Positions 1-64,000 of a DNA stretch of 64,000 nucleotides are shown in pieces. Under the pieces are notes generated by a model. The model had not been told where the DNA came from, made no database searches, and saw nothing but the letters and a program-made list of their open reading frames with translations. The first letter of the stretch is position 1. Every line of letters begins with the position of its first letter. The translations under genes and the position numbers were made by a program. Source of the DNA: an uncultured Bacteroidales bacterium. Lineage in GTDB: Bacteria > Bacteroidota > Bacteroidia > Bacteroidales > P3. The stretch is taken from NCBI GenBank assembly GCA_949291555.1, contig CASEWE010000005.1, positions 62,001-126,000 on the forward strand. The letters are read 5' to 3'.

Positions 1-1
1 C

Positions 2-595
2 ATGGACGAACTGGAGTTCGAACTGGATTCCCTGCTCAAACGGGTCGGGAACGTTCCGGTAGAGGAAATCAACTTTGCCGGCATCATGCAGTCCTGCATC
101 GACATCTTGGTGAAACACCAGCTCCGGGTCCCTTCAGGCATGTTCATGTTAGGCAAAGCCTTGCTCACGCTGCAACGTTTCGCCGGCCAGCTCGACCCCG
201 ACCTGCCCATAACCCCGCTTGTTCTGCCATTCGCCAAACGCTTGGTCTCCACCCAGTACAATGTCGGGAAACTGGCAGGAGCCGTCTTCGACACGATTGC
301 CGATTACGTCAGCCTTGCCCGCAACTTCCCCTTGCAGGTGAACGAAATCCTTTACAAACTCAAGGAGGGCACCATAAGCCACGAAATCAAATTGGACGAT
401 TCCGACAACATGGGCCGGATGTTCCGGAATTTCGGCAACCGGATCGTCATTGCCTTGCTGCTTTCCGGGCTCTTCATCGGCTCGACGCTGCTGATGGCCT
501 TAGCCCCCCAATACGCCATCGGGAAAATACTGATGTGGGTTTCCGCTTCCGTCATGGTGCTGATGGCTTTGGCCCGCATATTCCGCAAACGATGA
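2..595 (+). CDS. ABC1/UbiB-family protein, C-terminal part (gene begins before the window)
   Basis: The frame is open from the first base of the window and ends at TGA 593-595. The ATG at base 2 is probably an internal methionine, so this is a 5'-truncated view. The visible 197 residues hold a mostly helical region and then two hydrophobic segments (about 147-167 and 173-192), ending in a basic tail (FRKR). Two terminal membrane helices after a soluble part are typical of AarF/ABC1/UbiB atypical kinases, which in other bacteria support isoprenoid quinone synthesis. No kinase motif lies in the visible part, so the family call rests on tail architecture and remembered similarity. Confidence 0.65.
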   Translation: MDELEFELDSLLKRVGNVPVEEINFAGIMQSCIDILVKHQLRVPSGMFMLGKALLTLQRFAGQLDPDLPITPLVLPFAKRLVSTQYNVGKLAGAVFDTIADYVSLARNFPLQVNEILYKLKEGTISHEIKLDDSDNMGRMFRNFGNRIVIALLLSGLFIGSTLLMALAPQYAIGKILMWVSASVMVLMALARIFRKR

Positions 596-601
596 CGACC
601 G

Positions 602-636
602 CCTCCCGGGCCTGTTCCGGGAACAGGCCCGGGAGG
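602..636 (+). terminator. Strong GC-rich palindrome just after the UbiB-like gene
   Basis: Two 17-base arms (CCTCCCGGGCCTGTTCC and its near-exact complement) meet with almost no loop, six bases after the stop codon. There is no U-run, so it could act as an mRNA 3'-end stabiliser rather than a classical intrinsic terminator. Confidence 0.5.
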
Positions 637-762
637 ACTGCGGCAAGGCGGATTCGACCGGAAACACGGTTCGCCAGAAAAACACCGCAATGCCGATAGA
701 TAGGGGATCTAAGCGAAAAGCTCCTCTTCCAAGAGTGCAGACAAGCAGCCGGATTATAAGCG

Positions 763-810
763 AAAAGCCCCTCGAATCCATCGATCCGAGAGGCTTTCTT
801 TGTGCCCAAG
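763..810 (-). pseudogene. Possible remnant: terminator hairpin plus the 3' tip of a tRNA-Leu
   Basis: Read on the minus strand, CTTGGGCA (803-810) is followed by five bases and then a hairpin with AAAGCC/GGCTTT arms (763-797). The intact tRNA-Leu(CAG) has the same order: TTGGGCA, five bases (CAAGT), then an AAACCC/GGGTTT hairpin. The rest of the tRNA body is missing. Nearby, the 12-mer TAAGCGAAAAGC occurs twice (710-721 and 757-768). Short matches like this can arise by chance. Confidence 0.3.
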
Positions 811-951
811 CCCATATACCAACCGCGAGGGCGGCGGCGGACAAGACCCATAAAAAATAACGATCCGGGGCAGAGCATCCAAGCAAGCCAGCTATCGGCA
901 ACCGGTAATGCGTTGAGCGTTTATACCCTGTTTATACCCCCAAAAAAAACA

Positions 952-985
952 AAACCCACTCAAACTTAATTGTTCAAGCGGGTTT
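952..985 (-). terminator. Intrinsic terminator of the tRNA-Leu operon
   Basis: On the minus strand the arms AAACCCGCTTGAAC and GTTTGAGTGGGTTT form a hairpin followed by a T-rich run (941-951). It lies five bases past the 3' end of tRNA-Leu(CAG). Confidence 0.85.
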
Positions 986-990
986 ACTTG

Positions 991-1074
991 TGCCCAAAAC
1001 AGGACTCGAACCTGCACCTCATTGCTGAGACTAGTCCCTGAAACTAGCGCGTCTACCAATTCCGCCATTTGGGC
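991..1074 (-). tRNA. tRNA-Leu (anticodon CAG)
   Basis: 84 bases on the minus strand fold as a class II tRNA. The acceptor arms are GCCCAAA and TTTGGGC, the D-loop contains GGTAGACGC, the anticodon stem CTAGT/ACTAG encloses loop TTCAGGG with anticodon CAG, there is a long variable arm, and the T-loop is TTCGAGT. The discriminator base is A and CCA is not encoded. It reads CUG and is transcribed after tRNA-Leu(GAG) from the promoter at 1195-1224. Confidence 0.95.
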
Positions 1075-1096
1075 TTTGCTGCGGAGGCTACGACCT

Positions 1097-1183
1097 TGGT
1101 GCCCAGAACAAGACTCGAACTTGCACGTCGAAACCGACACTACCCCCTCAAAGTAGCGCGTCTACCAATTCCGCCATCTGGGC
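1097..1183 (-). tRNA. tRNA-Leu (anticodon GAG), CCA encoded
   Basis: The acceptor arms are GCCCAGA and TCTGGGC and the class II variable arm is present. Anticodon stem CTACT/GGTAG encloses TTGAGGG with anticodon GAG, so it reads CUC and CUU. Unlike its downstream neighbour, the terminal CCA is encoded (1097-1099). The two genes share almost the same D-arm and lie 22 bases apart, so they probably arose by duplication. Confidence 0.95.
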
Positions 1184-1194
1184 AACAGGGGGTG

Positions 1195-1224
1195 CAAAGG
1201 TAGCATTTTTTTTACAAAAACAAA
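1195..1224 (-). promoter_or_regulatory. Promoter of the tRNA-Leu operon
   Basis: On the minus strand a TTTG (1221-1224) lies 18 bases before TACCTTTG (1195-1202), the Bacteroidota -33/-7 pair. The tRNA starts 11 bases after the -7 element. Confidence 0.8.
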
Positions 1225-1849
1225 ACCCTCTCGACTTTTTCCATCCTTCTTCCCTTCCCCCTTCCGTTTTCCTCCAAGCACGGCGGGGAAAGCCGCACCA
1301 TCCTCTGCCCGAAGCAGATAAACCTCTGCCTTGCCGCAACCGCATCGTGTCGCCAAGACAGGATGCCGGTCCGAGCGAACCCAGCGCCATTGCTCCAGAC
1401 ACCGCAAAAGCATCGCCCGGCCCCGCCTCCCCCTCCATGCAAGATTTCCGGCAAAAGCCGTTGCTCCATGGATTCCACCAAGATGCGCCAAGCCTTTTAC
1501 GCTCTCTTTGAAAAGCAATCGATCCGGTATCGATATATTTTTCCCCAGCTTTGCAATGCCAAGAAAACATATTGTCCCTTTACGTCCCCTTACGCGCGCA
1601 TCGAGGAGAAGCGAGGAGAAGCGAGGAGCGGCCGGGTCCATTGGCAAGAAAAAAAACATTGTTCCTTTACCCCCGCAAATCCTGCAATCGGCGGAAACCG
1701 CGCCGGCATTCCCTCAGAGGCATTCCCGCACGATAGGAACCGGTTTCCACGAAAACGGAAAACGTTCAAAGGCCGCCCTCAACCCCGGCAGTCCTATTTC
1801 CCAAAATTTTATTACTTTCGCGCTCTGATTTCAGATTATCTAAAAAGTT
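1203..1849. other. Long intergenic stretch with short repeats, no gene seen
   Basis: Several open frames cross this stretch, but their translations are low-complexity Arg/Pro/Ser-rich peptides unlike any family, so I do not call genes. Two kinds of repeat are visible. GCGAGGAGAA-type 10-mers occur about three times around 1601-1628. Two similar blocks, around 1558-1590 and 1645-1675, both read AAGAAAA, then ATTGTCCCTTTAC or ATTGTTCCTTTAC. A weak -7-like TACTTTCG (1813-1820) is the best promoter candidate for the TPR gene. Confidence 0.5.
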
Positions 1850-2539
1850 ATGGCAGAAAAACAACAAAGCGGCGAACACGTGGTAGAAGACGTTGAAGTA
1901 GCCTTGGTCAAGACCGGAGATTTCTTCGAAAAGCACAAAGGACTGATTATCGGAGTCGTGATTGCCATCATCGTCCTGGTAGGCGGGTACTTCGGATACC
2001 GCTACCTCATCGTAGCCCCGAAAGAAAAGACCGCAGCCGCGGAATTATTCTATTCCCAACGGTATTTCGAAATGGATTCCCTGAACACGGCCCTCAACGG
2101 AGACGGGCTGCATCCCGGCCTGCTCGAAATAGCCCAAACCTACAAGTCGACCCCGAGCGGGAAGCTGGCGCATTACTATGCCGGCATCGCTTACTTGCAC
2201 CAAGGCCGGTTCCAAGACGCGATCGACCATCTGGGAAAATTCAGGACCACCGACCCGCTCCTGCATGTCCTTTCCTGCCAAGCCTTGGGCGATGCCTATC
2301 TGGAACTGGAACAGACCTCCAAAGCCTTGGCCGCCTATGAAAAAGGCGCGGGGAAATACCAAAACGACATCCTTACCCCGGGCATCCTGATGCGCGTGGC
2401 CATCACGCACGAGATGATGCAGCAATACGACAAGGCGCTTGATACCTACATTGAAATCCGCGACAATTACCCGGCTTCGCAACAAGCTCGCGACATAGAA
2501 CGCCAGATTGCCCGCCTGAAAGCGAAGACAGGAAAATAA
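1850..2539 (+). CDS. Membrane-anchored tetratricopeptide repeat protein
   Basis: 229 residues. A short acidic cytoplasmic head (1-30) is followed by one strongly hydrophobic helix (31-54) and a soluble part with about three TPR-like helical pairs (about 105-135, 140-170 and 177-205). The last ends in NYPASQQARDIERQIARLK, a common closing helix. TPR proteins act as interaction scaffolds; nothing shows the partner. The YfgM/BamD-like plan of one N-terminal anchor plus TPRs suggests an envelope-assembly or chaperone role, which is inference. ribH follows 307 bases later on the same strand, with a large hairpin between. Confidence 0.85.
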   Translation: MAEKQQSGEHVVEDVEVALVKTGDFFEKHKGLIIGVVIAIIVLVGGYFGYRYLIVAPKEKTAAAELFYSQRYFEMDSLNTALNGDGLHPGLLEIAQTYKSTPSGKLAHYYAGIAYLHQGRFQDAIDHLGKFRTTDPLLHVLSCQALGDAYLELEQTSKALAAYEKGAGKYQNDILTPGILMRVAITHEMMQQYDKALDTYIEIRDNYPASQQARDIERQIARLKAKTGK

Positions 2540-2588
2540 GGAGCCGTTCGAATCCTGCTTTCCTGCAAACAACCACGAAAAACACGAT

Positions 2589-2639
2589 CCGAAAGCCTCG
2601 GTCCGGGAAAATGGAACATCCCCGGGCGGAGGCTTTCGG
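2589..2639 (+). terminator. Large hairpin between the TPR gene and ribH
   Basis: Arms CCGAAAGCCTC...CCGGG and CCCGGGCGGAGGCTTTCGG enclose an AT-richer loop. It starts 50 bases after the TPR stop codon. There is no long U-run. The remainder of the 2540-2846 gap is GC-rich with no gene; I looked for an FMN riboswitch and found none. Confidence 0.55.
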
Positions 2640-2846
2640 CCATCTACAGGCGCAGTCCCTCCGGGAAACGCCCCCTGCAAAAGCCCAAGGGAACCATCCA
2701 GGCAAACAGAGCCGGCATCCCCGGCCGGGCGTGCCGGAAGGGATCCGTTGCCGTACAAGGCATGGCTCGAAAAGGGAACCTCTTTTCCGATTGAAACTTC
2801 GCGATACCCGAAATCCTTTCATGTCAAACCCAAAAATCATTTCCGA

Positions 2847-3344
2847 ATGTCCACCCAGACCCGCAGCCAAGACCCGATAGCCGGCACCTTCCCGGACACC
2901 CGGCACCGGTTTGTCGTCCTTTACGCCGAATGGAACCAGCAAATCACCCATGCCTTGCGCGACGGATGCGTCCAGACCCTCAAAGCGAACCAGGTTCCCG
3001 AGAAGAACATCCAGACCCTCCCCGTTCCCGGAAGTTTCGAACTTTCCACGGCAGCAGCCTTTTATGCCGAAAAACCGGAAGTGGACGCCGTCATCTGCCT
3101 TGGCTGCGTCATCCAAGGGGAAACCCGCCATTTCGATTTCATCTGCCAGGCCGTAGCCGAAGGCCTGACCCGAATCGGCATCCAAAGCAAAAAGCCCGTC
3201 ATTTTCGGGGTCCTGACAACCAATACCCAGCTCCAAGCCCTCGAACGGGCAGGTGGCTCTTTAGGAAACAAAGGCTGCGAAGCCGCCATGGCCGCCCTGC
3301 AAATGCTGGCCATGAAAGAGAAACCCATTTTCGACCATGCCTGA
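2847..3344 (+). CDS. ribH: 6,7-dimethyl-8-ribityllumazine synthase (riboflavin synthesis)
   Basis: Joins 5-amino-6-ribitylaminouracil with 3,4-dihydroxy-2-butanone 4-phosphate to make lumazine, the penultimate step of riboflavin synthesis. I chose the ATG at 2847 (165 residues) because longer in-frame starts add 33 residues foreign to the family. Landmarks are VLYAEWNQQIT near the N-terminus, LPVPGSFELSTAA (substrate pocket), CLGCVIQGETRHFDFICQ with the catalytic-site His, and FGVLTTNTQLQALERAGG, all in family order. Its last 8 bases overlap fmt. No other rib gene is nearby. Confidence 0.95.
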   Translation: MSTQTRSQDPIAGTFPDTRHRFVVLYAEWNQQITHALRDGCVQTLKANQVPEKNIQTLPVPGSFELSTAAAFYAEKPEVDAVICLGCVIQGETRHFDFICQAVAEGLTRIGIQSKKPVIFGVLTTNTQLQALERAGGSLGNKGCEAAMAALQMLAMKEKPIFDHA

Positions 3345-4323
3345 ACGTATCGTTTTCATGGGCACGCCCCAATTCGCTGCGGTTTGCCTGAAGACCCTGG
3401 TCGAAGCCGGCCTGGACATAGCCGCCGTGGTCACCATGCCCGACAAGCCCATCGGACGGGGGCGCAAGACCGGCTGCTCCGAAGTAAAGAAAACCGCGCT
3501 GGAATTAGGCCTTCCCCTCCTTCAGCCGGAAAAGCTGAAGAACCCGGATTTCATAGCGGAACTCCGGGCCTTGAATGCCGATCTGCAAATCGTGGTAGCA
3601 TTCCGCATGCTTCCCGTGCAAGTCTGGAGCATGCCCCGCTTGGGGACATTCAACCTGCATGCTTCCCTCTTGCCGGCTTACCGGGGGGCCGCGCCCATAC
3701 AGCGGGCCATCTGGAACGGGGAAAAGGAAAGCGGGGTAACCACCTTCCTCCTCGACAAAGACCTGGACACGGGAGCCATCCTCTACCAGGAAAAAGTCGC
3801 CATGGCCCCCAACGAGACAGCCGGTTCCCTCCATGACAAGCTCTTGGAAATCGGCGCTCCCTTGGTCGTAAAAACCGCACGGGCTCTTTTTGCCGGCTCT
3901 ATCCAGGCCCGTCCTCAGGAAGAGGCCGGAAAAGGCAGCTTCCCTGAAGCCCCGAAAATCCTCAAGGAAGATTGCTACTTGGATTTCAGCCAGCCGGCCG
4001 AAAAACTCCACCGCCAAGTCATGGCCCTCAGCCCGCATCCCGGCGCCATAGCCTTGCTCGTTCATACCCAAAAGAACGAATCGACCCCTGTGAAGATACT
4101 GGAGAGCGAGTTCCTGCAAGAAAATAAAAAAAGTTATGAACAAGGACGGATCGAATCCGATGGCAAGCATTTCCTGCACATTACCTGCGGGGATGGATGC
4201 TCCTTGGTGGTAAAAAAAATACAACTCCCTGGTAAAAAAGCACTTACAGTCAGCGAATTTCTAAGAGGTTTTAGATTAGACAGTTGCAACCATCAGATTT
4301 TCCAAAAGGTTATCAACCAATAA
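3337..4323 (+). CDS. fmt: Methionyl-tRNA formyltransferase
   Basis: Transfers formyl from 10-formyl-THF to Met-tRNA(fMet) for translation initiation. 328 residues, normal length. The N-terminal formyltransferase fold begins RIVFMGTPQFAAVCL. The signature HASLLPAYRGAAPI near residue 110 carries the catalytic His, the Asn lies just before it in FNLHAS, and the Asp is in LLDKDLDTGAIL. A C-terminal OB-like tRNA-binding domain follows. The start overlaps the end of ribH by 8 bases, so the two are probably translationally coupled. No def gene is adjacent. Confidence 0.96.
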   Translation: MPERIVFMGTPQFAAVCLKTLVEAGLDIAAVVTMPDKPIGRGRKTGCSEVKKTALELGLPLLQPEKLKNPDFIAELRALNADLQIVVAFRMLPVQVWSMPRLGTFNLHASLLPAYRGAAPIQRAIWNGEKESGVTTFLLDKDLDTGAILYQEKVAMAPNETAGSLHDKLLEIGAPLVVKTARALFAGSIQARPQEEAGKGSFPEAPKILKEDCYLDFSQPAEKLHRQVMALSPHPGAIALLVHTQKNESTPVKILESEFLQENKKSYEQGRIESDGKHFLHITCGDGCSLVVKKIQLPGKKALTVSEFLRGFRLDSCNHQIFQKVINQ

Positions 4324-4357
4324 TTAAGGGAAACACTGCACGGAGGTCTCCCTCCTG

Positions 4358-4389
4358 TTTGAAAAATTCGAAGATCCCGAATACTTTTG
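4358..4389 (+). promoter_or_regulatory. Promoter of the HU gene
   Basis: TTTG (4358-4361), 20 bases, TACTTTTG (4382-4389): a near-consensus Bacteroidota promoter, 41 bases before the HU start codon. Confidence 0.8.
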
Positions 4390-4430
4390 TTTCGGTAATT
4401 CATCAATGTCTAACCCCTAAAACTAAAAAA

Positions 4431-4703
4431 ATGAACAAAACTGAATTGGTTGATGCCATTGCCGCAAAATCGAAATTGTCGAAAGCCGACTCCAAGAAAG
4501 CTTTGGAAGCGTACATGGCTGTTACTGCCGATGCCTTGAAGAAAGGCGACCGCATCGCCCTGGTCGGATTCGGCACGTTCAGCGTACAGAAAAGGGCTGC
4601 CCGCAAAGGCCACAACCCGCAAACCGGACAATCCATCAAGATTGCCGCCAAGAAGGTAGTGAAATTCAAAGCGGGTGCCACCTTGACGAAAAAAGTGAAG
4701 TAA
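4431..4703 (+). CDS. HU-family DNA-binding protein
   Basis: A small basic protein of 90 residues that bends and packs DNA as a dimer. It begins MNKTELVDAIAAKSKLSKAD, and the HU signature GFGTFSVQKRAARKGHNPQTGQ forms the start of the DNA-gripping beta arm, closing with KVVKFKAGATLTKKVK. I chose the ATG at 4431 because it follows the promoter at 4358-4389 and matches the family length; an open frame extending back to 4284 has no HU residues. It stands alone between its own promoter and a strong terminator. Third-position T is commoner than in neighbours, as expected for a highly expressed gene. Confidence 0.96.
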   Translation: MNKTELVDAIAAKSKLSKADSKKALEAYMAVTADALKKGDRIALVGFGTFSVQKRAARKGHNPQTGQSIKIAAKKVVKFKAGATLTKKVK

Positions 4704-4727
4704 TCGAGGCTGTTGTCCATCATCATC

Positions 4728-4764
4728 AAGAAAGGCCGGTTTTCACAGAAAACCGGCCTTTCTT
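4728..4764. terminator. Bidirectional terminator between HU and the DUF5672 gene
   Basis: AAGAAAGGCCGGTTTTC and its complement GAAAACCGGCCTTTCTT are separated by four bases. The A/T flanks give U-rich tails both ways, so it can end HU on the plus strand and the facing glycan-type gene on the minus strand. Confidence 0.85.
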
Positions 4765-4846
4765 GCAAAACAACGCCGCCTCCGTCCGTCAAACAGATTT
4801 TCCCCTCCCGTTCCGCCAAGGCGCGCTCGTGAAATCGCGCCAGCCT

Positions 4847-5614
4847 TCAAAGCGGAAAGCCCGGGGCGGCTTCCGCGATGGCCTTTTTCCACAAGCCGAA
4901 ATCGTACTTCCGATAAGCATGCAATGCCATGGGAAGCGTTCCGGTTTTCCCTGCATAATACGCCGGCGAAGTCTCGATGCAGAAACGGGCCGCTTCAAGC
5001 TCTCCCGGAATCCGGAGCAATCCCTTGCCGTCCTTAGCCATGAAAGACCAGAAATAATCTTCATTGGCTTTCCACCTTTTCGCTTCCGGCAAACGGGCTA
5101 TGGCCTCGAACCGTTCCACCCTTCGCAAGGAAAAGCCCCCGTTCCCGGCGCAACGGGACAAATTCCGATGCAGAAACGCATTCCATGCAGCCTTGACTCC
5201 CGATTTGACCAGCATGTACTGCAGCAAATGCAAGGCGCGCCCGTGCCACGGAGCGCCGATGTAATCGAAAGGCTCTTCGCACGAGAGGAAATCATCGAGC
5301 TTGTCGGCAAAAACGAAAACGTCCAACTGGCAGACAAGCACGTATTCGTACAGCCGGAAAGCCTCGTAGAAAGCAGGCGACAACATGAGGCGGTTATAAC
5401 CGGCTATTCCCGCGAAAAATTCCGGAGAAAAGGGTTTCGACCCCACGTCGGGGCTCACGCGGGCATAAGCACTGATATCCAGTCCTTCCGGATGGACAAG
5501 GAATTTATCCCGGAACCGGAACACGCGGCAAGCCTGCATGAAACAAGCTTCTTCTTCCCTGCTCATGACAGGGAGATAGACCGGGAACACTACGGCGACT
5601 TTCTTATCCGGCAT
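4847..5614 (-). CDS. DUF5672-family protein (glycosyltransferase-like)
   Basis: 255 residues, cytoplasmic, no signal peptide. It begins KKVAVVFPVYLP like a GT-A fold. The family core follows: YEYVLVCQLDVFVFADKLDDF around residue 90-110 (QLD then F as a possible DxD-like site), DYIGAPW, and AGNGGFSLRRV near 160. DUF5672 proteins sit in surface-glycan loci and are thought to transfer sugars; no activity is proven to my knowledge. It follows the DUF115-like gene by only 6 bases, so the two form an operon. No other glycan genes are near, so the acceptor is unknown. Confidence 0.8.
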   Translation of the reverse strand: MPDKKVAVVFPVYLPVMSREEEACFMQACRVFRFRDKFLVHPEGLDISAYARVSPDVGSKPFSPEFFAGIAGYNRLMLSPAFYEAFRLYEYVLVCQLDVFVFADKLDDFLSCEEPFDYIGAPWHGRALHLLQYMLVKSGVKAAWNAFLHRNLSRCAGNGGFSLRRVERFEAIARLPEAKRWKANEDYFWSFMAKDGKGLLRIPGELEAARFCIETSPAYYAGKTGTLPMALHAYRKYDFGLWKKAIAEAAPGFPL

Positions 5615-5620
5615 GGCAAA

Positions 5621-6508
5621 TCAGATTTTCATCCGGTCGAAAACATCGATATAAGAGCCGGGAGTCGTATTATAGACATGAATCCCGCGCTTTTGGGCAA
5701 TCCTGTCCAGAACCTGGTAGGACTGAAGAACCAAAGCGATGCTCTCCAATGTCTTGTACAACGGTGCCGAGCGGTGTACCGCCGAAGCCGGCCCTGCGGA
5801 AGCATCGTAGAAATGCTTGTCGTCTATCATCACCTCGTTCTGATCGTTGACCCAAAGGAGCTTTATCCAGGAATGATCCACGCCGACAAGATAAATCTTT
5901 GAAAAACCCATCCGGATGCAATGGGCTATGGCGGGTACCAGCACGTTCCGAGGCGCCGGAAGCCCCCATCCTTTCATGACAGCCCTTTCCAGGAAGCCAA
6001 GGGGACCATCGATGCGGGTCATGTTGTACAACCGGACCCGGATGCGCGGATTGCTTTGCAACTTCCGGGAAACCGGATCCCATAAGGGGTATTTTTTCGC
6101 ATAACGCGGCAAGAACAAGGTAAGCGGCCACTCGGTCTTTTGAACCAAATGGTCGAACAAGGTTGCCATTTTATCATCGGCAAACACGACCGGATCGGCC
6201 ACCACATGGAACAACGGACGCAACTCGGCAAAAAAGGGCGAAAGGACGGAATAGTTCACCGTAAGCAAGTCCTTGCCGGCCAGAAAGCCTGTGCCGGTCT
6301 CCAGGAATTCCTTGGCCGATGGCCCGTTCGCCAAAATGACCACTTCCGCCTTTCCGCCGACCCGGTCAAGCGGCTTTACCGGCCTTGAAAGCAGCAGTAT
6401 TTTCAGCAAGCTGGCGAACATGGCCGTTCCCGCCTTCAACGCCTGCTGGATCGCGACCAATATCCCTGCCTGTTTCACTTGCAAGGACGCCTCGTTCTGT
6501 TTTCCCAT
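5621..6508 (-). CDS. DUF115-like protein of unknown function
   Basis: 295 residues from the ATG at 6508; an upstream in-frame TTG would add two. A hydrophobic stretch near residues 25-45 may be a membrane anchor or amphipathic helix. The motif VVILANGPSAKEFLE (about 56-70) resembles the nucleotide-binding start of DUF115/MptE-like and motility-associated glycosyltransferase-like proteins. Later landmarks are HVVADP, FLERAVMKGWGLPAPRNVLVPAIAHCIRMGFSKIYLVGVDHSW, and ALVLQSYQVLDRIAQKRGIHVYNTTPGSYIDVF. That pattern is typical of proteins fetching or modifying surface glycans. It leads the two-gene operon with DUF5672. Function is inferred only. Confidence 0.7.
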   Translation of the reverse strand: MGKQNEASLQVKQAGILVAIQQALKAGTAMFASLLKILLLSRPVKPLDRVGGKAEVVILANGPSAKEFLETGTGFLAGKDLLTVNYSVLSPFFAELRPLFHVVADPVVFADDKMATLFDHLVQKTEWPLTLFLPRYAKKYPLWDPVSRKLQSNPRIRVRLYNMTRIDGPLGFLERAVMKGWGLPAPRNVLVPAIAHCIRMGFSKIYLVGVDHSWIKLLWVNDQNEVMIDDKHFYDASAGPASAVHRSAPLYKTLESIALVLQSYQVLDRIAQKRGIHVYNTTPGSYIDVFDRMKI

Positions 6509-6528
6509 TTTCAAGAAGCATTGGTGCG

Positions 6529-6536
6529 CAAAGGTA
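6529..6536 (-). promoter_or_regulatory. -7 element for the DUF115-like/DUF5672 operon
   Basis: TACCTTTG on the minus strand, 20 bases before the chosen ATG. No clear TTTG is seen at -33, so only the -7 box is supported. Confidence 0.6.
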
Positions 6537-6690
6537 GCCTAATTTGACCATTTTACCGTACTGCTGCACCGGCTCTCTTCGGCCGCAGCCTCGCAACGCA
6601 GCCTGATTCGGCCATTCATCGTGCTCCTTTGCCTCCTGCCCCGATTCCCCGCTCCCGTCTTTGCCGACAATCCCCGTATCTCAAGCAGCG

Positions 6691-6868
6691 ATTTCCCCGG
6701 CCCGGTTCATCGGGAAAACCCTTTCCAACGGGGATCAAGCGGCCGTCTTGGCAGATTTCCCCGGCCCGGTTCGGCGGAAAAATCCTTTCCGAGGGGAAGC
6801 GAGCGGCCGTCTTGGCAAAATTCTCCTGACGCGGTTCATCGGAAAAGCCTCTCCCCTAAATCCGGCAA
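6691..6868. repeat. 64-bp imperfect tandem repeat, about 2.7 copies
   Basis: Unit 1 (6691-6754) and unit 2 (6755-6819) both begin ATTTCCCCGGCCCGGTTC and end GCGGCCGTCTTGGCA. Unit 3 (from 6820) starts ATTCTCCTGACGCGGTTCATC and fades near 6868. A degenerate fourth copy may precede at about 6650-6690. It lies in the gap before the rseC promoter. The frames through it give Pro/Arg-rich peptides without family character, so it looks non-coding. Confidence 0.8.
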
Positions 6869-6920
6869 GAACCGGACAAGCGCCAACCCGTCCCCGGCAA
6901 AAGGGTTCGCCAAAAGGTTG

Positions 6921-6928
6921 TATATTTG
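6921..6928 (+). promoter_or_regulatory. -7 element for rseC-fabG
   Basis: TATATTTG, 78 bases before the rseC start. A matching TTTG at the -33 position is not clear. Confidence 0.55.
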
Positions 6929-7006
6929 CGCGGGGAAAACGCCCGGAAACCCCGTACCGGAATTCCGGCAGGGAGAAATTCCGGTTATCCAGCCCTCCTT
7001 TTGAAA

Positions 7007-7477
7007 ATGCCCGAAAAAATCACCCACGAAGGCATCGTGACCCAGGTCGGGGAAAACCAAGTAACCGTAAGGATACAATCCACTTCCGCCTGCGGTTCCT
7101 GCCATGCGAAAGGCTTGTGCAACATGTCGGAAAAGACCGACAAAGACGTGGTCGTCAAAACCAAGGAAGCATCTTCCTATTCCGTAGGCGAAGAAGTCGA
7201 TGTCTTCCTCATGTCGAACACGGGCCTGAAAGCCGTGCTGTACGCCTACGTCCTTTCCTTGGCCGCCGGGGCAGCCGCATTCGTGGCCGCGTCTTTCCTC
7301 ACGCCGCGCCAAGGGCTCTGGGGGCTTGCCGCCTTGGCCGCGATTGCCCTCTATTTCTGGATTCTCAAAAAAACCGCCCCGAAAATAAACCGGCAATTCC
7401 AATTCGGCATTTCGAAAAAGGGCCCGGAAACCCAGGAGAAGGAGGATTTCGAACAGGCAGCCGGAAATTCCCGATGA
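7007..7477 (+). CDS. rseC: RseC/MucC-family SoxR-reducing-system protein
   Basis: 156 residues from the ATG at 7007; the longer frame adds 27 residues not found in the family. The N-terminal domain begins ITHEGIVTQVGENQVTVRI and carries the cysteine cluster ACGSCHAKGLC, a likely metal or redox site. Two membrane helices follow (about 80-103 and 110-127), then a charged tail. In other bacteria RseC works with the Rnf complex or modulates sigma-E. In many Bacteroidota it precedes rnfBCDGEA, but here it is followed by fabG after 43 bases and no rnf gene is in view. Confidence 0.85.
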   Translation: MPEKITHEGIVTQVGENQVTVRIQSTSACGSCHAKGLCNMSEKTDKDVVVKTKEASSYSVGEEVDVFLMSNTGLKAVLYAYVLSLAAGAAAFVAASFLTPRQGLWGLAALAAIALYFWILKKTAPKINRQFQFGISKKGPETQEKEDFEQAAGNSR

Positions 7478-7520
7478 CGCGGTTCCAGCAACGCGATTTT
7501 CAATCACTAAATCCAATATC

Positions 7521-8267
7521 ATGAAATTAGTACAAGACAAAGTAGCCCTCATCACCGGAGCTTCCCGGGGGATAGGCAGGGCCATTGCCTTGCGTCTGGC
7601 CGCCGAAGGCGCCCACATCGCTTTCACCGACCTGCGCGAAGATGAAAACATGCAGTCGTTGGTCAACGAAATAGAAGCCTTGGGAAGGAAAGCCAAAGGT
7701 TACGCATCCAATGCCGCCGACACCGAGGAAACCGCCAAGACCGTGGCTTGCGTGGTGCAAGACTTCGGCCGCATCGATATCCTCGTCAACAATGCCGGGA
7801 TAACCAAAGACGGCCTCTTGCTGCGCATGAGCGAAGAGCAATGGGATGCCGTCATCAACGTGAACCTCAAATCGGTATTCAATTTCACCAAAGCCGTCGC
7901 CCCCGTCATGAGCAGCCAGCGCTCGGGCAGCATCGTCAGCCTCAGTTCCGTGGTAGGCGTCTCGGGCAACGCCGGCCAAGCCAACTATTCCGCTTCCAAA
8001 GCCGGTATCATCGGCTTCACCAAATCGGTAGCCAAGGAATTCGGCAAACGCGGAATCCGGGCGAACGCCATCGCTCCGGGCTTCATCATTACCGACATGA
8101 CCGCCCAGCTTTCCGAGGAAGTCCGCAAGGACTGGGCTTCCAAAATCCCCCTGCACCGGGGCGGAACGCCGGAAGACGTGGCCAATGTATGCCTTTTCCT
8201 CGCTTCAGACCTTTCTTCCTATGTAAGCGGGCAAGTCATCCATGTCTGCGGCGGCATGAACATGTAA
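7521..8267 (+). CDS. fabG: 3-oxoacyl-[acyl-carrier-protein] reductase
   Basis: NADPH-dependent reduction of 3-oxoacyl-ACP in fatty-acid elongation. 248 residues, a classical short-chain dehydrogenase. The Rossmann motif TGASRGIG is near residue 12, NNAG near 90, and the catalytic Ser, Tyr and Lys lie in SLSSVVGVSGNAGQANYSASKAG. The C-terminal PGFIITDMTAQL and CGGMNM ending match FabG. It lies 43 bases after rseC and 10 bases before the vWA gene, so the three are probably one operon. Other fab genes are absent, so another SDR role cannot be fully excluded. Confidence 0.9.
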   Translation: MKLVQDKVALITGASRGIGRAIALRLAAEGAHIAFTDLREDENMQSLVNEIEALGRKAKGYASNAADTEETAKTVACVVQDFGRIDILVNNAGITKDGLLLRMSEEQWDAVINVNLKSVFNFTKAVAPVMSSQRSGSIVSLSSVVGVSGNAGQANYSASKAGIIGFTKSVAKEFGKRGIRANAIAPGFIITDMTAQLSEEVRKDWASKIPLHRGGTPEDVANVCLFLASDLSSYVSGQVIHVCGGMNM

Positions 8268-8277
8268 GCAATTCCCA

Positions 8278-10431
8278 ATGTTGTTCCAGTCCGCTTCCCC
8301 TGCCTGGTTCATCGCTTTGGCTTTTGCCGTGGCCGTAATCGCCGCGGGGGGACTGTATTGGAAGAACCGCAAAGACGAACTCGACCGGAAATGGCGCATC
8401 ACGCTTTCCATTCTCCGTTTCGGGTTCGTCTTTTGCGTTTGCATCCTGTTGTTCCTCCCTGTCACGGAAACCACCAAGGAAGAAACGCGCAAGCCGGTCT
8501 GCTTCCTCGCGCTCGACCAATCCTTTTCCATGCAAGGCGCTTTCGCCGATACCGGTCAAGCCTTGCAAGAGACCGATAGCACGGGTCTTTCAAGCTCTTT
8601 CCTGCAGACCACATTGAAAGGAATCGAGCATCTCGGAAAAAAATTGGAAAATGATTTCCGCGTGGAAGAAATCGCTTTCGGAGCGACCGCCCGGAAAGGC
8701 TTCGGCCCGGTTTTTTCCTCTCCTGCCACCAATTACCAAGCCCTGTTCGAACGCATAAAAAGCCTTTCGCCCGAAGAAGGGAACGCTTGCGTGGTCCTGA
8801 TTTCCGATGGCAATCCCAATACGGGTTCCGAGCCATCGGCTGCTTACCGCGCTTGCGCGTTGCCGCTTTTCACCGTTGCCATCGGAGACACGACCCGTCA
8901 TCCCGATATTTTCATCGGTCAGGTGCAGCATAACCGTTATGCCCGCAAGGGCAATGTATTCCCGGTCAGGATCCACATAGGGAAAGACCGGGTCGGCATG
9001 GAAGCCGCCACCCTCGAGCTTTCCTGCCAAGGGAAGACGATCCGCAAAGAAAGGATCGACTTGGGGCAAACCGAGGAAATAGAATGGGAAATCCCGGCCG
9101 AAGAAACCGGCGCAATCCGCTACGAACTTCGGCTCGCACCCTTGCCAGGGGAGAAAAACGTGCAAAACAACCGGGCCGGATTCACCGTCCAAGTGATGGA
9201 CGAGCAACGGAAAATACTGATCATCGCCCAATCGCCGCATCCCGACATAAGCGCCCTCAAGCAAGCGTTCGAGCGAAACGGCAACTACGAAGTGCAGGCT
9301 GTGGCATGCCAACGGGGACAAAGGCTGGAAGCCGGGACAGGACTTTTGGACGAAGCCGATCTTATCATCCTGCACGGCTTGCCTTCCAAGGAAGAGGATC
9401 TTGGAAGATTCGCCACAAGCCTCGAACGGAAACCGCTCTGGTACGTCATAACCCCCTCCACCTCCCTGCAAGCCTTCAACCAGCTGCCGACGGGTATCCG
9501 GATTCATGCCCGAAACCATTCCTGGAACGAAGCGCAAGCCTTGTTCAACCGCGATTTCTCCCAATTCGAAGCCTCGGATGAAGAAATTGCCCGGTACTTG
9601 GATTTTCCGCCCCTGCATTGCCCCTTTGCCCGGTACGAGACCCTTCCCGGAGGTCAAGCCGTCTTCTACCAGTCCATCTTGCAGACCTCGACGCGCGACC
9701 CCTTGGCCTGGATAGGCCGCCAAGGACAGGACGCCGTGCTGGTCATCACCGGCCAAGGGCTCTGGAGATGGCCTTTGGCCGACTTCCAGACAAATGGCAA
9801 CACAGGGATTTTCGACCGGCTAATGGAACGTTTCGTCCAGTTGACCACCGCTCCTTCCGTCAAGGAAAATCTGGTAATCGATTGCCCGCAGACGCTTTCC
9901 GAATCGCAAAGACTGGTAGCGGGCGCCCAGCTATACAATGCCTCGTTCGAAAAAGTGAGCCGGGCCGAGATACAATTCCTCTTGAAAAACGAAAACGACG
10001 GCAAGGAATATGCCTTTGAATTCCTGCCCGAAGGCCTTGATTACCGGCTCGATGCCGGTTTTTTACCCGAGGGGGATTACACTTACCTCGCCTCTTGCCG
10101 AAAAGGGAACGAGCATTACCAGGCTTCCGGCCGTATCCGGATACAGGAATCCCGCATTGAAAACCCGCAACTGCCTGCCAACTTGAACCTGCTGCGGAAC
10201 CTTTCGCTCGCCTTCTCCGGGAAGTCCTTCTACGCCGGTTCGTTCCGGAACCCGAATCCGGACGTATGGGAATCCCTCTACCAGGAAATACGGCAACGCA
10301 ACGACCTCGAGCCGCAAATTTCCTATCGGAAAACCGCGGTTTCCCTCATCGATCGGAAAATCCTCCTCGTCCTGCTCCTATGCCTGCTGTCCACCGAATA
10401 TTTCCTGAGGAAACTTTTCGGGAACCTATAA
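8278..10431 (+). CDS. Membrane protein with vWA and GATase1-like domains
   Basis: 717 residues. Two N-terminal membrane helices (about 9-27 and 41-60) and one C-terminal helix (about 694-712) bracket a large, probably periplasmic part. A vWA domain (about 75-215) shows the MIDAS metal site DQSFS in VCFLALDQSFSMQG, a Thr region TNYQALF, and VVLISDGNPNTG. A beta-sandwich region follows. Then a Rossmann-like stretch with RKILIIAQSPHPDISALKQAF and DEADLIILHGLPSKEEDL resembles the GATase1-like part of related vWA proteins, without a clear catalytic Cys. The plan recalls BatA/vWA Bacteroidota proteins, but no MoxR ATPase is adjacent. Role unknown; probably metal-dependent protein binding. Confidence 0.8.
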   Translation: MLFQSASPAWFIALAFAVAVIAAGGLYWKNRKDELDRKWRITLSILRFGFVFCVCILLFLPVTETTKEETRKPVCFLALDQSFSMQGAFADTGQALQETDSTGLSSSFLQTTLKGIEHLGKKLENDFRVEEIAFGATARKGFGPVFSSPATNYQALFERIKSLSPEEGNACVVLISDGNPNTGSEPSAAYRACALPLFTVAIGDTTRHPDIFIGQVQHNRYARKGNVFPVRIHIGKDRVGMEAATLELSCQGKTIRKERIDLGQTEEIEWEIPAEETGAIRYELRLAPLPGEKNVQNNRAGFTVQVMDEQRKILIIAQSPHPDISALKQAFERNGNYEVQAVACQRGQRLEAGTGLLDEADLIILHGLPSKEEDLGRFATSLERKPLWYVITPSTSLQAFNQLPTGIRIHARNHSWNEAQALFNRDFSQFEASDEEIARYLDFPPLHCPFARYETLPGGQAVFYQSILQTSTRDPLAWIGRQGQDAVLVITGQGLWRWPLADFQTNGNTGIFDRLMERFVQLTTAPSVKENLVIDCPQTLSESQRLVAGAQLYNASFEKVSRAEIQFLLKNENDGKEYAFEFLPEGLDYRLDAGFLPEGDYTYLASCRKGNEHYQASGRIRIQESRIENPQLPANLNLLRNLSLAFSGKSFYAGSFRNPNPDVWESLYQEIRQRNDLEPQISYRKTAVSLIDRKILLVLLLCLLSTEYFLRKLFGNL

Positions 10432-10542
10432 CCGCAAGCAACCGGAACCGGTTCCAACCGCCGGGGAAAAACGACCGCTCCCCGCTCATGGAACGCCCTT
10501 CTGCCGGAAAGAAACCCGCTGGCAAGCCTATTTCCCCCTTGC

Positions 10543-12006
10543 CTACAGCAACCGGCCGGCCGCCTCGGCCAAAGCGCTCCGTTCCCCTTTCACCAGATTG
10601 ACCGAAGCAAAAAGTTCCTGCCCGGCCATGCGGTCGCAGAGATAGCTCAGCCCGTTCGACCGCGCATCCAGATAAGGGGAGTCGATCTGATGGATGTCTC
10701 CGGTAAAAACGAGCTTCGTCCCTTCCCCCGCGCGGGTTATGATCGTCTTCACTTCATGTGGCGTCAGGTTCTGGGCTTCATCTATGATGAAAAACGTATC
10801 GGACAAGCTCCTTCCCCGGATATAAGCCAAAGGCGTTATCTGGAAACTCCCCGATTTCTGCATTTCTTCTATCTGCCCGTATTCCTTAGGCGAAATCCGG
10901 GTCTTGTTCTTGATAACAGCCAAGTTATCGTAAAGCGGCAGCATATACGGCCCTAACTTCTCGTTCACATCGCCCGGCAGGAACCCCATGTCCTGGCTCT
11001 GCAAAGGAATCACAGGCCGGGAAAGCAGAACCTGCTTGTACAACGGAGCCTGGGCCAATGCCGCAGCCAAAGCCAGCAAAGTCTTGCCCGTTCCGGCCAC
11101 CCCGGTCAAGGCCACCAGCTGGATATTGGGCCGCATGAGCGCGTCCAAGGCGCAGGCTTGCTCTTCATTGCGGGGGGAAATGCCGGCCACCGTCAGGGAA
11201 TCGACCCTTACCACGTTCCGGCTCAAGCTGTCGTAAAACACCTGGAGCCGGGAAGAAGGTCCTTGCAATTCAAAGTACTCGTTCGCCACAGGCTTCACTT
11301 TCAGCAATCGCGGCGCAACACCCTCCTGCTGCTGGTAGAAACGGGCTATGACCGCATCTTCGACCCGGACCGTGCCCAATCTCCGCCTGAATATTTCCTC
11401 TTCATCGGGAGTCTTGTCGTTGAGATAATCCTCCGCAGGCAAGCCCATCACCTTGGCTTTCATCCGCAAGTTGATGTCTTTGGTGACCAGAATCACCTGC
11501 CTTCCGGGGTTTTCTTGCTGCAAATCCAATGCAACAGCCAGAATCCTATGATCGGGAATATCTTCCATCGCTGCCTCTTTCATGGCCTGGGTCAAACCCT
11601 TCCCCATCACCACGCTGAGCTTTCCCAAGCCCCGGCCCAAAGAAATCTTTTCGTTGAAAAGGCCTTTCCCCACCAACTTATCCAGCGACCGCATGATTTC
11701 CCGGGCATTGAAATTGATTTGATCCTGCCCTTTCTTGAAATGGTCTATTTCTTCCAAATCGACCAAGGGTATGACAATGTCATTTTCCTGGAACTTGTAC
11801 AGCGCCTTGTAATCATGCAGCAGCACATTCGTGTCCAGCACGAAAATCTTGGGAAGCCCGGCATGTTTCGCCCTCGGCGCTTTTCCGGCCGGGACTTTCT
11901 TTTCCTTCATCAAGCGGGCACCGGCGGCTTTCCGGCTTTCCCGGCTCGGGGACGAAGAGCCCCTGCTCCCCGTTTCCCGTTTTCTTGCTTCTTGGGTTTT
12001 CATCAT
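10543..12006 (-). CDS. PhoH-family ATPase with N-terminal PIN domain
   Basis: 487 residues. A basic, probably disordered head (1-48) is followed by a PIN nuclease domain (about 50-180) beginning KIFVLDTNVLLHDY, with acidic residues in VDLEEIDHFK and VTKDINLRMKA. A PhoH ATPase domain follows (about 270-480): LTGVAGTGKTLLALA is Walker A, FFIIDEAQNLTPHE is Walker B, and FTGDIHQIDSPYLD is the sensor. This PIN-PhoH fusion resembles YlaK/PhoH2 proteins described as RNA-unwinding ribonucleases. It faces the vWA gene tail to tail. TlpA-like gene lies 200 bases upstream on the same strand. Confidence 0.92.
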   Translation of the reverse strand: MMKTQEARKRETGSRGSSSPSRESRKAAGARLMKEKKVPAGKAPRAKHAGLPKIFVLDTNVLLHDYKALYKFQENDIVIPLVDLEEIDHFKKGQDQINFNAREIMRSLDKLVGKGLFNEKISLGRGLGKLSVVMGKGLTQAMKEAAMEDIPDHRILAVALDLQQENPGRQVILVTKDINLRMKAKVMGLPAEDYLNDKTPDEEEIFRRRLGTVRVEDAVIARFYQQQEGVAPRLLKVKPVANEYFELQGPSSRLQVFYDSLSRNVVRVDSLTVAGISPRNEEQACALDALMRPNIQLVALTGVAGTGKTLLALAAALAQAPLYKQVLLSRPVIPLQSQDMGFLPGDVNEKLGPYMLPLYDNLAVIKNKTRISPKEYGQIEEMQKSGSFQITPLAYIRGRSLSDTFFIIDEAQNLTPHEVKTIITRAGEGTKLVFTGDIHQIDSPYLDARSNGLSYLCDRMAGQELFASVNLVKGERSALAEAAGRLL

Positions 12007-12206
12007 CTTGTCTTTTTAGAAACCGTTCCTCATGCCCCGTTCCATCCGGCCTCCCGCTGGCTTCCCGCATCCTATTTCCCTTGAAGGGCCGGATTTCTGC
12101 CCGCTTTTTCTTTCCCGGCAAAGCCACCCTGTCTCACGTGCTTACGTACTGCCGGCCACCATGCTTGCGTGCTTGCCTGCACCACGGCCCCGCTATCCTC
12201 ATTCCC

Positions 12207-13385
12207 TCAGCGAATATCGTCCAGCGCCTGATAGAACGCCGGGACTTCGCCCATGTAACGCTCCACGACCTTCAATCCGGGAGCCAGCAGGATTTTGGTC
12301 GGATAACCGCTTACCCCGTACATCAGGACTACGTCCGGATTGCCGCCTTGGGCATTGAGCGCGTTCGTCCACAAAAGCCCCTCTTTCTTTACGAACTCTT
12401 TCAGCTTCTGTTCCTTATCCCGATTGGATATTCCAATGAATTCCACTTTCGAAGCATACCGGGCATGGTATTCCTTCATCTTGGGAAGGCCTTTCACGCA
12501 CCAAGGGCACCAAGTTCCCCAGAAATCCAGCACCACATACCGGTCGGCATAATCCGACAAGCGGAAAGTACGGCCGTTCAAGTCTTTCATCTCGAAATCG
12601 GGCGCGACAGCCCCGGCCTGGACTTTCCGGGCGTTGGCCGCAAGCCGGCTCAGCCGGATCGCTTTCTCGCGCATCTCTTCCAGACGTGTCCCCATCGCGC
12701 CTTCCCGCACTTCTTTCCCCAAACGTTCGTAATAGCTCAAAAAGGTGTCTTTCACGGGGTATTCCAGCAAATAATAAGCCGAACGCATGTCATCGGGAAA
12801 ATCGCGGACAAATTCCAGATACTTGTCGGACACCTCTTTCTGAAACTTGTCGTAAAGGACGGAAAGACTGTCTACCAGCATTTCATCGGCATTCTCGATT
12901 CCATTTTCCAAGGCTTCCTCTATGCGGCTTTCTATTGCCTGCATGCGCGGATAAATCTCCTGGGAAGCCGCCCGCACGGCCGACTGGGCCGAAAGCTGCG
13001 GGGAGCCTTCCAGACGGTAAAGGATTCCATCTTGCCGGCATTCCGCACGCATGCGCACGCTTTCCCCTGGATTGACCAGAAACCCGATCCGGAACGCCGC
13101 CGGCATCTCGCCTGCCGGCAAGCCCAAACGGTCGCGAACCTCCTTCAATTCGATTTCCACCCGGGTCAGCTGCCCGATCGGGCGATCCCAAACGAACTTC
13201 CCGTCCGTTACCGCTACCGTGTCCCAGCACAAGGTATCCGCGCCCGGCACGGCCGCATGTCCCACATAAGCCTCTCCGCTTGCCATGCCTTCGAGGCTCG
13301 CGCTCAAAAGCGGCTTTTGCCCGTGCTGGCAAGAAACCGCCAAAAACAGGGAACCAATCCCCGCGATTAAAAAGAACCTTTTCAT
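12207..13385 (-). CDS. TlpA-like thioredoxin-fold lipoprotein
   Basis: 392 residues. The signal peptide ends in the lipobox LAVSC with Cys19, so it is a lipoprotein. A DUF4369-like domain (about 25-130) and a helical middle (about 135-255) precede an AhpC/TSA thioredoxin fold (about 258-392). That fold opens VAPDFEMKDLNGRTFRLSDY and has the redox pair Cys293/Cys296 in GTWCPWCVKG. Such proteins are widespread in Bacteroidota and reduce or isomerise exported disulfides. The start is 32 bases after the S41 protease stop codon, so it is likely in the same operon. Substrate unknown. Confidence 0.9.
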   Translation of the reverse strand: MKRFFLIAGIGSLFLAVSCQHGQKPLLSASLEGMASGEAYVGHAAVPGADTLCWDTVAVTDGKFVWDRPIGQLTRVEIELKEVRDRLGLPAGEMPAAFRIGFLVNPGESVRMRAECRQDGILYRLEGSPQLSAQSAVRAASQEIYPRMQAIESRIEEALENGIENADEMLVDSLSVLYDKFQKEVSDKYLEFVRDFPDDMRSAYYLLEYPVKDTFLSYYERLGKEVREGAMGTRLEEMREKAIRLSRLAANARKVQAGAVAPDFEMKDLNGRTFRLSDYADRYVVLDFWGTWCPWCVKGLPKMKEYHARYASKVEFIGISNRDKEQKLKEFVKKEGLLWTNALNAQGGNPDVVLMYGVSGYPTKILLAPGLKVVERYMGEVPAFYQALDDIR

Positions 13386-13417
13386 ATATGCACAATCATT
13401 TAGCCGTTTTCAAACTC

Positions 13418-15112
13418 TCAAAATGCCAGGGCCTCCGCGTCCGGACTTTCGTCCTGCCGCCCTTCCGCTTTCCCGTTCCCGAAATCGAACCCGTCCACTT
13501 CCCGTTCTCCCCTGCAAACCGCCAAAGCTTCCAGGAAATCATCGTCTTGCTGCAAATAAGTGGGATAAAAGCCCTCGTCATCGTAAAGGTCGCGCCCGAT
13601 AAGCGCCTTGAGGGTCGATTTCATCTTTCCTCCGTACTTGTTTATGCTTGCCGTATCTTCCGGCAGGCCCTTTTCCCGCGTATATTGCAGGAAATCCTCG
13701 AAAACCCGGTCTTCGAGCGCGAAATTTTCCGTAAAGGAGCGGGCATCGGGATATTCCGCCTTCAAGCGGGCCCGGTTGGCCGTGGTATAGGCAAAGGAAA
13801 AATCATAGTTGTAGCCTGCGGAAGAAATCCGGTTCAGGTAAGCGAACAGGCTATCGGTCTTGTAGGGCACTGCTATGTCGGGCTGGATTCCTCCTCCACC
13901 GTACACCACGCGGCCTTTCCGGGTAAAATATTTTACCGTATCGGCATGGTTGGCCGAATCGGTACCGGTCATTTCCCCGCTCAGGTACCGCCGCAGCAAA
14001 TCGGCCTCGTAATCCTCGTACCCGCCCTCGTAAGACTTCTGGATACACCGCCCGCTGGGCGTGTAATACCGGGCTACCGTGAGCCTCAAGGCGCTTCCGT
14101 CGCTCAATTCCATTTGCTCTTGCACCAATCCCTTTCCAAAGGAACGGCGCCCGACGACCACGCCCCGGTCGTTGTCCTGCATGGCGCCGGCAAAAATCTC
14201 GCTGGCCGAAGCCGACCACTCATCCAAAAGGATCACCAATCCCATATCCTGGTAACGGCCCGCCCCGGATGCGAAAACATGGGCCCGGTTCCGGTTCCTG
14301 CCTTCGGTATAGACGATCCCGCTTCCTTCCGGAAGGAACAAGTCGGCCATTTCCAGGCAGGGAGCCAGCAACCCGCCTCCGTTCGAGCGCAAATCCACGA
14401 TCACGGTCCGCACATCCCGGGCGGAAAGTTCCCGCAGGGCATTCCTGAACTCGCGAGCGGTATTGGCAGAAAACTTGCTCACCTTGACATACCCGATACC
14501 GGGTTCCACCACGAAAGAAACATCCACGCTATAGGTGGGGATCACATCGCGCTTGACCTCTATCCAAACCAGGCCGTCCGCTCCCGCACGGGACAATCCC
14601 AGACGCACCCTGCTCCCTTTCGGGCCTTTGAGCGTCCGGACGATACGGTCGGTATCCAACCCTTTCCCCGAAAGCGTGTCGCTGCCGGCCATGATGATGC
14701 GGTCGCCCGGAAGAATCCCGACCTTTTCGGACGGGCCTCCGCTAACCGGCATGATGACCGTGACCGTATCGTTGATCATGCGGAACTGCACGCCGATACC
14801 TTGGAAATTCCCTTGTATTTCTTCCTCCGCCTTGACAAAGTCCTGCGCCGGAAGATAGGCCGAATGGGGATCGAGGCTATGCAAGACGGCATTCAAGCCC
14901 GCCGTGGTAACTTTTTCCTCGTCGACCGTGTCCACGTAGTTGGCTTCTATCACTTGCATGATCGAACCCAGTTTGGAACCGGGCGCGTACCGGATGACCG
15001 GCACCAAGGAAGATACCCTGCGTTGCATCATGAACACTCCTATCAGGAGCCCCAACGCAAAGAAAAGGGCGAGAGTCACCCACGTGGTCTTGACATTCGA
15101 TTCCTGGCTCAT
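13418..15112 (-). CDS. S41-family C-terminal processing peptidase
   Basis: 564 residues. One N-terminal membrane helix (10-29) places the rest in the periplasm. A PDZ domain (about 100-185) binds C-terminal tails, and the S41 core holds the Ser-Lys dyad: Ser302 in DEWSASASEI and Lys327 in RRSFGKGL, 25 residues apart as in E. coli Prc. IVDLRSNGGGLL is the S41 core strand. Carboxy-terminal proteases trim or degrade envelope proteins by their tails. It leads the TlpA-like gene. An intrinsic terminator separates it from the TPR gene upstream. Confidence 0.95.
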   Translation of the reverse strand: MSQESNVKTTWVTLALFFALGLLIGVFMMQRRVSSLVPVIRYAPGSKLGSIMQVIEANYVDTVDEEKVTTAGLNAVLHSLDPHSAYLPAQDFVKAEEEIQGNFQGIGVQFRMINDTVTVIMPVSGGPSEKVGILPGDRIIMAGSDTLSGKGLDTDRIVRTLKGPKGSRVRLGLSRAGADGLVWIEVKRDVIPTYSVDVSFVVEPGIGYVKVSKFSANTAREFRNALRELSARDVRTVIVDLRSNGGGLLAPCLEMADLFLPEGSGIVYTEGRNRNRAHVFASGAGRYQDMGLVILLDEWSASASEIFAGAMQDNDRGVVVGRRSFGKGLVQEQMELSDGSALRLTVARYYTPSGRCIQKSYEGGYEDYEADLLRRYLSGEMTGTDSANHADTVKYFTRKGRVVYGGGGIQPDIAVPYKTDSLFAYLNRISSAGYNYDFSFAYTTANRARLKAEYPDARSFTENFALEDRVFEDFLQYTREKGLPEDTASINKYGGKMKSTLKALIGRDLYDDEGFYPTYLQQDDDFLEALAVCRGEREVDGFDFGNGKAEGRQDESPDAEALAF

Positions 15113-15192
15113 GGTGTAAAGTTATAAGAAACTATCCGAAATCCCGCAATCCTGCCACAAGGATATTCCTTTCCCCGAGGCGGGAAGAAAAA

Positions 15193-15252
15193 AAAAGACC
15201 TGCCCGGCTGGCAGAAGCCCCGGAACCCGGACTGCCTCCCGTGCAGGTCTTT
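15193..15252 (-). terminator. Intrinsic terminator of the TPR gene
   Basis: On the minus strand AAAAGACCTGC and GCAGGTCTTTT pair around an inner stem-loop, and a long T-run (15188-15199) follows. It lies 20-80 bases after the TPR stop at 15272. Confidence 0.8.
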
Positions 15253-15271
15253 TCCCACTGCCCGAATACGC

Positions 15272-16426
15272 TTACTGGGCGTTTTCCAAAGCGTGTATCT
15301 TATCGCTCCATTCTTTGGCCTTGTCGGCTTGGCCCAACTGCATGTACACGTCGCGCAAGGTCATCATCACATTGATGTTTTCCGGCTGGGCTTCCATCAC
15401 TTTCTGCAAATACGGCAAAGCCTTGTTGAACACGTCTCTCGACTGGGCATCCAGTTCTTCGTATTTGGCCTCTTCTTCCAAAGGCAGCGCATTGGCCTCG
15501 TCTTTCAGACGGATTCCTTTGTTCACGTAGAAAGCCCCCGTGTTGTAGATGGCTTCCGGGTAGTCGGGGTTCAGTTCCAAGGCTTTCAGGTAGGCCGCTT
15601 CCGCCTTGTCGTACTGCTTGTCGTTCTCGTAAGCGATCCCGAGGAACAATTGGAAAGAAGCGTCATCGCCCCACTTCGTCAAAGCGCTGTTGAGAAGTTC
15701 GGAGGCTTTTTCGTTGTATCCCATGCGCAAATAAACCGAAGAAGCCGAAATGTACACGCTTTTTTCTTCCGGGAAGTTCCGCACCGCATCCTCGATCACG
15801 CTGGCCGCCTCTTCCTTCTGGCCGTTGCGGAAGTAGGCATCCGCCAAGCCGACATAAGCGTTGGAAAGCGGGTAAGCCGCATCGACCAGCACCTTGTAAT
15901 ATTCGATGGCTTTGTCCAGCATGTTGGCATTCGAAGCGCACAGCGCGATATTGAATGCGCAATTGGTATCATAAATACCTTCCATTCCGCTCATTTGCAA
16001 AGACTTTTCAAATTCAGCCACAGCGGCTTCGAAATCCTGGCTTTCGAATTTGCGCGCCCCGTTATCGTAAAATATCCCCGCCAACCCGCTGATATCATTG
16101 CGCAATAAAAGCCGGGTCTTGTCGGAGGGGTCGATCTGCAAAGCTTTCTGGAACGACTCCATGCTCGCATCGGCCGCATTGGCATAATCGCGGGCCAACA
16201 AGGGGTTGCGGGAAATGGCCAAGTAGATTTTCCCGCGGGTAATCCAGGCATCGAGCATGCTGGAGGTTTCAGGATTGACCACCGCCTCGTCGATCAAAGA
16301 GGCCGCTTCCGAATACTTTTCCTGGGTAAGATAGCGTTTCGCCGTCTTGACCGCTTTCGTCTGTGCCATGCCAGTACCCACCATGCCGGCGAGAACCAAA
16401 CAAAGAACCAAAATCCTGTTCTTCAT
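15272..16426 (-). CDS. Exported tetratricopeptide repeat protein
   Basis: 384 residues. A signal peptide (1-21, ending GMAQ) sends it to the periplasm or outer membrane. TPR-like pairs run through the whole chain, clearest at about 120-165 (GARKFESQDFEAAVAEFEKSL), 170-235 (AYVGLADAYFRNGQKEEAASVIEDAV), 240-300 (FLGIAYENDKQYDKAEAAYLKALELNPDYPEAIYNTGAFY) and the C-terminus. No enzyme domain is visible. It begins 107 bases after gyrA ends, so it may be read through from gyrA, but it has its own terminator. Partner and function unknown. Confidence 0.85.
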   Translation of the reverse strand: MKNRILVLCLVLAGMVGTGMAQTKAVKTAKRYLTQEKYSEAASLIDEAVVNPETSSMLDAWITRGKIYLAISRNPLLARDYANAADASMESFQKALQIDPSDKTRLLLRNDISGLAGIFYDNGARKFESQDFEAAVAEFEKSLQMSGMEGIYDTNCAFNIALCASNANMLDKAIEYYKVLVDAAYPLSNAYVGLADAYFRNGQKEEAASVIEDAVRNFPEEKSVYISASSVYLRMGYNEKASELLNSALTKWGDDASFQLFLGIAYENDKQYDKAEAAYLKALELNPDYPEAIYNTGAFYVNKGIRLKDEANALPLEEEAKYEELDAQSRDVFNKALPYLQKVMEAQPENINVMMTLRDVYMQLGQADKAKEWSDKIHALENAQ

Positions 16427-16533
16427 GATTTCATTTTTTTTTCGTTATTACTGGTTTTATCCACTCTTTTTATAGGATCCCATCTGCCCGTTTTTCCGGA
16501 AAAATCTCCAGGACTGCCGGCCTCCTTTCCCGG

Positions 16534-19077
16534 TCATGCCTCGGAATCGGCCGAAGCCTGGCCTGCGGGATCATCGCCCGCTTCGAAATTGCCGGATGCG
16601 TTGCCATCTTCTTCCTCGTCCATGCCTTCTTCCATCGCCACCTTGGCCACCGAGGCAATGAAATCCTTGCCTTTCAAATCGATCAGCTTCACCCCTTGCG
16701 TGGCTCGGCCAAGCACCCGCAAGTCTTTCACGGCCATGCGGAGAATGATTCCCGACTTGTTGATAATCATCAAGTCGTCGGCATCGGAAACCTCCTTGAT
16801 GGCAATCAGGGGCCCCGTCTTCTCGGTTATCTGGAGCGTCTTCACGCCCTTGCCTCCCCGGTTCGTCTCCCTGTATTCTTCAAAAGGAGAACGCTTCCCG
16901 AACCCTTTTTCCGAAACCACCAGCACGTCGCTGTAAGGCGGATCCATGCAAATCATGCCTACCACCTCGTCGTCTTCCCCGGCAAGGGCGACCCCGCGCA
17001 CGCCCGATGCCCCGCGCCCCATGGGCCGCACTTTCTCTTCCGGGAAGCGGATCGCCTTCCCCGACCGCAAAGCCATCATGATAACCGAGGAACCCGAAGT
17101 AAGCCGGGCCTCCAGCAGCTGATCCCCCTCGCGGACGGTAATCGCGAGAATGCCATTCTGGCGCGGACGGGAATAGGCCTCCAACGAGGTCTTCTTGATG
17201 ATCCCCTTCTTGGTGCACAAGACAATGTAGTTTCCATTGACGTAATCGGCATCCTTGAGGCTCTTCACGTTGATGCAAGCCATGACCTTGTCGTCGGCCG
17301 CGATATTGATCACGTTCTGCATGGCCCGGCCTTTCGATTGCCGGGAACCTTCCGGTATGTCGAACACCCGTAGCCAGAAGCACTTGCCCTGCTCGGTAAA
17401 AAACAACATGTAGTTGTGCATGGAGGCTACGAAAAGGTGCTCCACGAAATCCTCGGTACGCACATCGGAACCTTTCATGCCTTTTCCTCCCCGGTTCTGG
17501 CGCCGGTATTCGGCAAGACGAGTCCGCTTGATGTACCCGAGATGCGAAATCGTGATCACCATGTCCTCATCGGGAATCGTGTCTTCAATGTTGAAGTCGG
17601 CCGAATCGTAGACTATCCGCGAACGCCGTTCGTCGCCGAACTTCTCCTTCACCTCCAAGGTTTCCTGCTTTATCAGCTCCATGCGTTTGCCTTCGTCCGA
17701 AAGAAGTTCCCGGCACTCGGCTATGAACTTTTCCAGATCGGCATATTCCTTCTGGAGCTTTTCCCGCTCCAAGCCGGTAAGCTGGCCGAGCCGCATTTCC
17801 ACAATGGCTTTGGCTTGCAAGTCGCTGAACTGGAAGCGGGCCACCAGTTCCTGGCGCGCCTCCTCGATGGTCTTGGACGAACGTATCAGGGCGATGATTT
17901 CATCCAGGATGTCCAGAGCCTTCAGCAAGCCTTCCAGGATATGGGCCCGGGCTTCGGCCGCCGCCAGGCGGAACCGGGTACGACGGACAACCACCTCGTG
18001 GCGGTGATCCACGAAAGCCCGGATCATGTCCTTGAGATTCAACAAGCAAGGCTTCCCGTGATCCAATGCGATATTGTTCACGCTAAAAGAGGTCTGCAAG
18101 GAAGAAAGCTGGTAGAGCTTGTTGAGAACCACATTGGGCACGGCATCGTTACGCAGGTCGAAAACCACCCGGATCCCGTTGCGGTTCGACTCGTCGCGTA
18201 TGTCGACAATGCCCTCTATCTTCTTCTCGCTTGCCAGATCGGCTATCCGCTTCACCATCTCGGCCTTGTTCACCATGTACGGGATGGACGTCACGATAAT
18301 CTGGTTGCGTCCCGATTCGGTCGTATGGATTTCGGCTTCGCCCCGTACCACCACTTTCCCTGCTCCCGTCAGGAAGGCCTCGCGCACCCCGTCGTAACCG
18401 TAAATGACGCCTCCGGTCGGGAAATCGGGAGCCTTCACGTATTGCATCAGGTCCTCGATCGAAATATCCTTGTTGTCGATGTAAGCCGCAATCCCGTCGC
18501 AGACCTCCGAAAGGTTGTGCGGGGCCATATTGGTCGCCATCCCCACCGCTATGCCCTGCGCGCCGTTCACCAGCAGGTTGGGAATCCGGCTGGGCAGGAC
18601 AACCGGCTCCTTGCCGGAATCGTCGAAAGTGGACTGCATGTCTACCGTATCCTCGTCGATGTCTTCCATCAGGACTTCGGCTATCTTGCGCATCTTCGCC
18701 TCGGTATAACGCATGGCCGCAGGCGGGTCCTGATCGATGGAACCGAAATTTCCCTGCCCGTTCACCAAAGGATAACGCATGGACCAATCCTGGGCCATCC
18801 TGACCAAAGCCCCGTAAATGGAACTATCCCCGTGAGGGTGGTACTTCCCTAAGACTTCCCCCACGATCCTGGCCGACTTCTTGAAAGGCCCCGAAGCCGT
18901 GATCCCCGCTTCGTTCATGGCATAGAGAATCCGGCGGTGGACCGGCTTCATCCCATCCCTCACATCGGGCAAAGCCCGCGCCACGATCACCGACATGGAA
19001 TAGTCGATATAGGCGGACTTCATCTGCTTGTCTATCTCCACCGGCACGATCCTGCCATGGATCCCTGTTTCTTCCAT
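16534..19077 (-). CDS. gyrA: DNA gyrase subunit A
   Basis: 847 residues, full length. It cuts and rejoins DNA to add negative supercoils, with GyrB supplying ATP. The active-site Tyr is Tyr124 in AMRYTEAKM. The winged-helix and tower regions follow, then the C-terminal beta-pinwheel with a GyrA-box (QNRGGKG) and a second NRGGKG. The tail ends in an acidic Asp/Glu stretch. In the quinolone region the sequence is [15 protein letters not shown]. coli Ser83 maps to Ser85, but Asp87 maps to Gly89 (see findings). gyrB is not in the window. It is divergent from clpC across 295 bases. Confidence 0.97.
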
Positions 19078-19333
19078 AAAATATAACTTACTGAAAATCC
19101 ATTATTTCCGTAAAAACGGAAAAGTGTACGAAATTACTCTTTTTTGCCTCATAAAACAAGCGTCAGAATGCGTTTTTATAAACAATTCCCGAAGCGAAAC
19201 CTTTTCTTCCGGAAAGCGCCGCCATCCGGCTCCTTCCCGTGCCGCAACGCACCGCGCGCCCCGGCTCTCCCGCAAAGGATGCGCAAGGAAAAGGCAACGG
19301 AAAGCACGCGTCCTATCGTAACCCAAAAAACCT

Positions 19334-19341
19334 TATTTTTG
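19334..19341 (+). promoter_or_regulatory. -7 element for clpC
   Basis: TATTTTTG, 31 bases before the clpC ATG. The -33 position has no clear TTTG. The rest of the 19078-19333 gap shows AT-rich sequence next to gyrA, with no gene and no recognised CIRCE or similar repeat. Confidence 0.55.
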
Positions 19342-19372
19342 TAAATTTTGCAAAAGCACCCTTTGAATAAAA

Positions 19373-22006
19373 ATGGAAATCAATATTTCTGAAAAGCTCA
19401 AATCGATACTGACCTACAGCACGGAAGAGGCCATGCGCATCGGCAACAGCTACGTTGGCGTGGAACATGTCGTGCTGGGCATGATACGCCATCAGGACAA
19501 CAAAGCCGTTGCCATCTTCCAGCATTTCGGCATGGAACCCGGCTTCCTCAAAAAACGGATCGAAGAAGCCATCCGGCCGGAAACCTCGGCCTTGGAAACG
19601 GAGAACCGCAATCCCGACCTCCACCTCCCGGTCAACCCCCAATTGGATGTCATGGTGAAAGTCATGTACTTGGAAAGCCTTCGCCTCAAGCAGGAACAAG
19701 TGGAACCCGAACACGCCCTTCTGGCCATCCTCAAAAACGAAAGCTCGCTGGCTTGCGGAATCCTGAACACGGCCGGAATCTCGTACAAGGATGTGGACGC
19801 CCTCCTGCAAGCCTCCTTGGCGCCGAGTTCCGAAATCCGGAACTCCGAAGAAGGGATCGGCATGCACGAATACGGCGAAGAACGGGAAGAAAAGGGAAAC
19901 GAACCGGCTATCCAACCGCCCAAAGCCGCCAACGGGAAAACGGAAACCCCCGTCTTGGACAACTTCGGGCGGGATCTCACCAAAGCAGCCGCCGAAAAAC
20001 TCCTCGACCCCGTAGTGGGCCGGGAAAAGGAACTGGATCGGATCATCCAGATCCTCAGCCGGAGGAAAAAGAACAACCCGATCCTCATCGGAGAGCCCGG
20101 TGTGGGGAAATCGGCCATTGCCGAAGGCCTCGCCCAGCGCATTGCCGACAACAAGGTTCCCCACCTGCTGCGGAACAAGCGGGTCGTCACGCTCGACATG
20201 GCCTCGGTCGTGGCCGGGACCAAGTACCGCGGGCAATTCGAAGAAAGGATGAAGGCCATCATCAACGAATTGCAGAAACATCCGGAAGTCATCATCTTCA
20301 TCGATGAAATCCACACCATGGTAGGCGCCGGCAACACGGCCGGCGCCCTGGATGCCTCCAACATGTTCAAACCGGCCTTGGCCCGAGGCGAAATCCAATG
20401 CATCGGCGCCACGACGCTCGACGAATTCCGCCAAAGCATCGAAAAAGACGGCGCGCTGGAACGCCGCTTCCAGAAAGTGATCGTAGAAGCCACAAGCCCG
20501 GAAGAAACGCTGGAAATCCTGCACAACATCAAAGGCCGGTACGAAGACCACCACCTGGTAAGGTACAGCGAAGAAGCCCTCAAGGCTTGCGTGGAACTGA
20601 CCGACCGGTACATCACCGACCGGGTGCTGCCCGACAAGGCCATCGACGCCTTGGACGAGGCCGGGGCGAAAGTCCATTTGACGGAATCGGGCATTCCCGC
20701 CTCGATTGCCGCTTTGGAAGAAAAGGCCGCCCGGACGCGGAAAAGCATGATGGAAGCCATCCAGAACCAGCAATTCGAAGAAGCGGCGCGCCTGCGGGAC
20801 GAAACCGGGAAAACCAACCGGGAGCTGGAAGCCGCCATGCAGGCCTGGCAAAAGGAAAAATCGGACAACCGCCAAGAAGTAAGCGTGGAAGACATCACGC
20901 AAGTGGTAGCCATGATGTCGGGCGTCCCTATCCAGAAAGTGGCCCGGAACGAAATGGAACAGCTCCTGGCCATGGAAGACGTCCTCCGGGAGAGGGTAAT
21001 CGGCCAGGACGAAGCCATCCACAAGATTGTCCGCGCCATACGCCGGAACCGAACCGGGCTGAAAGACCCGTCCCGCCCGATCGGGAGCTTCATCTTCCTC
21101 GGCCCTACCGGGGTTGGAAAGACCTATCTGGCCAAATGCCTGGCCGAATACATGTTCAACAGCGAGAACGCCCTCATCCGGATCGACATGAGCGAATACA
21201 TGGAAAAATTCGATGTATCGCGCCTCATCGGTTCCCCTCCGGGCTACGTAGGCTACGAAGACGGCGGGCAATTGACCGAGAAAGTCAGACGCAAGCCCTA
21301 TTCCATCATCCTCTTCGATGAAATCGAGAAAGCGCATCCCGACATTTTCAACCTGTTGCTCCAAGTGCTCGATGACGGCCGCCTTACCGACGGGCTGGGA
21401 CGGAAAGTGGATTTCAAGAACGCCATCATCATCATGACCTCCAACCTCGGCTCGCGGCAATTGCGCGAATTCGGCACGGGAATCGGATTCCAGACCGCGG
21501 CCAAGGAATCGGCCAAGGCCGATTTGGCCCAAAGCGTCATCGAAAAGGCGCTGAAGAAACAATTCGCGCCCGAATTCCTCAACCGCATAGACGACATCAT
21601 CGTTTTCCGGAACCTGGAGAAAGAAGATGTCTTCAAAATCATCGACACCGAGTTCGCCAAACTGGCCAAACGCATGGAAAAGACAGGAACGGAACTCGTT
21701 CTTGGCGAAACGGCCAAGGAATTCCTCATGGAAAAAGGCTGGGATCCCGACTTGGGCGCGCGCCCCTTGCGGAGAAGCATCGAACGCTACATCGAAGATG
21801 AAATTGCCCAATGGCTGCTCTCCGGCATAGATCCGTCCGGCAAGAAAATCTCGATCGAACACCGTCCGGGCGAAGACCACCTCGCGCTTTTCCTCCCGCC
21901 TGCAGCCGGAAACGAAGCGGGAACCGGGATGGAATGCCCCGAAAAGGAATTACCCGAAGAAGAAAAAGGGAATCCAGTGGAAGAAAACGTTCCCGAGACC
22001 GTTTAG
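19373..22006 (+). CDS. clpC: ATP-dependent Clp protease ATP-binding subunit ClpC
   Basis: 877 residues. An unfoldase that feeds substrates to ClpP. The N-domain repeats (about 5-145) lead to AAA1 with GEPGVGKS (Walker A) and IIFIDEIHT (Walker B). A middle region carries a UVR-like FEEAARLRDE, the M-domain that sets ClpC apart from ClpA. AAA2 has GPTGVGKT, ILFDEIEKAHPD and the sensor-2 DLGARPLRRSIER. The acidic tail is 35 residues long. It is a single gene with its own promoter; no mcsAB or ctsR is adjacent, as expected outside Firmicutes. Confidence 0.96.
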   Translation: MEINISEKLKSILTYSTEEAMRIGNSYVGVEHVVLGMIRHQDNKAVAIFQHFGMEPGFLKKRIEEAIRPETSALETENRNPDLHLPVNPQLDVMVKVMYLESLRLKQEQVEPEHALLAILKNESSLACGILNTAGISYKDVDALLQASLAPSSEIRNSEEGIGMHEYGEEREEKGNEPAIQPPKAANGKTETPVLDNFGRDLTKAAAEKLLDPVVGREKELDRIIQILSRRKKNNPILIGEPGVGKSAIAEGLAQRIADNKVPHLLRNKRVVTLDMASVVAGTKYRGQFEERMKAIINELQKHPEVIIFIDEIHTMVGAGNTAGALDASNMFKPALARGEIQCIGATTLDEFRQSIEKDGALERRFQKVIVEATSPEETLEILHNIKGRYEDHHLVRYSEEALKACVELTDRYITDRVLPDKAIDALDEAGAKVHLTESGIPASIAALEEKAARTRKSMMEAIQNQQFEEAARLRDETGKTNRELEAAMQAWQKEKSDNRQEVSVEDITQVVAMMSGVPIQKVARNEMEQLLAMEDVLRERVIGQDEAIHKIVRAIRRNRTGLKDPSRPIGSFIFLGPTGVGKTYLAKCLAEYMFNSENALIRIDMSEYMEKFDVSRLIGSPPGYVGYEDGGQLTEKVRRKPYSIILFDEIEKAHPDIFNLLLQVLDDGRLTDGLGRKVDFKNAIIIMTSNLGSRQLREFGTGIGFQTAAKESAKADLAQSVIEKALKKQFAPEFLNRIDDIIVFRNLEKEDVFKIIDTEFAKLAKRMEKTGTELVLGETAKEFLMEKGWDPDLGARPLRRSIERYIEDEIAQWLLSGIDPSGKKISIEHRPGEDHLALFLPPAAGNEAGTGMECPEKELPEEEKGNPVEENVPETV

Positions 22007-22062
22007 CTCCTCGGAAGGAGGGTTCCGGGGAAAACCGGGAAAAGCCCGGGAGAAACCCGGAT

Positions 22063-22098
22063 AAAAAAGCACGCCTCTTTTCCCGCGAAGGGGCGTGC
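22063..22098 (-). terminator. Intrinsic terminator of smpB
   Basis: GCACGCC (22069-22075) pairs with GGCGTGC (22092-22098). On the minus strand the stem is followed by TTTTTT (22063-22068). It is about 95 bases after the smpB stop. CCGGG-rich short repeats at 22022-22060 may also end clpC on the other strand. Confidence 0.75.
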
Positions 22099-22190
22099 CG
22101 GGAATGTCCGCCTCGAAGAAGGCTTCTTCCGCGTGTCCGATCCCGCCGGGGTCGAGCCGTTCGAGCCCCGAAACCTTGAAAAGAGACACC

Positions 22191-22640
22191 TTACGCGCGT
22201 TCCAGCTGACGCTTGAGATCCTTCTCTTTGATGCTTTCCCTTTTGTCGTACAGTTTTTTCCCGCGTGCCAGGGCGATGTCCATCTTGGCACGCCCGTTCT
22301 CATCGACAAAAAGACGCAAGGGAATAATGGTAAAGCCTTTTTCCTTGACTTTCGCCTGCAATTTGCGCAGTTCCCGCTTATTGAGCAACAATTTCCGCTC
22401 CCGCCGGGGTTCGTGGTTGAAAGCCGTCCCATGGCTGTATTCGGCCACATACATGTTCCGGATAAAAAGCTCCGTCCCCGCAAACGCGCAAAAAGCCTCA
22501 TTGATGCTGGCTTTGGCCTCTCGTATCGACTTTATTTCGGTTCCCGAGAGCACGATGCCAGCCATGAAGCGGTCCACAAGGAAAAACTGGTATTCCGCTT
22601 TTTTGTTCTTGATGACGACCTCGGACTTCAAGCGAGCCAT
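22191..22640 (-). CDS. smpB: SsrA-binding protein SmpB
   Basis: 149 residues. It binds tmRNA and brings it to stalled ribosomes. Typical landmarks are VIKNKKAEYQFFLVDRFMAGIVLSGTEIKSIREAKASINEAF, the OB-fold core, and the basic C-terminal tail LARGKKLYDKRESIKEKDLKRQLE that enters the mRNA channel. Its first 13 bases overlap the end of the phosphomannomutase gene, so the two are co-transcribed. The tmRNA gene itself is not in this window. Confidence 0.95.
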   Translation of the reverse strand: MARLKSEVVIKNKKAEYQFFLVDRFMAGIVLSGTEIKSIREAKASINEAFCAFAGTELFIRNMYVAEYSHGTAFNHEPRRERKLLLNKRELRKLQAKVKEKGFTIIPLRLFVDENGRAKMDIALARGKKLYDKRESIKEKDLKRQLERA

Positions 22641-23977
22641 TTCTCAAGTATTTGCTTGGCTTGGGCCATTTTTTCATCCAAAAGCCGGGCAGACGATGCT
22701 TCCATGATCAAGCGCAGGTAAGGTTCCGTATTGGAAGGACGGACATTGAACCACCAATCCCCGAATTCAATGCGGTAACCGTCAAAATCATAAAAAGCGG
22801 CCGGGGTTTCCTGCCCGCAGAAGAACGCCCGCAAGGCTTCCATGGCCCCTTGCTTGTCTTCGATCTTGAAATTCACTTCGCCCGAATTGGCAAAGGCGGC
22901 AATCCGGCCGATGACCGATGAAACCTTCTCCCCGCGCATCTTGTACCGGGCGAAAATACCTAAAAGGAGGCTGCACGCCATCAGCCCGGAATCCGAGTAA
23001 TTGAAATCCCGGAAATAGTAATGTCCTGCCAGTTCCCCTCCGTAAATCCCGTCTATTTCCCGAAGCTTCAAAGCCGCGTAAGCCCGCCCCACGCGCCACA
23101 TTTCCATGCTCCCCCCCAATTTTTCCACATAGGCGCGCACGGCTTTCGAGGTACGGATATCCTGAAGCACCTTCCCGCGCAAACCTTTTTCCGCAAGGAA
23201 ATAATCGCCCAGGACGGCAATCATCAGGTCGGGCGATATGAAATGCGCGTTCTCGTCCACGAACATCACCCGGTCGGCATCCCCGTCGAAAATAACCCCG
23301 ATATCCGCGCCCGTATCCCGAACCAGCCGGCAAATATCCCGGATGTTTTCCGGATCCAAAGGATTCGCCTCATGATTGGGGAAGGTGCCATCCAGATCAT
23401 CATAGATATACGCCGGCTTGTCTCCCAGCAGTTCGTGCACGAAAAGGGCCGCCATGCCGTTGCTGCAATCCACGGCGATCTTCAACCGATCGGTATCCGG
23501 GCTGACCCATTGCTTTTGGAAAGCCACGTATTCGGCTTTCTTGTCGAACGCCACGGTCTTTCCTTTCCGGTTCGCCGGGAACACGATCCGTTCGGAAAGC
23601 CAGCGCTCCAATTCTCCCAGTCCCGTGTCGTAGCCTACCGGCAGGGCATTTTCCCTTGAAATTTTCAACCCGTTGTATTCCTTTGGATTATGCGAAGCCG
23701 TAATCATGACCGAAGCCTGGAAGCCGAATTCGGCCGTGGCCCAATAGACCATGGGGGTCGTGCAAATGCCCAGATCGTACACATCGGCACCGGCATCTTC
23801 CACCCCCTTGCACAAATAGGCGAAGATCTCGGGCGAGGAGGTCCGCACATCGCGCCCCACCAGAATCTTCCGCGTGTTGAGAAGCTCCGGCAGGAAAAAC
23901 CCTATCTTGTAAACATCATCCTTGTTGAAATCCCGGCCGTATACGCCCCGGATATCATACGCTTTGAATGCTCCCAT
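22628..23977 (-). CDS. manB: Phosphomannomutase/phosphoglucomutase
   Basis: 449 residues from the ATG at 23977; an upstream GTG would add nine without family support. It interconverts hexose 1- and 6-phosphates for sugar-nucleotide supply. AFKAYDIRG opens the alpha-D-phosphohexomutase fold, ITASHNPKEYNGLKI holds the catalytic phosphoserine, VIFDGDADRVMFVDE binds Mg2+, GGELAGHYYFRDF binds sugar, and RPSNTEPYLRLI binds phosphate. It probably feeds mannose 1-phosphate to the guanylyltransferase at 29.6-30.7 kb. Glucose versus mannose preference cannot be read from the sequence. Confidence 0.92.
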   Translation of the reverse strand: MGAFKAYDIRGVYGRDFNKDDVYKIGFFLPELLNTRKILVGRDVRTSSPEIFAYLCKGVEDAGADVYDLGICTTPMVYWATAEFGFQASVMITASHNPKEYNGLKISRENALPVGYDTGLGELERWLSERIVFPANRKGKTVAFDKKAEYVAFQKQWVSPDTDRLKIAVDCSNGMAALFVHELLGDKPAYIYDDLDGTFPNHEANPLDPENIRDICRLVRDTGADIGVIFDGDADRVMFVDENAHFISPDLMIAVLGDYFLAEKGLRGKVLQDIRTSKAVRAYVEKLGGSMEMWRVGRAYAALKLREIDGIYGGELAGHYYFRDFNYSDSGLMACSLLLGIFARYKMRGEKVSSVIGRIAAFANSGEVNFKIEDKQGAMEALRAFFCGQETPAAFYDFDGYRIEFGDWWFNVRPSNTEPYLRLIMEASSARLLDEKMAQAKQILEKWLA

Positions 23978-24124
23978 AACGCTCCTACAAAATTGCCAGG
24001 ACACCTCGTCCCGTTCCTGCTTGCAGCCGTTTCCCGGATCCTGCCACGATAGCCTCTCCCGGGGAACGGCTGCAATGCTTTCATCCGTGCCGAACCCGGC
24101 CGACGGGCCGAATCCGGCCGCTTT

Positions 24125-24814
24125 TCATTCGTCCGGAATCCCGTCCAACAAGCGGGGTTTCCGCTCTTTCGTACGGGATAAAGCCTGCTGGTAACGCCAT
24201 TCGGCTTTAAGCTTGTCGTTCCCGCTCAAAAGCACCTCGGGAACCTTCCATCCCTTGTATTCGGGCGGACGGGTGTAGACCGGGGGCGAAAGCAATCCAT
24301 CCTGGAAAGAATCGCTCAAGGCCGAGGTCTCATCGTTCAGGACTCCCGGTATAAGCCGCACAACCGCATCGGTAATCACCGCCGCGGCCAGCTCCCCTCC
24401 CGAAAGCACGTAGTCGCCAATAGACAATTCGCGGGTCACAAGATGCTCGCGCACCCTTTCGTCCACCCCTTTGTAATGACCGCACAACAAAATCAGGTTC
24501 CGGCACAGCGAAAGGGCATTGGCGGCCGGCTGGTCGAGAACCGGCGCATCGGGGGTCGTGAAAATCACCTCGTCGTAGTCCCTTTGCGACTTGAGGAAGG
24601 AAATGCAACGATCGATGGGCTCGATGCTCATGACCATGCCCGCCCCTCCCCCGTAAGGGTAATCATCTACCGACTTGTACTTGTTGGTGCTGTAATCGCG
24701 CAAGTTGTGCAATTCCAGCTCCAAAAGCCCTTTCTTCCTTGCCCGCAACGGAATAGAGGAAGAAAGGAAGCCCTCGAACATTTCGGGAAACAAGCTGATG
24801 ATATCGATTCTCAC
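24125..24814 (-). CDS. trmD: tRNA (guanine-N1)-methyltransferase TrmD
   Basis: 229 residues. It makes m1G37 next to the anticodon, which prevents frameshifting. The SPOUT knot signatures are all present: [30 protein letters not shown] and [15 protein letters not shown]. It begins at GTG, and GTGA overlaps the stop codon of the DUF349 gene by 4 bases, showing translational coupling. In many bacteria trmD sits with rpsP-rimM-rplS; here its only partner is the DUF349 gene. Confidence 0.96.
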
Positions 24815-27078
24815 GCAAGGTTTCCTTTTTCCGGTTCGACATCGGCCGATGCCGCTTCCTGCCCCTGTCCGGAGGACGCTTCCGTGGCTGGAGCGGCCGT
24901 CTCGGGCGATGCGGCCGAGACGGCCGCTCCCGATGTTTCTTCCCCGGCAGCCGGCGCGGTCATCCCTTCCTGCCCGGTTGCTGCAACCTGGGCCGCTTTC
25001 TTCCCGGAAGCAGAATCCTTTCCGGCTCGAACCAGCTTCAATTTGGCTTCCAGCAAAGCCAGATCCTGCTTGGCCCGCTCGATCTTCCGTTCGAATTCGC
25101 GCCGCAGCACATCCGAACTCTTGGACTGGGAGATGAATCCCATGTTATTCTCCCAAAGATTGATATCGTTCCTCAACAAGGAAATGCGGTTCTGCAAGGT
25201 CGAAACCTCCCGGCCACTCATCCGGGCGGCATCCTCTTCGGTCTGAATGCCGGCGAAGTCGCGCACGGCCCGGCTGGGCGCCTTAGGACCCAAAGCCTTG
25301 AATTTTTCATCAATAGCTGCACGAAACTCTGCATAAAGCCGGTCCTTGTCCTTGAGCGGCACATGCCCGATTTCCGTCCAGCGGCGTTGCAAATCCTTGA
25401 CGGCTGCCATCAGGGATTCCTTGCCCTCCACCACGATTTGGCGAGCCTCTTCCACCAAGGCTTCCTTGGCTTGCTTGTTGGCGCCTTCCTGACTGCGCAT
25501 GCCTTCGTAAAAATCGGCCTTGCGCTTGAAGAACTCGTCGCAAGCAGCGCGAAAACGCTTCCATATCTTGTCGGAAAGGCGGTAGGGAACCGGCCCTATC
25601 TCCCGCCACTGCTGCTGCAGCTTGAGCAAGTCCGCCGTGGCAGCCTTGAAGTCCTCGCGCTGCCTGGCTATGTTTTCCGCCTGCACGCACAAGTCGACTT
25701 TCAGATTGTAGTTGTTGTTCTGCTCGTCGCGCTTCTTGCGGAAAAATTCGTTCTTGGTCTCGAAAAACACATTGAGGCTGCCCCTGAAACGTTCCCAGAT
25801 AGCATCGTTGTCGCTCTGGGGAGCCCGGCCTATGCTTTTCCACAACTTCATCAGTTCTTCCACCTGGGAAGTCGCCTCGTTCCATTGCTTGAACGACTGG
25901 CGGCTCTCGGCCAGCAAGGCTTCGGCCTTTTCGCACAGGGCTTTCTTGGCCAGCAAGTTCTGCTCCATTCCGGCCTGCAGCTTCTCATAGTACTCCTTGC
26001 GCTTGCCGGCTATGGCATCGGACGCGGCTTTGAACCTTTCCCAGATTTCATCCTTCTTTTCCAATGCCACCGGCCCGATTTCCTTCCATCGGTCGTGCAG
26101 ATCGTGCAAGGCACGGGAGGCCTTGCTGATGGACTCTTCCATCAAAAGGCTCTCGGCTTTTTCGCAAAGCTGCAGCTTCTCTTCCAAGTTCTTCTTGTAG
26201 TCCAGGTCGCGCAACTCGTTGTTGATCCGGACTTTCTCAAAGAATTTCTCGACAAGGAAATGATAGCTCTGCCAAAGGTTGTTCGACTGGGCCCGGGCAA
26301 TGGGCTTTATCTCCCGCCACGTTTCGGTGAGCTTGTTGAACTCGTCGTAAGTCTGTTTCAGCGGTTTTTCGTCCTCGATCAAACGCTTGAGTTCCTCCAG
26401 CAAGGCCTGTTTTTTCCGCAGGTTTTCTTCCATCAGCCGTTCAAGTTCCTCGCGTTTCTGCTGATGGTAACCCCGTATTTTCTGGCTGACCGCCTGAAAC
26501 CTTTCCTCCAAAGCATCGGAAAAACGGAATTCGGCCTTGTTCCCGCCTCCTTCCAGGAACTTGTCCAAAGCGGCTTTCTTCTCGACCCCGGTCTTTTCCT
26601 TGTACTTTATCCGCAACAAGGCTACCATGTTCTTGGATTCTTCCAGTTCCCGGGCCGCATACAAGGCTTCGAGACGTTCCACGACCCCTTGGCGATCCAA
26701 CGTGGAAAGTTCCTGAACCTCTTCCTCGGTGAGTTCTTTGGATTTTGGAGCGTTGGAAACCGACTCCACATCGGAATGAGACTCTTCTTCCGCCTTCACT
26801 TCCGCTTCTTCCTGCGCTTCTTCCCGCTGTTTGGCCGCTATCTGCTCCAACTGGTTCAGATCCACCTTGCCTTCTTTTCCCGCAACAGCAGGCTCTGCCT
26901 GCCGTACTGCCTCAGGCTGGTTTTCCTGTCCTTGGCCAGGAGTCTCCCCGGCTGTTTCCTCGGCGGGAAATTGTTCCGCGTTGGCAGTACTTTCCTGCCC
27001 GGCCGCATCCACGGACGCCTCGGCCCCCGGCTCCAGCGCCTTCTCCATGGCTTCTTGCTCGAATTTTTCTTCGTTCAT
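24811..27078 (-). CDS. Multi-repeat DUF349 coiled-coil protein
   Basis: 755 residues, very charged. A Glu/Ala-rich disordered head (1-125) precedes about five DUF349 repeats of roughly 75 residues, each with a W..IGP-type core: [77 protein letters not shown] and [20 protein letters not shown]. An Ala/Pro/Glu tail follows. DUF349 repeats form long helical rods; their role is not established. Coupling to trmD (4-base overlap) is the only functional hint. The frame is intact and soluble. Confidence 0.85.
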
Positions 27079-27224
27079 ACCCTGAAAAAAATTAGTACAT
27101 CGGCCTAAAGCCTCCGTCTGGTATAGAATCTTTGTCTAATCGATGAACCCGCCCGCAGGCAAGGATGCCCGCCTTTCCCCGCTAAGGAAACCTGCATCCT
27201 TGCCTTGCGGACCCGCATCCGCTG

Positions 27225-29459
27225 TTATTCAGCCACAGGAATCCCAGGGGTTTCCTGTTCCTGTCCTTCGCCGGCCGGGCTCATGGCGGCAGCCGCGCTT
27301 TGGGACGGGTGTTCGTCCACAATGGTCAATTCCTCGATCAAATTGGTAGCCCCGGCATACTTGTCGATGATGAACAGGACGTAACGGGCATCGACCACGA
27401 TGGTCCGCTGCAAAGTGGGTTCGTAATAAATGTCCCCGCTCATGGCCTCCCAGTTCCCATCGAAAGCCAAGCCGATCAGCTCGCCCTTGGCATTGATGAC
27501 CGGGCTTCCCGAATTGCCTCCGGTAATGTCGTTGGTGGTGAGGAAGCAGGTAACCAGGGTGCTGTCGCCGTAAGGACCGTAATCCTTGGCTTCATACAAC
27601 TGCTTGAGCCGGGAAGGAACAATGAAGTCGGGATTCTTCGGGTCTTCTTTTTCCATTACCCCTTCGATGGTCGTCTTGAAATCGTAATGCACGGCATCGG
27701 CCGGGGCATAGTCCTTCACCTGCCCGTAAGTGAGGCGCATGGTCAGGTTGGCATCGGGCGCGTAAGCCTTTTCCGCATCCATTTCCCGGATTCCTTTCAC
27801 AAAAAGACGGAAATTGCGGGCCTGCAATTCGCTCGCCTTGGCGACTTCGTCGGAAGAAACCACTTCTGCATACTTGTCGAAGACAACCGTGAACCACTTG
27901 TACACCGGATCCTGCTGCAGCTTTTTCAACGAAGGCTTGGCCAGGAACGCCTCGATCCCTTCGGGCGATGCCAGGAACGTCTTTTCCATCATAGTCCGGG
28001 CAATGAGGTCGAAATCTTCCCGGTTCTTGGCCACATAGTCGCGGAAAGCCTCCGGCTGGTAGTCCGGGTTGATGTCCTTGTAATACAATTCGAGCATCCG
28101 GGCCACCATTTCCTGGTTCACTGCGAAATTGAAATCCTTGAAAATGGAAGGCAATGCGTCCCGAAGGCTCTGGGAAAGTTTTCCGACCTGTGCCGCATCT
28201 TCCCGCTCCAATGCTTTTTCCAAAGGCCTGAACCGGTAGGCCGTTCCGAATACTTGCGGCCCGCGCACGAAAGCTTCGCTCATGTAGATGTTCAACGTGG
28301 CCGTTATCGGAGAAAGCACCTTGTACGATTCCTCCAAGCCTTCCAGCACGCCGGCATACTGCGTTTTGCCGGCCGCCCAGGCAGCGAAACGCTTCTCTAC
28401 CTCCTGTTTCTTTTCCACCACATGGTTGCGTTTGAGCTGTTTTTCCTGGCCGATGAAATACTTCCAGTAATTGGCCGTCTGGGCATAGATGGATGCGTAT
28501 TGGATGCGGATTTGTTCATCGGCCGCCATGTACTTGTCCATCACGTCCAGCTTCGCGCGCCGGGATTTCACAACGGCCGGGGCGATATAATCGATTACCT
28601 CCTGCACGCCCCAGGAAGGCATGAAGCGGTCGGTCGAACCCGGATACCCCATGATCATGGCATAATCGTCCTGCTGCACGCCGGCAATGGAAACCGGCAG
28701 GTAATGCTTGGGTTTGAAAGGCACATTGTCCTTGCTGTATTCGGCCGGCTTCCCGTCGGGCGACATGTACACGCGGAACACCGAGAAATCGCATGTGTGC
28801 CGCGGCCACATCCAGTTATCGGCATCGGCCCCGTACTTGCCTATCGAACTGGGAGGAGCCCCCACCAGACGGACATCCTTGTATTCCTCGTATACCAAAA
28901 GGTAGTATTCGTTCCCGGCAAAATAGCTTTTCACCTGCACCAGGTAACGGCCCCCTTCGCTGGCCGCTTCCTTGAGCTCGTCCATGGCTTCCTGAGCCGC
29001 TTCGGCCCGCTCCTCCTCGGTCATATCCTCGTTCAAGCGTGCCAGGACCTTGGCGCTGACATCCTCCATCCGAACCAGGAATTTCACCGTCAGGCTCGGG
29101 CAAGGGAGCTCTTCGGCTTTGCTTTTCGCCCAGAACCCATTGGTCAGGTAGTCGTGTTCTACCGTGCTGTGGTATTGGATCTGCCCGTAACCGCAATGAT
29201 GGTTGGTGAACAACAAGCCCTCCGGCGAGACAATCTCGCCCGTGCAGCCGCTGCCGAATTGCACGATGGCATCCTTGAGCGAAGACTGGTTGATCGAATA
29301 AATATCTTCGGCCGAAAGCTGCAAGCCAAGCTCGTGCATCTGCTCGATGTTCAGCTTCTGAACCAAGAATGGCAGCCACATGCCCTCATCGGCCTTCCCT
29401 CTGAAAGGCATTGCCGCCAAAACGGCGGCTACCGCAAGCGAAAGGAACTTCTTCATCAT
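27225..29459 (-). CDS. S46-family dipeptidyl peptidase, DPP7-like
   Basis: 744 residues. A signal peptide (about 1-23) exports it to the periplasm. It cuts dipeptides from peptide N-termini so the cell can import them, central to amino-acid-fermenting Bacteroidota. The catalytic triad is visible: His in LLFTNHHCGY (87/88), Asp in ADNWMWPRHTCDF, and Ser650 in GGNSGSPVIN. The residue 18 after the Ser is Gly668; DPP11 (Asp/Glu-specific) has Arg there and DPP7 (hydrophobic P1) has Gly, so I infer DPP7-like specificity. A 25-residue Ala/Glu/Pro tail follows the core. It stands alone. Confidence 0.92.
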   Translation of the reverse strand: MMKKFLSLAVAAVLAAMPFRGKADEGMWLPFLVQKLNIEQMHELGLQLSAEDIYSINQSSLKDAIVQFGSGCTGEIVSPEGLLFTNHHCGYGQIQYHSTVEHDYLTNGFWAKSKAEELPCPSLTVKFLVRMEDVSAKVLARLNEDMTEEERAEAAQEAMDELKEAASEGGRYLVQVKSYFAGNEYYLLVYEEYKDVRLVGAPPSSIGKYGADADNWMWPRHTCDFSVFRVYMSPDGKPAEYSKDNVPFKPKHYLPVSIAGVQQDDYAMIMGYPGSTDRFMPSWGVQEVIDYIAPAVVKSRRAKLDVMDKYMAADEQIRIQYASIYAQTANYWKYFIGQEKQLKRNHVVEKKQEVEKRFAAWAAGKTQYAGVLEGLEESYKVLSPITATLNIYMSEAFVRGPQVFGTAYRFRPLEKALEREDAAQVGKLSQSLRDALPSIFKDFNFAVNQEMVARMLELYYKDINPDYQPEAFRDYVAKNREDFDLIARTMMEKTFLASPEGIEAFLAKPSLKKLQQDPVYKWFTVVFDKYAEVVSSDEVAKASELQARNFRLFVKGIREMDAEKAYAPDANLTMRLTYGQVKDYAPADAVHYDFKTTIEGVMEKEDPKNPDFIVPSRLKQLYEAKDYGPYGDSTLVTCFLTTNDITGGNSGSPVINAKGELIGLAFDGNWEAMSGDIYYEPTLQRTIVVDARYVLFIIDKYAGATNLIEELTIVDEHPSQSAAAAMSPAGEGQEQETPGIPVAE

Positions 29460-29628
29460 AAGTTTCTCCTCTTTGTTTATGAATTACCTGATTTAATTAT
29501 TTATTTAATATTTCGATTCTCAATTCAATATTCCGATCTTCCTGCATCGAAGCCGACGCCCTCCGGCCGCGGTCCTGCAGCCCTTCCTGCCCTGTCCCGC
29601 GCCCCGCGGAACAGCTTGCGGGAACCTG

Positions 29629-30720
29629 TCAAGCACCTTTTTCCCCTTTCCTTTTGGCCACATCGTCCACGATGCGGCGGATCATCTGTTCCTGGCTGCG
29701 CTTGCACACCAGCAAGCTATTACCGTGCTCGACCACGATGCAATCTTCCAAGCCTTGCAACACGACCAGCTTGTCTTGCGGCACGTTCACGATGCAGCCC
29801 CGGGTATCGTAGGCAAGCACGTTCTTCCCGACTATGGCATTTTCCTCTTCGTTCTTCGGCACAAGCTCGTACAAAGCCCCCCAAGTCCCCACGTCGCTCC
29901 ATCCGAAATCGGCCGCAATCACGTAAACGTTGCGCGCTTTCTCCATCACCCCGTAGTCGATCGAAATGCTTTTGCAGACCAGATACACTTTTTCGATGTA
30001 ATCGGCCTCTTCCGGCGTGTTGAATTTCGACATGCCTGCCGCGAAAAGCTCATCTATGTCGGGCAAATAGGTCTTGAAGGCCCGCATGGCGCTTTTCAAC
30101 GACCAAATGAACAGGCCCGCGTTCCACAGGAATTCGCCGCTTTCCACGAAAGTCCGGGCCATTTCCAATCCGGGCTTTTCGGTAAAGAGCTTCACCTTCT
30201 TTATCTGATTGAAACGGGTGCAGACCTCCTCGGAGTCGAACTGGATGTACCCGTACCCGGTATTGGGGTAAGAAGGCTTTATCCCCAACGTGATCAGCCA
30301 GTCGTTCTGGCTTGCCGCCTGCGCGGCTTCCCGGATCACCTGCCCGAACACGTCCTCTTTCAATACGACATGGTCGGCCGGAGCCACGACCACTACCGCG
30401 TCGGGATTGATGGCGCGTATCTTGTAATTGGCATAGGCGATGCACGGGGCCGTGTTTTTCCGATGCGGCTCGCACAAAACCCTGTCGGGACGTATGCCCG
30501 GCAATTGTTCCAGCACTTTTTCCCGGTAAGCCTGTCCGGTCACCACGAAAATGTTCTCGGCGGGACAAAAGTCCTTGAACCTCGAATACGTCTGCTGTAT
30601 CAACGTCTTGCCTGTACCCATCACATCGATGAACTGCTTCGGGCAGGCGGCAGTGCTCATCGGCCAGAAACGGGTCCCGATCCCGCCGGCCATGATCACC
30701 ACGTAATAATCCTTGTTCAT
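29629..30720 (-). CDS. manC: Mannose-1-phosphate guanylyltransferase
   Basis: 363 residues from the ATG at 30720; the longer frame adds 77 Arg-rich residues that belong to the leader. It makes GDP-mannose from mannose 1-phosphate and GTP. The nucleotidyltransferase motif is VVIMAGGIGTRFWPMSTAACPKQFIDV, followed by ADHVV and FTEKPGLEMARTF. No C-terminal isomerase domain is present, so this is the short single-function form. It probably works with the mutase at 22.6-24 kb. A -7 box at 30964-30971 predicts a 240-base leader containing 14-bp repeats. Confidence 0.92.
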   Translation of the reverse strand: MNKDYYVVIMAGGIGTRFWPMSTAACPKQFIDVMGTGKTLIQQTYSRFKDFCPAENIFVVTGQAYREKVLEQLPGIRPDRVLCEPHRKNTAPCIAYANYKIRAINPDAVVVVAPADHVVLKEDVFGQVIREAAQAASQNDWLITLGIKPSYPNTGYGYIQFDSEEVCTRFNQIKKVKLFTEKPGLEMARTFVESGEFLWNAGLFIWSLKSAMRAFKTYLPDIDELFAAGMSKFNTPEEADYIEKVYLVCKSISIDYGVMEKARNVYVIAADFGWSDVGTWGALYELVPKNEEENAIVGKNVLAYDTRGCIVNVPQDKLVVLQGLEDCIVVEHGNSLLVCKRSQEQMIRRIVDDVAKRKGEKGA

Positions 30721-30779
30721 TTTGCTTGTTGTTCCGTTTCTGCGCCCCGCTTCTTCCACGTCTTGCCGAGGATCCCGCC

Positions 30780-30820
30780 TTCGCGGTCCTGTTTTCGCGG
30801 TCCTGTTTCCGCGGCCGTGC
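30780..30820. repeat. 14-bp tandem repeat in the manC leader
   Basis: TTCGCGGTCCTGTT occurs twice back to back (30780-30793 and 30794-30807), followed by a degraded third copy. It lies in the predicted 5' leader of manC, on the opposite strand as AACAGGACCGCGAA. Confidence 0.75.
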
Positions 30821-30963
30821 GTTCCGGACAGAGCCCGGGACAACGGAAAGCGCGGGGCTGGCTCTCCTGCTGCAATGCGTCTTGGACAGCGTCCAGAGAA
30901 AAGGCGGAAGAAAACAAGTTTCATCCGCCTTTCCCGAACCGCTGCCTCCATTCAAACCGAAAG

Positions 30964-30971
30964 CAAAGATA
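30964..30971 (-). promoter_or_regulatory. -7 element for manC
   Basis: TATCTTTG on the minus strand, 244 bases before the manC ATG. The -33 position has no clear TTTG. No other gene lies between, so the 5' leader would be long. Confidence 0.5.
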
Positions 30972-31045
30972 AGATTTAAAATAGGAATAGAAAGCCTTCC
31001 AATGGTTTCCAAGCCCCCGGAACGAACTTTTCCGGTTTTTGAAGC

Positions 31046-32437
31046 TCAGTAACCCAAGATCTTCAGCATGGATTTATAGCTCTGTTCCTTGGCAAACAAT
31101 TTCGTGGTATACTCCCCATCGGCATCCTTGTCGATGATAATGTGCTTGGGGGCCGGAATCAGGCAGTGCTGGATTCCCCCGTACCCGCCCAAAGACTCCT
31201 GGTACGCCCCCGTGTGGAAAAAGCCTATGTACATGGGCTCGCCTTCCGTCAGCTTGGGGAGGAACACGGCATTGGAATGGGCTTCCGTGTTGTAGTAATC
31301 CTGGCTGTCGCACGTAAGCCCTCCGAGGAATACCCGCTGGTATTCCTTGTCCCAATTGTTTATGGCCAAAAGTATGTAACGCTGGTTGATACCCCAGGTA
31401 TCGGGCAAAGTCGTCATGAAGGAACTGTCGATCATATACCACCTTTCCCGGTCGTTCTGCTGCTTCTGGTTGACAATCGAATACAAAGCCGCACCGCTTT
31501 CCCCCACCGTGAAGGAACCGAATTCCGTGAATATATCCGGATCGGGCACTCCGTGCTGCCCGCAAATGTTCTTTATCTGGGCAACGATTTCCTCGGCCAT
31601 GTATTCGTAATCGTAATCGAAATCCAAGCGGTTCTTTATCGGGAACCCGCCCCCGATGTTGAGCGCCTGGAGCGTCGGGCAGCATTTCTTCAACTCGCAA
31701 TACAGGTTCACGCTCCGGGCCAGTTCGTTCCAATAGTAAGAAGAGTCCTTGATGCCCGTATTGATGAAGAAGTGCAGCATTTTCAAACTGAACTTCTTGT
31801 TCTTGGCGATTTTCTGCTTGTAAAAATCCACGATTTCATCGCAACGTATCCCCAAACGGGACGTATAGAAATCGAAACGGGGCTCTTCCTCCGATGCAAG
31901 CCGCAACCCCAGCTGGCAGTTTTTCGAAATGCACTTGTCGAGATAGTCGAATTCCTCCTTGTTGTCGAGAATCGGGGTCGTCTTCGAAAAACCCTGATTG
32001 ACAAGCTCGGCGATATTCTCCATGTACTGAGGCCGCTTGAACCCGTTGCAGACAATATAATGCTCCTTGTCCAAAAGCCCCTGCGCGTAAAGCTCGAAAA
32101 TGAGGTTGATGTCGAAAGCCGAAGAGGTTTCCAGATGCACATCGTTCTTCAGCACTTCCCCCAAGACGAACTCGAAGTGCGAACTCTTGGTGCAATAGCA
32201 ATAATTGTAATCGCCTTGATAATCCACCTTGGCCATCGCCACATTGAAAAGACGTTTCGCCCATTGGATCTGGGAAGATATCTTAGGCAGATAGCTTATC
32301 TTAAGAGGAGTCCCATACTGCTTGATAATATCCATCAAGGGAACATCGTTGAAATACAGCTCCCCGTCAACTACCTTGAACTCATCTTGCGGAAACTCGA
32401 AAGTCTGCTCAATCAAATCGGAATACTTGCTCTTCAT
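31046..32437 (-). CDS. Arginine decarboxylase, Bacteroidota-type (fold III PLP enzyme)
   Basis: 463 residues. It decarboxylates arginine to agmatine, the first step to polyamines. It follows the biosynthetic group typical of Bacteroidota: PLP-binding Lys84 in YCTKSSHFEF, ETSSAFDINL, HFFINTGIKDSSYYWNELAR, the phosphate loop NIGGGFPIKN, EFGSFTVGESGAAL, and the substrate-side Cys in GGLTCDSQDYYN. I recall flavobacterial proteins annotated this way matching along the full length. Related fold III decarboxylases could act on another basic amino acid. Divergent from sufS, with its own promoter. Confidence 0.85.
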   Translation of the reverse strand: MKSKYSDLIEQTFEFPQDEFKVVDGELYFNDVPLMDIIKQYGTPLKISYLPKISSQIQWAKRLFNVAMAKVDYQGDYNYCYCTKSSHFEFVLGEVLKNDVHLETSSAFDINLIFELYAQGLLDKEHYIVCNGFKRPQYMENIAELVNQGFSKTTPILDNKEEFDYLDKCISKNCQLGLRLASEEEPRFDFYTSRLGIRCDEIVDFYKQKIAKNKKFSLKMLHFFINTGIKDSSYYWNELARSVNLYCELKKCCPTLQALNIGGGFPIKNRLDFDYDYEYMAEEIVAQIKNICGQHGVPDPDIFTEFGSFTVGESGAALYSIVNQKQQNDRERWYMIDSSFMTTLPDTWGINQRYILLAINNWDKEYQRVFLGGLTCDSQDYYNTEAHSNAVFLPKLTEGEPMYIGFFHTGAYQESLGGYGGIQHCLIPAPKHIIIDKDADGEYTTKLFAKEQSYKSMLKILGY

Positions 32438-32506
32438 TTTTCAATCCAAGTTAATCGGATTCGTATTTTTCTTTCAATGTAACTCACTCGGATTTACACC
32501 GCCCTG

Positions 32507-32514
32507 CAAAAATA
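32507..32514 (-). promoter_or_regulatory. -7 element for the arginine decarboxylase gene
   Basis: TATTTTTG on the minus strand, 70 bases before the ATG. No exact TTTG at -33. Confidence 0.6.
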
Positions 32515-32556
32515 CACAATCCGCATCAACCCGAAGAGCAATTCACCGAAAATTCC

Positions 32557-32564
32557 TAATTTTG
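32557..32564 (+). promoter_or_regulatory. -7 element for sufS
   Basis: TAATTTTG, 134 bases before the chosen sufS start and divergent from the decarboxylase promoter 43 bases away. No exact TTTG at -33. Confidence 0.55.
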
Positions 32565-32697
32565 TAAAAGAACCTTCAAGAAAAAACGGATAGAAGGCGC
32601 CATGTCCGGATTTTCCGGCGTCCGCGTCCCGCCGGAAGCTTCGGCCCCGCCCAAGCGGAAATCCGTTGCGCTCCCGAACTTATCCAATCTATTAGCC

Positions 32698-33912
32698 ATG
32701 GACATCTCAACCCTGCGCGAGCAATTCCCCATCTTGAAACAACCGGTGCACGGCATGCCGCTCGTCTACCTCGACAATGCCGCCACCACGCAAAAGCCGC
32801 TTCCGGTAACGGATCGGCTCGTCCAATATTACCGGACGCTCAACAGCAACATCCACCGGGGGGTGCACTTCCTCAGCCAGGAAGCCACGCAAGCCTATGA
32901 AACAGCCCGTTCTGCCGTGGCGCGTTTCATGGGAGCCGGCTCCTCGCGGCAAATCCTTTTCACGAAAGGCACTACCGAATCCATCAATCTGGTAGCCAAC
33001 GGATACGCGCAAGCCTTGCTCGGACCGGGAGACCGGGTCATTGTCAGCATTGCCGACCACCATTCCAACTTCGTTCCATGGCAGCAAGCCTGCCTGCGTT
33101 CGGGCGCTGCTTTTTCGGTCGTTCCCGTCTTGCCCGAAGGCGCCATCGACCAGGATGCCCTTCGCAAGGAATTGAAGAAAGGTGCCAAACTATTGGCCTT
33201 GCCGCATATATCCAACGTGCTGGGCATTGAAAATCCTCTGAAAGAAATCATCGGCGAAGCCCACCGACACGGATGCGCGGTCTTGGTCGATGGCGCGCAG
33301 GCGATTGCGCATACGCCCGTAAATGTGGCAGAACTGGATTGCGACTTTTATTGCTGGTCGGGCCACAAAGCATACGGGCCGACCGGCATCGGGATCCTTT
33401 ACGGGAAAACCGAATGCCTCGAGGCCTTGCCTCCTTACCAATTCGGAGGAGAGATGATCGGGGAGGTAAGCATAGAGCAGACCACTTTCGCCGAATTGCC
33501 GTTCAAATTCGAGGCCGGCACGCCGCCCATCGCCGAAGCCATTGCCTTGGAAAAGGCCTTGGATTTCATCCAGGAAATCGGTTTCGAACAGCTTGCCCGG
33601 CACGAGACGGCCTTGGTGTCGCACGCTTTCCACAGGCTTCAGGAAATACCCGGAATGAAAATCCACGGAGGAGAGAAGAACCGCTCCGGCGTGATTTCCT
33701 TCAACATAGACGGAGCCTACCACTACGATGTCGGCGTGCTGCTCGATCAATTGGGCGTGGCCGTTCGCACCGGGCACCACTGCGCCCAACCCCTCATGAA
33801 ACACCTTTCCGTTCCCGGAACCGTGCGATGCAGTTTTGCCTGCTACAACACTTTGGAAGAAACAGACCGCTTTATCCAGGCCTTGGAAAAAGCCGCGTCC
33901 ATGCTGCGCTAA
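32698..33912 (+). CDS. sufS: Cysteine desulfurase SufS
   Basis: 404 residues from the ATG at 32698; a longer frame adds 32 Pro/Arg-rich residues absent from the family. It takes sulfur from cysteine for Fe-S cluster assembly, using PLP. Lys224 in CWSGHKAYGPTG binds PLP, Cys362 in RTGHHCAQPLM carries the persulfide, and VYLDNAATTQKP and VSIADHHSNFVPW are type II (SufS) signatures. sufBCD, usually linked in other Bacteroidota, are not in this window, so it stands alone here. Confidence 0.95.
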   Translation: MDISTLREQFPILKQPVHGMPLVYLDNAATTQKPLPVTDRLVQYYRTLNSNIHRGVHFLSQEATQAYETARSAVARFMGAGSSRQILFTKGTTESINLVANGYAQALLGPGDRVIVSIADHHSNFVPWQQACLRSGAAFSVVPVLPEGAIDQDALRKELKKGAKLLALPHISNVLGIENPLKEIIGEAHRHGCAVLVDGAQAIAHTPVNVAELDCDFYCWSGHKAYGPTGIGILYGKTECLEALPPYQFGGEMIGEVSIEQTTFAELPFKFEAGTPPIAEAIALEKALDFIQEIGFEQLARHETALVSHAFHRLQEIPGMKIHGGEKNRSGVISFNIDGAYHYDVGVLLDQLGVAVRTGHHCAQPLMKHLSVPGTVRCSFACYNTLEETDRFIQALEKAASMLR

Positions 33913-34225
33913 GAAAGCCCGGAACGGCGGGAAAGCTCCGCCGCTTCCTACCGTTGCTTTTCCCCCTTCCTTCCCGTTTCCGCCCCACCGGATCGGGTCG
34001 TCCCGGAAAAGCCTGACCATAAGCTTGAACGCCGCCTTCCTTAGCCGTCCTTCTCAGGAACGTCTTTCCTGCCTGTCCTTTCCGGATCGTCCTGACACAA
34101 GAAATCAATCCGGACTGGCCGGAACGGAAGAGGCCGCGCCGGCTATTGACCTCGTTGTCCAGACAGAAAGAATGAATCCGGGGAGCACGCCAGGAACTGC
34201 TTCCGATCGAACTCGCCCCAACGCT

Positions 34226-34362
34226 CCTGCCTAACGCTTGCAAGTGGCATGCGGTCGCGAACTGGTTGCCGAAGTCCCTGCCTAACGGGGAAGAGCGGAT
34301 AGCCAACTGCGCTATCTTCAGCCAATCGATGCGAGCCGGTCGCCGAAGTCCCTGCCTAACCG
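34226..34362. repeat. Direct repeats downstream of the exonuclease gene
   Basis: CCTGCCTAAC occurs at 34226-34235, 34277-34286 and 34351-34360. The last two are extended by GCCGAAGT on their left. The third copy contains the stop codon of the exonuclease gene. The rest of the gap (33913-34355) is GC-rich with no gene I can support. Confidence 0.65.
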
Positions 34363-35252
34363 TTTTCCGGAGAAAACTTTTCCTGAAGTTTTTTCAATTT
34401 CATTTCCTCATCGAAAATCCGTTTCATCGCCTGCTTGGTATCTTCCGGAAAATCAGCACCCAAAATCCAACGCAAGTATCCATGCCCGGCATCCGTCCTG
34501 AAAAATTCCCGCAGCCGCTTGCCCTTATGCTGCCCGAAATTGAATACTTCGCGCCCTTGCTCGTCGTAACCTATCCGCCCTGCCAGGTCGACGCTGCGGC
34601 GCACGCTCGAAAACTCTGCCAAAGCCTTCACGTCGTTCCTGACCGGAATGCTTGTTTTGCCGGACTTGTCTTCGTATTCCACCCCTTCGTAACGGACAAC
34701 CTGGGCCTTGAGCACTTCCAAGGTTGCCTGCGTATCGGCCATGGCCGAATGCGCCCCGACAAGATCCCTTCCCAAATAGAACCTGCAAGCCGCCGGCAGA
34801 GTCCGTTGCTCCATCTTGTGGAAAATATTCTGGACATCGACCGCATAACGGTTTTCCATCGAAAACGCGACCCCGACACGCCTGAATTCTTCCACCAACA
34901 AAGGAATGTCGAACTTGTTGGAATTGAATCCGGCCAAATCGCTGTCGCCGATGAAAGCGGCTATTTCCCCGGCTATTTCGGAAAAAGGCAAAGCGCCGAG
35001 TTCCGCCAGCTTCCGGGCCGTAAGCCCGTGAATAGCCGAAACCTCCTTGGGAATCTCCATCTGGGGATCCACGTAACGGTGCATTTGCGCTTCGCTGCCA
35101 TCGGGCATCACCTTGACAAGGGCGATCTCCACAATCCTGTCCTTGCCTATCACAAGCCCCGTGGTTTCCAGATCGAAGACACACAAGGGGCGATCCAGAT
35201 TGAACCTGAACGTGTCCGGGACAACTGTCCCCTGCTTGAATGTTCCTGCCAT
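34356..35252 (-). CDS. 3'-5' exonuclease, DnaQ-type with ExoX-like C-terminal domain
   Basis: 298 residues from the ATG at 35252; the longer frame adds 14. The N-terminal DEDDh exonuclease shows FDLETTGLV (D, E), NSNKFDIPLL (D) and AHSAMADTQATLEVL (H, D). The C-terminal 100 residues hold an ExoX-like domain with FNFGQHKGKRL, GYLRWILGADFPEDTKQAM. It may act in repair or RNA processing; it is not the replicative proofreader by itself, and no polymerase is adjacent. dus begins 176 bases upstream on the same strand. Confidence 0.9.
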   Translation of the reverse strand: MAGTFKQGTVVPDTFRFNLDRPLCVFDLETTGLVIGKDRIVEIALVKVMPDGSEAQMHRYVDPQMEIPKEVSAIHGLTARKLAELGALPFSEIAGEIAAFIGDSDLAGFNSNKFDIPLLVEEFRRVGVAFSMENRYAVDVQNIFHKMEQRTLPAACRFYLGRDLVGAHSAMADTQATLEVLKAQVVRYEGVEYEDKSGKTSIPVRNDVKALAEFSSVRRSVDLAGRIGYDEQGREVFNFGQHKGKRLREFFRTDAGHGYLRWILGADFPEDTKQAMKRIFDEEMKLKKLQEKFSPENG

Positions 35253-35428
35253 AAATTCCTCGTTATTTTCCTCGAAGCATGCAGGAGGCCGCAAAAAAAA
35301 ACGACCTCTTGCACCCGAGACGACAAAAATCCCTGTTACCCTTTCCCGAAGCCAAACCCATCCGCAGGTGCAGGCAATCTATCCCCCTGTTGCCCGCCCT
35401 TCCTGCACAGACTGCCTTCCCGCTCCTT

Positions 35429-36412
35429 TCACTTTGCCTTTTCCCAGACCTCCATCCCGGCTTCGCCAAACGCCTTGCGGCAAACTTCTTCGTAAGCATC
35501 CGCATTTTCCACCTGTTTCACCGCCTCGAAAGCCCCCTCCGGCACGAAGTCGCCCCGAAAGCGGCTCCAGAAAAGCTTCTGCCGCTGAAGCGCCGCCTTT
35601 TCAGGAAGGCCGCCCTGACGGTAATTGCGCCAAAGCACGGCAACAAAACGGGCAAAATAGACCGGTTTTTCCTCCTCCGCAATGGAAAAGCCCGACAAGC
35701 GGCATGGCAGGAACGGGTCGGCCACTACCCCCCTGCCTATCATCACGCGCCGTACCATCGGGAAGCGGGCGGCAAAAGCTTCCGCCTTTTCCACGCTGTC
35801 CACATCGCCGTTGTAAATGCACGGATGCTTGAGCAGCCGCCTTGCTTGATCGAATTTCTCCCAATCGGCCGTTCCTTCATACAATTGCCGCCCGGTCCGG
35901 GGATGAACCGCCACGTAATCCAAAGGATAGCGGTTCAACACTTCCACCACTGGAAAAACTTCTTCCGCATGGGAATACCCGAGGCGGATCTTCACCGAAA
36001 TGGACAAAGGAGAAGAAGGCAGCACTTGCGACAAGAAAGCATCTATCTTTTCCGGATAAGGCAGCAGGCCGCTTCCCCGCTGCTTGGAGGCCACCTGCCG
36101 CATCGGGCAGCCCAGGTTCCAGTTGACCGAAACATATCCCATCCCGGCCAAAGCCTCGGCCATGGGAAGATACAATTCCGGTTCGTTTCCCAAAATCTGA
36201 GGCTCCACCTTCATCCGGTTATTCTCCGGGAAAAGGTCGGACAAGTGGGAGCGTTTCACTTTTTTCCCGCGCACCAAGGTAACAAACGGGCTCACCGCTT
36301 TTTCCATGCGTGAAAAGGACCCGAACACTTCCTGCCAGGCGTTCCGGTAATGGCAGTCGGTAATCCCGTCCATCGGAGCCAGTATCCATTCGATGCGATC
36401 CAAGCGGCACAT
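35429..36412 (-). CDS. dus: tRNA-dihydrouridine synthase
   Basis: 327 residues. It reduces uridine to dihydrouridine in tRNA D-loops using FMN. ILAPMDGITDCHYRN begins the TIM barrel, VNWNLGCPMRQVASKQRGSGLL contains the catalytic Cys, VKIRLGY, VAVHPRTGRQLYEGTADWE and VMIGRGVVADPFL bind FMN. The sequence is closest in feel to the DusC-like subgroup; the target uridines are not determinable. The start codon lies only four bases after its -7 box, so its message may be leaderless (see findings). It shares a compact divergent promoter region with rlmN. Confidence 0.93.
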   Translation of the reverse strand: MCRLDRIEWILAPMDGITDCHYRNAWQEVFGSFSRMEKAVSPFVTLVRGKKVKRSHLSDLFPENNRMKVEPQILGNEPELYLPMAEALAGMGYVSVNWNLGCPMRQVASKQRGSGLLPYPEKIDAFLSQVLPSSPLSISVKIRLGYSHAEEVFPVVEVLNRYPLDYVAVHPRTGRQLYEGTADWEKFDQARRLLKHPCIYNGDVDSVEKAEAFAARFPMVRRVMIGRGVVADPFLPCRLSGFSIAEEEKPVYFARFVAVLWRNYRQGGLPEKAALQRQKLFWSRFRGDFVPEGAFEAVKQVENADAYEEVCRKAFGEAGMEVWEKAK

Positions 36413-36416
36413 GCTG

Positions 36417-36424
36417 CAAATGTA
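36417..36424 (-). promoter_or_regulatory. -7 element for dus
   Basis: TACATTTG on the minus strand, then CAGC and the ATG. No TTTG at the -33 position. Confidence 0.6.
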
Positions 36425-36434
36425 CCAAAATCTT

Positions 36435-36442
36435 TACCTTTG
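36435..36442 (+). promoter_or_regulatory. -7 element for rlmN
   Basis: TACCTTTG, 10 bases from the oppositely directed dus -7 box. Transcription would start near 36448, so starts before that position for rlmN are ruled out. Confidence 0.7.
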
Positions 36443-36470
36443 GCACCGCAACGAAAGCTCGAAAAAAACA

Positions 36471-37553
36471 ATGCGTATGCAAGCCCGCGAAACCCTGCTG
36501 GGGAAAAGCCTGCCCGAACTCGAAGCCTTCTGCCGGAGACTGGACTTTCCCCGCTACACCGCCCGCCAGATCGCCCAATGGATTTACGGGAAAAGAGTCA
36601 AAGACATCGGACTCATGAGCAACCTCTCGGCCAAGAACCGCCAAACCCTGCAAGAACATGCCGTCATCGGGTGCGCGCCTCCTGAAAAATGCCAGGTATC
36701 GCAAGACGGCACCGAAAAATACCTTTTTGCCACCCCCATGGCCGAACCGGGAGAACAGGCTGCGTCCCAAAGCATCGAATCGGTATTCATTCCCGAAGAA
36801 AACCGGGCCACGCTCTGCCTTTCCTCCCAGTCGGGCTGCCGCATGAACTGCGCCTTCTGCGCCACCGGCAACCAGGGATTCAACCACAACCTGCTGCCGA
36901 ACGAAATCCTGAACCAATATTACAGCCTTCCCCATGCGGGGCAAATCAGCAATATCGTGTACATGGGCATGGGCGAACCTTTCGACAATACCGATTCGGT
37001 CCTGGCCTCCCTTTCCGCCCTCACATCCGAATGGGGTTTTGCCTGGAGCCCTTACCGCATAACGGTTTCCACCGCAGGCGTGATTCCCGGCATGCGCCGT
37101 TTCTTGGATGAAAGCCTCTGCCATTTGGCGGTAAGCCTCCACAATCCCTTCCCCGAAGAAAGGGAGCAACTCGTTCCTGCCGAAAAAGCCTATCCCGTGA
37201 AGGAAGTCATCCGCATCCTGCAGCAATACCCTTGGCACAAGCAACGCCGGGTATCTTTCGAATACATCCTGATGAAAGGCTGCAACGACACGCCGCTTCA
37301 CGCCCGCAGCACGGCAAGGCTTCTCCAAGGGCTGAAGTGCCGGGTAAACCTTATCCCTTGCCACGAAATTCCCGGGAAGCCTTTCCGCAAAAGCCGGGCA
37401 GAAGACGCGCTCCGGTTTCAAGAAATCCTTCAAAGGCACGGCATTATCTGCACTTTGCGCAAATCGCGCGGAGAAGACATCATGGCCGCCTGCGGGCTTC
37501 TTGCCAACACCGGGAAAAGCGACAAGGAAACGGGAACCGGAAGGAAGCCATAA
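36471..37553 (+). CDS. rlmN: Dual-specificity 23S rRNA/tRNA adenine-C2 methyltransferase RlmN
   Basis: 360 residues from the ATG at 36471; a second ATG at 36477 is equally possible, and longer frames start before the promoter. It methylates A2503 of 23S rRNA and A37 of some tRNAs by radical SAM chemistry. CRMNCAFCATGNQG carries the Fe-S cysteines, MGMGEPFDNTDSVL and STAGVIPGMRRF bind SAM, and the C-terminal Cys in DIMAACGLL is the methyl-carrying Cys partner. Length and order are normal. It ends facing the HmuR-like gene. Confidence 0.95.
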   Translation: MRMQARETLLGKSLPELEAFCRRLDFPRYTARQIAQWIYGKRVKDIGLMSNLSAKNRQTLQEHAVIGCAPPEKCQVSQDGTEKYLFATPMAEPGEQAASQSIESVFIPEENRATLCLSSQSGCRMNCAFCATGNQGFNHNLLPNEILNQYYSLPHAGQISNIVYMGMGEPFDNTDSVLASLSALTSEWGFAWSPYRITVSTAGVIPGMRRFLDESLCHLAVSLHNPFPEEREQLVPAEKAYPVKEVIRILQQYPWHKQRRVSFEYILMKGCNDTPLHARSTARLLQGLKCRVNLIPCHEIPGKPFRKSRAEDALRFQEILQRHGIICTLRKSRGEDIMAACGLLANTGKSDKETGTGRKP

Positions 37554-37619
37554 CTCAAACGAAGGAAGCTCCCAAAACAATTCCCCCTTGCTTTTCGAAC
37601 CTCTTCGCCGCCCTTTTCC

Positions 37620-39833
37620 TCAACGCTTCCTGCCTTTGGCAAAGCCGGCCAGGCCGTCCAAGTCGACCGACAGGGAAACAAAGAAAGTAATGCCCGGAGA
37701 AAGCGAACCCGAAACCAAATCGTACTCCGCAGGCCGGTAATCGAACAAATTGTCAATGCCCGCATTGAGCGAAACCGCATCTGCGAAGCGCTGGCTTACA
37801 TTCAGTTTCCAAAGCGTGTAGGCCGGGTACCGCGTTTCCTCGTAAACCGGGATTTGCCGGCCGGTTTCCGGATCTTCCGCATAGCCGGCAATGTTGTTCT
37901 GGAGCAAGGCCGACAAAACGCGCCCGCTCAAAGAAACGTCTAAGCGGTACCAATCCTTCTCGTAATGGTAATCGAAACGGGCTATACCGCTATGAGGACG
38001 GGCGTAACTGGCATTCACGCCATCCACGCGCCGCAAGTCGTGGACATAGGAATACCCGAGCCGGAAACCGAAGCCGTAAGGCAGCTTGAATATCAGACTG
38101 GCATCGAAACCTGCCGTATGGGAGCTATAGACATTGCGGTAAAAGGCCGTGTCTTGACGTTCGTTGTAAACGGTCGTGATCTTGTCGCGGGTGTAACTGT
38201 AGTACCCGGTTGCCGTGAAACTGGCCGATTTGCGGGCATATTCCAGACTCAAAACCGCATTCTGGCTCTTTTCGGGCTTCAGCTCCGGGTTCCCGTAAAT
38301 GATGAACCACCCCTGATCGCCCATATCGTAATTGGAATAACGCTCCTTGAGCGATGGAGCCCGGAAGCCTCCAGCGTAAGACAACCGTATCGAAACAGGT
38401 TCGATTTTGTACATGAACGAAACCTTGGGCGAAAGATGAGGCAACCGGAACTGGCTATTGTAGTCCATCCGCAAGCCGTAAACCAGAAAATAACGGTCCC
38501 TGAAGCTTATGTCATGCTGTGCGTACGCCACAGCCGTATGCGATCCGTACGTCATCCAATCGCCGGTTTCGGTCGTATCGAACTGGTTCGACAACAATGA
38601 CTCGTTGAAATACTCCAAGCCGGTTGTCAAAACGTTCTTTTCCGTGAAACGGTAATCGAATTGCACCTCGGCCGTATTGTAAGCATTGCGGTATTCCTGC
38701 GTGGTGTTGCCCGAAACCGGATAGAAATTGTTCTTGTTGTACAAATCGAACGCGTAACTGAAACGGAAACGGGCCTTTTCCCCGGCCTCGTAATCCAGGA
38801 TCGCGCCTGCGGAACCATCCAGGTAACGATTCTTCCGAGTAGGGGAATAATCCCTTTCCCGATGATAGAACGAACCGCGAAGCTTGAGCGAGAGGCCCGG
38901 CCGGAACTCGTAGCCGAACACTTGGCTGGCATGGATATTCCGCCCGCCGTAAATGGGGGAACGTTCCGTCACCCCGCCTGCCGAATCCCGGCTTTCCAGA
39001 TAATAGGTGTCGACGAACTTGCAGGAAGCGCTGGTCGTGCTTCTGAATTTGCCCCGGTCGAAACCCAACGTGGCCCCGTACCGCTGCTCATTATGCGAAC
39101 CGTAGCGGGCATTGAGGTTGAGCGACCAGGGGTCATCGGCTTCCTTGGTAATGATGTTGACCACCCCGCCCACGGCATTGGAACCATAAAGGGCCGAGCC
39201 CGCCCCCCGCACAATCTCCACCCGCGCCACATTGTCCATGCTGAGCCGCTCGTAGTCGATGTTGTTCATGCTTTCCCCGGCCATTTTCTCCCCGTCGATC
39301 AAAAAAAGGATATCCGAACCGCCCATGCCCTGCATGTTCATGACCACTTGCCCATCCATCTGCCGGCCGAATTCCACACCGGGTATTTCCGACTGCAAGA
39401 CATCGGCTATCGTCAAGGCTCCCGTCCTTTCTATCTCCCGGCCGGGAATGACGGTCGTTACAACCGGGACATCCATCAGCGTTTTCGGCGTCCGCGTTCC
39501 GGTAACCACCACGGCATCGAGAAGGTTTTCTTCGGGATGCAGAAGGAAGTCTATCGCGGTATCGCGCCGGATTTCGATTACATTCTCGTAAGTACGGTAC
39601 CCCATGTAACGCAAGGAAACCTTGTAGGAACCCGGGCCGGGAAAACGGTAACGGAAACGGCCGTCCACGTCGGAAACAGCCCCTTTGCCCGCCTGCACCT
39701 GGAAGGTTGCCATCGGCAACACCCCTCCTGAAGCATCGTGCACCACCCCCTCCAACGTCTGGGCCGAAAGGCCGCCCCAGGCGAACAGCCACGAAAAAAA
39801 CATTCCCAGAACGGGAAGATACGTTTTATTCAC
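37620..39833 (-). CDS. TonB-dependent receptor, HmuR-like (haem uptake)
   Basis: 737 residues. A signal peptide (about 1-24, ending LSAQ) is followed by a carboxypeptidase-regulatory-like domain (about 26-105), the plug (about 110-225, with VVTGTRTPKTLMDVPV, RGAGSALYGSNAVGGVVNIITK) and a beta-barrel to the end. FRAPSLKERYSNYD and NPELKPEKSQN match the FRAP/NPNL boxes of haem receptors. It follows an HmuY-like lipoprotein by 57 bases, the same order as hmuY-hmuR of Porphyromonas. The further hmuSTUV genes are absent. Haem as ligand is inferred from context and boxes. Confidence 0.88.
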   Translation of the reverse strand: MNKTYLPVLGMFFSWLFAWGGLSAQTLEGVVHDASGGVLPMATFQVQAGKGAVSDVDGRFRYRFPGPGSYKVSLRYMGYRTYENVIEIRRDTAIDFLLHPEENLLDAVVVTGTRTPKTLMDVPVVTTVIPGREIERTGALTIADVLQSEIPGVEFGRQMDGQVVMNMQGMGGSDILFLIDGEKMAGESMNNIDYERLSMDNVARVEIVRGAGSALYGSNAVGGVVNIITKEADDPWSLNLNARYGSHNEQRYGATLGFDRGKFRSTTSASCKFVDTYYLESRDSAGGVTERSPIYGGRNIHASQVFGYEFRPGLSLKLRGSFYHRERDYSPTRKNRYLDGSAGAILDYEAGEKARFRFSYAFDLYNKNNFYPVSGNTTQEYRNAYNTAEVQFDYRFTEKNVLTTGLEYFNESLLSNQFDTTETGDWMTYGSHTAVAYAQHDISFRDRYFLVYGLRMDYNSQFRLPHLSPKVSFMYKIEPVSIRLSYAGGFRAPSLKERYSNYDMGDQGWFIIYGNPELKPEKSQNAVLSLEYARKSASFTATGYYSYTRDKITTVYNERQDTAFYRNVYSSHTAGFDASLIFKLPYGFGFRLGYSYVHDLRRVDGVNASYARPHSGIARFDYHYEKDWYRLDVSLSGRVLSALLQNNIAGYAEDPETGRQIPVYEETRYPAYTLWKLNVSQRFADAVSLNAGIDNLFDYRPAEYDLVSGSLSPGITFFVSLSVDLDGLAGFAKGRKR

Positions 39834-39890
39834 GCGTAGATTCTTTGGAAAAGGATTCGCGAAAGGCGAACGACTTCGGCTGCCGGGCTT

Positions 39891-40547
39891 CTACTCCGTG
39901 CTGCCGGACAAAAAGGGGAAACCGTAGGTGAAGGTGGCGTAACCGTCCTCGTCCCCGTTTTCGCCCCCCTTGTAGGAAGTGAACTGGATCTTGGCATACT
40001 GGCCGTCTTTGGTCTTCACCACATAGACGTTCGGTTGCACGGAATAGACCGGGGGCATTCCGCTGCGCTTCACCCAGTCTTCCATTGCCATGTTGATTTC
40101 AGTGGTATCGTAGACAATAATCCCCTGCATCATCCGGCTCATATCCACGGCCACTTCCGTATAGGTGAGCTCATCGGCAAGGAAAACGCTGCCTTCGGGA
40201 ATCCCCGTCAAGGCTTCGAACGAAGTCACCTCGGTCTTCAAGGCCATGCCCCCGTTGGTCTTGACATTCTCCCGATGCAAAGCTATGTCCCACTTTTCAG
40301 GAGGAACATCCTTGACCCCTTTGGCTTGGAATGTTCCATCCTCGAACACGACATAAACCCATTGGTCGTATTCCGAAACATCCAGCGCCTTCATCTCCCT
40401 TACCACCATGGCGGAATCGGCCCCGCTCCCGGAACCGCCACTGCCTCCCGATCCTCCGTCCCCCTCGTGGTTTTCCGCTTCATGGCAAGAAGCAAAAAGC
40501 AACGAACCCGTCAGAACCGCTCCCAAGAAATAAATCACCCGTTTCAT
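39891..40547 (-). CDS. HmuY-like haem-binding lipoprotein
   Basis: 218 residues from the ATG at 40547; the longer frame adds 25 residues. The signal peptide ends in LLFASC, a lipobox with Cys21, followed by a flexible acidic Gly-Ser linker (GGSGGSGGSGSG). The rest resembles the HmuY fold: DQWVYVVFEDG, KWDIALHRENVKTNGG, EVAVDMSRMMQGII, PPVYSVQPNVYVVKTKDGQYAKIQFTSY. HmuY strips haem at the cell surface and passes it to HmuR, the next gene. The haem ligands cannot be fixed; His and Met candidates lie in the HREN and MSRMM stretches. Confidence 0.82.
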   Translation of the reverse strand: MKRVIYFLGAVLTGSLLFASCHEAENHEGDGGSGGSGGSGSGADSAMVVREMKALDVSEYDQWVYVVFEDGTFQAKGVKDVPPEKWDIALHRENVKTNGGMALKTEVTSFEALTGIPEGSVFLADELTYTEVAVDMSRMMQGIIVYDTTEINMAMEDWVKRSGMPPVYSVQPNVYVVKTKDGQYAKIQFTSYKGGENGDEDGYATFTYGFPFLSGSTE

Positions 40548-40822
40548 CGTAATATTTTTTGCTGAGGCGGCAAAAGAGCACGCAAACCGCACCTCCGCAC
40601 GCACACATATCCAATATTGCAAAATTCAGGATTCCCAAGAACCAAAACACTACCCACTTGCAGGTATTTCAAGGGCAGACCTCCCCTTTTCCTTGTATCT
40701 TCCGAACGCTCCGGCTCTCCTTTATCCCTTTTATCCCTGCCACTTGGCTGGGAAATCCGCAATGCCGTAAACCCGCACCCGGTTCGCACAGGAAAGATGA
40801 AACAAGCTGTTGCCCGCTTTCC

Positions 40823-41863
40823 TCAACGAGCATTGGAAATCAGATGCTTCAAATAATCCTGGGTCTTGTCTTCGGCCTCCATCCCCAGTTTTTTCCTGAT
40901 TTTGTAGATCGTGGTCTCGACCGTCCGGACAGAACGGTTGGTGAGCTCGGCGATTTCCTTCGTGCCCATCCCCATCGAAAGCAAGGCGCAAAGACGCTGC
41001 TCGTAAGGCGTCATCGCTTCCGAAGAACGCTCTTCTATGGCCTCCCAGAAAGACGGATCCAGTTTCTCGAAGCAACGCTTGTATTCTTCCCACTCGCTCT
41101 TGGCATCCAAAAGCCTCGCTGCCGACAGCATCTCCTCGATTTTCTCCTTGCGGGCGGCTTCGTCCTTAGCCGCGGAAATCTTTTTCAGCCCATCGGTGAG
41201 CGTCAGGAGCAACTCATGGCTTTTGAACAGCAGCAAGCGCTGGCTGGCATCGAAAACCTGCCCCGCCGCCTTTTCGCTATAACGGGAATCCCTTTGCGTT
41301 CCGGATTCCGACGGGTCCCCTTCCGGATCCGCCTCGCGGCTGCCGGGCTGGACACGGGCAGAAAACAGCCTGTTGGAGGAAAAACGTTCCGCGAGATTCC
41401 CTTCTTCCCGAGCAAACACCTCCGCCGAACCTTCCTCCCGTCGATTTTTCCCGGGAAAGATTCCTTGCCCCCCCGCCGTTGCCTCTTCCGTTTTGTCCCA
41501 ACTGGTATAAGGCGGGACCGCAACCGCTTCCTCCGCAGCGGAATCGGGCTCTTCCCTGGAAAGCCCGGAAGAAGAATCCAAAGCCTGCTGACGGAAATCC
41601 TGAAGGGATGCGTCCGGGAATCCGCCTGCCGGACGGGCCGCCGGCTGCTCCGCCTGCAGGAAAACCTGCGGCTCCAAACCCTTTTCCGTGGCGTTTTCCC
41701 GCCCGATGAAAAGCTCGTCCATCCTGACCGCATCGCCTTCATGCCGGCTGCCTGCCGCATTGCCCTCCTTGCGCCGCCTTCCGGCCAGCAAGACAATACC
41801 TGTCGCGATCAGGACGCAACAAACACCCAGCAAGACGTATAACAAGTAGGTAAGATTCCCCAT
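40823..41863 (-). CDS. Membrane-anchored regulator with LuxR-type helix-turn-helix
   Basis: 346 residues. One N-terminal helix (5-27) is followed by a basic RRRK stop-transfer, then a long polar, probably disordered stretch (about 32-190) and a helical segment. The last 63 residues hold a LuxR/GerE DNA-binding domain: YEQRLCALLSMGMGTKEIAELTNRSVRTVETTIYKIRKKLG. No receiver or ligand domain is visible. The N-out/C-in arrangement puts the HTH in the cytoplasm, tethered to the membrane, so release by proteolysis or DNA binding at the membrane are both possible. Target unknown. It lies upstream of the HmuY-like gene with a 275-base gap. Confidence 0.82.
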   Translation of the reverse strand: MGNLTYLLYVLLGVCCVLIATGIVLLAGRRRKEGNAAGSRHEGDAVRMDELFIGRENATEKGLEPQVFLQAEQPAARPAGGFPDASLQDFRQQALDSSSGLSREEPDSAAEEAVAVPPYTSWDKTEEATAGGQGIFPGKNRREEGSAEVFAREEGNLAERFSSNRLFSARVQPGSREADPEGDPSESGTQRDSRYSEKAAGQVFDASQRLLLFKSHELLLTLTDGLKKISAAKDEAARKEKIEEMLSAARLLDAKSEWEEYKRCFEKLDPSFWEAIEERSSEAMTPYEQRLCALLSMGMGTKEIAELTNRSVRTVETTIYKIRKKLGMEAEDKTQDYLKHLISNAR

Positions 41864-41947
41864 GACAAAGGATTTTAATTCTTCACTTCAGCTTTAGCAA
41901 CATTTTCCGGCGGGCGTTTCCGACCCCGCTCTTTCCTTGCAGCCCTG

Positions 41948-42553
41948 CTACGGCCTCCGTCCTTTCGTCTCCCGATTCCCTGGAGTTTCCTTCCCTCCTT
42001 TTTCCTTGAACCGGGAAACGATTGCCGGCTCTTCCTTCCCGCCGCGCCCGGGGCTTTGCGCCCCTTCCTCGCCTGCCTCGGCCGCTATTTCTTCCGCGCT
42101 CGCCGCCCGCACGGAAAGGACTTTTCCCCTGAAATGCAAAGTTTCCCCGGCCAAAGGATGATTGAAATCCAAGGTAACCGTCCCGTCCGCTTTCTCCAAT
42201 ACCAGCGCCTGGTATTCCTTCCCTTCCATGTCTTCGATCGGAATGATTTCCCCTTCCTCCAGTTCGATTCCGGCCTCTTCGGGAACCTCGGCCAGCAGCT
42301 CCGCCTCGGGAACCGTCACGATTTTTTCCTCGTCGTAAGGACCGTACCCGTCTTCCTCGCCGACAATCATCTCGAACATGTCGCCCGCCTGCAAGCCCGC
42401 CAAATTACGCTCGATAATCTCTAACATCGAATCATGCCCCATGAGCACCTCCACAGGCTCGGACTCGGTTATCTCCTCCACAATATCCCCCTGGGCATTA
42501 TCGTAGCGCAAGGTATAGGCCAGCTTGGCCATCGTATCTTTTCCGATTTTCAT
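41948..42553 (-). CDS. FKBP-type peptidyl-prolyl isomerase, SlyD-like
   Basis: 201 residues from the ATG at 42553; the longer frame adds ten. It helps folding by cis-trans proline isomerisation. The N-terminal FKBP half-domain (YTLRYDNAQGDIVEEITESEPVEVLMGHDSMLEIIERNLAGLQAGD), the insert-in-flap chaperone insert (about 70-130), and the second half (GTVTLDFNHPLAGETLHFRGKVL) are in SlyD order. The tail (about 155-201) is charged Gly/Glu/Lys rather than His-rich. No signal peptide, so cytoplasmic. It is 84 bases upstream of the LuxR-type gene on the same strand. Confidence 0.9.
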   Translation of the reverse strand: MKIGKDTMAKLAYTLRYDNAQGDIVEEITESEPVEVLMGHDSMLEIIERNLAGLQAGDMFEMIVGEEDGYGPYDEEKIVTVPEAELLAEVPEEAGIELEEGEIIPIEDMEGKEYQALVLEKADGTVTLDFNHPLAGETLHFRGKVLSVRAASAEEIAAEAGEEGAQSPGRGGKEEPAIVSRFKEKGGKETPGNRETKGRRP

Positions 42554-42670
42554 AAGCTTTTGACGATTTTCCTCTTTCCGCACTGCTCAAAGCCATCCCG
42601 CGCGGATTCCCGCCGCGGAAAAATCCCGTTTAAGCAATTCCACTTCAAAATTTGCAAATTTAAGCCTTTT

Positions 42671-42699
42671 TTTGAATTCAAATGTATTTCATACCTTTG
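42671..42699 (+). promoter_or_regulatory. Promoter of xth
   Basis: TTTG (42671-42674), 17 bases, TACCTTTG (42692-42699); predicted transcripts carry a leader of about 90 bases. Confidence 0.7.
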
Positions 42700-42793
42700 C
42701 GCTGCTTGGCCGAACCGCCGGAAAACAAACGATCCGGACAAAAAAAACGAGGGGAACCGCCAAAGGGCTCGCGCCGGACAATCAACGGAAAAA

Positions 42794-43564
42794 ATGAAAA
42801 GAATCATCACCTACAATGTCAACGGGATCCGGTCGGCGGCAAGCAAAGGTTTCACCCAATGGCTATCGGAATGCGGAGCCGATGTGGTCTGCCTTCAGGA
42901 AACCAAGGCGCAACCCGAACAGATTCCCGTCCTGGAATTCGCCTCGGCCGGTTACGAAACACATTGTTTTTCCGCACAGAAAAAAGGCTATAGCGGAGTA
43001 GCCATCCTGACCCGCTCCACTCCCGACCAAGTAGTCAAAGGCATGGGCATGCCCCAATACGATGCCGAAGGCCGGTTCCTCAGAGCCGATTTCGGAGACT
43101 TGAGCGTGGTAAGCGTCTACCACCCTTCCGGGACTTCAGGGGAAGAAAGGCAATCCTTCAAGATGCAATGGCTGGAAGATTTCAGCCAGTATGTGCAGGA
43201 ACTCCGCAAATCCAGGCCCAACCTGATCCTGGCCGGGGACTACAACATCTGCCACGAAGCCATCGACATCCACGATCCGATCCGCAATGCCACCCATTCC
43301 GGTTTTCTCCCGGAAGAACGCCAATGGATGACCCGTTTCCTGGAGCTGGGCTACACCGACAGTTTCCGCCACCTGCACCCGGGATTGGAAGGGCAATACA
43401 CCTGGTGGAGTTTCCGGGCCGGATCGCGCCAGAAAAATTTAGGATGGAGAATCGATTACCTCATGCTCACCCAGACGCTGGTCCCCCGTCTGGCAAACGC
43501 TTTCATCCTGCCGGAAGCCAGGCATTCCGATCATTGCCCGACCGGAATCGACCTTCGTGCATGA
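42794..43564 (+). CDS. xth: Exodeoxyribonuclease III / AP endonuclease
   Basis: 256 residues from the ATG at 42794; longer in-frame translation is leader sequence. It nicks at abasic sites and degrades 3' ends in base-excision repair. The EEP-fold landmarks are ITYNVNGIRSA (Asn), VCLQETKAQPEQ (catalytic metal Glu), LILAGDYNICH (Asp/Asn), GYTDSFRHLHP, WRIDYLMLT and the final SDHCP with the catalytic His. It precedes the OmpA-like gene by 25 bases, so the two may be co-transcribed. Confidence 0.95.
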   Translation: MKRIITYNVNGIRSAASKGFTQWLSECGADVVCLQETKAQPEQIPVLEFASAGYETHCFSAQKKGYSGVAILTRSTPDQVVKGMGMPQYDAEGRFLRADFGDLSVVSVYHPSGTSGEERQSFKMQWLEDFSQYVQELRKSRPNLILAGDYNICHEAIDIHDPIRNATHSGFLPEERQWMTRFLELGYTDSFRHLHPGLEGQYTWWSFRAGSRQKNLGWRIDYLMLTQTLVPRLANAFILPEARHSDHCPTGIDLRA

Positions 43565-43589
43565 AAAAAAAACGTAAACTTTTCCTGCC

Positions 43590-44531
43590 ATGAAAAACAT
43601 CACTTGCCTCCTCGTTCCTGCCGTGGCGGTTTTCCTGCTGACGGCAACCCAAAGCTGCGTTTCTTCAAAAAAGTACAACGAATTGCTCGACAAGCAAACC
43701 CGTTGCATGGACCGGAACATGGAACTGGAAAAAAGCAACCAGGCCTGCCAGACCGAACTGACCGAAAGCACCGCCTTGGGCAAACGCCTGCAAGCCGAAC
43801 TGGATGCCACCCATACCGAATTGGACACGCTGCGCCGGGACTACATCCTTGCCGCCGCCGACTTGGCCGAACTCCAGGAAAGCTACGCGAACATGGACAA
43901 GGAATACAAGAGCACCGTTTCCGGCAAGGACGCGCTGGCCCGGCAACTCAGCCTGCGCGAATCCGAACTGGCCGAAAAAGAAGCCGTAGTCGATGAACAA
44001 GCCCGGAAACTTGCCGAATTGCAAGGCATCCTCGACAGCAAGGACAAGCAAATGCGGGAATTGAAAGACCGGGTAAGCGAAGCCTTGTTAGGCTTCCAGG
44101 ACAAAGGCCTCACCGTCCAGACCAAAAACGGGAAAGTGTACGTGTCCATGGCCGAAAAACTGCTGTTCTCTTCCGGAAGCTGGACCGTGAACCCGCAAGG
44201 GCGCGAAGCCATTTACGAGATCGCGAACATCATGGCCAAGAACCCCGACATACACGTAATGGTGGAAGGCCATACCGACAATGTGCCGCTGCGCGGGAAA
44301 GGGGACGTGAAAGACAATTGGGACTTGAGCGTGAAACGCGCCACTTCCATCGTAAGGCTCCTGCTCGAAAACAAGGACGTGGAACCGGCCAATGTATCGG
44401 CCTGCGGAAGGGGCGAATACTTCCCGATCGTGGATAACGACAGTCCGGAGAACCGCGCCAGGAACCGCCGTACCGAAATCATCCTGACCCCCGATCTGGA
44501 CGAGCTCTTCCAAATCATCGAAAGCCGGTAA
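43590..44531 (+). CDS. OmpA-family lipoprotein
   Basis: 313 residues. The signal peptide ends in TATQSC (Cys23), a lipobox. A coiled coil (about 27-165, repeated leucine-and-charge heptads) is followed by the OmpA peptidoglycan-binding domain (about 185-305). There, VEGHTDNVPLRG, NWDLSVKRATSIVRLLL and NRARNRRTEIIL are the usual diaminopimelate-contact and dimer landmarks. It probably links the outer membrane to the cell wall. It follows xth, an odd partner, by 25 bases. Confidence 0.93.
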   Translation: MKNITCLLVPAVAVFLLTATQSCVSSKKYNELLDKQTRCMDRNMELEKSNQACQTELTESTALGKRLQAELDATHTELDTLRRDYILAAADLAELQESYANMDKEYKSTVSGKDALARQLSLRESELAEKEAVVDEQARKLAELQGILDSKDKQMRELKDRVSEALLGFQDKGLTVQTKNGKVYVSMAEKLLFSSGSWTVNPQGREAIYEIANIMAKNPDIHVMVEGHTDNVPLRGKGDVKDNWDLSVKRATSIVRLLLENKDVEPANVSACGRGEYFPIVDNDSPENRARNRRTEIILTPDLDELFQIIESR

Positions 44532-44533
44532 AC

Positions 44534-44600
44534 AAAGCGCCCCGCTTTCTACCCCATTTCCTTTTTCCCCGGGGAACGCCTCATTGTCTCCCCGGGGAAA
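44534..44600. terminator. Convergent terminator region between OmpA and comEC-like genes
   Basis: AAAGCGCCCCGCTTT (44534-44548) is a short hairpin. A larger one pairs TTCCCCGGGG (44565-44574) with CCCCGGGGAA (44590-44599). Both genes end here facing each other. Confidence 0.6.
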
Positions 44601-44673
44601 GAACGCTGCCGCCCCTCTCCCGCCTGCTTGCTTCCCGGCTTCGTCCTCCAGCCCTTCCCCCAGGAAGCGCGTC

Positions 44674-46257
44674 TCAACCCGCCCAAAGCACGACTATCAG
44701 CAAGCCCAGTCCTGCTTGCAGCGCTTTCTTGTCCCGATACGAAAATCCCCGGTAGAAAAACACGAGAAAAACGCAAAACGCAACAGCCGAGAAAAGCGAA
44801 AGCGGAAGTTCCAGCAAAGCCGAAGGCCAAGCCCCGATCCATAAAGCCAGCCCGTTCATCCCTTTCAGCAGCCAATCCAAAACCCACGCGAGCGCCAGCC
44901 CGCCGCCTTCCCAAAAGCAGGAAACCGCCACGGCGACCAAGCCCAAAGGCAAGGCCATGTTTACCAAAGGCGTCACCAGCAGATTAGCAATCAGGAAATA
45001 AGTAGGGAAAGTCCCGAAGCAATGAAGAATGACGGGGAGCGTAGCCACCTGGGCCGCGCAAGACGATACCGCCAGGTTCCATGCCCCGGCTGCCAGGCGC
45101 CGAGCCGGAACGAAACCGGCCGAAAAGACCGGGGAAAGGAAAACCAGGCCGGCAACAGCCGCATAAGAAAGCAAAAAGCCCAGATCATAGAGGAAAAAAG
45201 GATTCACAAAAAGCAAGAACAAAGCCGAAACGGCCAAAGACCGCTCCGTGCGCACATCCCGGCCCAAACACTTGCCTATCCCTACGAACGTGAACATGCA
45301 AGCCGCCCGGGCCACGGAAGCCGCCATGCCCGTGAGCAAAGCGTACGCCCAGACCAAGGAAACCACCGCCAGGAACTTCAGCCATTTCCGCCATCCCCGT
45401 TTCCCCATGAACGAAAACAAGGAAGCCGCCACAATGGCAAAAATGCTCAGATGCATGCCGGATACGGCCAAGACATGCACAATGCCCGTATCCCGGTAGG
45501 CTTCCTGGACAATTTCGTCTTCAACCCTGCCCCCAAGAATCAAAGCCTTCCCCACCTCGGCTTCGCGCCTGTCCATGCCTGATTCATCCAGAAAATCTTC
45601 CAAAGACAACCTCAACCGGGCCATTTTCCCCTTGAGCCAAGCCGCCATGCCGGATCCGCCTTGCCCGGGCAATATCCTCCAATCCCCCTGGCGGAGGAAG
45701 CACTGGGCATGAATCCCCCTCTTGGCCAGAAAAGCCGCGTAATCGAAATACACCCCGTCTTCCCCTACGAATCCTTCCACAGGAAGCATGCGCCCTCTTA
45801 GCAGCACCCTTTCCCCGCAAACCGGGAGAACGCCCTCGGCAGGAAGCGAATCGGGCAGTTTTGGAAAATAAACCTGCACTTTCCCTGCACGCTCCACCCA
45901 AAGCGAATCTTCCCAGGCGGCCTCCACGCTTGCCACTGCGCGCCATGTGCGAGGCCTTTCCCGCAGATTTTCCTCCAAACGAACCCGGAAAAAGCCTTCC
46001 GGCGCGCCATTTACCTGATGCCGGGCATTCCAATGCGGCGTCTCCAATGCGACCCGGGCCCCGGCCACCAGGAACATTGCCGCGCAAAGGAAAATCCCTT
46101 TCCGGATTTCAATGCTATGAAAAGCAAAAACAGAAAGGCAAAACAGCAAGCACGCCCCGAAAAAAGCAAAAGGGCCTGCCTGAAACAAAAGCAGACCCGA
46201 GACGTAACTGGCAAGAAGGCAATAAAGCGAAGCGGAAGATCCGCGTGAAAAATTCAA
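44674..46257 (-). CDS. ComEC/Rec2-family DNA-uptake membrane protein, core only
   Basis: 527 residues from a TTG at 46257 that overlaps the SpoIID-like stop (TTGA); there is no ATG until residue 60, so the TTG is the best start. Multiple membrane helices surround an N-terminal OB-like domain (about 90-170) and the Competence core (about 215-490) with ALILGGRVEDEIVQEAYRDTGIVHVLAVSGMHLSIFA. The C-terminal metallo-beta-lactamase domain of full ComEC (usually 700-800 residues) is absent. ComEC carries single-stranded DNA across the inner membrane in transformation. It is the last gene of a six-gene operon. Confidence 0.88.
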   Translation of the reverse strand: MNFSRGSSASLYCLLASYVSGLLLFQAGPFAFFGACLLFCLSVFAFHSIEIRKGIFLCAAMFLVAGARVALETPHWNARHQVNGAPEGFFRVRLEENLRERPRTWRAVASVEAAWEDSLWVERAGKVQVYFPKLPDSLPAEGVLPVCGERVLLRGRMLPVEGFVGEDGVYFDYAAFLAKRGIHAQCFLRQGDWRILPGQGGSGMAAWLKGKMARLRLSLEDFLDESGMDRREAEVGKALILGGRVEDEIVQEAYRDTGIVHVLAVSGMHLSIFAIVAASLFSFMGKRGWRKWLKFLAVVSLVWAYALLTGMAASVARAACMFTFVGIGKCLGRDVRTERSLAVSALFLLFVNPFFLYDLGFLLSYAAVAGLVFLSPVFSAGFVPARRLAAGAWNLAVSSCAAQVATLPVILHCFGTFPTYFLIANLLVTPLVNMALPLGLVAVAVSCFWEGGGLALAWVLDWLLKGMNGLALWIGAWPSALLELPLSLFSAVAFCVFLVFFYRGFSYRDKKALQAGLGLLIVVLWAG

Positions 46258-47417
46258 TCCCCCACGCTTCCGGCAGGCAGCTCTTCCAAACTTTTAATCG
46301 AGACTCCCGTGTAGTAATGGCCAATGGCCTCTTCCACCGAATATCCCAATTCCATCATCCGCACCACTCCCTCCTGGCTAAGTCCTACGCCATGGCCATA
46401 GCCGCGTCCTTGCAAGACGACATGGCTGCCTTGCAAATCGACCGAAAAGAAAGTGGAACGCAGATTCAAGTCGCGCCGGATATTTTTCAACGGAACCCCC
46501 CCGGCAAAGAAGGCCTTGCGTTCCGGCTGGCGGAAATGCAAGGCGCTATCGCGCATAACGGGGTCGTGTATATCGTAATTATACGTCTTCTGCAAGAAAG
46601 AAAGCCACTCGGAACGAGGCATTTCCTTTTCCCAGAAAGCATTTTTCATGGAAAGGGAAAACGTGTCGGGCACCGAACGCAAATAGCTGACCGGGGAATT
46701 CCAGACATCTTCCGAATTGGCCGTCTGCCCGCCCGAATTCGAATAGAAGGAGGCCGTGATCAGGTTGTCTTTCCCGTCCACGATCACCTCTCCGGCCGAC
46801 TGCACGGTAGCGGTAAGGATAATCGGGGTATTGTTCCGGCTCTTGTAGGCCTGGCAATGCACATCATCGCAAAGGTCGAAGCCCTCCGCGGTATGGCGGT
46901 GCAGGTTGCACATGGCATACGTCCGCGAGATGATGGCCTGAACCTTGTAAAAATCGGTCTTTTCGCTGATTCCCCGCACTTCCGACTGCACGACACCTGC
47001 CACATAGTTTTCCAAATCCACATGGTTTATCAGAAAAAGGTGATCCTTTTCCACGCTCACATCCAAATGGTCGTCGTAATACCGCTTCACCGCGTTTCCC
47101 GATGCAAGGGATTCCATGCCGAAAATCGCTTTCAAGCCGGTTCCTTCCAGTATCAGGTTGTAGGAAGCAATCTTTTGCTCGCCATTGCTGTACAAGCCGA
47201 TTTTCCCATCTTTCACCTCCAAATCGACCGATTGGCCGGTTTCCAGTTCGAGCACCACGTTCCGATCCCCGTCCATGACCCTGTACCGGCCCAGTTCCGC
47301 GGTGAAACGCATCCGGGCCGAGGGCTCTGTCGAAAAAATCCGCACCGAGACATCGGTAGCCCTCCCCGCCAGGCAAAAGGTTGAAAGGAAAAGAAAAAAA
47401 CAAAATATCTTTTTCAT
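46254..47417 (-). CDS. SpoIID/LytB-domain protein (putative wall hydrolase)
   Basis: 387 residues from the ATG at 47417; longer reading would cross into lpxB's end. A signal peptide (1-20, FCLAGRA) exports it. The SpoIID domain (about 150-360) has VDLENYVAGVVQSEV, FYKVQAIISRTYAMCNLHRH, FYSNSGGQTANSEDVW and the closing GRGYGHGVGLSQEGVV. SpoIID is a lytic transglycosylase acting on peptidoglycan lacking peptide stems; in non-sporulating Bacteroidota its role is unclear. It follows lpxB by 8 bases. Confidence 0.9.
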   Translation of the reverse strand: MKKIFCFFLFLSTFCLAGRATDVSVRIFSTEPSARMRFTAELGRYRVMDGDRNVVLELETGQSVDLEVKDGKIGLYSNGEQKIASYNLILEGTGLKAIFGMESLASGNAVKRYYDDHLDVSVEKDHLFLINHVDLENYVAGVVQSEVRGISEKTDFYKVQAIISRTYAMCNLHRHTAEGFDLCDDVHCQAYKSRNNTPIILTATVQSAGEVIVDGKDNLITASFYSNSGGQTANSEDVWNSPVSYLRSVPDTFSLSMKNAFWEKEMPRSEWLSFLQKTYNYDIHDPVMRDSALHFRQPERKAFFAGGVPLKNIRRDLNLRSTFFSVDLQGSHVVLQGRGYGHGVGLSQEGVVRMMELGYSVEEAIGHYYTGVSIKSLEELPAGSVGD

Positions 47418-47425
47418 CGTGTTGT

Positions 47426-48553
47426 TTATAAAACGTCCAAATCCGAAATTATCGAAAAAGCCACACGGTCGGAAGTGCCCCCCTTCCCCATAACTTCTTT
47501 CAACTGAACATAATCCGAAAGCTGTTTTTGGCGCTCGGGCGTGTCTTGGCAAATCCGGAGGAACGCTTCTTCCAGCCTCCGGGCGGTGAAATCCCCCTGC
47601 AAGAGCTCCGTTACAACTTTCCGGCCCATGATCAGGTTCACCAAAGAAATGAAAGCCACATCCTTGTTCACCAACAGCCGGCCTATCCGGTAGGTCGCGG
47701 GGCTGGTCCGGTAGCACACCACCTGCGGCACGGAAAACAAGGCCGCTTCCAAGGTGGAAGTCCCCGATTTGATCATGCCGGCCGAAGCCAGCGTGAAAAG
47801 GTCGTAGGTATGCCCGAATTCCAATGCCACCTGGGGATAGGCTTCCAAATGCTTGCGGTAAAGCGCTTCAGGAATATGGCTCGTTCCTGCCACCACGTAA
47901 CGGTATTGAGGGTTTCGATCGGCCACCTCCAGCATGGTAGGGAAAATCCGCGCTATTTCCTGCTTGCGGCTACCGGGAAGGAGCACGACAAGCGGCCGCG
48001 CATCCGCTACGGAAAGATACTTTTCCCGGAAATTTTCATCAGGCACATAGGCGGCAATGGCATCGACAAGGGGGTTCCCCTCGAAAAAAGCCTCGGCCCC
48101 GTAAGCCTCGTAAAACTTCCGCTCGAAAGGCAACAAAGTGAAAATCCGGTCGATACTCCGCTTCAACTTGCGAATCCGGCCTGTACGCCAAGCCCATACC
48201 TGCGGCGCGATGTAATAGACAGTGCGTATGCCATGCTTGTGCGCGAAAGGAGCGATCCGCATATTGAACCCGGGGTAATCGACCAGTATCAGCACATGAG
48301 GCCTGTATTGCAGCAAATCCCGCTTGCAAAGGCGGATATTGCGCAAGATAGCACCTATGTGCGATACAACCTCGGCGAAGCCCATGTAGGCCAAGTCGCG
48401 GTAATGCTTCACCAGGACCCCGCCCTGCGCCCGCATGGCATCCCCGCCCCAGCAACGGAATTCCGCCGCCGGATCCAAGCCCTTCAGGCTCTTCATCAGA
48501 TTGGCTCCGTGCAAATCCCCGGAGGCTTCTCCCGCTATGATGTAGTACTTCAT
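47426..48553 (-). CDS. lpxB: Lipid-A-disaccharide synthase
   Basis: 375 residues. It joins UDP-diacylglucosamine and lipid X to form the lipid A backbone on the inner-membrane face. GEASGDLHGANLMKSLK opens the GT-B fold, LVDYPGFNMRIAPFAHKHGIRTVYYIAPQVWAW is the classic middle, LLPGSRKQEIARIFPTML and SGTSTLEAALFSVPQVVCYRTS close the nucleotide site. Start overlaps nth by 4 bases (ATGA). lpxA, C and D are not in view. Confidence 0.95.
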   Translation of the reverse strand: MKYYIIAGEASGDLHGANLMKSLKGLDPAAEFRCWGGDAMRAQGGVLVKHYRDLAYMGFAEVVSHIGAILRNIRLCKRDLLQYRPHVLILVDYPGFNMRIAPFAHKHGIRTVYYIAPQVWAWRTGRIRKLKRSIDRIFTLLPFERKFYEAYGAEAFFEGNPLVDAIAAYVPDENFREKYLSVADARPLVVLLPGSRKQEIARIFPTMLEVADRNPQYRYVVAGTSHIPEALYRKHLEAYPQVALEFGHTYDLFTLASAGMIKSGTSTLEAALFSVPQVVCYRTSPATYRIGRLLVNKDVAFISLVNLIMGRKVVTELLQGDFTARRLEEAFLRICQDTPERQKQLSDYVQLKEVMGKGGTSDRVAFSIISDLDVL

Positions 48554-49359
48554 CGGCTCTTGCTTCTCCTTCCTCGGGTTTTCTGTTCCGCGGCGCCTGT
48601 TTTCCCTTCTTTCTTGGCCGCCGCAGGCTTAAGGGCTACAGGTTCCGCTTTCCTGGATGCTTTCTTCGGGCTTTTCCCCGAAGCCGGTCCTTGCCCGGTC
48701 GAAGCCCCGTTCTCCCGTGCCGCATGAAAAGCGCACCAGGCGCGCAACCCGCATTCCTCGCATTTGGGATTGCGGGCCGTGCAGACATACCGTCCGTGCA
48801 AAATCAGCCAATGGTGGGCTCGTCCGAGCCATTTCCCGGGTATGTGGCTTACCAGCTGCCTCTCTGCTTCCAAGGGGGTTTTCGCCCTGTTCGTAAGGCC
48901 GATCCGGGCCGAAACCCTGAAAACGTGGGTATCGACCGCCATGGCCGGCTGGTTGAACGCGACCGACACCACCACGTTCGCCGTCTTCCGGCCCACGCCA
49001 GGCAGACGCATCAATTCCGGAACCGTCGAAGGCACCTTTCCGCCGAACTCCTCCTGCAGCATCACCGCCATGGCATGCAAATGCGCCGCCTTGCTGTTCG
49101 GATAAGAAACAGACTTGATGTAAGAAAAGATTTCTTCCGGGTCCGACCGGCTCATTTCCAAAGCATCGGGGAAACGGGCAAAAAGCGCAGGCGTGACCTG
49201 GTTCACGCGCTTGTCGGTGCATTGGGCGGAAAGAATCACCGAAACCAGCAATTCATAGGGATTGCGAAAATGCAGCTCGCTTTCGGCATCCGGCCGGTTT
49301 TTCTCGAACCAAGCCAGAACGTTCTTGTACAAGGCCTTCTTATCCATGCTTCCCGCCAT
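48550..49359 (-). CDS. nth: Endonuclease III with basic C-terminal tail
   Basis: 269 residues. A DNA glycosylase/AP lyase removing oxidised pyrimidines. The helix-hairpin-helix is LPGVGRKTANVV with Lys (catalytic region) and Asp in AVDTHVFRV. The 4Fe-4S loop has CTARNPKCEECGLRAWC with C-x6-C-x2-C-x5-C spacing. After this a Lys/Ala/Arg-rich tail of about 50 residues continues beyond the usual end near 215. ATG at 49359 is one base after the barrel gene's stop; a second Met lies 4 residues on. Confidence 0.94.
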   Translation of the reverse strand: MAGSMDKKALYKNVLAWFEKNRPDAESELHFRNPYELLVSVILSAQCTDKRVNQVTPALFARFPDALEMSRSDPEEIFSYIKSVSYPNSKAAHLHAMAVMLQEEFGGKVPSTVPELMRLPGVGRKTANVVVSVAFNQPAMAVDTHVFRVSARIGLTNRAKTPLEAERQLVSHIPGKWLGRAHHWLILHGRYVCTARNPKCEECGLRAWCAFHAARENGASTGQGPASGKSPKKASRKAEPVALKPAAAKKEGKTGAAEQKTRGRRSKSR

Positions 49360-49360
49360 T

Positions 49361-50155
49361 TTAAAAAGAAGCCGTGAACCCTATGCCCACATTCAGCATC
49401 TGGAAATTTTCCCGGAACGAAAAAAGGGACGAATGCAGCACGGTTTCCGAACCGAACGCGGCGTTCTCCATGCTGACTTCCCCGCCCACGTTGTCGAACC
49501 GGAACGGCGCCACGCCCATGTATTCGCACCGCAGGTCAAGATGGAAACCGCGGCTGACCAGGAACTTCAAGGCCACGCCGGCCCCGTAGCCGAAACTGGC
49601 ATCCGAATCGGAGTTGAGCTTGAACGTGTACCTTCCGTTGGAAACCACAGCCGCCGACCTGTAAAACGGAGAAATAAGGTGGGCATAGCCTATGTAGGCA
49701 CGGAATGCAAGGACCAAGCGGTCAACCGGCTGAACGCGGTAAGAAGCGCCCGCCATCGCCATGAACTCAGTCCACTTGTCGGCCGTTTCCACTTCCCACG
49801 GCCATTGTGAATTGTAACTGGAAAACGGTTCGGGCCGCATCTTGTTGGAATGCCCGTTGAACAACAGCAGGATTCCCCAATCGGGACTCAGGTAATAGCC
49901 GAACGACAAGCCGTAATTGACTCCGACCCGCGCCCCGTGATATTCCAGAACCCCGTCTTCAGACAGACCGGAAAAAGAAGGCCTCGAAAAGCTCCCGAGC
50001 GGAATGGAAGGCCCTACGTGGAATTCCAGCTCAGCCCGTTTCAAACCGTAAGTACCCGCCGCCCGGGCTTGCGCAAACAACAAGCCCCCGGCAAGCATCG
50101 CCGGCAGAATCCCGGCCCATTTCATGATCCTGCTGCACATATCCTTTCCAAACAT
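49361..50155 (-). CDS. Outer-membrane beta-barrel protein, second of a pair
   Basis: 264 residues by the longest ATG at 50155; ATGs at 50140 and 50125 are also possible and the last gives a tidier signal peptide (KWAGILPAMLAGGLLFAQARA). Alternating strands with aromatic belts (YGLSFGYYLSPDWGILLLFN, FGYGAGVALKFLVSRGFHLDLRCEYMG) and a final MLNVGIGFTASF with C-terminal Phe show an outer-membrane barrel. No family name is clear. It lies 20 bases after the first barrel gene and 1 base before nth. Confidence 0.8.
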   Translation of the reverse strand: MFGKDMCSRIMKWAGILPAMLAGGLLFAQARAAGTYGLKRAELEFHVGPSIPLGSFSRPSFSGLSEDGVLEYHGARVGVNYGLSFGYYLSPDWGILLLFNGHSNKMRPEPFSSYNSQWPWEVETADKWTEFMAMAGASYRVQPVDRLVLAFRAYIGYAHLISPFYRSAAVVSNGRYTFKLNSDSDASFGYGAGVALKFLVSRGFHLDLRCEYMGVAPFRFDNVGGEVSMENAAFGSETVLHSSLFSFRENFQMLNVGIGFTASF

Positions 50156-50175
50156 ATCCTGTTAAAGCGCACGTA

Positions 50176-50991
50176 TTAAAAAGCATACGAAATCCCGATT
50201 CCCACCGTCAAGGCGGAAAGCGGTATCATTTCCGGCCGACGGGCTTCCGGATCCTTTTCCGGCACATACTGGTCCGAACCCAAAGCCGTTCCCGGCATGT
50301 AGCTGTAATCCACACCGGCCTTGGCAATCCAATGCTGGCGGAAACGGTATTCCACCCCGAAACCGCCTTTGAGGAACACATTTCCGTTCACCGAACTGGA
50401 AACCGCCCCGATATACCTGCGCCTGACTTTGGTTTTCCCTTCCTCCCCTGCCTGCACCGTCACTTTCTCCACGGCCGTGACGGACGGGGAACAGGCAAGC
50501 CCGTAGCCGACACCGACCCGGGTGGTGAAATACAGCCCGTAAAGTCCCAAGGGAATCCGGGCGCCAATGCTCGCCGAAAGCGCGTAAACGCCCCAGCCTA
50601 CATGCAAATAGCTATCGGCCGCAGGCAATTCAAGCGTCTTGTAAGGATAAGAAAGCCAGAAAGCATCGGCATCGACCCCTATGAAGAACTGGGGAATGGG
50701 GAAATAATGATAGCCGAAGCCGACCGTCCCGCCCGTCCCGGCCCCTTGGGCCACGCGGCCTTCATAATCGTTCCAGACGGAAGACCATCTGGCCGTATTC
50801 CCCAACGGGATAGCGGCCGAAGCCCATAAGCTCACCTCTTGCGTCAGTTCCTCGTCTTGCGTGAACCGCGGCAGGCGGAACGCCGGCTGGGCAGGCAAGA
50901 CCGATGCTACCGCAGAAAAAAAGAACACCCCCGCCGCAACGAGGCCGACAGCCCTGCCCGGCTTCAGAAACGAAAAAACAAAATCCTTCAT
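50176..50991 (-). CDS. Outer-membrane beta-barrel protein, first of a pair
   Basis: 271 residues. Signal peptide about 1-35 (VGLVAAGVFFFSAVASVLPAQ). Barrel-like strands include GGTVGFGYHYFPIPQFFIGVDADAFWLSYPY, YFTTRVGVGYGLACSP and FLKGGFGVEYRFRQHWIAKAGVDYSYMPG, ending ALTVGIGISYAF with terminal Phe, the usual BAM recognition tail. It resembles the general outer-membrane protein beta-barrel group of Bacteroidota. It is first in the six-gene operon, 146 bases after the -7 box of the promoter at 51137-51168. Confidence 0.8.
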   Translation of the reverse strand: MKDFVFSFLKPGRAVGLVAAGVFFFSAVASVLPAQPAFRLPRFTQDEELTQEVSLWASAAIPLGNTARWSSVWNDYEGRVAQGAGTGGTVGFGYHYFPIPQFFIGVDADAFWLSYPYKTLELPAADSYLHVGWGVYALSASIGARIPLGLYGLYFTTRVGVGYGLACSPSVTAVEKVTVQAGEEGKTKVRRRYIGAVSSSVNGNVFLKGGFGVEYRFRQHWIAKAGVDYSYMPGTALGSDQYVPEKDPEARRPEMIPLSALTVGIGISYAF

Positions 50992-51136
50992 CGCTATCTA
51001 CCTTTCACCGCCTCCATTCCGGCCCGGCAAAGCCATTCCGCCGCGTGCCGCCAACGAACAGCCGCTTCCCCCCGGGGCAACGCCTTGCAAGCATGCCCCA
51101 GTCCGATCAGGAAAAGGCGGGACTTCAACAATTTGG

Positions 51137-51168
51137 CAAAAATAACCCATTTTCCCCAATCTCTCAAA
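51137..51168 (-). promoter_or_regulatory. Promoter of the barrel-nth-lpxB-SpoIID-comEC operon
   Basis: TTTG (51165-51168) and TATTTTTG (51137-51144) on the minus strand, 20 bases apart. Its -33 end lies six bases from the serC promoter, back to back. Confidence 0.75.
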
Positions 51169-51174
51169 GAGTGC

Positions 51175-51205
51175 TTTGCCAATTAGAAAATTTGGGTTAA
51201 GTTTG
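51175..51205 (+). promoter_or_regulatory. Promoter of serC
   Basis: TTTG (51175-51178), exactly 19 bases, TAAGTTTG (51198-51205): a consensus Bacteroidota promoter. The leader to serC is about 105 bases. Confidence 0.85.
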
Positions 51206-51317
51206 CATGTTGCGCAGCGTAAAAAGGGAATTTTAACATCCTAAAGGACTGTACGTTGATTCAACCTCCCGATGCTGTCCGCATCTTATGGACGCAAACT
51301 CAAAAATCACTATAGCC

Positions 51318-52394
51318 ATGAAAAAAGTGCATATTTTCAATGCCGGCCCGTGCAAGTTGCCGCAGCCCGCGATTGAAGCCGGTATCGAAGCTTTGAAAGA
51401 CTTCAAGGGAACCGGGATGTCGGTTATCGAAATCTCCCACCGCACCAAGGAATGGGAATCGATCATGGACGAAACCGTAGCCTTGTGGAAAGAACTGTAC
51501 AACATTCCTGAAGGGTACCACGTCCTTTTCCTCGGCGGCGGTGCCAGCACCCAATTCTGCTATGTTCCTTTCAACCTTCTCAACAAGAAAGCCGCTTATC
51601 TGGATACAGGCGTCTGGGCCCACAAAGCCATGAAGGAAGCCAAGCTGTTCGGCGAAGTCGAAGTGGTTGCTTCTTCCGAAAGCACCACCTACAACCACAT
51701 TCCCAAAGGCTGGACCATCCCGACCGATGCCGACTACTTCCACATCACGACCAACAACACCATTTACGGTACCGAAATCAAGGAAGATATCGACAGCCCT
51801 GTTACCTTGGTGGCTGACATGTCGTCCGATTTCATGAGCCGTCCGGTCGATGTCAAGAAATACGGCCTGATTTACGGCGGCGCCCAGAAGAACGTAGGCC
51901 CTGCCGGTGTTACCGTTGTCATTGTGCGCGAAGACATCCTCGGCAAGGTCGACCGCACGCTGCCTACGATGATCGACTACCGCACGCACATCAAGGGCGG
52001 TTCCATGTTCAACACGCCTCCTGTGTTCCCCATCTTCATCATGCACGAGACCATGAAGTGGATCAAGGCTCAGGGCGGTCTGGAAGCCATCCAGAAGATG
52101 AACACCGAAAAGGCCAACCTGCTGTACAACGAAATCGACAGCAACCCGATGTTCAAGGGCACGGTCATCGACAAGGCCGACCGTTCCTTGATGAACGTCT
52201 GCTTCGTCATGGAAGACCAATACAAGGAAAAGGAAGCCGACTTCCTCGCTTTCTCCAAGGAATGCGGCATGGCCGGCCTGAAGGGGCACCGTTCGGTTGG
52301 CGGTTTCCGCGCTTCCATTTACAATGCTTGCACGATGGAAGATGTTCAGGCGTTGGTTTCCTGTATGCAGGAGTTTGCCAAGAAAAACGCTTAA
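51318..52394 (+). CDS. serC: Phosphoserine aminotransferase
   Basis: 358 residues from the ATG at 51318; the upstream ATG at 51288 adds ten unlikely residues. It converts 3-phosphohydroxypyruvate to phosphoserine with glutamate, using [16 protein letters not shown] opens the family, [14 protein letters not shown] binds phosphate, [18 protein letters not shown] holds the PLP Lys, and [16 protein letters not shown] the C-terminal site. It also serves vitamin B6 synthesis. It works with serA 385 bases downstream. Codon choice (many GTT, GCT, GGT) differs from neighbours, as expected for strong expression. Confidence 0.96.
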
Positions 52395-52396
52395 AA

Positions 52397-52510
52397 GTTG
52401 CCTAAAAGGGCGATTTCTTCGTTACGCTCGGCATCGAAAATCCTCACGTACTAAAGTACGCTCCGGTTTTCTCCGCCTCGCAAGCCTCGAAATCGCTCCT
52501 TTCATACAAC
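52397..52510. repeat. 114-bp imperfect palindrome (possible interspersed repeat)
   Basis: The left arm (52397-52451) and right arm (52456-52510) match as inverted repeats around a 4-base centre in GTACTAAAGTAC. Outer ends read GTTG and CAAC, and CGATTTC pairs with GAAATCG inside. It starts three bases after the serC stop. I recall similar CACGTACTAAAGTACGCT-centred units elsewhere in Bacteroidales, which would make it a REP/MITE-like element, but there is no second copy in this window. Confidence 0.75.
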
Positions 52511-52530
52511 TTTGAAACTTGGAACGAAAA

Positions 52531-52618
52531 GCGTGCCTTGCAGCTGCGCGTTCATAAAAAAGTTTTAAAAAGGGCATGCGGCTTGCATCTGCATGTTCAT
52601 GAAAAAGCGTTTTGAAAG
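52531..52618. repeat. Degenerate tandem pair of about 44 bp
   Basis: GCGTGCCTTGCAGCTGCGCG then TTCATAAAAAAGTTTTAA (52531-52570) is followed by GCATGCGGCTTGCATCTGCA then TGTTCATGAAAAAGCGTTTTGAA (52574-52616). The same order of elements is kept with many substitutions. Confidence 0.6.
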
Positions 52619-52630
52619 ATTGAATGAACG

Positions 52631-52657
52631 GGACCCTCAAGTGCAACTTGGGGGTTC
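52631..52657 (+). terminator. Terminator after serC
   Basis: ACCCTCAAGT pairs with ACTTGGGGGT around a three-base loop, followed by TCTGTTTAT. It lies 237 bases past the serC stop, beyond the repeats. Confidence 0.6.
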
Positions 52658-52778
52658 TGTTTATGGGCCAAAGGCGGAGGCAGCGCGCCCTGCCTTACAA
52701 TCGGTGCGGGATTCATCCATCATGGATTCGCCCAATAAAGGCCCGAACCAATAAAGATCAATTAAAATCCAAATAACC

Positions 52779-53699
52779 ATGAAAGTATTAGTTGCTACCG
52801 AAAAGCCTTTCGCCAAGGCTGCCGTTGACGGAATCCGTCAAATCGTGGAAGAAGCCGGCTTCGAACTGGCTTTGCTGGAAAAGTACACGGATGTGAACGA
52901 TTTGTACAAAGCCGTGGCCGATGCCGATGCCTTGATTGTCCGTTCGGACAAAGTGACCAAGGAAGTCATTGAACACGCCAAGAACCTGAAGATCGTGGTT
53001 CGCGCCGGCGCCGGTTACGACAACCTCGACCTGGCTGCTTGCACCGAACACAAGATCGTGGCCATGAACACCCCGGGACAGAACTCGAACGCTGTGGCCG
53101 AATTGGCTACCGGCTTGATGGTTTACATGTTCCGCAACCTGTTCAACCCCGGCACGGGCGCCGAACTGAAGGGCAAGAGCCTCGGTATCCACGCTTACGG
53201 CAATGTCGGCCGCAATGTGGCCCGCATCGCCAAGGGCATCGGCATGGACCTCTACGCTTACGATGCCTTCTGCCCGAAGGAAGTGATTGAAAAGGACGGT
53301 GTAAAGGCGGTTGATTCGGTGGAAGAGCTCTACAGCAAATGCCATATCGTTTCGCTGCACATCCCGGCCACCAAGGAAACGATCGATTCCATCAACTACG
53401 ATTTGTTGAACCGGATGCCCAAGAACGCTTTGCTGGTCAACACGGCCCGCAAGGAAGTGATCCACGAAGCCGACATGGTTCGTATCCTCAACGATCGTCC
53501 CGACTTCAAGTATGTTACCGACATCAAGCCGGGCAACCATGACGAGCTGGCTGAAAAGTTCCCGACCCGTTACTTCTCGACGCCTAAGAAGATGGGCGCC
53601 GAAACGGCCGAAGCCAATATCAACGCCGGCTTGGCTGCCGCCCACCAGATTGTGGACTTCATCAAGAACGGCGTCACCAAGTTCCAAGTGAACAAATAG
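52779..53699 (+). CDS. serA: D-3-phosphoglycerate dehydrogenase, short form
   Basis: 306 residues. It oxidises 3-phosphoglycerate with NAD+, the first step of serine synthesis. It is the short type, without the C-terminal ACT/regulatory domain of E. coli SerA (about 410). VVRAGAGYDNLD is the substrate loop, SLGIHAYGNVGRNVARIAKG the NAD-binding loop, and Arg, Glu and His of the site are partly visible in VVRAGAG and NTARKEVIHEADM. The catalytic His of the usual HxxxEx is not obvious to me by eye. It follows serC with repeats between and has its own terminator. Confidence 0.92.
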   Translation: MKVLVATEKPFAKAAVDGIRQIVEEAGFELALLEKYTDVNDLYKAVADADALIVRSDKVTKEVIEHAKNLKIVVRAGAGYDNLDLAACTEHKIVAMNTPGQNSNAVAELATGLMVYMFRNLFNPGTGAELKGKSLGIHAYGNVGRNVARIAKGIGMDLYAYDAFCPKEVIEKDGVKAVDSVEELYSKCHIVSLHIPATKETIDSINYDLLNRMPKNALLVNTARKEVIHEADMVRILNDRPDFKYVTDIKPGNHDELAEKFPTRYFSTPKKMGAETAEANINAGLAAAHQIVDFIKNGVTKFQVNK

Positions 53700-53741
53700 G
53701 AACCTGCCCATGCGCGCTTCGAAGCGCGCATGAAGAACGGG

Positions 53742-53775
53742 AAAGGGCGGTCCGGAATCCGGACCGCCCTTTTCC
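53742..53775 (+). terminator. Intrinsic terminator of serA
   Basis: AAAGGGCGGTCCGGA and TCCGGACCGCCCTTT form a long perfect stem followed by TCCGTTTA. A small palindrome (TGCGCGCTTCGAAGCGCGCA) precedes it. The rest of 53776-53978 has no gene I support. Confidence 0.85.
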
Positions 53776-53978
53776 GTTTATCCCGAAAGGAGGGCGCCGG
53801 AACGAGCCCGGTCGCTTCCTCAAGGATTTTCCCCGCTTCATCCAACAGCGGGAACATCCAATAGATAAAAGCAGCATGCCCAATGCCGAAAGCCTTCAGC
53901 ATCGCGCATCGCCGGCTTCCGAAGCCAGCCGCCTCCCGTTTTCCCGGACCGCACCCTGCCTTCGCGAGAAAACGCATT

Positions 53979-54007
53979 AAAAAAGGCGGCCGGAAAATTC
54001 GGCCGCC
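53979..54007 (-). terminator. Intrinsic terminator of the reverse rubrerythrin gene
   Basis: GGCGGCC (minus strand 54007 to 54001) pairs with GGCCGCC (53991 to 53985) around GAATTTTCC, followed by TTTTTT. Confidence 0.85.
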
Positions 54008-54032
54008 CTACAAATCCATCAGGGGATGATGC

Positions 54033-54593
54033 TTATTTGCCGAAATAACGCTTGTAAAGACCGGCAAAACCCTGTCCGTGGCGAGCCTCGTCCTTGGCCA
54101 TTTCATGAACGGTATCGTGAATGGCATCGAGGTTCAATTCCTTGGCCCGCTTGGCAATACGCATCTTGTCGGCATTGGCGCCGGCTTCGGCATACATGCG
54201 CTTTTCAAGATTGGTCTTGGTGTCCCAAACGACCTCGCCCAGCAGCTCGGCGAACTTAGCGCAATGCTCGGCTTCTTCAAAAGCGTAACGCTTGAAAGCT
54301 TCGGCTATTTCAGGATAGCCTTCGCGGTCGGCCTGACGGCTCATCGCCAAGTACATCCCTACCTCGGTCGCCTCTCCCATGAAATGGGTATTGAGGTCTT
54401 TCTTCATTTCCTCGTCGCAATCCTTGGCCACGCCGATCACGTGTTCCGTCACGAAATTAAGCGCGTTCTCGTCTTCGACCAGTTCTTTGAACTTTTCAGC
54501 AGGCGCCTTGCACTGGGGGCATTGCGCCGGAGGATTAGCGCCTTCGTAAACAAAACCGCAAACCGAGCAGATCCATTTCTTTGTCTTAACCAT
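54033..54593 (-). CDS. Reverse rubrerythrin (peroxide reductase)
   Basis: 186 residues. The rubredoxin domain is at the N-terminus (Cys9, Cys12, Cys25, Cys28) before the ferritin-like diiron domain, the reverse of classical rubrerythrin. The diiron part has [29 protein letters not shown] and [10 protein letters not shown]. Reverse rubrerythrins reduce H2O2 to water with NADH-linked electrons in anaerobes. A PerR-like regulator is immediately upstream on the same strand, 126 bases away. It carries a higher share of favoured codons than the neighbours. Confidence 0.92.
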
Positions 54594-54719
54594 GATGTTG
54601 TAGTTTTTAAGGTTTATAAATCATTTTCCTGTTCAAATTCCATCTTCCAGCCGTTTTCCGCACCCGGACACCCTTTCCACGACAGGAGAACCGGGCCATT
54701 CTTGCCGCTTGGAACCTTT

Positions 54720-55187
54720 TCAACGCCCTTCCGGGTTATCCCGCTCCTGCTTCTGGCAATTCCGGCAAAGGCCGTAGTAGGAAATTTCTTCCCGCTCCAC
54801 ATGCAAGCCCAGACTCCCGAAATCCGGCAAACGGTTTCCCCGTTCATGCGGCAAATCGTAGACATGGCCGCAATGCGAACAAATGAAATGGTCGTGCGAA
54901 TCCAAATGCCCGTCGAAGCGCTGGCAGGCATGCGCTATATTCAAGCTCCGGACTAAACCGGCCTCGCACAGCACCCGCAATGTATTGTAAACGGTAGTTT
55001 TCGACAATGTAGGCATCTGCGGAAGCAAACGGGAATGGATCGTATCGGCCGTAGGATGGTCGTAATGTTCGCACAGATCGCCCAACACCGCCAAGCGCTG
55101 AACCGAAGGCCTCAAACCGGCCGCTAACAGCCGACTCCGAAGTTTTTTCAGCGTAACATTTTTATTTTTAGCTGTTTGAGAAATCAT
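54720..55187 (-). CDS. PerR-like Fur-family peroxide sensor/regulator
   Basis: 155 residues from the ATG at 55187; longer reading is not supported because the -7 box ends at 55218. It has the winged helix (about 13-80, TLSKTTVYNTLRVLCEAGLV) and a dimer domain. Structural zinc is held by two CxxC pairs (Cys103/106, Cys141/144). Asp92 in RFDGHL and His98/His100 in SHDHFIC fit the PerR regulatory site (Asp85, His91, His93 in B. subtilis); Fur usually has Glu or other residues there. Metal choice is inferred. It lies upstream of reverse rubrerythrin. Confidence 0.87.
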   Translation of the reverse strand: MISQTAKNKNVTLKKLRSRLLAAGLRPSVQRLAVLGDLCEHYDHPTADTIHSRLLPQMPTLSKTTVYNTLRVLCEAGLVRSLNIAHACQRFDGHLDSHDHFICSHCGHVYDLPHERGNRLPDFGSLGLHVEREEISYYGLCRNCQKQERDNPEGR

Positions 55188-55194
55188 TTTGCAA

Positions 55195-55211
55195 TCATTA
55201 CAATTATATAA
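55195..55211. promoter_or_regulatory. Candidate PerR/Fur operator
   Basis: TCATTACAATTATATAA is AT-rich and partly palindromic, loosely like the PerR box TTATAATnATTATAA. It sits between the -7 element and the perR start codon, as expected for autoregulation. The match is only partial. Confidence 0.35.
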
Positions 55212-55217
55212 CGCTTG

Positions 55218-55248
55218 CAAATATACAAAGATTACAGAAAATAGCAAA
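55218..55248 (-). promoter_or_regulatory. Promoter of the perR-like gene
   Basis: On the minus strand TTTG (55245-55248), exactly 19 bases, TATATTTG (55218-55225). The message would start near 55212, 25 bases before the ATG. Confidence 0.85.
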
Positions 55249-55381
55249 CGGTAAAGGAAACAAGCGCCGGCCGTCCTTTTTTCCCGATGTTCCGCGAGGC
55301 TTTGCAGCGCAAGAAAAACGGCAGCAACCAGCTCGCCAGGCGCCAAAGCGGCCGGGGCGCCAGCCGGAAGACGATACCCTG

Positions 55382-55418
55382 AAAAAAAAAGCCTCTTTCC
55401 CGAAAAAGGGAAAGAGGC
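55382..55418 (-). terminator. Intrinsic terminator of the M23 peptidase gene
   Basis: GCCTCTTTCCC and GGGAAAGAGGC pair tightly, then TTTTTTTTT. It is about 115 bases past the M23 stop. The gap between it and that stop shows no gene. Confidence 0.9.
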
Positions 55419-55532
55419 CCTGCAAAAAGTCATCGATACCGGCGCTCGGCCAGCGGTACCATTATCGGCCACAAACACCCCGGATTCCGGCAGCAAAAAA
55501 GTTCCTTGCATCGACCGCAATGTGCCACCCGG

Positions 55533-56810
55533 TCATCGGCCGCCACCTTCCTCGCTGCCCGTAACGTCCTGCGCTTTTTGCCAGACCGCATGCAGACTGT
55601 CCAATTCGGCCATGACGATGCGCTGCACGCTGTCGAATGCCGCACGCAATTCCGGTTTTACCGGAACAGAAGGCGGAGCCTCCATGGTCAAAGGATTGAT
55701 GGCCCTGCCGTTCTTGTAGACCCGGAAATCGAGATGCGGCCCGGTGGAAAGCCCGGTAGAGCCCACATACCCGATCACCTGGCCCTGACGAACCCGCGTT
55801 CCCACCGCAATGCCTTTCCCGTAACGGCTCAAATGCATATAAGAAGTGGTATAAGTGGAATTGTGCCGGATTTTCACCATGTTGCCGCCGCCGCGGTCGT
55901 ATTTCCGGGCAATCACTTTGCCATCGCCGATGCTTTTGACCGGCGTCCCGGAAGGAGCCGCGTAATCGACGCCGTGATGCGGGCGGTAACGCTTCAATAT
56001 AGGATGGAAACGGGCATTGGAAAACCTGGAAGAAATCCGGTAATAATCCAGCGGGGCCTTGAGGAAAGCTTTCCGAAGGCTATTCCCCTCCGTATCGAAA
56101 AACTCCCGCACGCTATCCTGCTCAAAAGGAACCGCCGGAAACGAATCGCCTTGATGCACGAATACAGCCGACAAGATCTCATGGATGCCCAATGCCACCG
56201 TGTCATCCACGTAGGCTTCCCGGTAAAGGACCCGATAGGCATCCCCCGGACGCACATCGAAGAAATCGATCTGCCAAGCATACAGATTGGCCAAATCCAT
56301 GGCCAAGACCGGGTTCGAGCCTGAAGAAGCCATGGCATCCCAAAGCGAAGTGGAAATCGTGTTTTCCGCGTACCGCCGCTTGTACTCGACCGGTTTTTCG
56401 AACTCGTAGGCCGCAATGCTATCGCCCCGAAGGTCTATCACCGCATAATCCAAACGGGACTTTGCAAAAACAACGGCACAGACCGTGGCAGCGCTATCGC
56501 GCGCATTCAACGTATAATAAGGGAAACCCGCCTGCAACCGGTGCGGATCCAGCACCTGGGCTGCAACCGATGAAATACGGTAGCTTTCCGCCGGAGAGAA
56601 CCCGAGGCCGGCGAAAATGGAAGCCGGGGTCGCCCCCCTTTCAATCCGATACTCGTTCAAGTCGAGCGTGTCGGCACAAATGCCGTAATAACATACATGC
56701 CGAGCCTCTCCTTCCGCTGCAGACGGGTCCGAACCGGAACCCTTTCCCTTGCAGGAAGGGAGAAGACTCAAAATCAAAAGCCCCGTCATGACGGGCAAAA
56801 ATCCTTTCAT
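55533..56810 (-). CDS. M23-family peptidoglycan endopeptidase lipoprotein
   Basis: 425 residues. The signal peptide ends LLPSC (Cys20), so it is a lipoprotein. A long N-terminal domain (about 40-265) is typical of the MepM/OapA-like kind, then the M23 domain with the zinc site His278-x3-Asp282 (HHGVD). The second motif reads TGPHLDFRVY: where LytM has HxH, here it is His359-Leu-Asp361, so the second zinc His is replaced by Asp. Such changes occur in other M23 proteins; I cannot tell activity. Its terminator lies before perR. Confidence 0.88.
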   Translation of the reverse strand: MKGFLPVMTGLLILSLLPSCKGKGSGSDPSAAEGEARHVCYYGICADTLDLNEYRIERGATPASIFAGLGFSPAESYRISSVAAQVLDPHRLQAGFPYYTLNARDSAATVCAVVFAKSRLDYAVIDLRGDSIAAYEFEKPVEYKRRYAENTISTSLWDAMASSGSNPVLAMDLANLYAWQIDFFDVRPGDAYRVLYREAYVDDTVALGIHEILSAVFVHQGDSFPAVPFEQDSVREFFDTEGNSLRKAFLKAPLDYYRISSRFSNARFHPILKRYRPHHGVDYAAPSGTPVKSIGDGKVIARKYDRGGGNMVKIRHNSTYTTSYMHLSRYGKGIAVGTRVRQGQVIGYVGSTGLSTGPHLDFRVYKNGRAINPLTMEAPPSVPVKPELRAAFDSVQRIVMAELDSLHAVWQKAQDVTGSEEGGGR

Positions 56811-56917
56811 CCTTTATGAAAATCTGTTCTTTTTGAAAAACTGCCGCAGGTAAAACTGCCGGCGGAATCCTTCTCTCCCGACCCGGGATCCTGGTTCAAC
56901 CTTCCCGCAAACCTGCC

Positions 56918-58273
56918 TCAAAGGCCCGCATACCGCTTTACCGTGCCTGTCCCTTCCGCCAGCTCCCCGTAAAGATCGAAAGCCTCGGCTGAAACAATCC
57001 GTACCGGATAGAAGCGGCCCGGCTCCAAGTCTGCCGAATCCCTCCGGATAAGGACTTCATTATCGACTTCCGGGGAATCGTATTCTGTCCGGCCCACGTA
57101 AAACTCCCCCTCAACCCGGTCTACCAGCACCTCGCAGGTTTCCCCAATGCGGGACCGGTTGCGCTGCAACGAGATTTCCTCCTGCAAATCCATGATTTCC
57201 TGTGCCCGGGCTTCTTTCTCTTCGTCCGAAACCGGATCGCCCAAGGAAAAAGCCGGCGTCCCCTCTTCCCGGGAATAAGCAAAAACGCCCAAGCGTTCGA
57301 AACGGAAACCGGCCACGAAAGCTTTCAGCTCCTCGAACCGCTCCCGGTCTTCGGTCGGGAAACCGGTTATCAACGTGGTCCGGAAAGCCGCATCAGGCAA
57401 AGCCTCCCGAAGCCTGCCCAGCAAGGAAAGGGTTTCGTCCCGGGTGGCAGACCGCAACATGTCCCGCAACACTTCCGTATTGATATGCTGCAAAGGAATG
57501 TCCACGTACCGGCAGACTTTCGGCTCGGAACGCATCACTTCCAAAAGGTCTTCCGGGAAAGAATGCGGGTAGAGGTATTGCAAACGAAGCCAATGCAGCC
57601 CCTCGATGCGGCATAGCCTCCGCGCTAGGCTTGCAATGCGGCGTTCGCCGTACAAGTCCATGCCGTAATAAGTCAGATCCTGCGCAACCAGGATCAATTC
57701 CTTCACCCCTCTTTCGACCAGCATCCGGGCCTCTTTCTCAATGTCTTCTTCCTTTCGCGAGACATGCCTGCCCCGGATAAGCGGTATGGCGCAGAAGGCG
57801 CATTGCCGGTTGCAACCTTCCGAAACTTTCAGGTAGGCGTAATGGGGCGGTGTCGTCAATTCCCTCCGGAACGGGTCGAGCGCCGGAGCTTTCCGCCTTT
57901 TCTCCTCCTCCTGGCCGGTTTGGGCAAAAATGGAACGCAGAACCGCATCCAGATCGTTGACTCCCGCCCACGCATCCACATCGGGAATCTCCCGGCGCAA
58001 CTGCTCGCCGTAACGCTGCACCAAGCAGCCCATCACCACCACTTTCCCGCGCTTGCGCCGATGCTTGCGGGACACCTCCTCCAACACCGTATCGATGCTT
58101 TCCTGCTTGGCATCCAATATGAACCCGCAAGTATTGACAACCACCACATCGGCTGGACGCGAGCTGTCTTCCGCCACCAAAGTCCACCCGGCGGCTTCCG
58201 CGTTTCCGGAAAGCACCTCCGAGTCGACCGTATTCTTCGAACACCCAAGGCTGATTACTTTCAATGACGGCAT
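56918..58273 (-). CDS. rimO: Ribosomal protein S12 methylthiotransferase
   Basis: 451 residues. It methylthiolates Asp89 of S12 with radical SAM chemistry. The N-terminal UPF0004 part has SLGCSKNTVDSEVL and VNTCGFI, then the radical SAM Cys set in CNRQCAFCAIPLIRG, and a TRAM domain near the C-terminus (RIGETCEVLVDRVEGEFYVGRTEYDSPEVDNEVLI). DVD ... length all match RimO, not MiaB. It lies 142 bases after ftsY on the same strand, the usual Bacteroidota order. Confidence 0.95.
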   Translation of the reverse strand: MPSLKVISLGCSKNTVDSEVLSGNAEAAGWTLVAEDSSRPADVVVVNTCGFILDAKQESIDTVLEEVSRKHRRKRGKVVVMGCLVQRYGEQLRREIPDVDAWAGVNDLDAVLRSIFAQTGQEEEKRRKAPALDPFRRELTTPPHYAYLKVSEGCNRQCAFCAIPLIRGRHVSRKEEDIEKEARMLVERGVKELILVAQDLTYYGMDLYGERRIASLARRLCRIEGLHWLRLQYLYPHSFPEDLLEVMRSEPKVCRYVDIPLQHINTEVLRDMLRSATRDETLSLLGRLREALPDAAFRTTLITGFPTEDRERFEELKAFVAGFRFERLGVFAYSREEGTPAFSLGDPVSDEEKEARAQEIMDLQEEISLQRNRSRIGETCEVLVDRVEGEFYVGRTEYDSPEVDNEVLIRRDSADLEPGRFYPVRIVSAEAFDLYGELAEGTGTVKRYAGL

Positions 58274-58415
58274 AACCTCTTCTAATTATGAAAAACAAAA
58301 CCGGAGCCTTCTCCGGGATGCCCTTGAAGCCCGCACAAAGAATCCGGGGACAAAACGCTCTCCCGTTCAGGCCCCAAGGCCGGTCGACGGGAGGATTCAG
58401 GCAAAACGGGAGGAA

Positions 58416-59390
58416 TCAGGCAAAAAGAGAATCCACGAAAGCTTTCTTGTCGAATAATTGCAAATCGGTGATTTTCTCCCCGACCCCTATGTATTTGACC
58501 GGGATCTTGAACTGGGCCGAAATCCCGATAGCGACTCCGCCCTTTGCCGTTCCATCGAGCTTCGTCAAGGCCAAAGCGTTCACTTCCGTAGCCGCGGTGA
58601 ATTGCCGGGCTTGCTCAATGGCATTCTGCCCGGTAGAAGCATCCAGGACCAGAAGGACCTCATGGGGCGCATCGGGAACCACTTTCTTCATCACGTTCTT
58701 GATCTTCGAAAGCTCGTTCATCAGCCCCACCTTGTTATGCAAACGGCCCGCCGTGTCGATAATGACAATATCCGCATCCCTGGCCACTGCCGATTTCAAT
58801 GTATCGAACGCCACCGAAGCCGGGTCGGAACCCATGCTTTGCGCCACGACCGGCACTCCGGTCCGACGGCCCCACTCCTGCAATTGTTCCACGGCAGCCG
58901 CCCGGAACGTATCAGCCGCGCCGAGCACCACCTTGGCCCCGTTCTCCTTGAACAGGTAAGCCAATTTTCCAATCGTGGTCGTCTTGCCTACCCCGTTCAC
59001 GCCTACCACCATGATCACATAAGGCTTCTTCCCTTCCGAAAGCCACGGGTCGGCAACAGGCTTGTTCCCCACTAAGAGTTCCGCGATTTCCTCCCGCAGC
59101 ACCCGGGCCAGTTCGTCCGTGCCAAGGTATTTCTCCCGCTTCACGCGCTCTTGCAAACGCTCGATGATCGCCAACGTGGTCTCCACGCCGACATCGGAAG
59201 TGACCAGCGCTTCCTCGAGTTCGTCCAGCACCTGGTCGTCGACAACGGTTTTCCCGGCCACGGCCCGTGCAAGTTTCTTGAACACGCTCTCCTTGGTCTT
59301 TCCCAGACTTTTCTGCAAGTCTTCTTTCTCTTGTTCGGTTTGTCCGGTTTGCCCCGCGCCTTTGCGAGCAAGAAAGGAAAATATTCCCAT
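58416..59390 (-). CDS. ftsY: Signal recognition particle receptor FtsY
   Basis: 324 residues from the ATG at 59390; the longer frame adds 14 residues. The GTPase receptor docks SRP-bound ribosomes at the membrane. A short A region (about 1-45) is followed by the NG domain: GVNGVGKTTTIGKLA, DTFRAAAVEQLQEWGRR, VIIDTAGRLHN, TKLDGTAKGG. A terminator-like hairpin separates it from DUF4295. rimO follows. Confidence 0.96.
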   Translation of the reverse strand: MGIFSFLARKGAGQTGQTEQEKEDLQKSLGKTKESVFKKLARAVAGKTVVDDQVLDELEEALVTSDVGVETTLAIIERLQERVKREKYLGTDELARVLREEIAELLVGNKPVADPWLSEGKKPYVIMVVGVNGVGKTTTIGKLAYLFKENGAKVVLGAADTFRAAAVEQLQEWGRRTGVPVVAQSMGSDPASVAFDTLKSAVARDADIVIIDTAGRLHNKVGLMNELSKIKNVMKKVVPDAPHEVLLVLDASTGQNAIEQARQFTAATEVNALALTKLDGTAKGGVAIGISAQFKIPVKYIGVGEKITDLQLFDKKAFVDSLFA

Positions 59391-59535
59391 ACGATTCGTC
59401 TTTAAACAAAATTCCCGGAAAAGAAATAGCACTGGAACCCTGCCTTCCGTCCATGCAGCAATTCCTTCCCGCGCCGGGCCTGCCGCTCGTGCCGCCTCGC
59501 CGGAGCTTTCGCCCGGCTCGTGCCCGATGAAAATA

Positions 59536-59591
59536 AAAAGGATGCTCCCGACTTCCGTATCGCACGGACACAGTCCCGGAACATCCTTTTC
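59536..59591 (-). terminator. Hairpin with T-rich tail between DUF4295 and ftsY
   Basis: On the minus strand GAAAAGGATGTTCCG and CGGGAGCATCCTTTT pair, and TTTATTTTC follows. It probably ends most rpmG-DUF4295 transcripts, leaving some read-through to ftsY. Confidence 0.6.
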
Positions 59592-59616
59592 GCAATTACC
59601 CGAAAGGCTAAAGGCC

Positions 59617-59775
59617 TCAAGCCTTGTTGGCGAAGTAATCCTTTACCTTGTCGTTCGCGATGATTTCTTCCTTGAAGGTATAAGCCCCCGTCTTGGGAGA
59701 CCTTACCACTTTCACAACCTTGGCAAAATCTTTGCCAGTACTGGTTTTCAGGGTTGCAACAACTTTCTTTGCCAT
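59617..59775 (-). CDS. DUF4295 small basic protein
   Basis: 52 residues, beginning MAKKVVATLKTSTGKDFAKVV. Ribosome-linked genes of Bacteroidota usually carry this tiny gene right after rpmG. It lies 13 bases after the rpmG stop. The sequence is very basic and has SPKTGAYTFKEEIIANDKVK, the family core; function unknown but co-expression with ribosomal proteins is likely. Confidence 0.9.
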   Translation of the reverse strand: MAKKVVATLKTSTGKDFAKVVKVVRSPKTGAYTFKEEIIANDKVKDYFANKA

Positions 59776-59788
59776 GGTCTATCGGTTT

Positions 59789-59977
59789 TTACTTGATTTC
59801 CTTATGAAGCGTCATTTTCCGCAAAATGGGGTTGTACTTCATCAACTCCAAACGTTCCGGGGTATTTTTCTTGTTCTTCGTGGTAATGTAACGCGAGGTG
59901 CCCGGCTTGCCGCTGTTCTTATGTTCGGTGCATTCCAGAATCACTTGGACACGCGCCTCTTTGTTCTTCTTTGCCAT
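59789..59977 (-). CDS. rpmG: 50S ribosomal protein L33
   Basis: 62 residues. [22 protein letters not shown] is the family opening; [32 protein letters not shown] is the usual C-terminus. It lacks the CxxC zinc ribbon (the Cys- form). rpmB (L28), the usual upstream partner, is not present; the promoter at 60021-60051 starts directly before L33. Confidence 0.96.
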
Positions 59978-60020
59978 GTCTCTCTATCTTCTTTCGGTTT
60001 TAGACTTTCGTTCAGGGGTG

Positions 60021-60051
60021 CAAAAGTACTTTTTTCCTTTTAATAAACAAA
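60021..60051 (-). promoter_or_regulatory. Promoter of rpmG-DUF4295
   Basis: TTTG (60048-60051), exactly 19 bases, TACTTTTG (60021-60028) on the minus strand, about 45 bases before rpmG. Confidence 0.85.
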
Positions 60052-60060
60052 GGATTGTGG

Positions 60061-60096
60061 AAAAAAAGCCCTGCCGGCCAGATCGCCGGCAGGGCT
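60061..60096 (-). terminator. Intrinsic terminator of aspA
   Basis: AAGCCCTGCCGGC and GCCGGCAGGGCTT form a 12-base stem around GATCTG, followed by TTTTTTT. It is 29 bases past the aspA stop. Confidence 0.9.
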
Positions 60097-60124
60097 TGCC
60101 CCGCGGGAAAGCGCGTCTCCCCGG

Positions 60125-61600
60125 CTACTTCTTGTTCGGCTTGATATCCAGCTTGACCGGCTTCACCAAGTTTTCAGGAGCCATGATGGTATCGAGCTGT
60201 TCCTTGGTCAGGATCTTCTTTTCCAGAATCAGGTCGATAACGCTCTTGTCGTTTTCAAGCGCTTCCTTGGCCAGTTCGGTAGAGTTGTCGTAACCGATGT
60301 AGGGGTTCAGGGCCGTTACCACGCCGATGCTGTTATGAACCAGCTGGGCGCAGCGTTTCTTATTGGCCTTGATGCCGTCGATGCAGAGCGTGCGCAGCGT
60401 GTTGAAAGCGTTCTTCAACAGGTCGATGGATTCGAACACCGAATAGCACATGACCGGTTCCATCACGTTCAATTCCAACTGCGCGGCATCGGCAGCCATC
60501 GCTACCACGAAATCGTTGCCGATAACGCGGAAGCAAACCTGGTTCACCACTTCGGGGATAACGGGATTCACCTTGCCCGGCATGATGGACGAACCCGGCT
60601 GCATGGCAGGCAGGTGGATTTCCTGCAAACCGCAGCGAGGACCCGATCCCATCAGGCGCAAGTCGTTGCAGATCTTGCCCAAGCGGATCGCCAAGCGCTT
60701 CAGGCCGGCAGAATAATTCACCACGGAGCCATTGTCGGAGGTTACGAACACCAGATTGTCATCCAGCTTGATCTTCAGCTTCATGATGTCGGATAAAGCC
60801 TTCACGCACAATTCGCTGTAACCCGGTTCGGAACAGATGCCCGTCCCGATAGCGGTAGCGCCCATGTTCACCGTCAGGAATTCTTCGGCCGCAGCGTTCA
60901 AGGCTTTCACTTCGCGCTTCAAGCCGGCGGCGAAACCCTTGAATGTCTGACCCAAGGTCATAGGAACAGCATCCTGCAACTGGGTACGGCCCATCTTCAG
61001 GACTTTGGCGAACTCCGTGCCCTTCTTTTCCAAGGACTTCACCAGCAGCTCCAAAGCCTCGATCATGTCCTTGTGGCTGAAATACAAGCCGAAGTGCATG
61101 GCGGTAGGATAAGCGTCGTTGGTAGACTGCGAGCAGTTCACCTGGTCGTGCGAATCGCAATACTTGTATTCGCCGGGCTTATGTCCCATGATCTGCAAAG
61201 CGCGGTTGGCGATCACTTCATTGGCATTCATGTTCATGGTGGTCCCGGCCCCGCCCTGGATCATGTCGGAAGTGAAAAACTCGTGATGCTGGCCGGCAAT
61301 GATTTCCTTGCAAGCTTGCACAATGGCGTTCTTCTGCTCGGTTGTCATCAGGCCCTGCTTGTGGTTGGCAAGGGCTGCCCCCCATTTCGTATAAGCAAAT
61401 CCTTTGATGAAATTGGGATACTTGTTCATCGGGATATTGCTGATCTTGAAATTCTGCAGGCCGCGGGCCGTCTGAACGCCATAGAGGGCATCAACCGGAA
61501 TTTCGAGCGAACCCAGCAAATCTTTCTCCACGCGGGTTTTTCCTTTGGCACTGCTTTTCGCTTTAGGAGCGACGGTGCTTTTCGTTGCTTTTGTAGCCAT
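60125..61600 (-). CDS. aspA: Aspartate ammonia-lyase
   Basis: 491 residues. It splits aspartate to fumarate and ammonia, linking amino-acid breakdown to fumarate respiration in anaerobes. VDALYGVQTARGLQNF, SHDQVNCSQSTNDAYPTAM, and the signature GSSIMPGKVNPVIPE match. The first ~22 residues form an Ala/Lys-rich tail (KATKSTVAPKAKSSAKGK) not needed for catalysis. It is next to an aminotransferase on the same strand with a 324-base gap. Codon choice suggests strong expression. Confidence 0.96.
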   Translation of the reverse strand: MATKATKSTVAPKAKSSAKGKTRVEKDLLGSLEIPVDALYGVQTARGLQNFKISNIPMNKYPNFIKGFAYTKWGAALANHKQGLMTTEQKNAIVQACKEIIAGQHHEFFTSDMIQGGAGTTMNMNANEVIANRALQIMGHKPGEYKYCDSHDQVNCSQSTNDAYPTAMHFGLYFSHKDMIEALELLVKSLEKKGTEFAKVLKMGRTQLQDAVPMTLGQTFKGFAAGLKREVKALNAAAEEFLTVNMGATAIGTGICSEPGYSELCVKALSDIMKLKIKLDDNLVFVTSDNGSVVNYSAGLKRLAIRLGKICNDLRLMGSGPRCGLQEIHLPAMQPGSSIMPGKVNPVIPEVVNQVCFRVIGNDFVVAMAADAAQLELNVMEPVMCYSVFESIDLLKNAFNTLRTLCIDGIKANKKRCAQLVHNSIGVVTALNPYIGYDNSTELAKEALENDKSVIDLILEKKILTKEQLDTIMAPENLVKPVKLDIKPNKK

Positions 61601-61924
61601 TTTTACTATTTTAAAATGTTATACTCAAGAATTTATACTATGTCTTTTGCCGATTGCCGTACCACCCGGTCGCCGGCCTGGCGGGGCGGAAACCGGCGAA
61701 TCCGCCTTGCCGCAGCAGGCTTCCTTCCCAAAGGAACAAGCCCGCCACGCTCTTTCGCTAAGCATGAAAAAACGAAAGTGTTCCAGCATCCCATCCCGGG
61801 TTTGCCCCGAAATCCCAGTCCCGGAACAAACCCGGACTTGCCGCAAGCCGCCCGTCATCCTCCCGGATCTACCGTCCGGGAAAGACTTTTCGCTTCCGGC
61901 TTGCCAAAGCGGAAGACCGGCTTT
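61601..61924. other. Intergenic region between aspA and the aminotransferase gene
   Basis: The first 50 bases upstream of aspA are AT-rich (minus strand: TATAAATTCTTGAGTATAAC), which may hold its promoter without a clean TAnnTTTG. The rest is GC-rich with short palindromes near 61850-61919. No gene or RNA is supported. Confidence 0.5.
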
Positions 61925-63127
61925 TCATTTACGGGTCGAACCCGGATAAACCTTAAGGGCTTCCTCTAAGCAATGCATTGCCTCGTGCAAGTCTTCTTCC
62001 TTGAGCACGTAGCTGATGCGGACTTCGTCCATGCCGGAACCCGGCGTGGAATAAAAGCCGGTAGCCGGAGCCAGCATGACAGTCTTTCCATCGATGCTGA
62101 AGTCTTCCAGCAGCCACTGGCAGAACTTGTCGGCGTTGTCGATGGGCAAACGGGCCACAGCGTAGAACGCGCCCTTGGGATTGGGGCAGAGACAGCCCTC
62201 CATCTTGTTGATCGATTCCACCACGATGTCGCGGCGTTTGGTGTACTCGGCCAATACCTCATTGAAGTACTCCGCCGGAGCATCGATCGCGGCCTCTCCG
62301 AAAATCTGCCCGTAGCTCGGAGGGCTCAACCGTGCCTGGGCTGCTTTCATGGCCGCGGCATAGACTTCCTTGTTCTTGGTCACGAACATGCCGATACGGC
62401 ATCCGCAAGCCGAATAGCGCTTGGAAATGGAATCTAACAGGATCACGTTCTCTTCCAACCCCTTAAGGTGCATCACAGAATGGTACTGGCTGTTATCGTA
62501 GCAAAATTCGCGATACACTTCGTCGGCCATCAGGAAGAGGTCGTGCTTCTTGACAATCCGAGCCAGAACATCGAGTTCTTCTTCGGAATAAAGGTATCCG
62601 GTGGGGTTGTTCGGGTTGCAAATCAGAATCGCCTTGGTCTTAGGCGTGATTTTCTTGTCGAACTCTTCAATAGGAGGAAGCGCAAAGCCGTTCTCGATCT
62701 TGGAGACAATGGGCACCGTGGTCACCCCGGCCAATTTGGCGAAACCGGAATAATTGGCATAAAAAGGTTCGGTCACGATCACTTCATCGCCCGGATTCAG
62801 GCAAGTCATGAAGGCGAACAGGATCGCCTCCGACCCCCCGTTGGTGACAATGATTTCATTTTCATCGACCTCGATACCATAGGTCTTATAGTACTGGCTC
62901 AGCTTTTGACGGAAAGAAAGATTCCCGGCCGAATGGCTATAGGCAATCAAAGCCAAGTCATTGTTCTTCACTGCGTCCAACGCGCATTTAGGAGAAGCGA
63001 TATCGGGCTGCCCGATATTGAGATGGTACACCTTGATTCCTCTCTTTTTGGCCGCATCGGAAAAGGGAACCAACTTTCGAATAGGAGAAGCGGGCATCTG
63101 GAGCCCTTTTTGAGAAATTGAAGGCAT
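61925..63127 (-). CDS. Class I PLP-dependent aminotransferase (aspartate-type)
   Basis: 400 residues. A fold type I aminotransferase using PLP. NIGQPDIASP, TNGGSEAILFAFMTCLNPGDEV, CNPNNPTGYLYSEEEL, MADEVYREFCYD, and the PLP Lys in SISKRYSACGCRIGMF. The AAT_I subgroup spans aspartate and aromatic amino acids; I cannot fix the substrate from sequence, but aspA nearby makes aspartate plausible. A strong hairpin (63164-63191) lies before its start. Confidence 0.88.
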   Translation of the reverse strand: MPSISQKGLQMPASPIRKLVPFSDAAKKRGIKVYHLNIGQPDIASPKCALDAVKNNDLALIAYSHSAGNLSFRQKLSQYYKTYGIEVDENEIIVTNGGSEAILFAFMTCLNPGDEVIVTEPFYANYSGFAKLAGVTTVPIVSKIENGFALPPIEEFDKKITPKTKAILICNPNNPTGYLYSEEELDVLARIVKKHDLFLMADEVYREFCYDNSQYHSVMHLKGLEENVILLDSISKRYSACGCRIGMFVTKNKEVYAAAMKAAQARLSPPSYGQIFGEAAIDAPAEYFNEVLAEYTKRRDIVVESINKMEGCLCPNPKGAFYAVARLPIDNADKFCQWLLEDFSIDGKTVMLAPATGFYSTPGSGMDEVRISYVLKEEDLHEAMHCLEEALKVYPGSTRK

Positions 63128-63163
63128 TGTCCTGAATTTTTAACGAATTATCCCTTGGAAACG

Positions 63164-63191
63164 ATTATCCCGGCCAAAAAGCCGGGATAAT
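63164..63191 (-). terminator. Hairpin after the DUF1573 gene
   Basis: ATTATCCCGGC and GCCGGGATAAT with a five- to six-base loop, 12 bases past the DUF1573 stop. The tail is CGTTTCC, so termination may be only partial and the aminotransferase may be read through. Confidence 0.7.
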
Positions 63192-63203
63192 GCGTTCTAA
63201 AAA

Positions 63204-63629
63204 TTATTGCTTGGGGCTGACTTGTCCGCGGATGCTCAGTACGACCCTTTCCGGATTCCCGTTCGTGGAAACGGTAATGGATTTGTTTATCCCGCCTACC
63301 CGATGCGTATCGTAATGGACTTTTATCGAGTTCGACTTGCCCGGCATGATCGGCTCGCGAGGCCAGGAAGGAACGGTGCAGCCGCACGAGGAACGCACAT
63401 CGGAAAGCAACAGCGGTTCGGTCCCGTTGTTCGTGAACACGAATTCGCAATCCCCGTTCGCCCCGTAGGCTATGGTGCCGTAATCATGCACCGTTTTCTC
63501 GAATTTTATCCCCGGGCCCTCCACTTTCTGTTCCGTGTTCGATTGAGGCGCAACAGACGGTGCCGCGGAAACGACGCCGGCGCAAACAAGCGGCAAAGCC
63601 AGCATCATTGCAAAAAAAATCTTTTTCAT
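63204..63629 (-). CDS. DUF1573 exported small protein
   Basis: 141 residues from the ATG at 63629; the longer frame adds 34. Signal peptide 1-22 (CAGVVSA). The DUF1573 Ig-like core is IKFEKTVHDYGTIAYGANGDCEFVFTNNGTEPLLLSDVRSSCGCTVPSWPREPIMPGKSNSIKVHYDT, with the typical SCGCTVP motif. Known only as a domain in secreted Bacteroidota proteins; function unknown. The conserved Cys pair may be structural or bind metal. Confidence 0.88.
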   Translation of the reverse strand: MKKIFFAMMLALPLVCAGVVSAAPSVAPQSNTEQKVEGPGIKFEKTVHDYGTIAYGANGDCEFVFTNNGTEPLLLSDVRSSCGCTVPSWPREPIMPGKSNSIKVHYDTHRVGGINKSITVSTNGNPERVVLSIRGQVSPKQ

Positions 63630-63738
63630 ATCGTAAGATTTTGAGTTTTGTCGCAAAAGGCCGGAAGCCTTGCCGAACCGGCATCCCCGTTCCCAAGCCG
63701 CCCCTTGCTTCTTTATATACCGCTCCTGCAAGCGGGCG

Positions 63739-63746
63739 CAAATTTA
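63739..63746 (-). promoter_or_regulatory. -7 element for DUF1573
   Basis: TAAATTTG on the minus strand, 109 bases before the chosen ATG. No exact TTTG at -33. Confidence 0.5.
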
Positions 63747-63791
63747 CTACTTTTTGAGAATTGGCGCAACACGCGGGAAACCCGAAAAAAA

Positions 63792-63822
63792 TTTGCAAAT
63801 ATAAAAAATATTAGTACCTTTG
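63792..63822 (+). promoter_or_regulatory. Promoter of tRNA-Asp
   Basis: TTTG (63792-63795), exactly 19 bases, TACCTTTG (63815-63822), 40 bases before the tRNA. Confidence 0.85.
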
Positions 63823-63862
63823 CAGCCTCAATCGGCCGCCGCATGGTAGTCCTGCGAGAGCC

Positions 63863-63936
63863 GGTCCGGTAGTTCAGTTGGTTAGAATACATGCCTGTCA
63901 CGCATGGGGTCGCGAGTTCGAGTCTCGTCCGGACCG
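63863..63936 (+). tRNA. tRNA-Asp (anticodon GTC)
   Basis: 74 bases. Acceptor GGTCCGG/CCGGACC, D-arm GTTCAGTTGGTTAGAAT, anticodon stem CATGC/GCATG around CTGTCAC (anticodon GTC), T-arm GCGAGTTCGAGTCTCGT, discriminator G. CCA is not encoded. Confidence 0.96.
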
Positions 63937-63940
63937 CAAC

Positions 63941-63973
63941 AAGGGAAGCCGAAAAGCTTCCCTTTCTTGTTTG
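63941..63973 (+). terminator. Intrinsic terminator of tRNA-Asp
   Basis: AAGGGAAGC pairs with GCTTCCCTT, followed by TCTTGTTT; four bases past the tRNA. Confidence 0.85.
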
Positions 63974-64000
63974 CGGTCGTGCAAAGCCACCGATTCCAGG

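Follow-up and report, generated by a model that had tools for sequence, protein, structure and literature searches.

Results

A long hairpin stands between serC and its terminator

The window, a stretch of 64,000 nucleotides of a Bacteroidales contig, carries at 51288..52394 (+ strand, from the ORF list) a gene that we take to be serC, encoding phosphoserine aminotransferase, a name owed to the first-pass annotation. Its stop codon, TAA, occupies 52392-52394, and the palindrome placed directly after it by the first-pass annotation is present as an inverted repeat at 52397-52510, with arms starting 1-3 bases past the stop codon. Downstream lies a serA-like dehydrogenase gene (52779..53699, + strand, from the ORF list). 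Directly 3' of that gene, a near-perfect 21-bp inverted repeat (53736-53778; 95% complementary, with a 1-nt gap) is likely its terminator.

RNA folding of positions 52395-52515 gives one hairpin whichever strand is read, at -39.0 kcal/mol (z -4.75) on the + strand and -54.4 kcal/mol (z -7.09) on the - strand, and none of 200 dinucleotide shuffles matches the fold of either strand. The better-folding - strand, to which we assign the element, is termed the GA strand; the CU strand is the sense strand of serC. The arms do measure 55 bp, as had been claimed, although they do not form 55 pairs: pairing is imperfect, with internal loops, and 39 pairs are counted from the predicted structure of the + strand. 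Because the arms are interrupted, a repeat search with an 18-bp minimum missed the element. At its centre lies the conserved tip TCACGTAC-TAAA-GTACGCTC (52444..52463, + strand), with the loop GTAC-TAAA-GTAC and a tip centre 59 bp downstream of the serC stop codon. Two boxes, defined by our alignment A1 and by the model alignment, flank the tip on the CU strand, namely CTTCGTTACG on the left (52417..52426; the AACG box of the GA strand) and GCCTCG on the right (52484..52489; the CGAGGC box of the GA strand). Covariance model R1 recognises 52408-52499 on the - strand at 73.5 bits, the element itself being among the 56 model sequences, and Rfam gave no convincing match for it.

Further down, at 52624..52664 (+ strand), stands a separate terminator-like hairpin of 19 pairs, kept 3' of serC in relatives whether or not they carry the element; a simple T-run terminator scan did not flag it. 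The element therefore sits between stop codon and terminator, and the earlier view that it is larger than a terminator and distinct from the real one holds, as does the reality of the downstream hairpin. Two orphan right-box-like pieces at 52534 and 52579 (52534..52592, + strand; weak matches with up to 3 mismatches) are read, with the help of an alignment with the intergenic regions of genomes G011 and G009, as putative remnants of older elements in the same orientation.

Copies are dispersed through the genus

A BLAST search of the serC element against its own genome returned one full copy and short core matches, the core being common to hairpins with differing stems. The tip pattern GAGCGTACNNNNGTACGTGA is present in 11 of the 13 genomes of the genus, at 63 (G001), 56 (G011), 49 (G002), 26, 23, 22, 15, 11, 8, 3 (own genome), 1, 0 and 0 copies, and the reversed pattern occurs in none of the 13. 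Model R1 finds 8 copies in the element's own genome and at least one match in 26 of 120 relatives, with a ceiling of about 35 on the matches counted in any one genome. Thus, the lone copy without counterparts in relatives, named by the first-pass annotation as the outcome contrary to its proposal, is not what is seen, and the genome-wide count that it proposed comes to eight. Some copies within the genus stand in tandem. The genomes are mostly draft assemblies, from which insertion sequences can be missing. Two records titled Ruminococcus flavefaciens isolate NALB_7813_18 (JAMPAI010000012.1, locus L079, 72080 bp; JAMPAI010000011.1, locus L099, 78261 bp) agree in length with contigs C3 and C2 of G010; the label is probably wrong, G010 being a Bacteroidales of the serC element's own genus.

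Stems vary freely while pairing is kept

The family consists of hairpins of ~110-120 bp in which the tip, TCACGTAC-NNNN-GTACGCTC, is conserved, two boxes are present, and the stems vary freely yet co-vary strongly. Alignment A1, built by sequence alone, holds 56 of 65 selected sequences from many taxa; its consensus comprises an outer stem, the boxes, an inner stem and a 6-pair tip stem. Tip and boxes were selected by pattern, so that their invariance in A1 is partly by construction, whereas stem covariation was not a selection criterion. Both-sided changes occur in 11 of the 18 consensus pairs, paired cells make up 89.9% of cells against 71.4% in shuffles, and the covariation score of 0.459 (0.129 in shuffles) was reached by none of 500 shuffles; slid versions score 0.03-0.15. 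Judged by this alignment, stem sequence is free and stem pairing is constrained. The conserved mismatches on the GA strand could form tandem G.A pairs.

Orthologous elements display the same behaviour. The tip is TTAC/GTAA in G007 and GTAC/GTAC in G010, a compensated change, the former being what we take to be the tip form of enterobacterial ERIC. Inner stems of orthologues are swapped wholesale with pairing kept: in L217 (G007) versus L231 (G010), and in L298 versus L229, the outer stem is the same and the inner stem wholly different yet paired, within flanks ~93-97% identical between the genomes. Such replacement suggests conversion between copies or very fast paired evolution. In the family at large, the outer ends are the variable part of the element and the core the conserved part.

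Elements begin at stop codons in a fixed orientation

Gene calls throughout were ORF rules and not the output of a gene finder. With codon-model calls, a gene 3' end lies within 80 bp on the CU-sense side in 63 of 89 elements of the genus and on the other side in 2, the 89 being 93 genus elements less 4 that fall inside a called ORF. Under a plain rule (an ORF of at least 120 aa whose stop codon is 40-79 bp away from the tip centre), a stop codon is found on the CU side at 53 of 76 distinct elements, versus 5 of 76 in the other orientation (p 3e-11). Most distances from stop to tip centre are 58-66 bp, equivalent to an element that begins at the stop codon; the background for such placement is 2-7% per 40-bp bin. 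In the element's own genome the rule is kept by 6 of 8 copies. At the loci read individually, serC and frr, the element lies between stop codon and terminator.

Across a multi-phylum sample, the CU side is occupied in 53 of 130 and the other in 8 of 130 of the matches listed (p 3e-9). Broken down among these listed matches, the CU-side counts are 15/18 for Alphaproteobacteria (GA side 4/18), 8/17 for Bacteroidota, 3/22 for Bacillota and Actinobacteriota, 3/14 for Enterobacterales and Aeromonas, 1/3 for Rickettsiales, 0/3 for Pseudomonas, 3/14 for other hosts and 20/39 where hosts were not named. Among alphaproteobacterial plasmid records, four are annotated, and a gene 3' end stands on the CU side in three of these but not in the fourth; a fifth record carried no annotation. 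In Bacteroidales and Alphaproteobacteria, then, the placement rule holds strongly; in the other groups it is weak or undecided. ERIC itself breaks it at four E. coli loci (five records): gene 3' ends lie on the GA side at yeiL, dxs and pgk, yeiL having in addition a convergent gene that ends on the CU side, and the rpiA copy adjoins a gene 5' end.

Empty and filled sites support insertion

The gene that we presume from its C-terminus to be frr has an element at its 3' end in 4 of 11 species (G010, G001, G011, G002) and an empty 3' end in 7 (G007, G003, G005, G004, G012, G009, G000); the sister genomes G010 (filled) and G007 (empty) are 95% identical at this locus. The G010 element differs in sequence from that of G001/G011, and the same stop codon was therefore probably used more than once. 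At the serC 3' end, G000 and G009 have the element, G011 and also G007/G010 carry in that position elements whose stems are different, and G003 and G012 have none; in G006 an element stands farther downstream in the other orientation. A gene ending ..GVILAFAANK* carries different elements in the sisters G001 and G011, with remnants behind them, and no element in G009 and G000. Presence/absence comparison supports insertion at eight further genes. These polymorphisms between sister species, together with the dispersed copies, bear out the proposal that the palindrome is MITE-like and copied elsewhere. Indeed, the element is short, non-coding, palindromic, dispersed and polymorphic for presence, the features by which MITEs are recognised.

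Downstream of 83 elements, orphan boxes stand 28 times in the same orientation and 5 times in the opposite one. The idea that only right arms persist there was discarded, 17 right and 11 left boxes making up those of the same orientation. At one gene (L233), the last codons and the stop codon are supplied by the outer stem of the element. With regard to the TA target duplication of ERIC, outer ends are often TA..TA and TGA stops occur in 24 of 115, and no target-site duplication is definable, the sole clean empty site (G007 frr) defining none.

Look-alikes in other phyla and the relation to ERIC

A tip-pattern scan of one genome per species matched at least 118 stretches, a number that alone is near chance (about 120 expected for 16 fixed bases, by our own arithmetic); the evidence lies in the arms. 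Among the matches listed, at least 20 base pairs form outside the tip in 109 of 128 testable cases versus 74 of 384 control placements, and both boxes are present in 66 of 128 versus 3 of 384. Hosts among these listed matches include Porphyromonas, other Bacteroidales, Bacillus and relatives, Listeria, Mesorhizobium, Agrobacterium, Asticcacaulis, Rickettsia, Scalindua and several Enterobacterales. Of fourteen matches on viral contigs, 8 form 20 or more pairs outside the tip and 1 has both boxes, which is not clearly above the control. Tandem arrays of 2-5 elements spaced ~122-127 bp apart occur at L090, L097, L100, L102 and L151, hosted by Coriobacteriales, Alteribacillus, Lysinibacillus, Rouxiella and Sporosarcina; the L097 array stands among tRNA genes. 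Rfam searches of eight other loci returned only tRNAs and a sub-threshold Wolbachia sRNA model in a Rickettsia locus. The latter, WsnRNA46 (Wolbachia sRNA 46), matches L093 of Rickettsia tamurae at 3865-3979 and 1077-1205, stretches that are possibly another palindromic repeat.

The tip pattern also retrieves copies in Klebsiella, Enterobacter and Citrobacter, which score 50-60 bits with R1, one Citrobacter copy of ERIC type (L141) being among the 56 model sequences; four E. coli loci outside the training set score 32-35 bits. Compared with 5426 E. coli genomes, the Enterobacter copy has matches in 5376, at a median of 12 places, which fits ERIC; by the ERIC primers, we take these matches to be ERIC. 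The serC element shares the central core and boxes of ERIC and departs from its overall consensus, which includes the outer arms. As no ERIC sequence is found outside tip and boxes, we call the element ERIC-like, not ERIC. What ties the element to ERIC is its tip, boxes and structure; the stem sequences have nothing in common.

No mobiliser among the families and loci searched

The genus was searched for two transposase families, Y1 and DDE_3. The Y1 (TnpA-REP) domain is found in none of the 13 genomes, including those with 49-63 tip copies, and a control search was positive in 5 of 14 named genomes; the matching TnpA-REP transposase that the first-pass annotation envisaged is thus missing from the genus. 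The IS630-type DDE domain (DDE_3) is likewise absent from 13 of 13, and an IS630-type mobiliser such as that of RUP was rejected on this ground. Absence from draft assemblies is weaker evidence for multi-copy insertion sequences than for single-copy RAYTs. Reverse transcriptase, present in 2 of 13 genomes (G010 and G012), was set aside as mobiliser, being absent from the three genomes with most copies. When 918 ORFs from 132 loci were clustered, the groups that emerged were housekeeping-like or spurious and included no recurrent linked mobiliser; nor did these 132 loci hold a linked transposase. Conserved terminal inverted repeats that match an autonomous transposon, as in MITEs, are not seen, the outer ends being the variable part.

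Discussion

On our best reading, the serC element is probably one copy of a small mobile hairpin, ERIC-like and non-autonomous, that either lands or persists in the interval from stop codon to terminator. Against this reading stand the lack of a definable target-site duplication and of a mobilising gene, the four E. coli ERIC loci that are off the rule, and the weak placement in Bacillota (3/22, among the matches listed). ERIC-like mobile hairpins are already known; what is new here is a Bacteroidales branch, free stems, and anchoring at stop codons in a fixed orientation. The open-licence literature yielded no paper linking ERIC to such hairpins in other phyla, and none reporting a stop-codon and orientation rule for them.

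The alternative that survives best, and that we nonetheless regard as unlikely, is a resident, functional 3'-UTR RNA element, in which selection at the mRNA level, for stability or for binding of a protein, would explain position, orientation and co-varying stems, mobility being rare and secondary. A strand fixed relative to the gene, a position upstream of the terminator, and orthologues that stay paired while their inner stems are replaced would all suit such a role. However, the distribution is patchy (26 of 120 relatives), sister species carry anywhere from 0 to 63 copies, conserved genes have empty sites, and the better-folding strand is the antisense one.

It is much less probable that the right arm was copied from the resident gene end by template switching, which would make the palindrome host sequence. 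Pairing does, in several copies, cross the stop codon into the last codons of the ORF, an observation for which the shuffled control was uninformative; yet at L233 the gene of species without the element ends in ..CFFWYKR* or ..CFFWYK*, the extra codons arrive with the element, and this case lends no support to arms copied from gene ends. We give very little credence to an ordinary serC terminator, for although the hairpin lies directly 3' of the stop codon, 52397-52510 is not a GC-rich stem followed by a T run, no T run standing behind it, and the separate 19-pair hairpin further on is kept in species without the element. Least credible of all is a REP element or BIME with a RAYT (TnpA-REP) transposase as its mobiliser, the type suggested by the first-pass annotation: REPs are 20-40 bp long, and despite the shared palindromic, mostly intergenic, dispersed and multi-copy character, we reject this reading for the genus, given a length of ~115 bp and, insofar as the assemblies are complete, 13 genomes that all lack a Y1_Tnp domain.

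Comparison with known families places the ERIC-like hairpin closest to ERIC (also IRU or RU-1), a 127-bp enterobacterial repeat (Hulton 1991; Sharples and Lloyd 1990; as cited in parts of PMC2229807). Both are long imperfect hairpins of similar size, dispersed and non-coding, with the same plan of tip and boxes, and differ in that their stems have no common sequence and in that the E. coli loci are off the rule that is strong here. Passages of PMC2759123 describe ERIC fused to a gene 3' end with removal of its stop codon, and both ERIC and the present element can thus extend a gene. According to parts of PMC2229807, the means by which ERIC-type repeats move is not established. RUP of Streptococcus pneumoniae, described in that source as an IS630-driven MITE, is similarly small, non-autonomous and palindromic, and differs in its mobiliser, the IS630-type domain occurring in 0 of 13 genomes of our genus. 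The Rickettsia palindromic elements (RPEs), palindromes of 105-146 bp noted in the same passages for in-frame insertion inside genes, are known here by description; hairpins with our element's tip do occur in Rickettsiales, although in-frame insertion is an RPE trait. Reviews treat ERIC, CIR, RPE and Correia as separate families, at least in the portions of PMC10969869, PMC2267715, PMC2759123, PMC2229807 and PMC5082802 concerned. In our alphaproteobacterial hairpins the tip is the same, and the placement rule is followed by 15 of 18 of the matches listed. In that host group, CIR, the Caulobacter and Brucella intergenic repeat, was reportedly described by Chen and Shapiro in 2003; that these hairpins are CIR is only a lead.

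How the ERIC-like hairpin reaches its sites can be framed in two ways. An enzyme supplied in trans may recognise the folded core of tip and boxes and put the element at the stop codon; alternatively, the elements that landed there in that orientation would be the survivors. The data so far fit targeted insertion and selection following less specific insertion alike. Once in place, the element would form the first structure of the 3' UTR and, by analogy with ERIC in Yersinia, for which parts of PMC2229807 state that orientation matters for mRNA decay, may alter decay of the message; a role in stabilising the message end is possible. Its outer stem can also supply a gene's last codons and stop codon, as seen at one gene.

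It is tempting to speculate, and we do so tentatively, that ERIC, its alphaproteobacterial and rickettsial look-alikes, and the serC element form one pan-bacterial class of mobile hairpin and not a decayed transposon. Structure-specific machinery would then read the folded core (a tip with tandem G.A mismatches on one strand, and two boxes), tolerate any stem, and install the hairpin at stop codons, in one orientation and repeatedly at the same genes.

As a constraint, placement at stop codons in one orientation is strong and testable; it suggests either that the mechanism is coupled to transcription or to the termination of translation, or that the element has a function at mRNA 3' ends. Should ERIC belong as one branch to a multi-phylum family, the place to seek its machinery would be genera such as this one, in which sister species carry between 0 and 63 tip copies.
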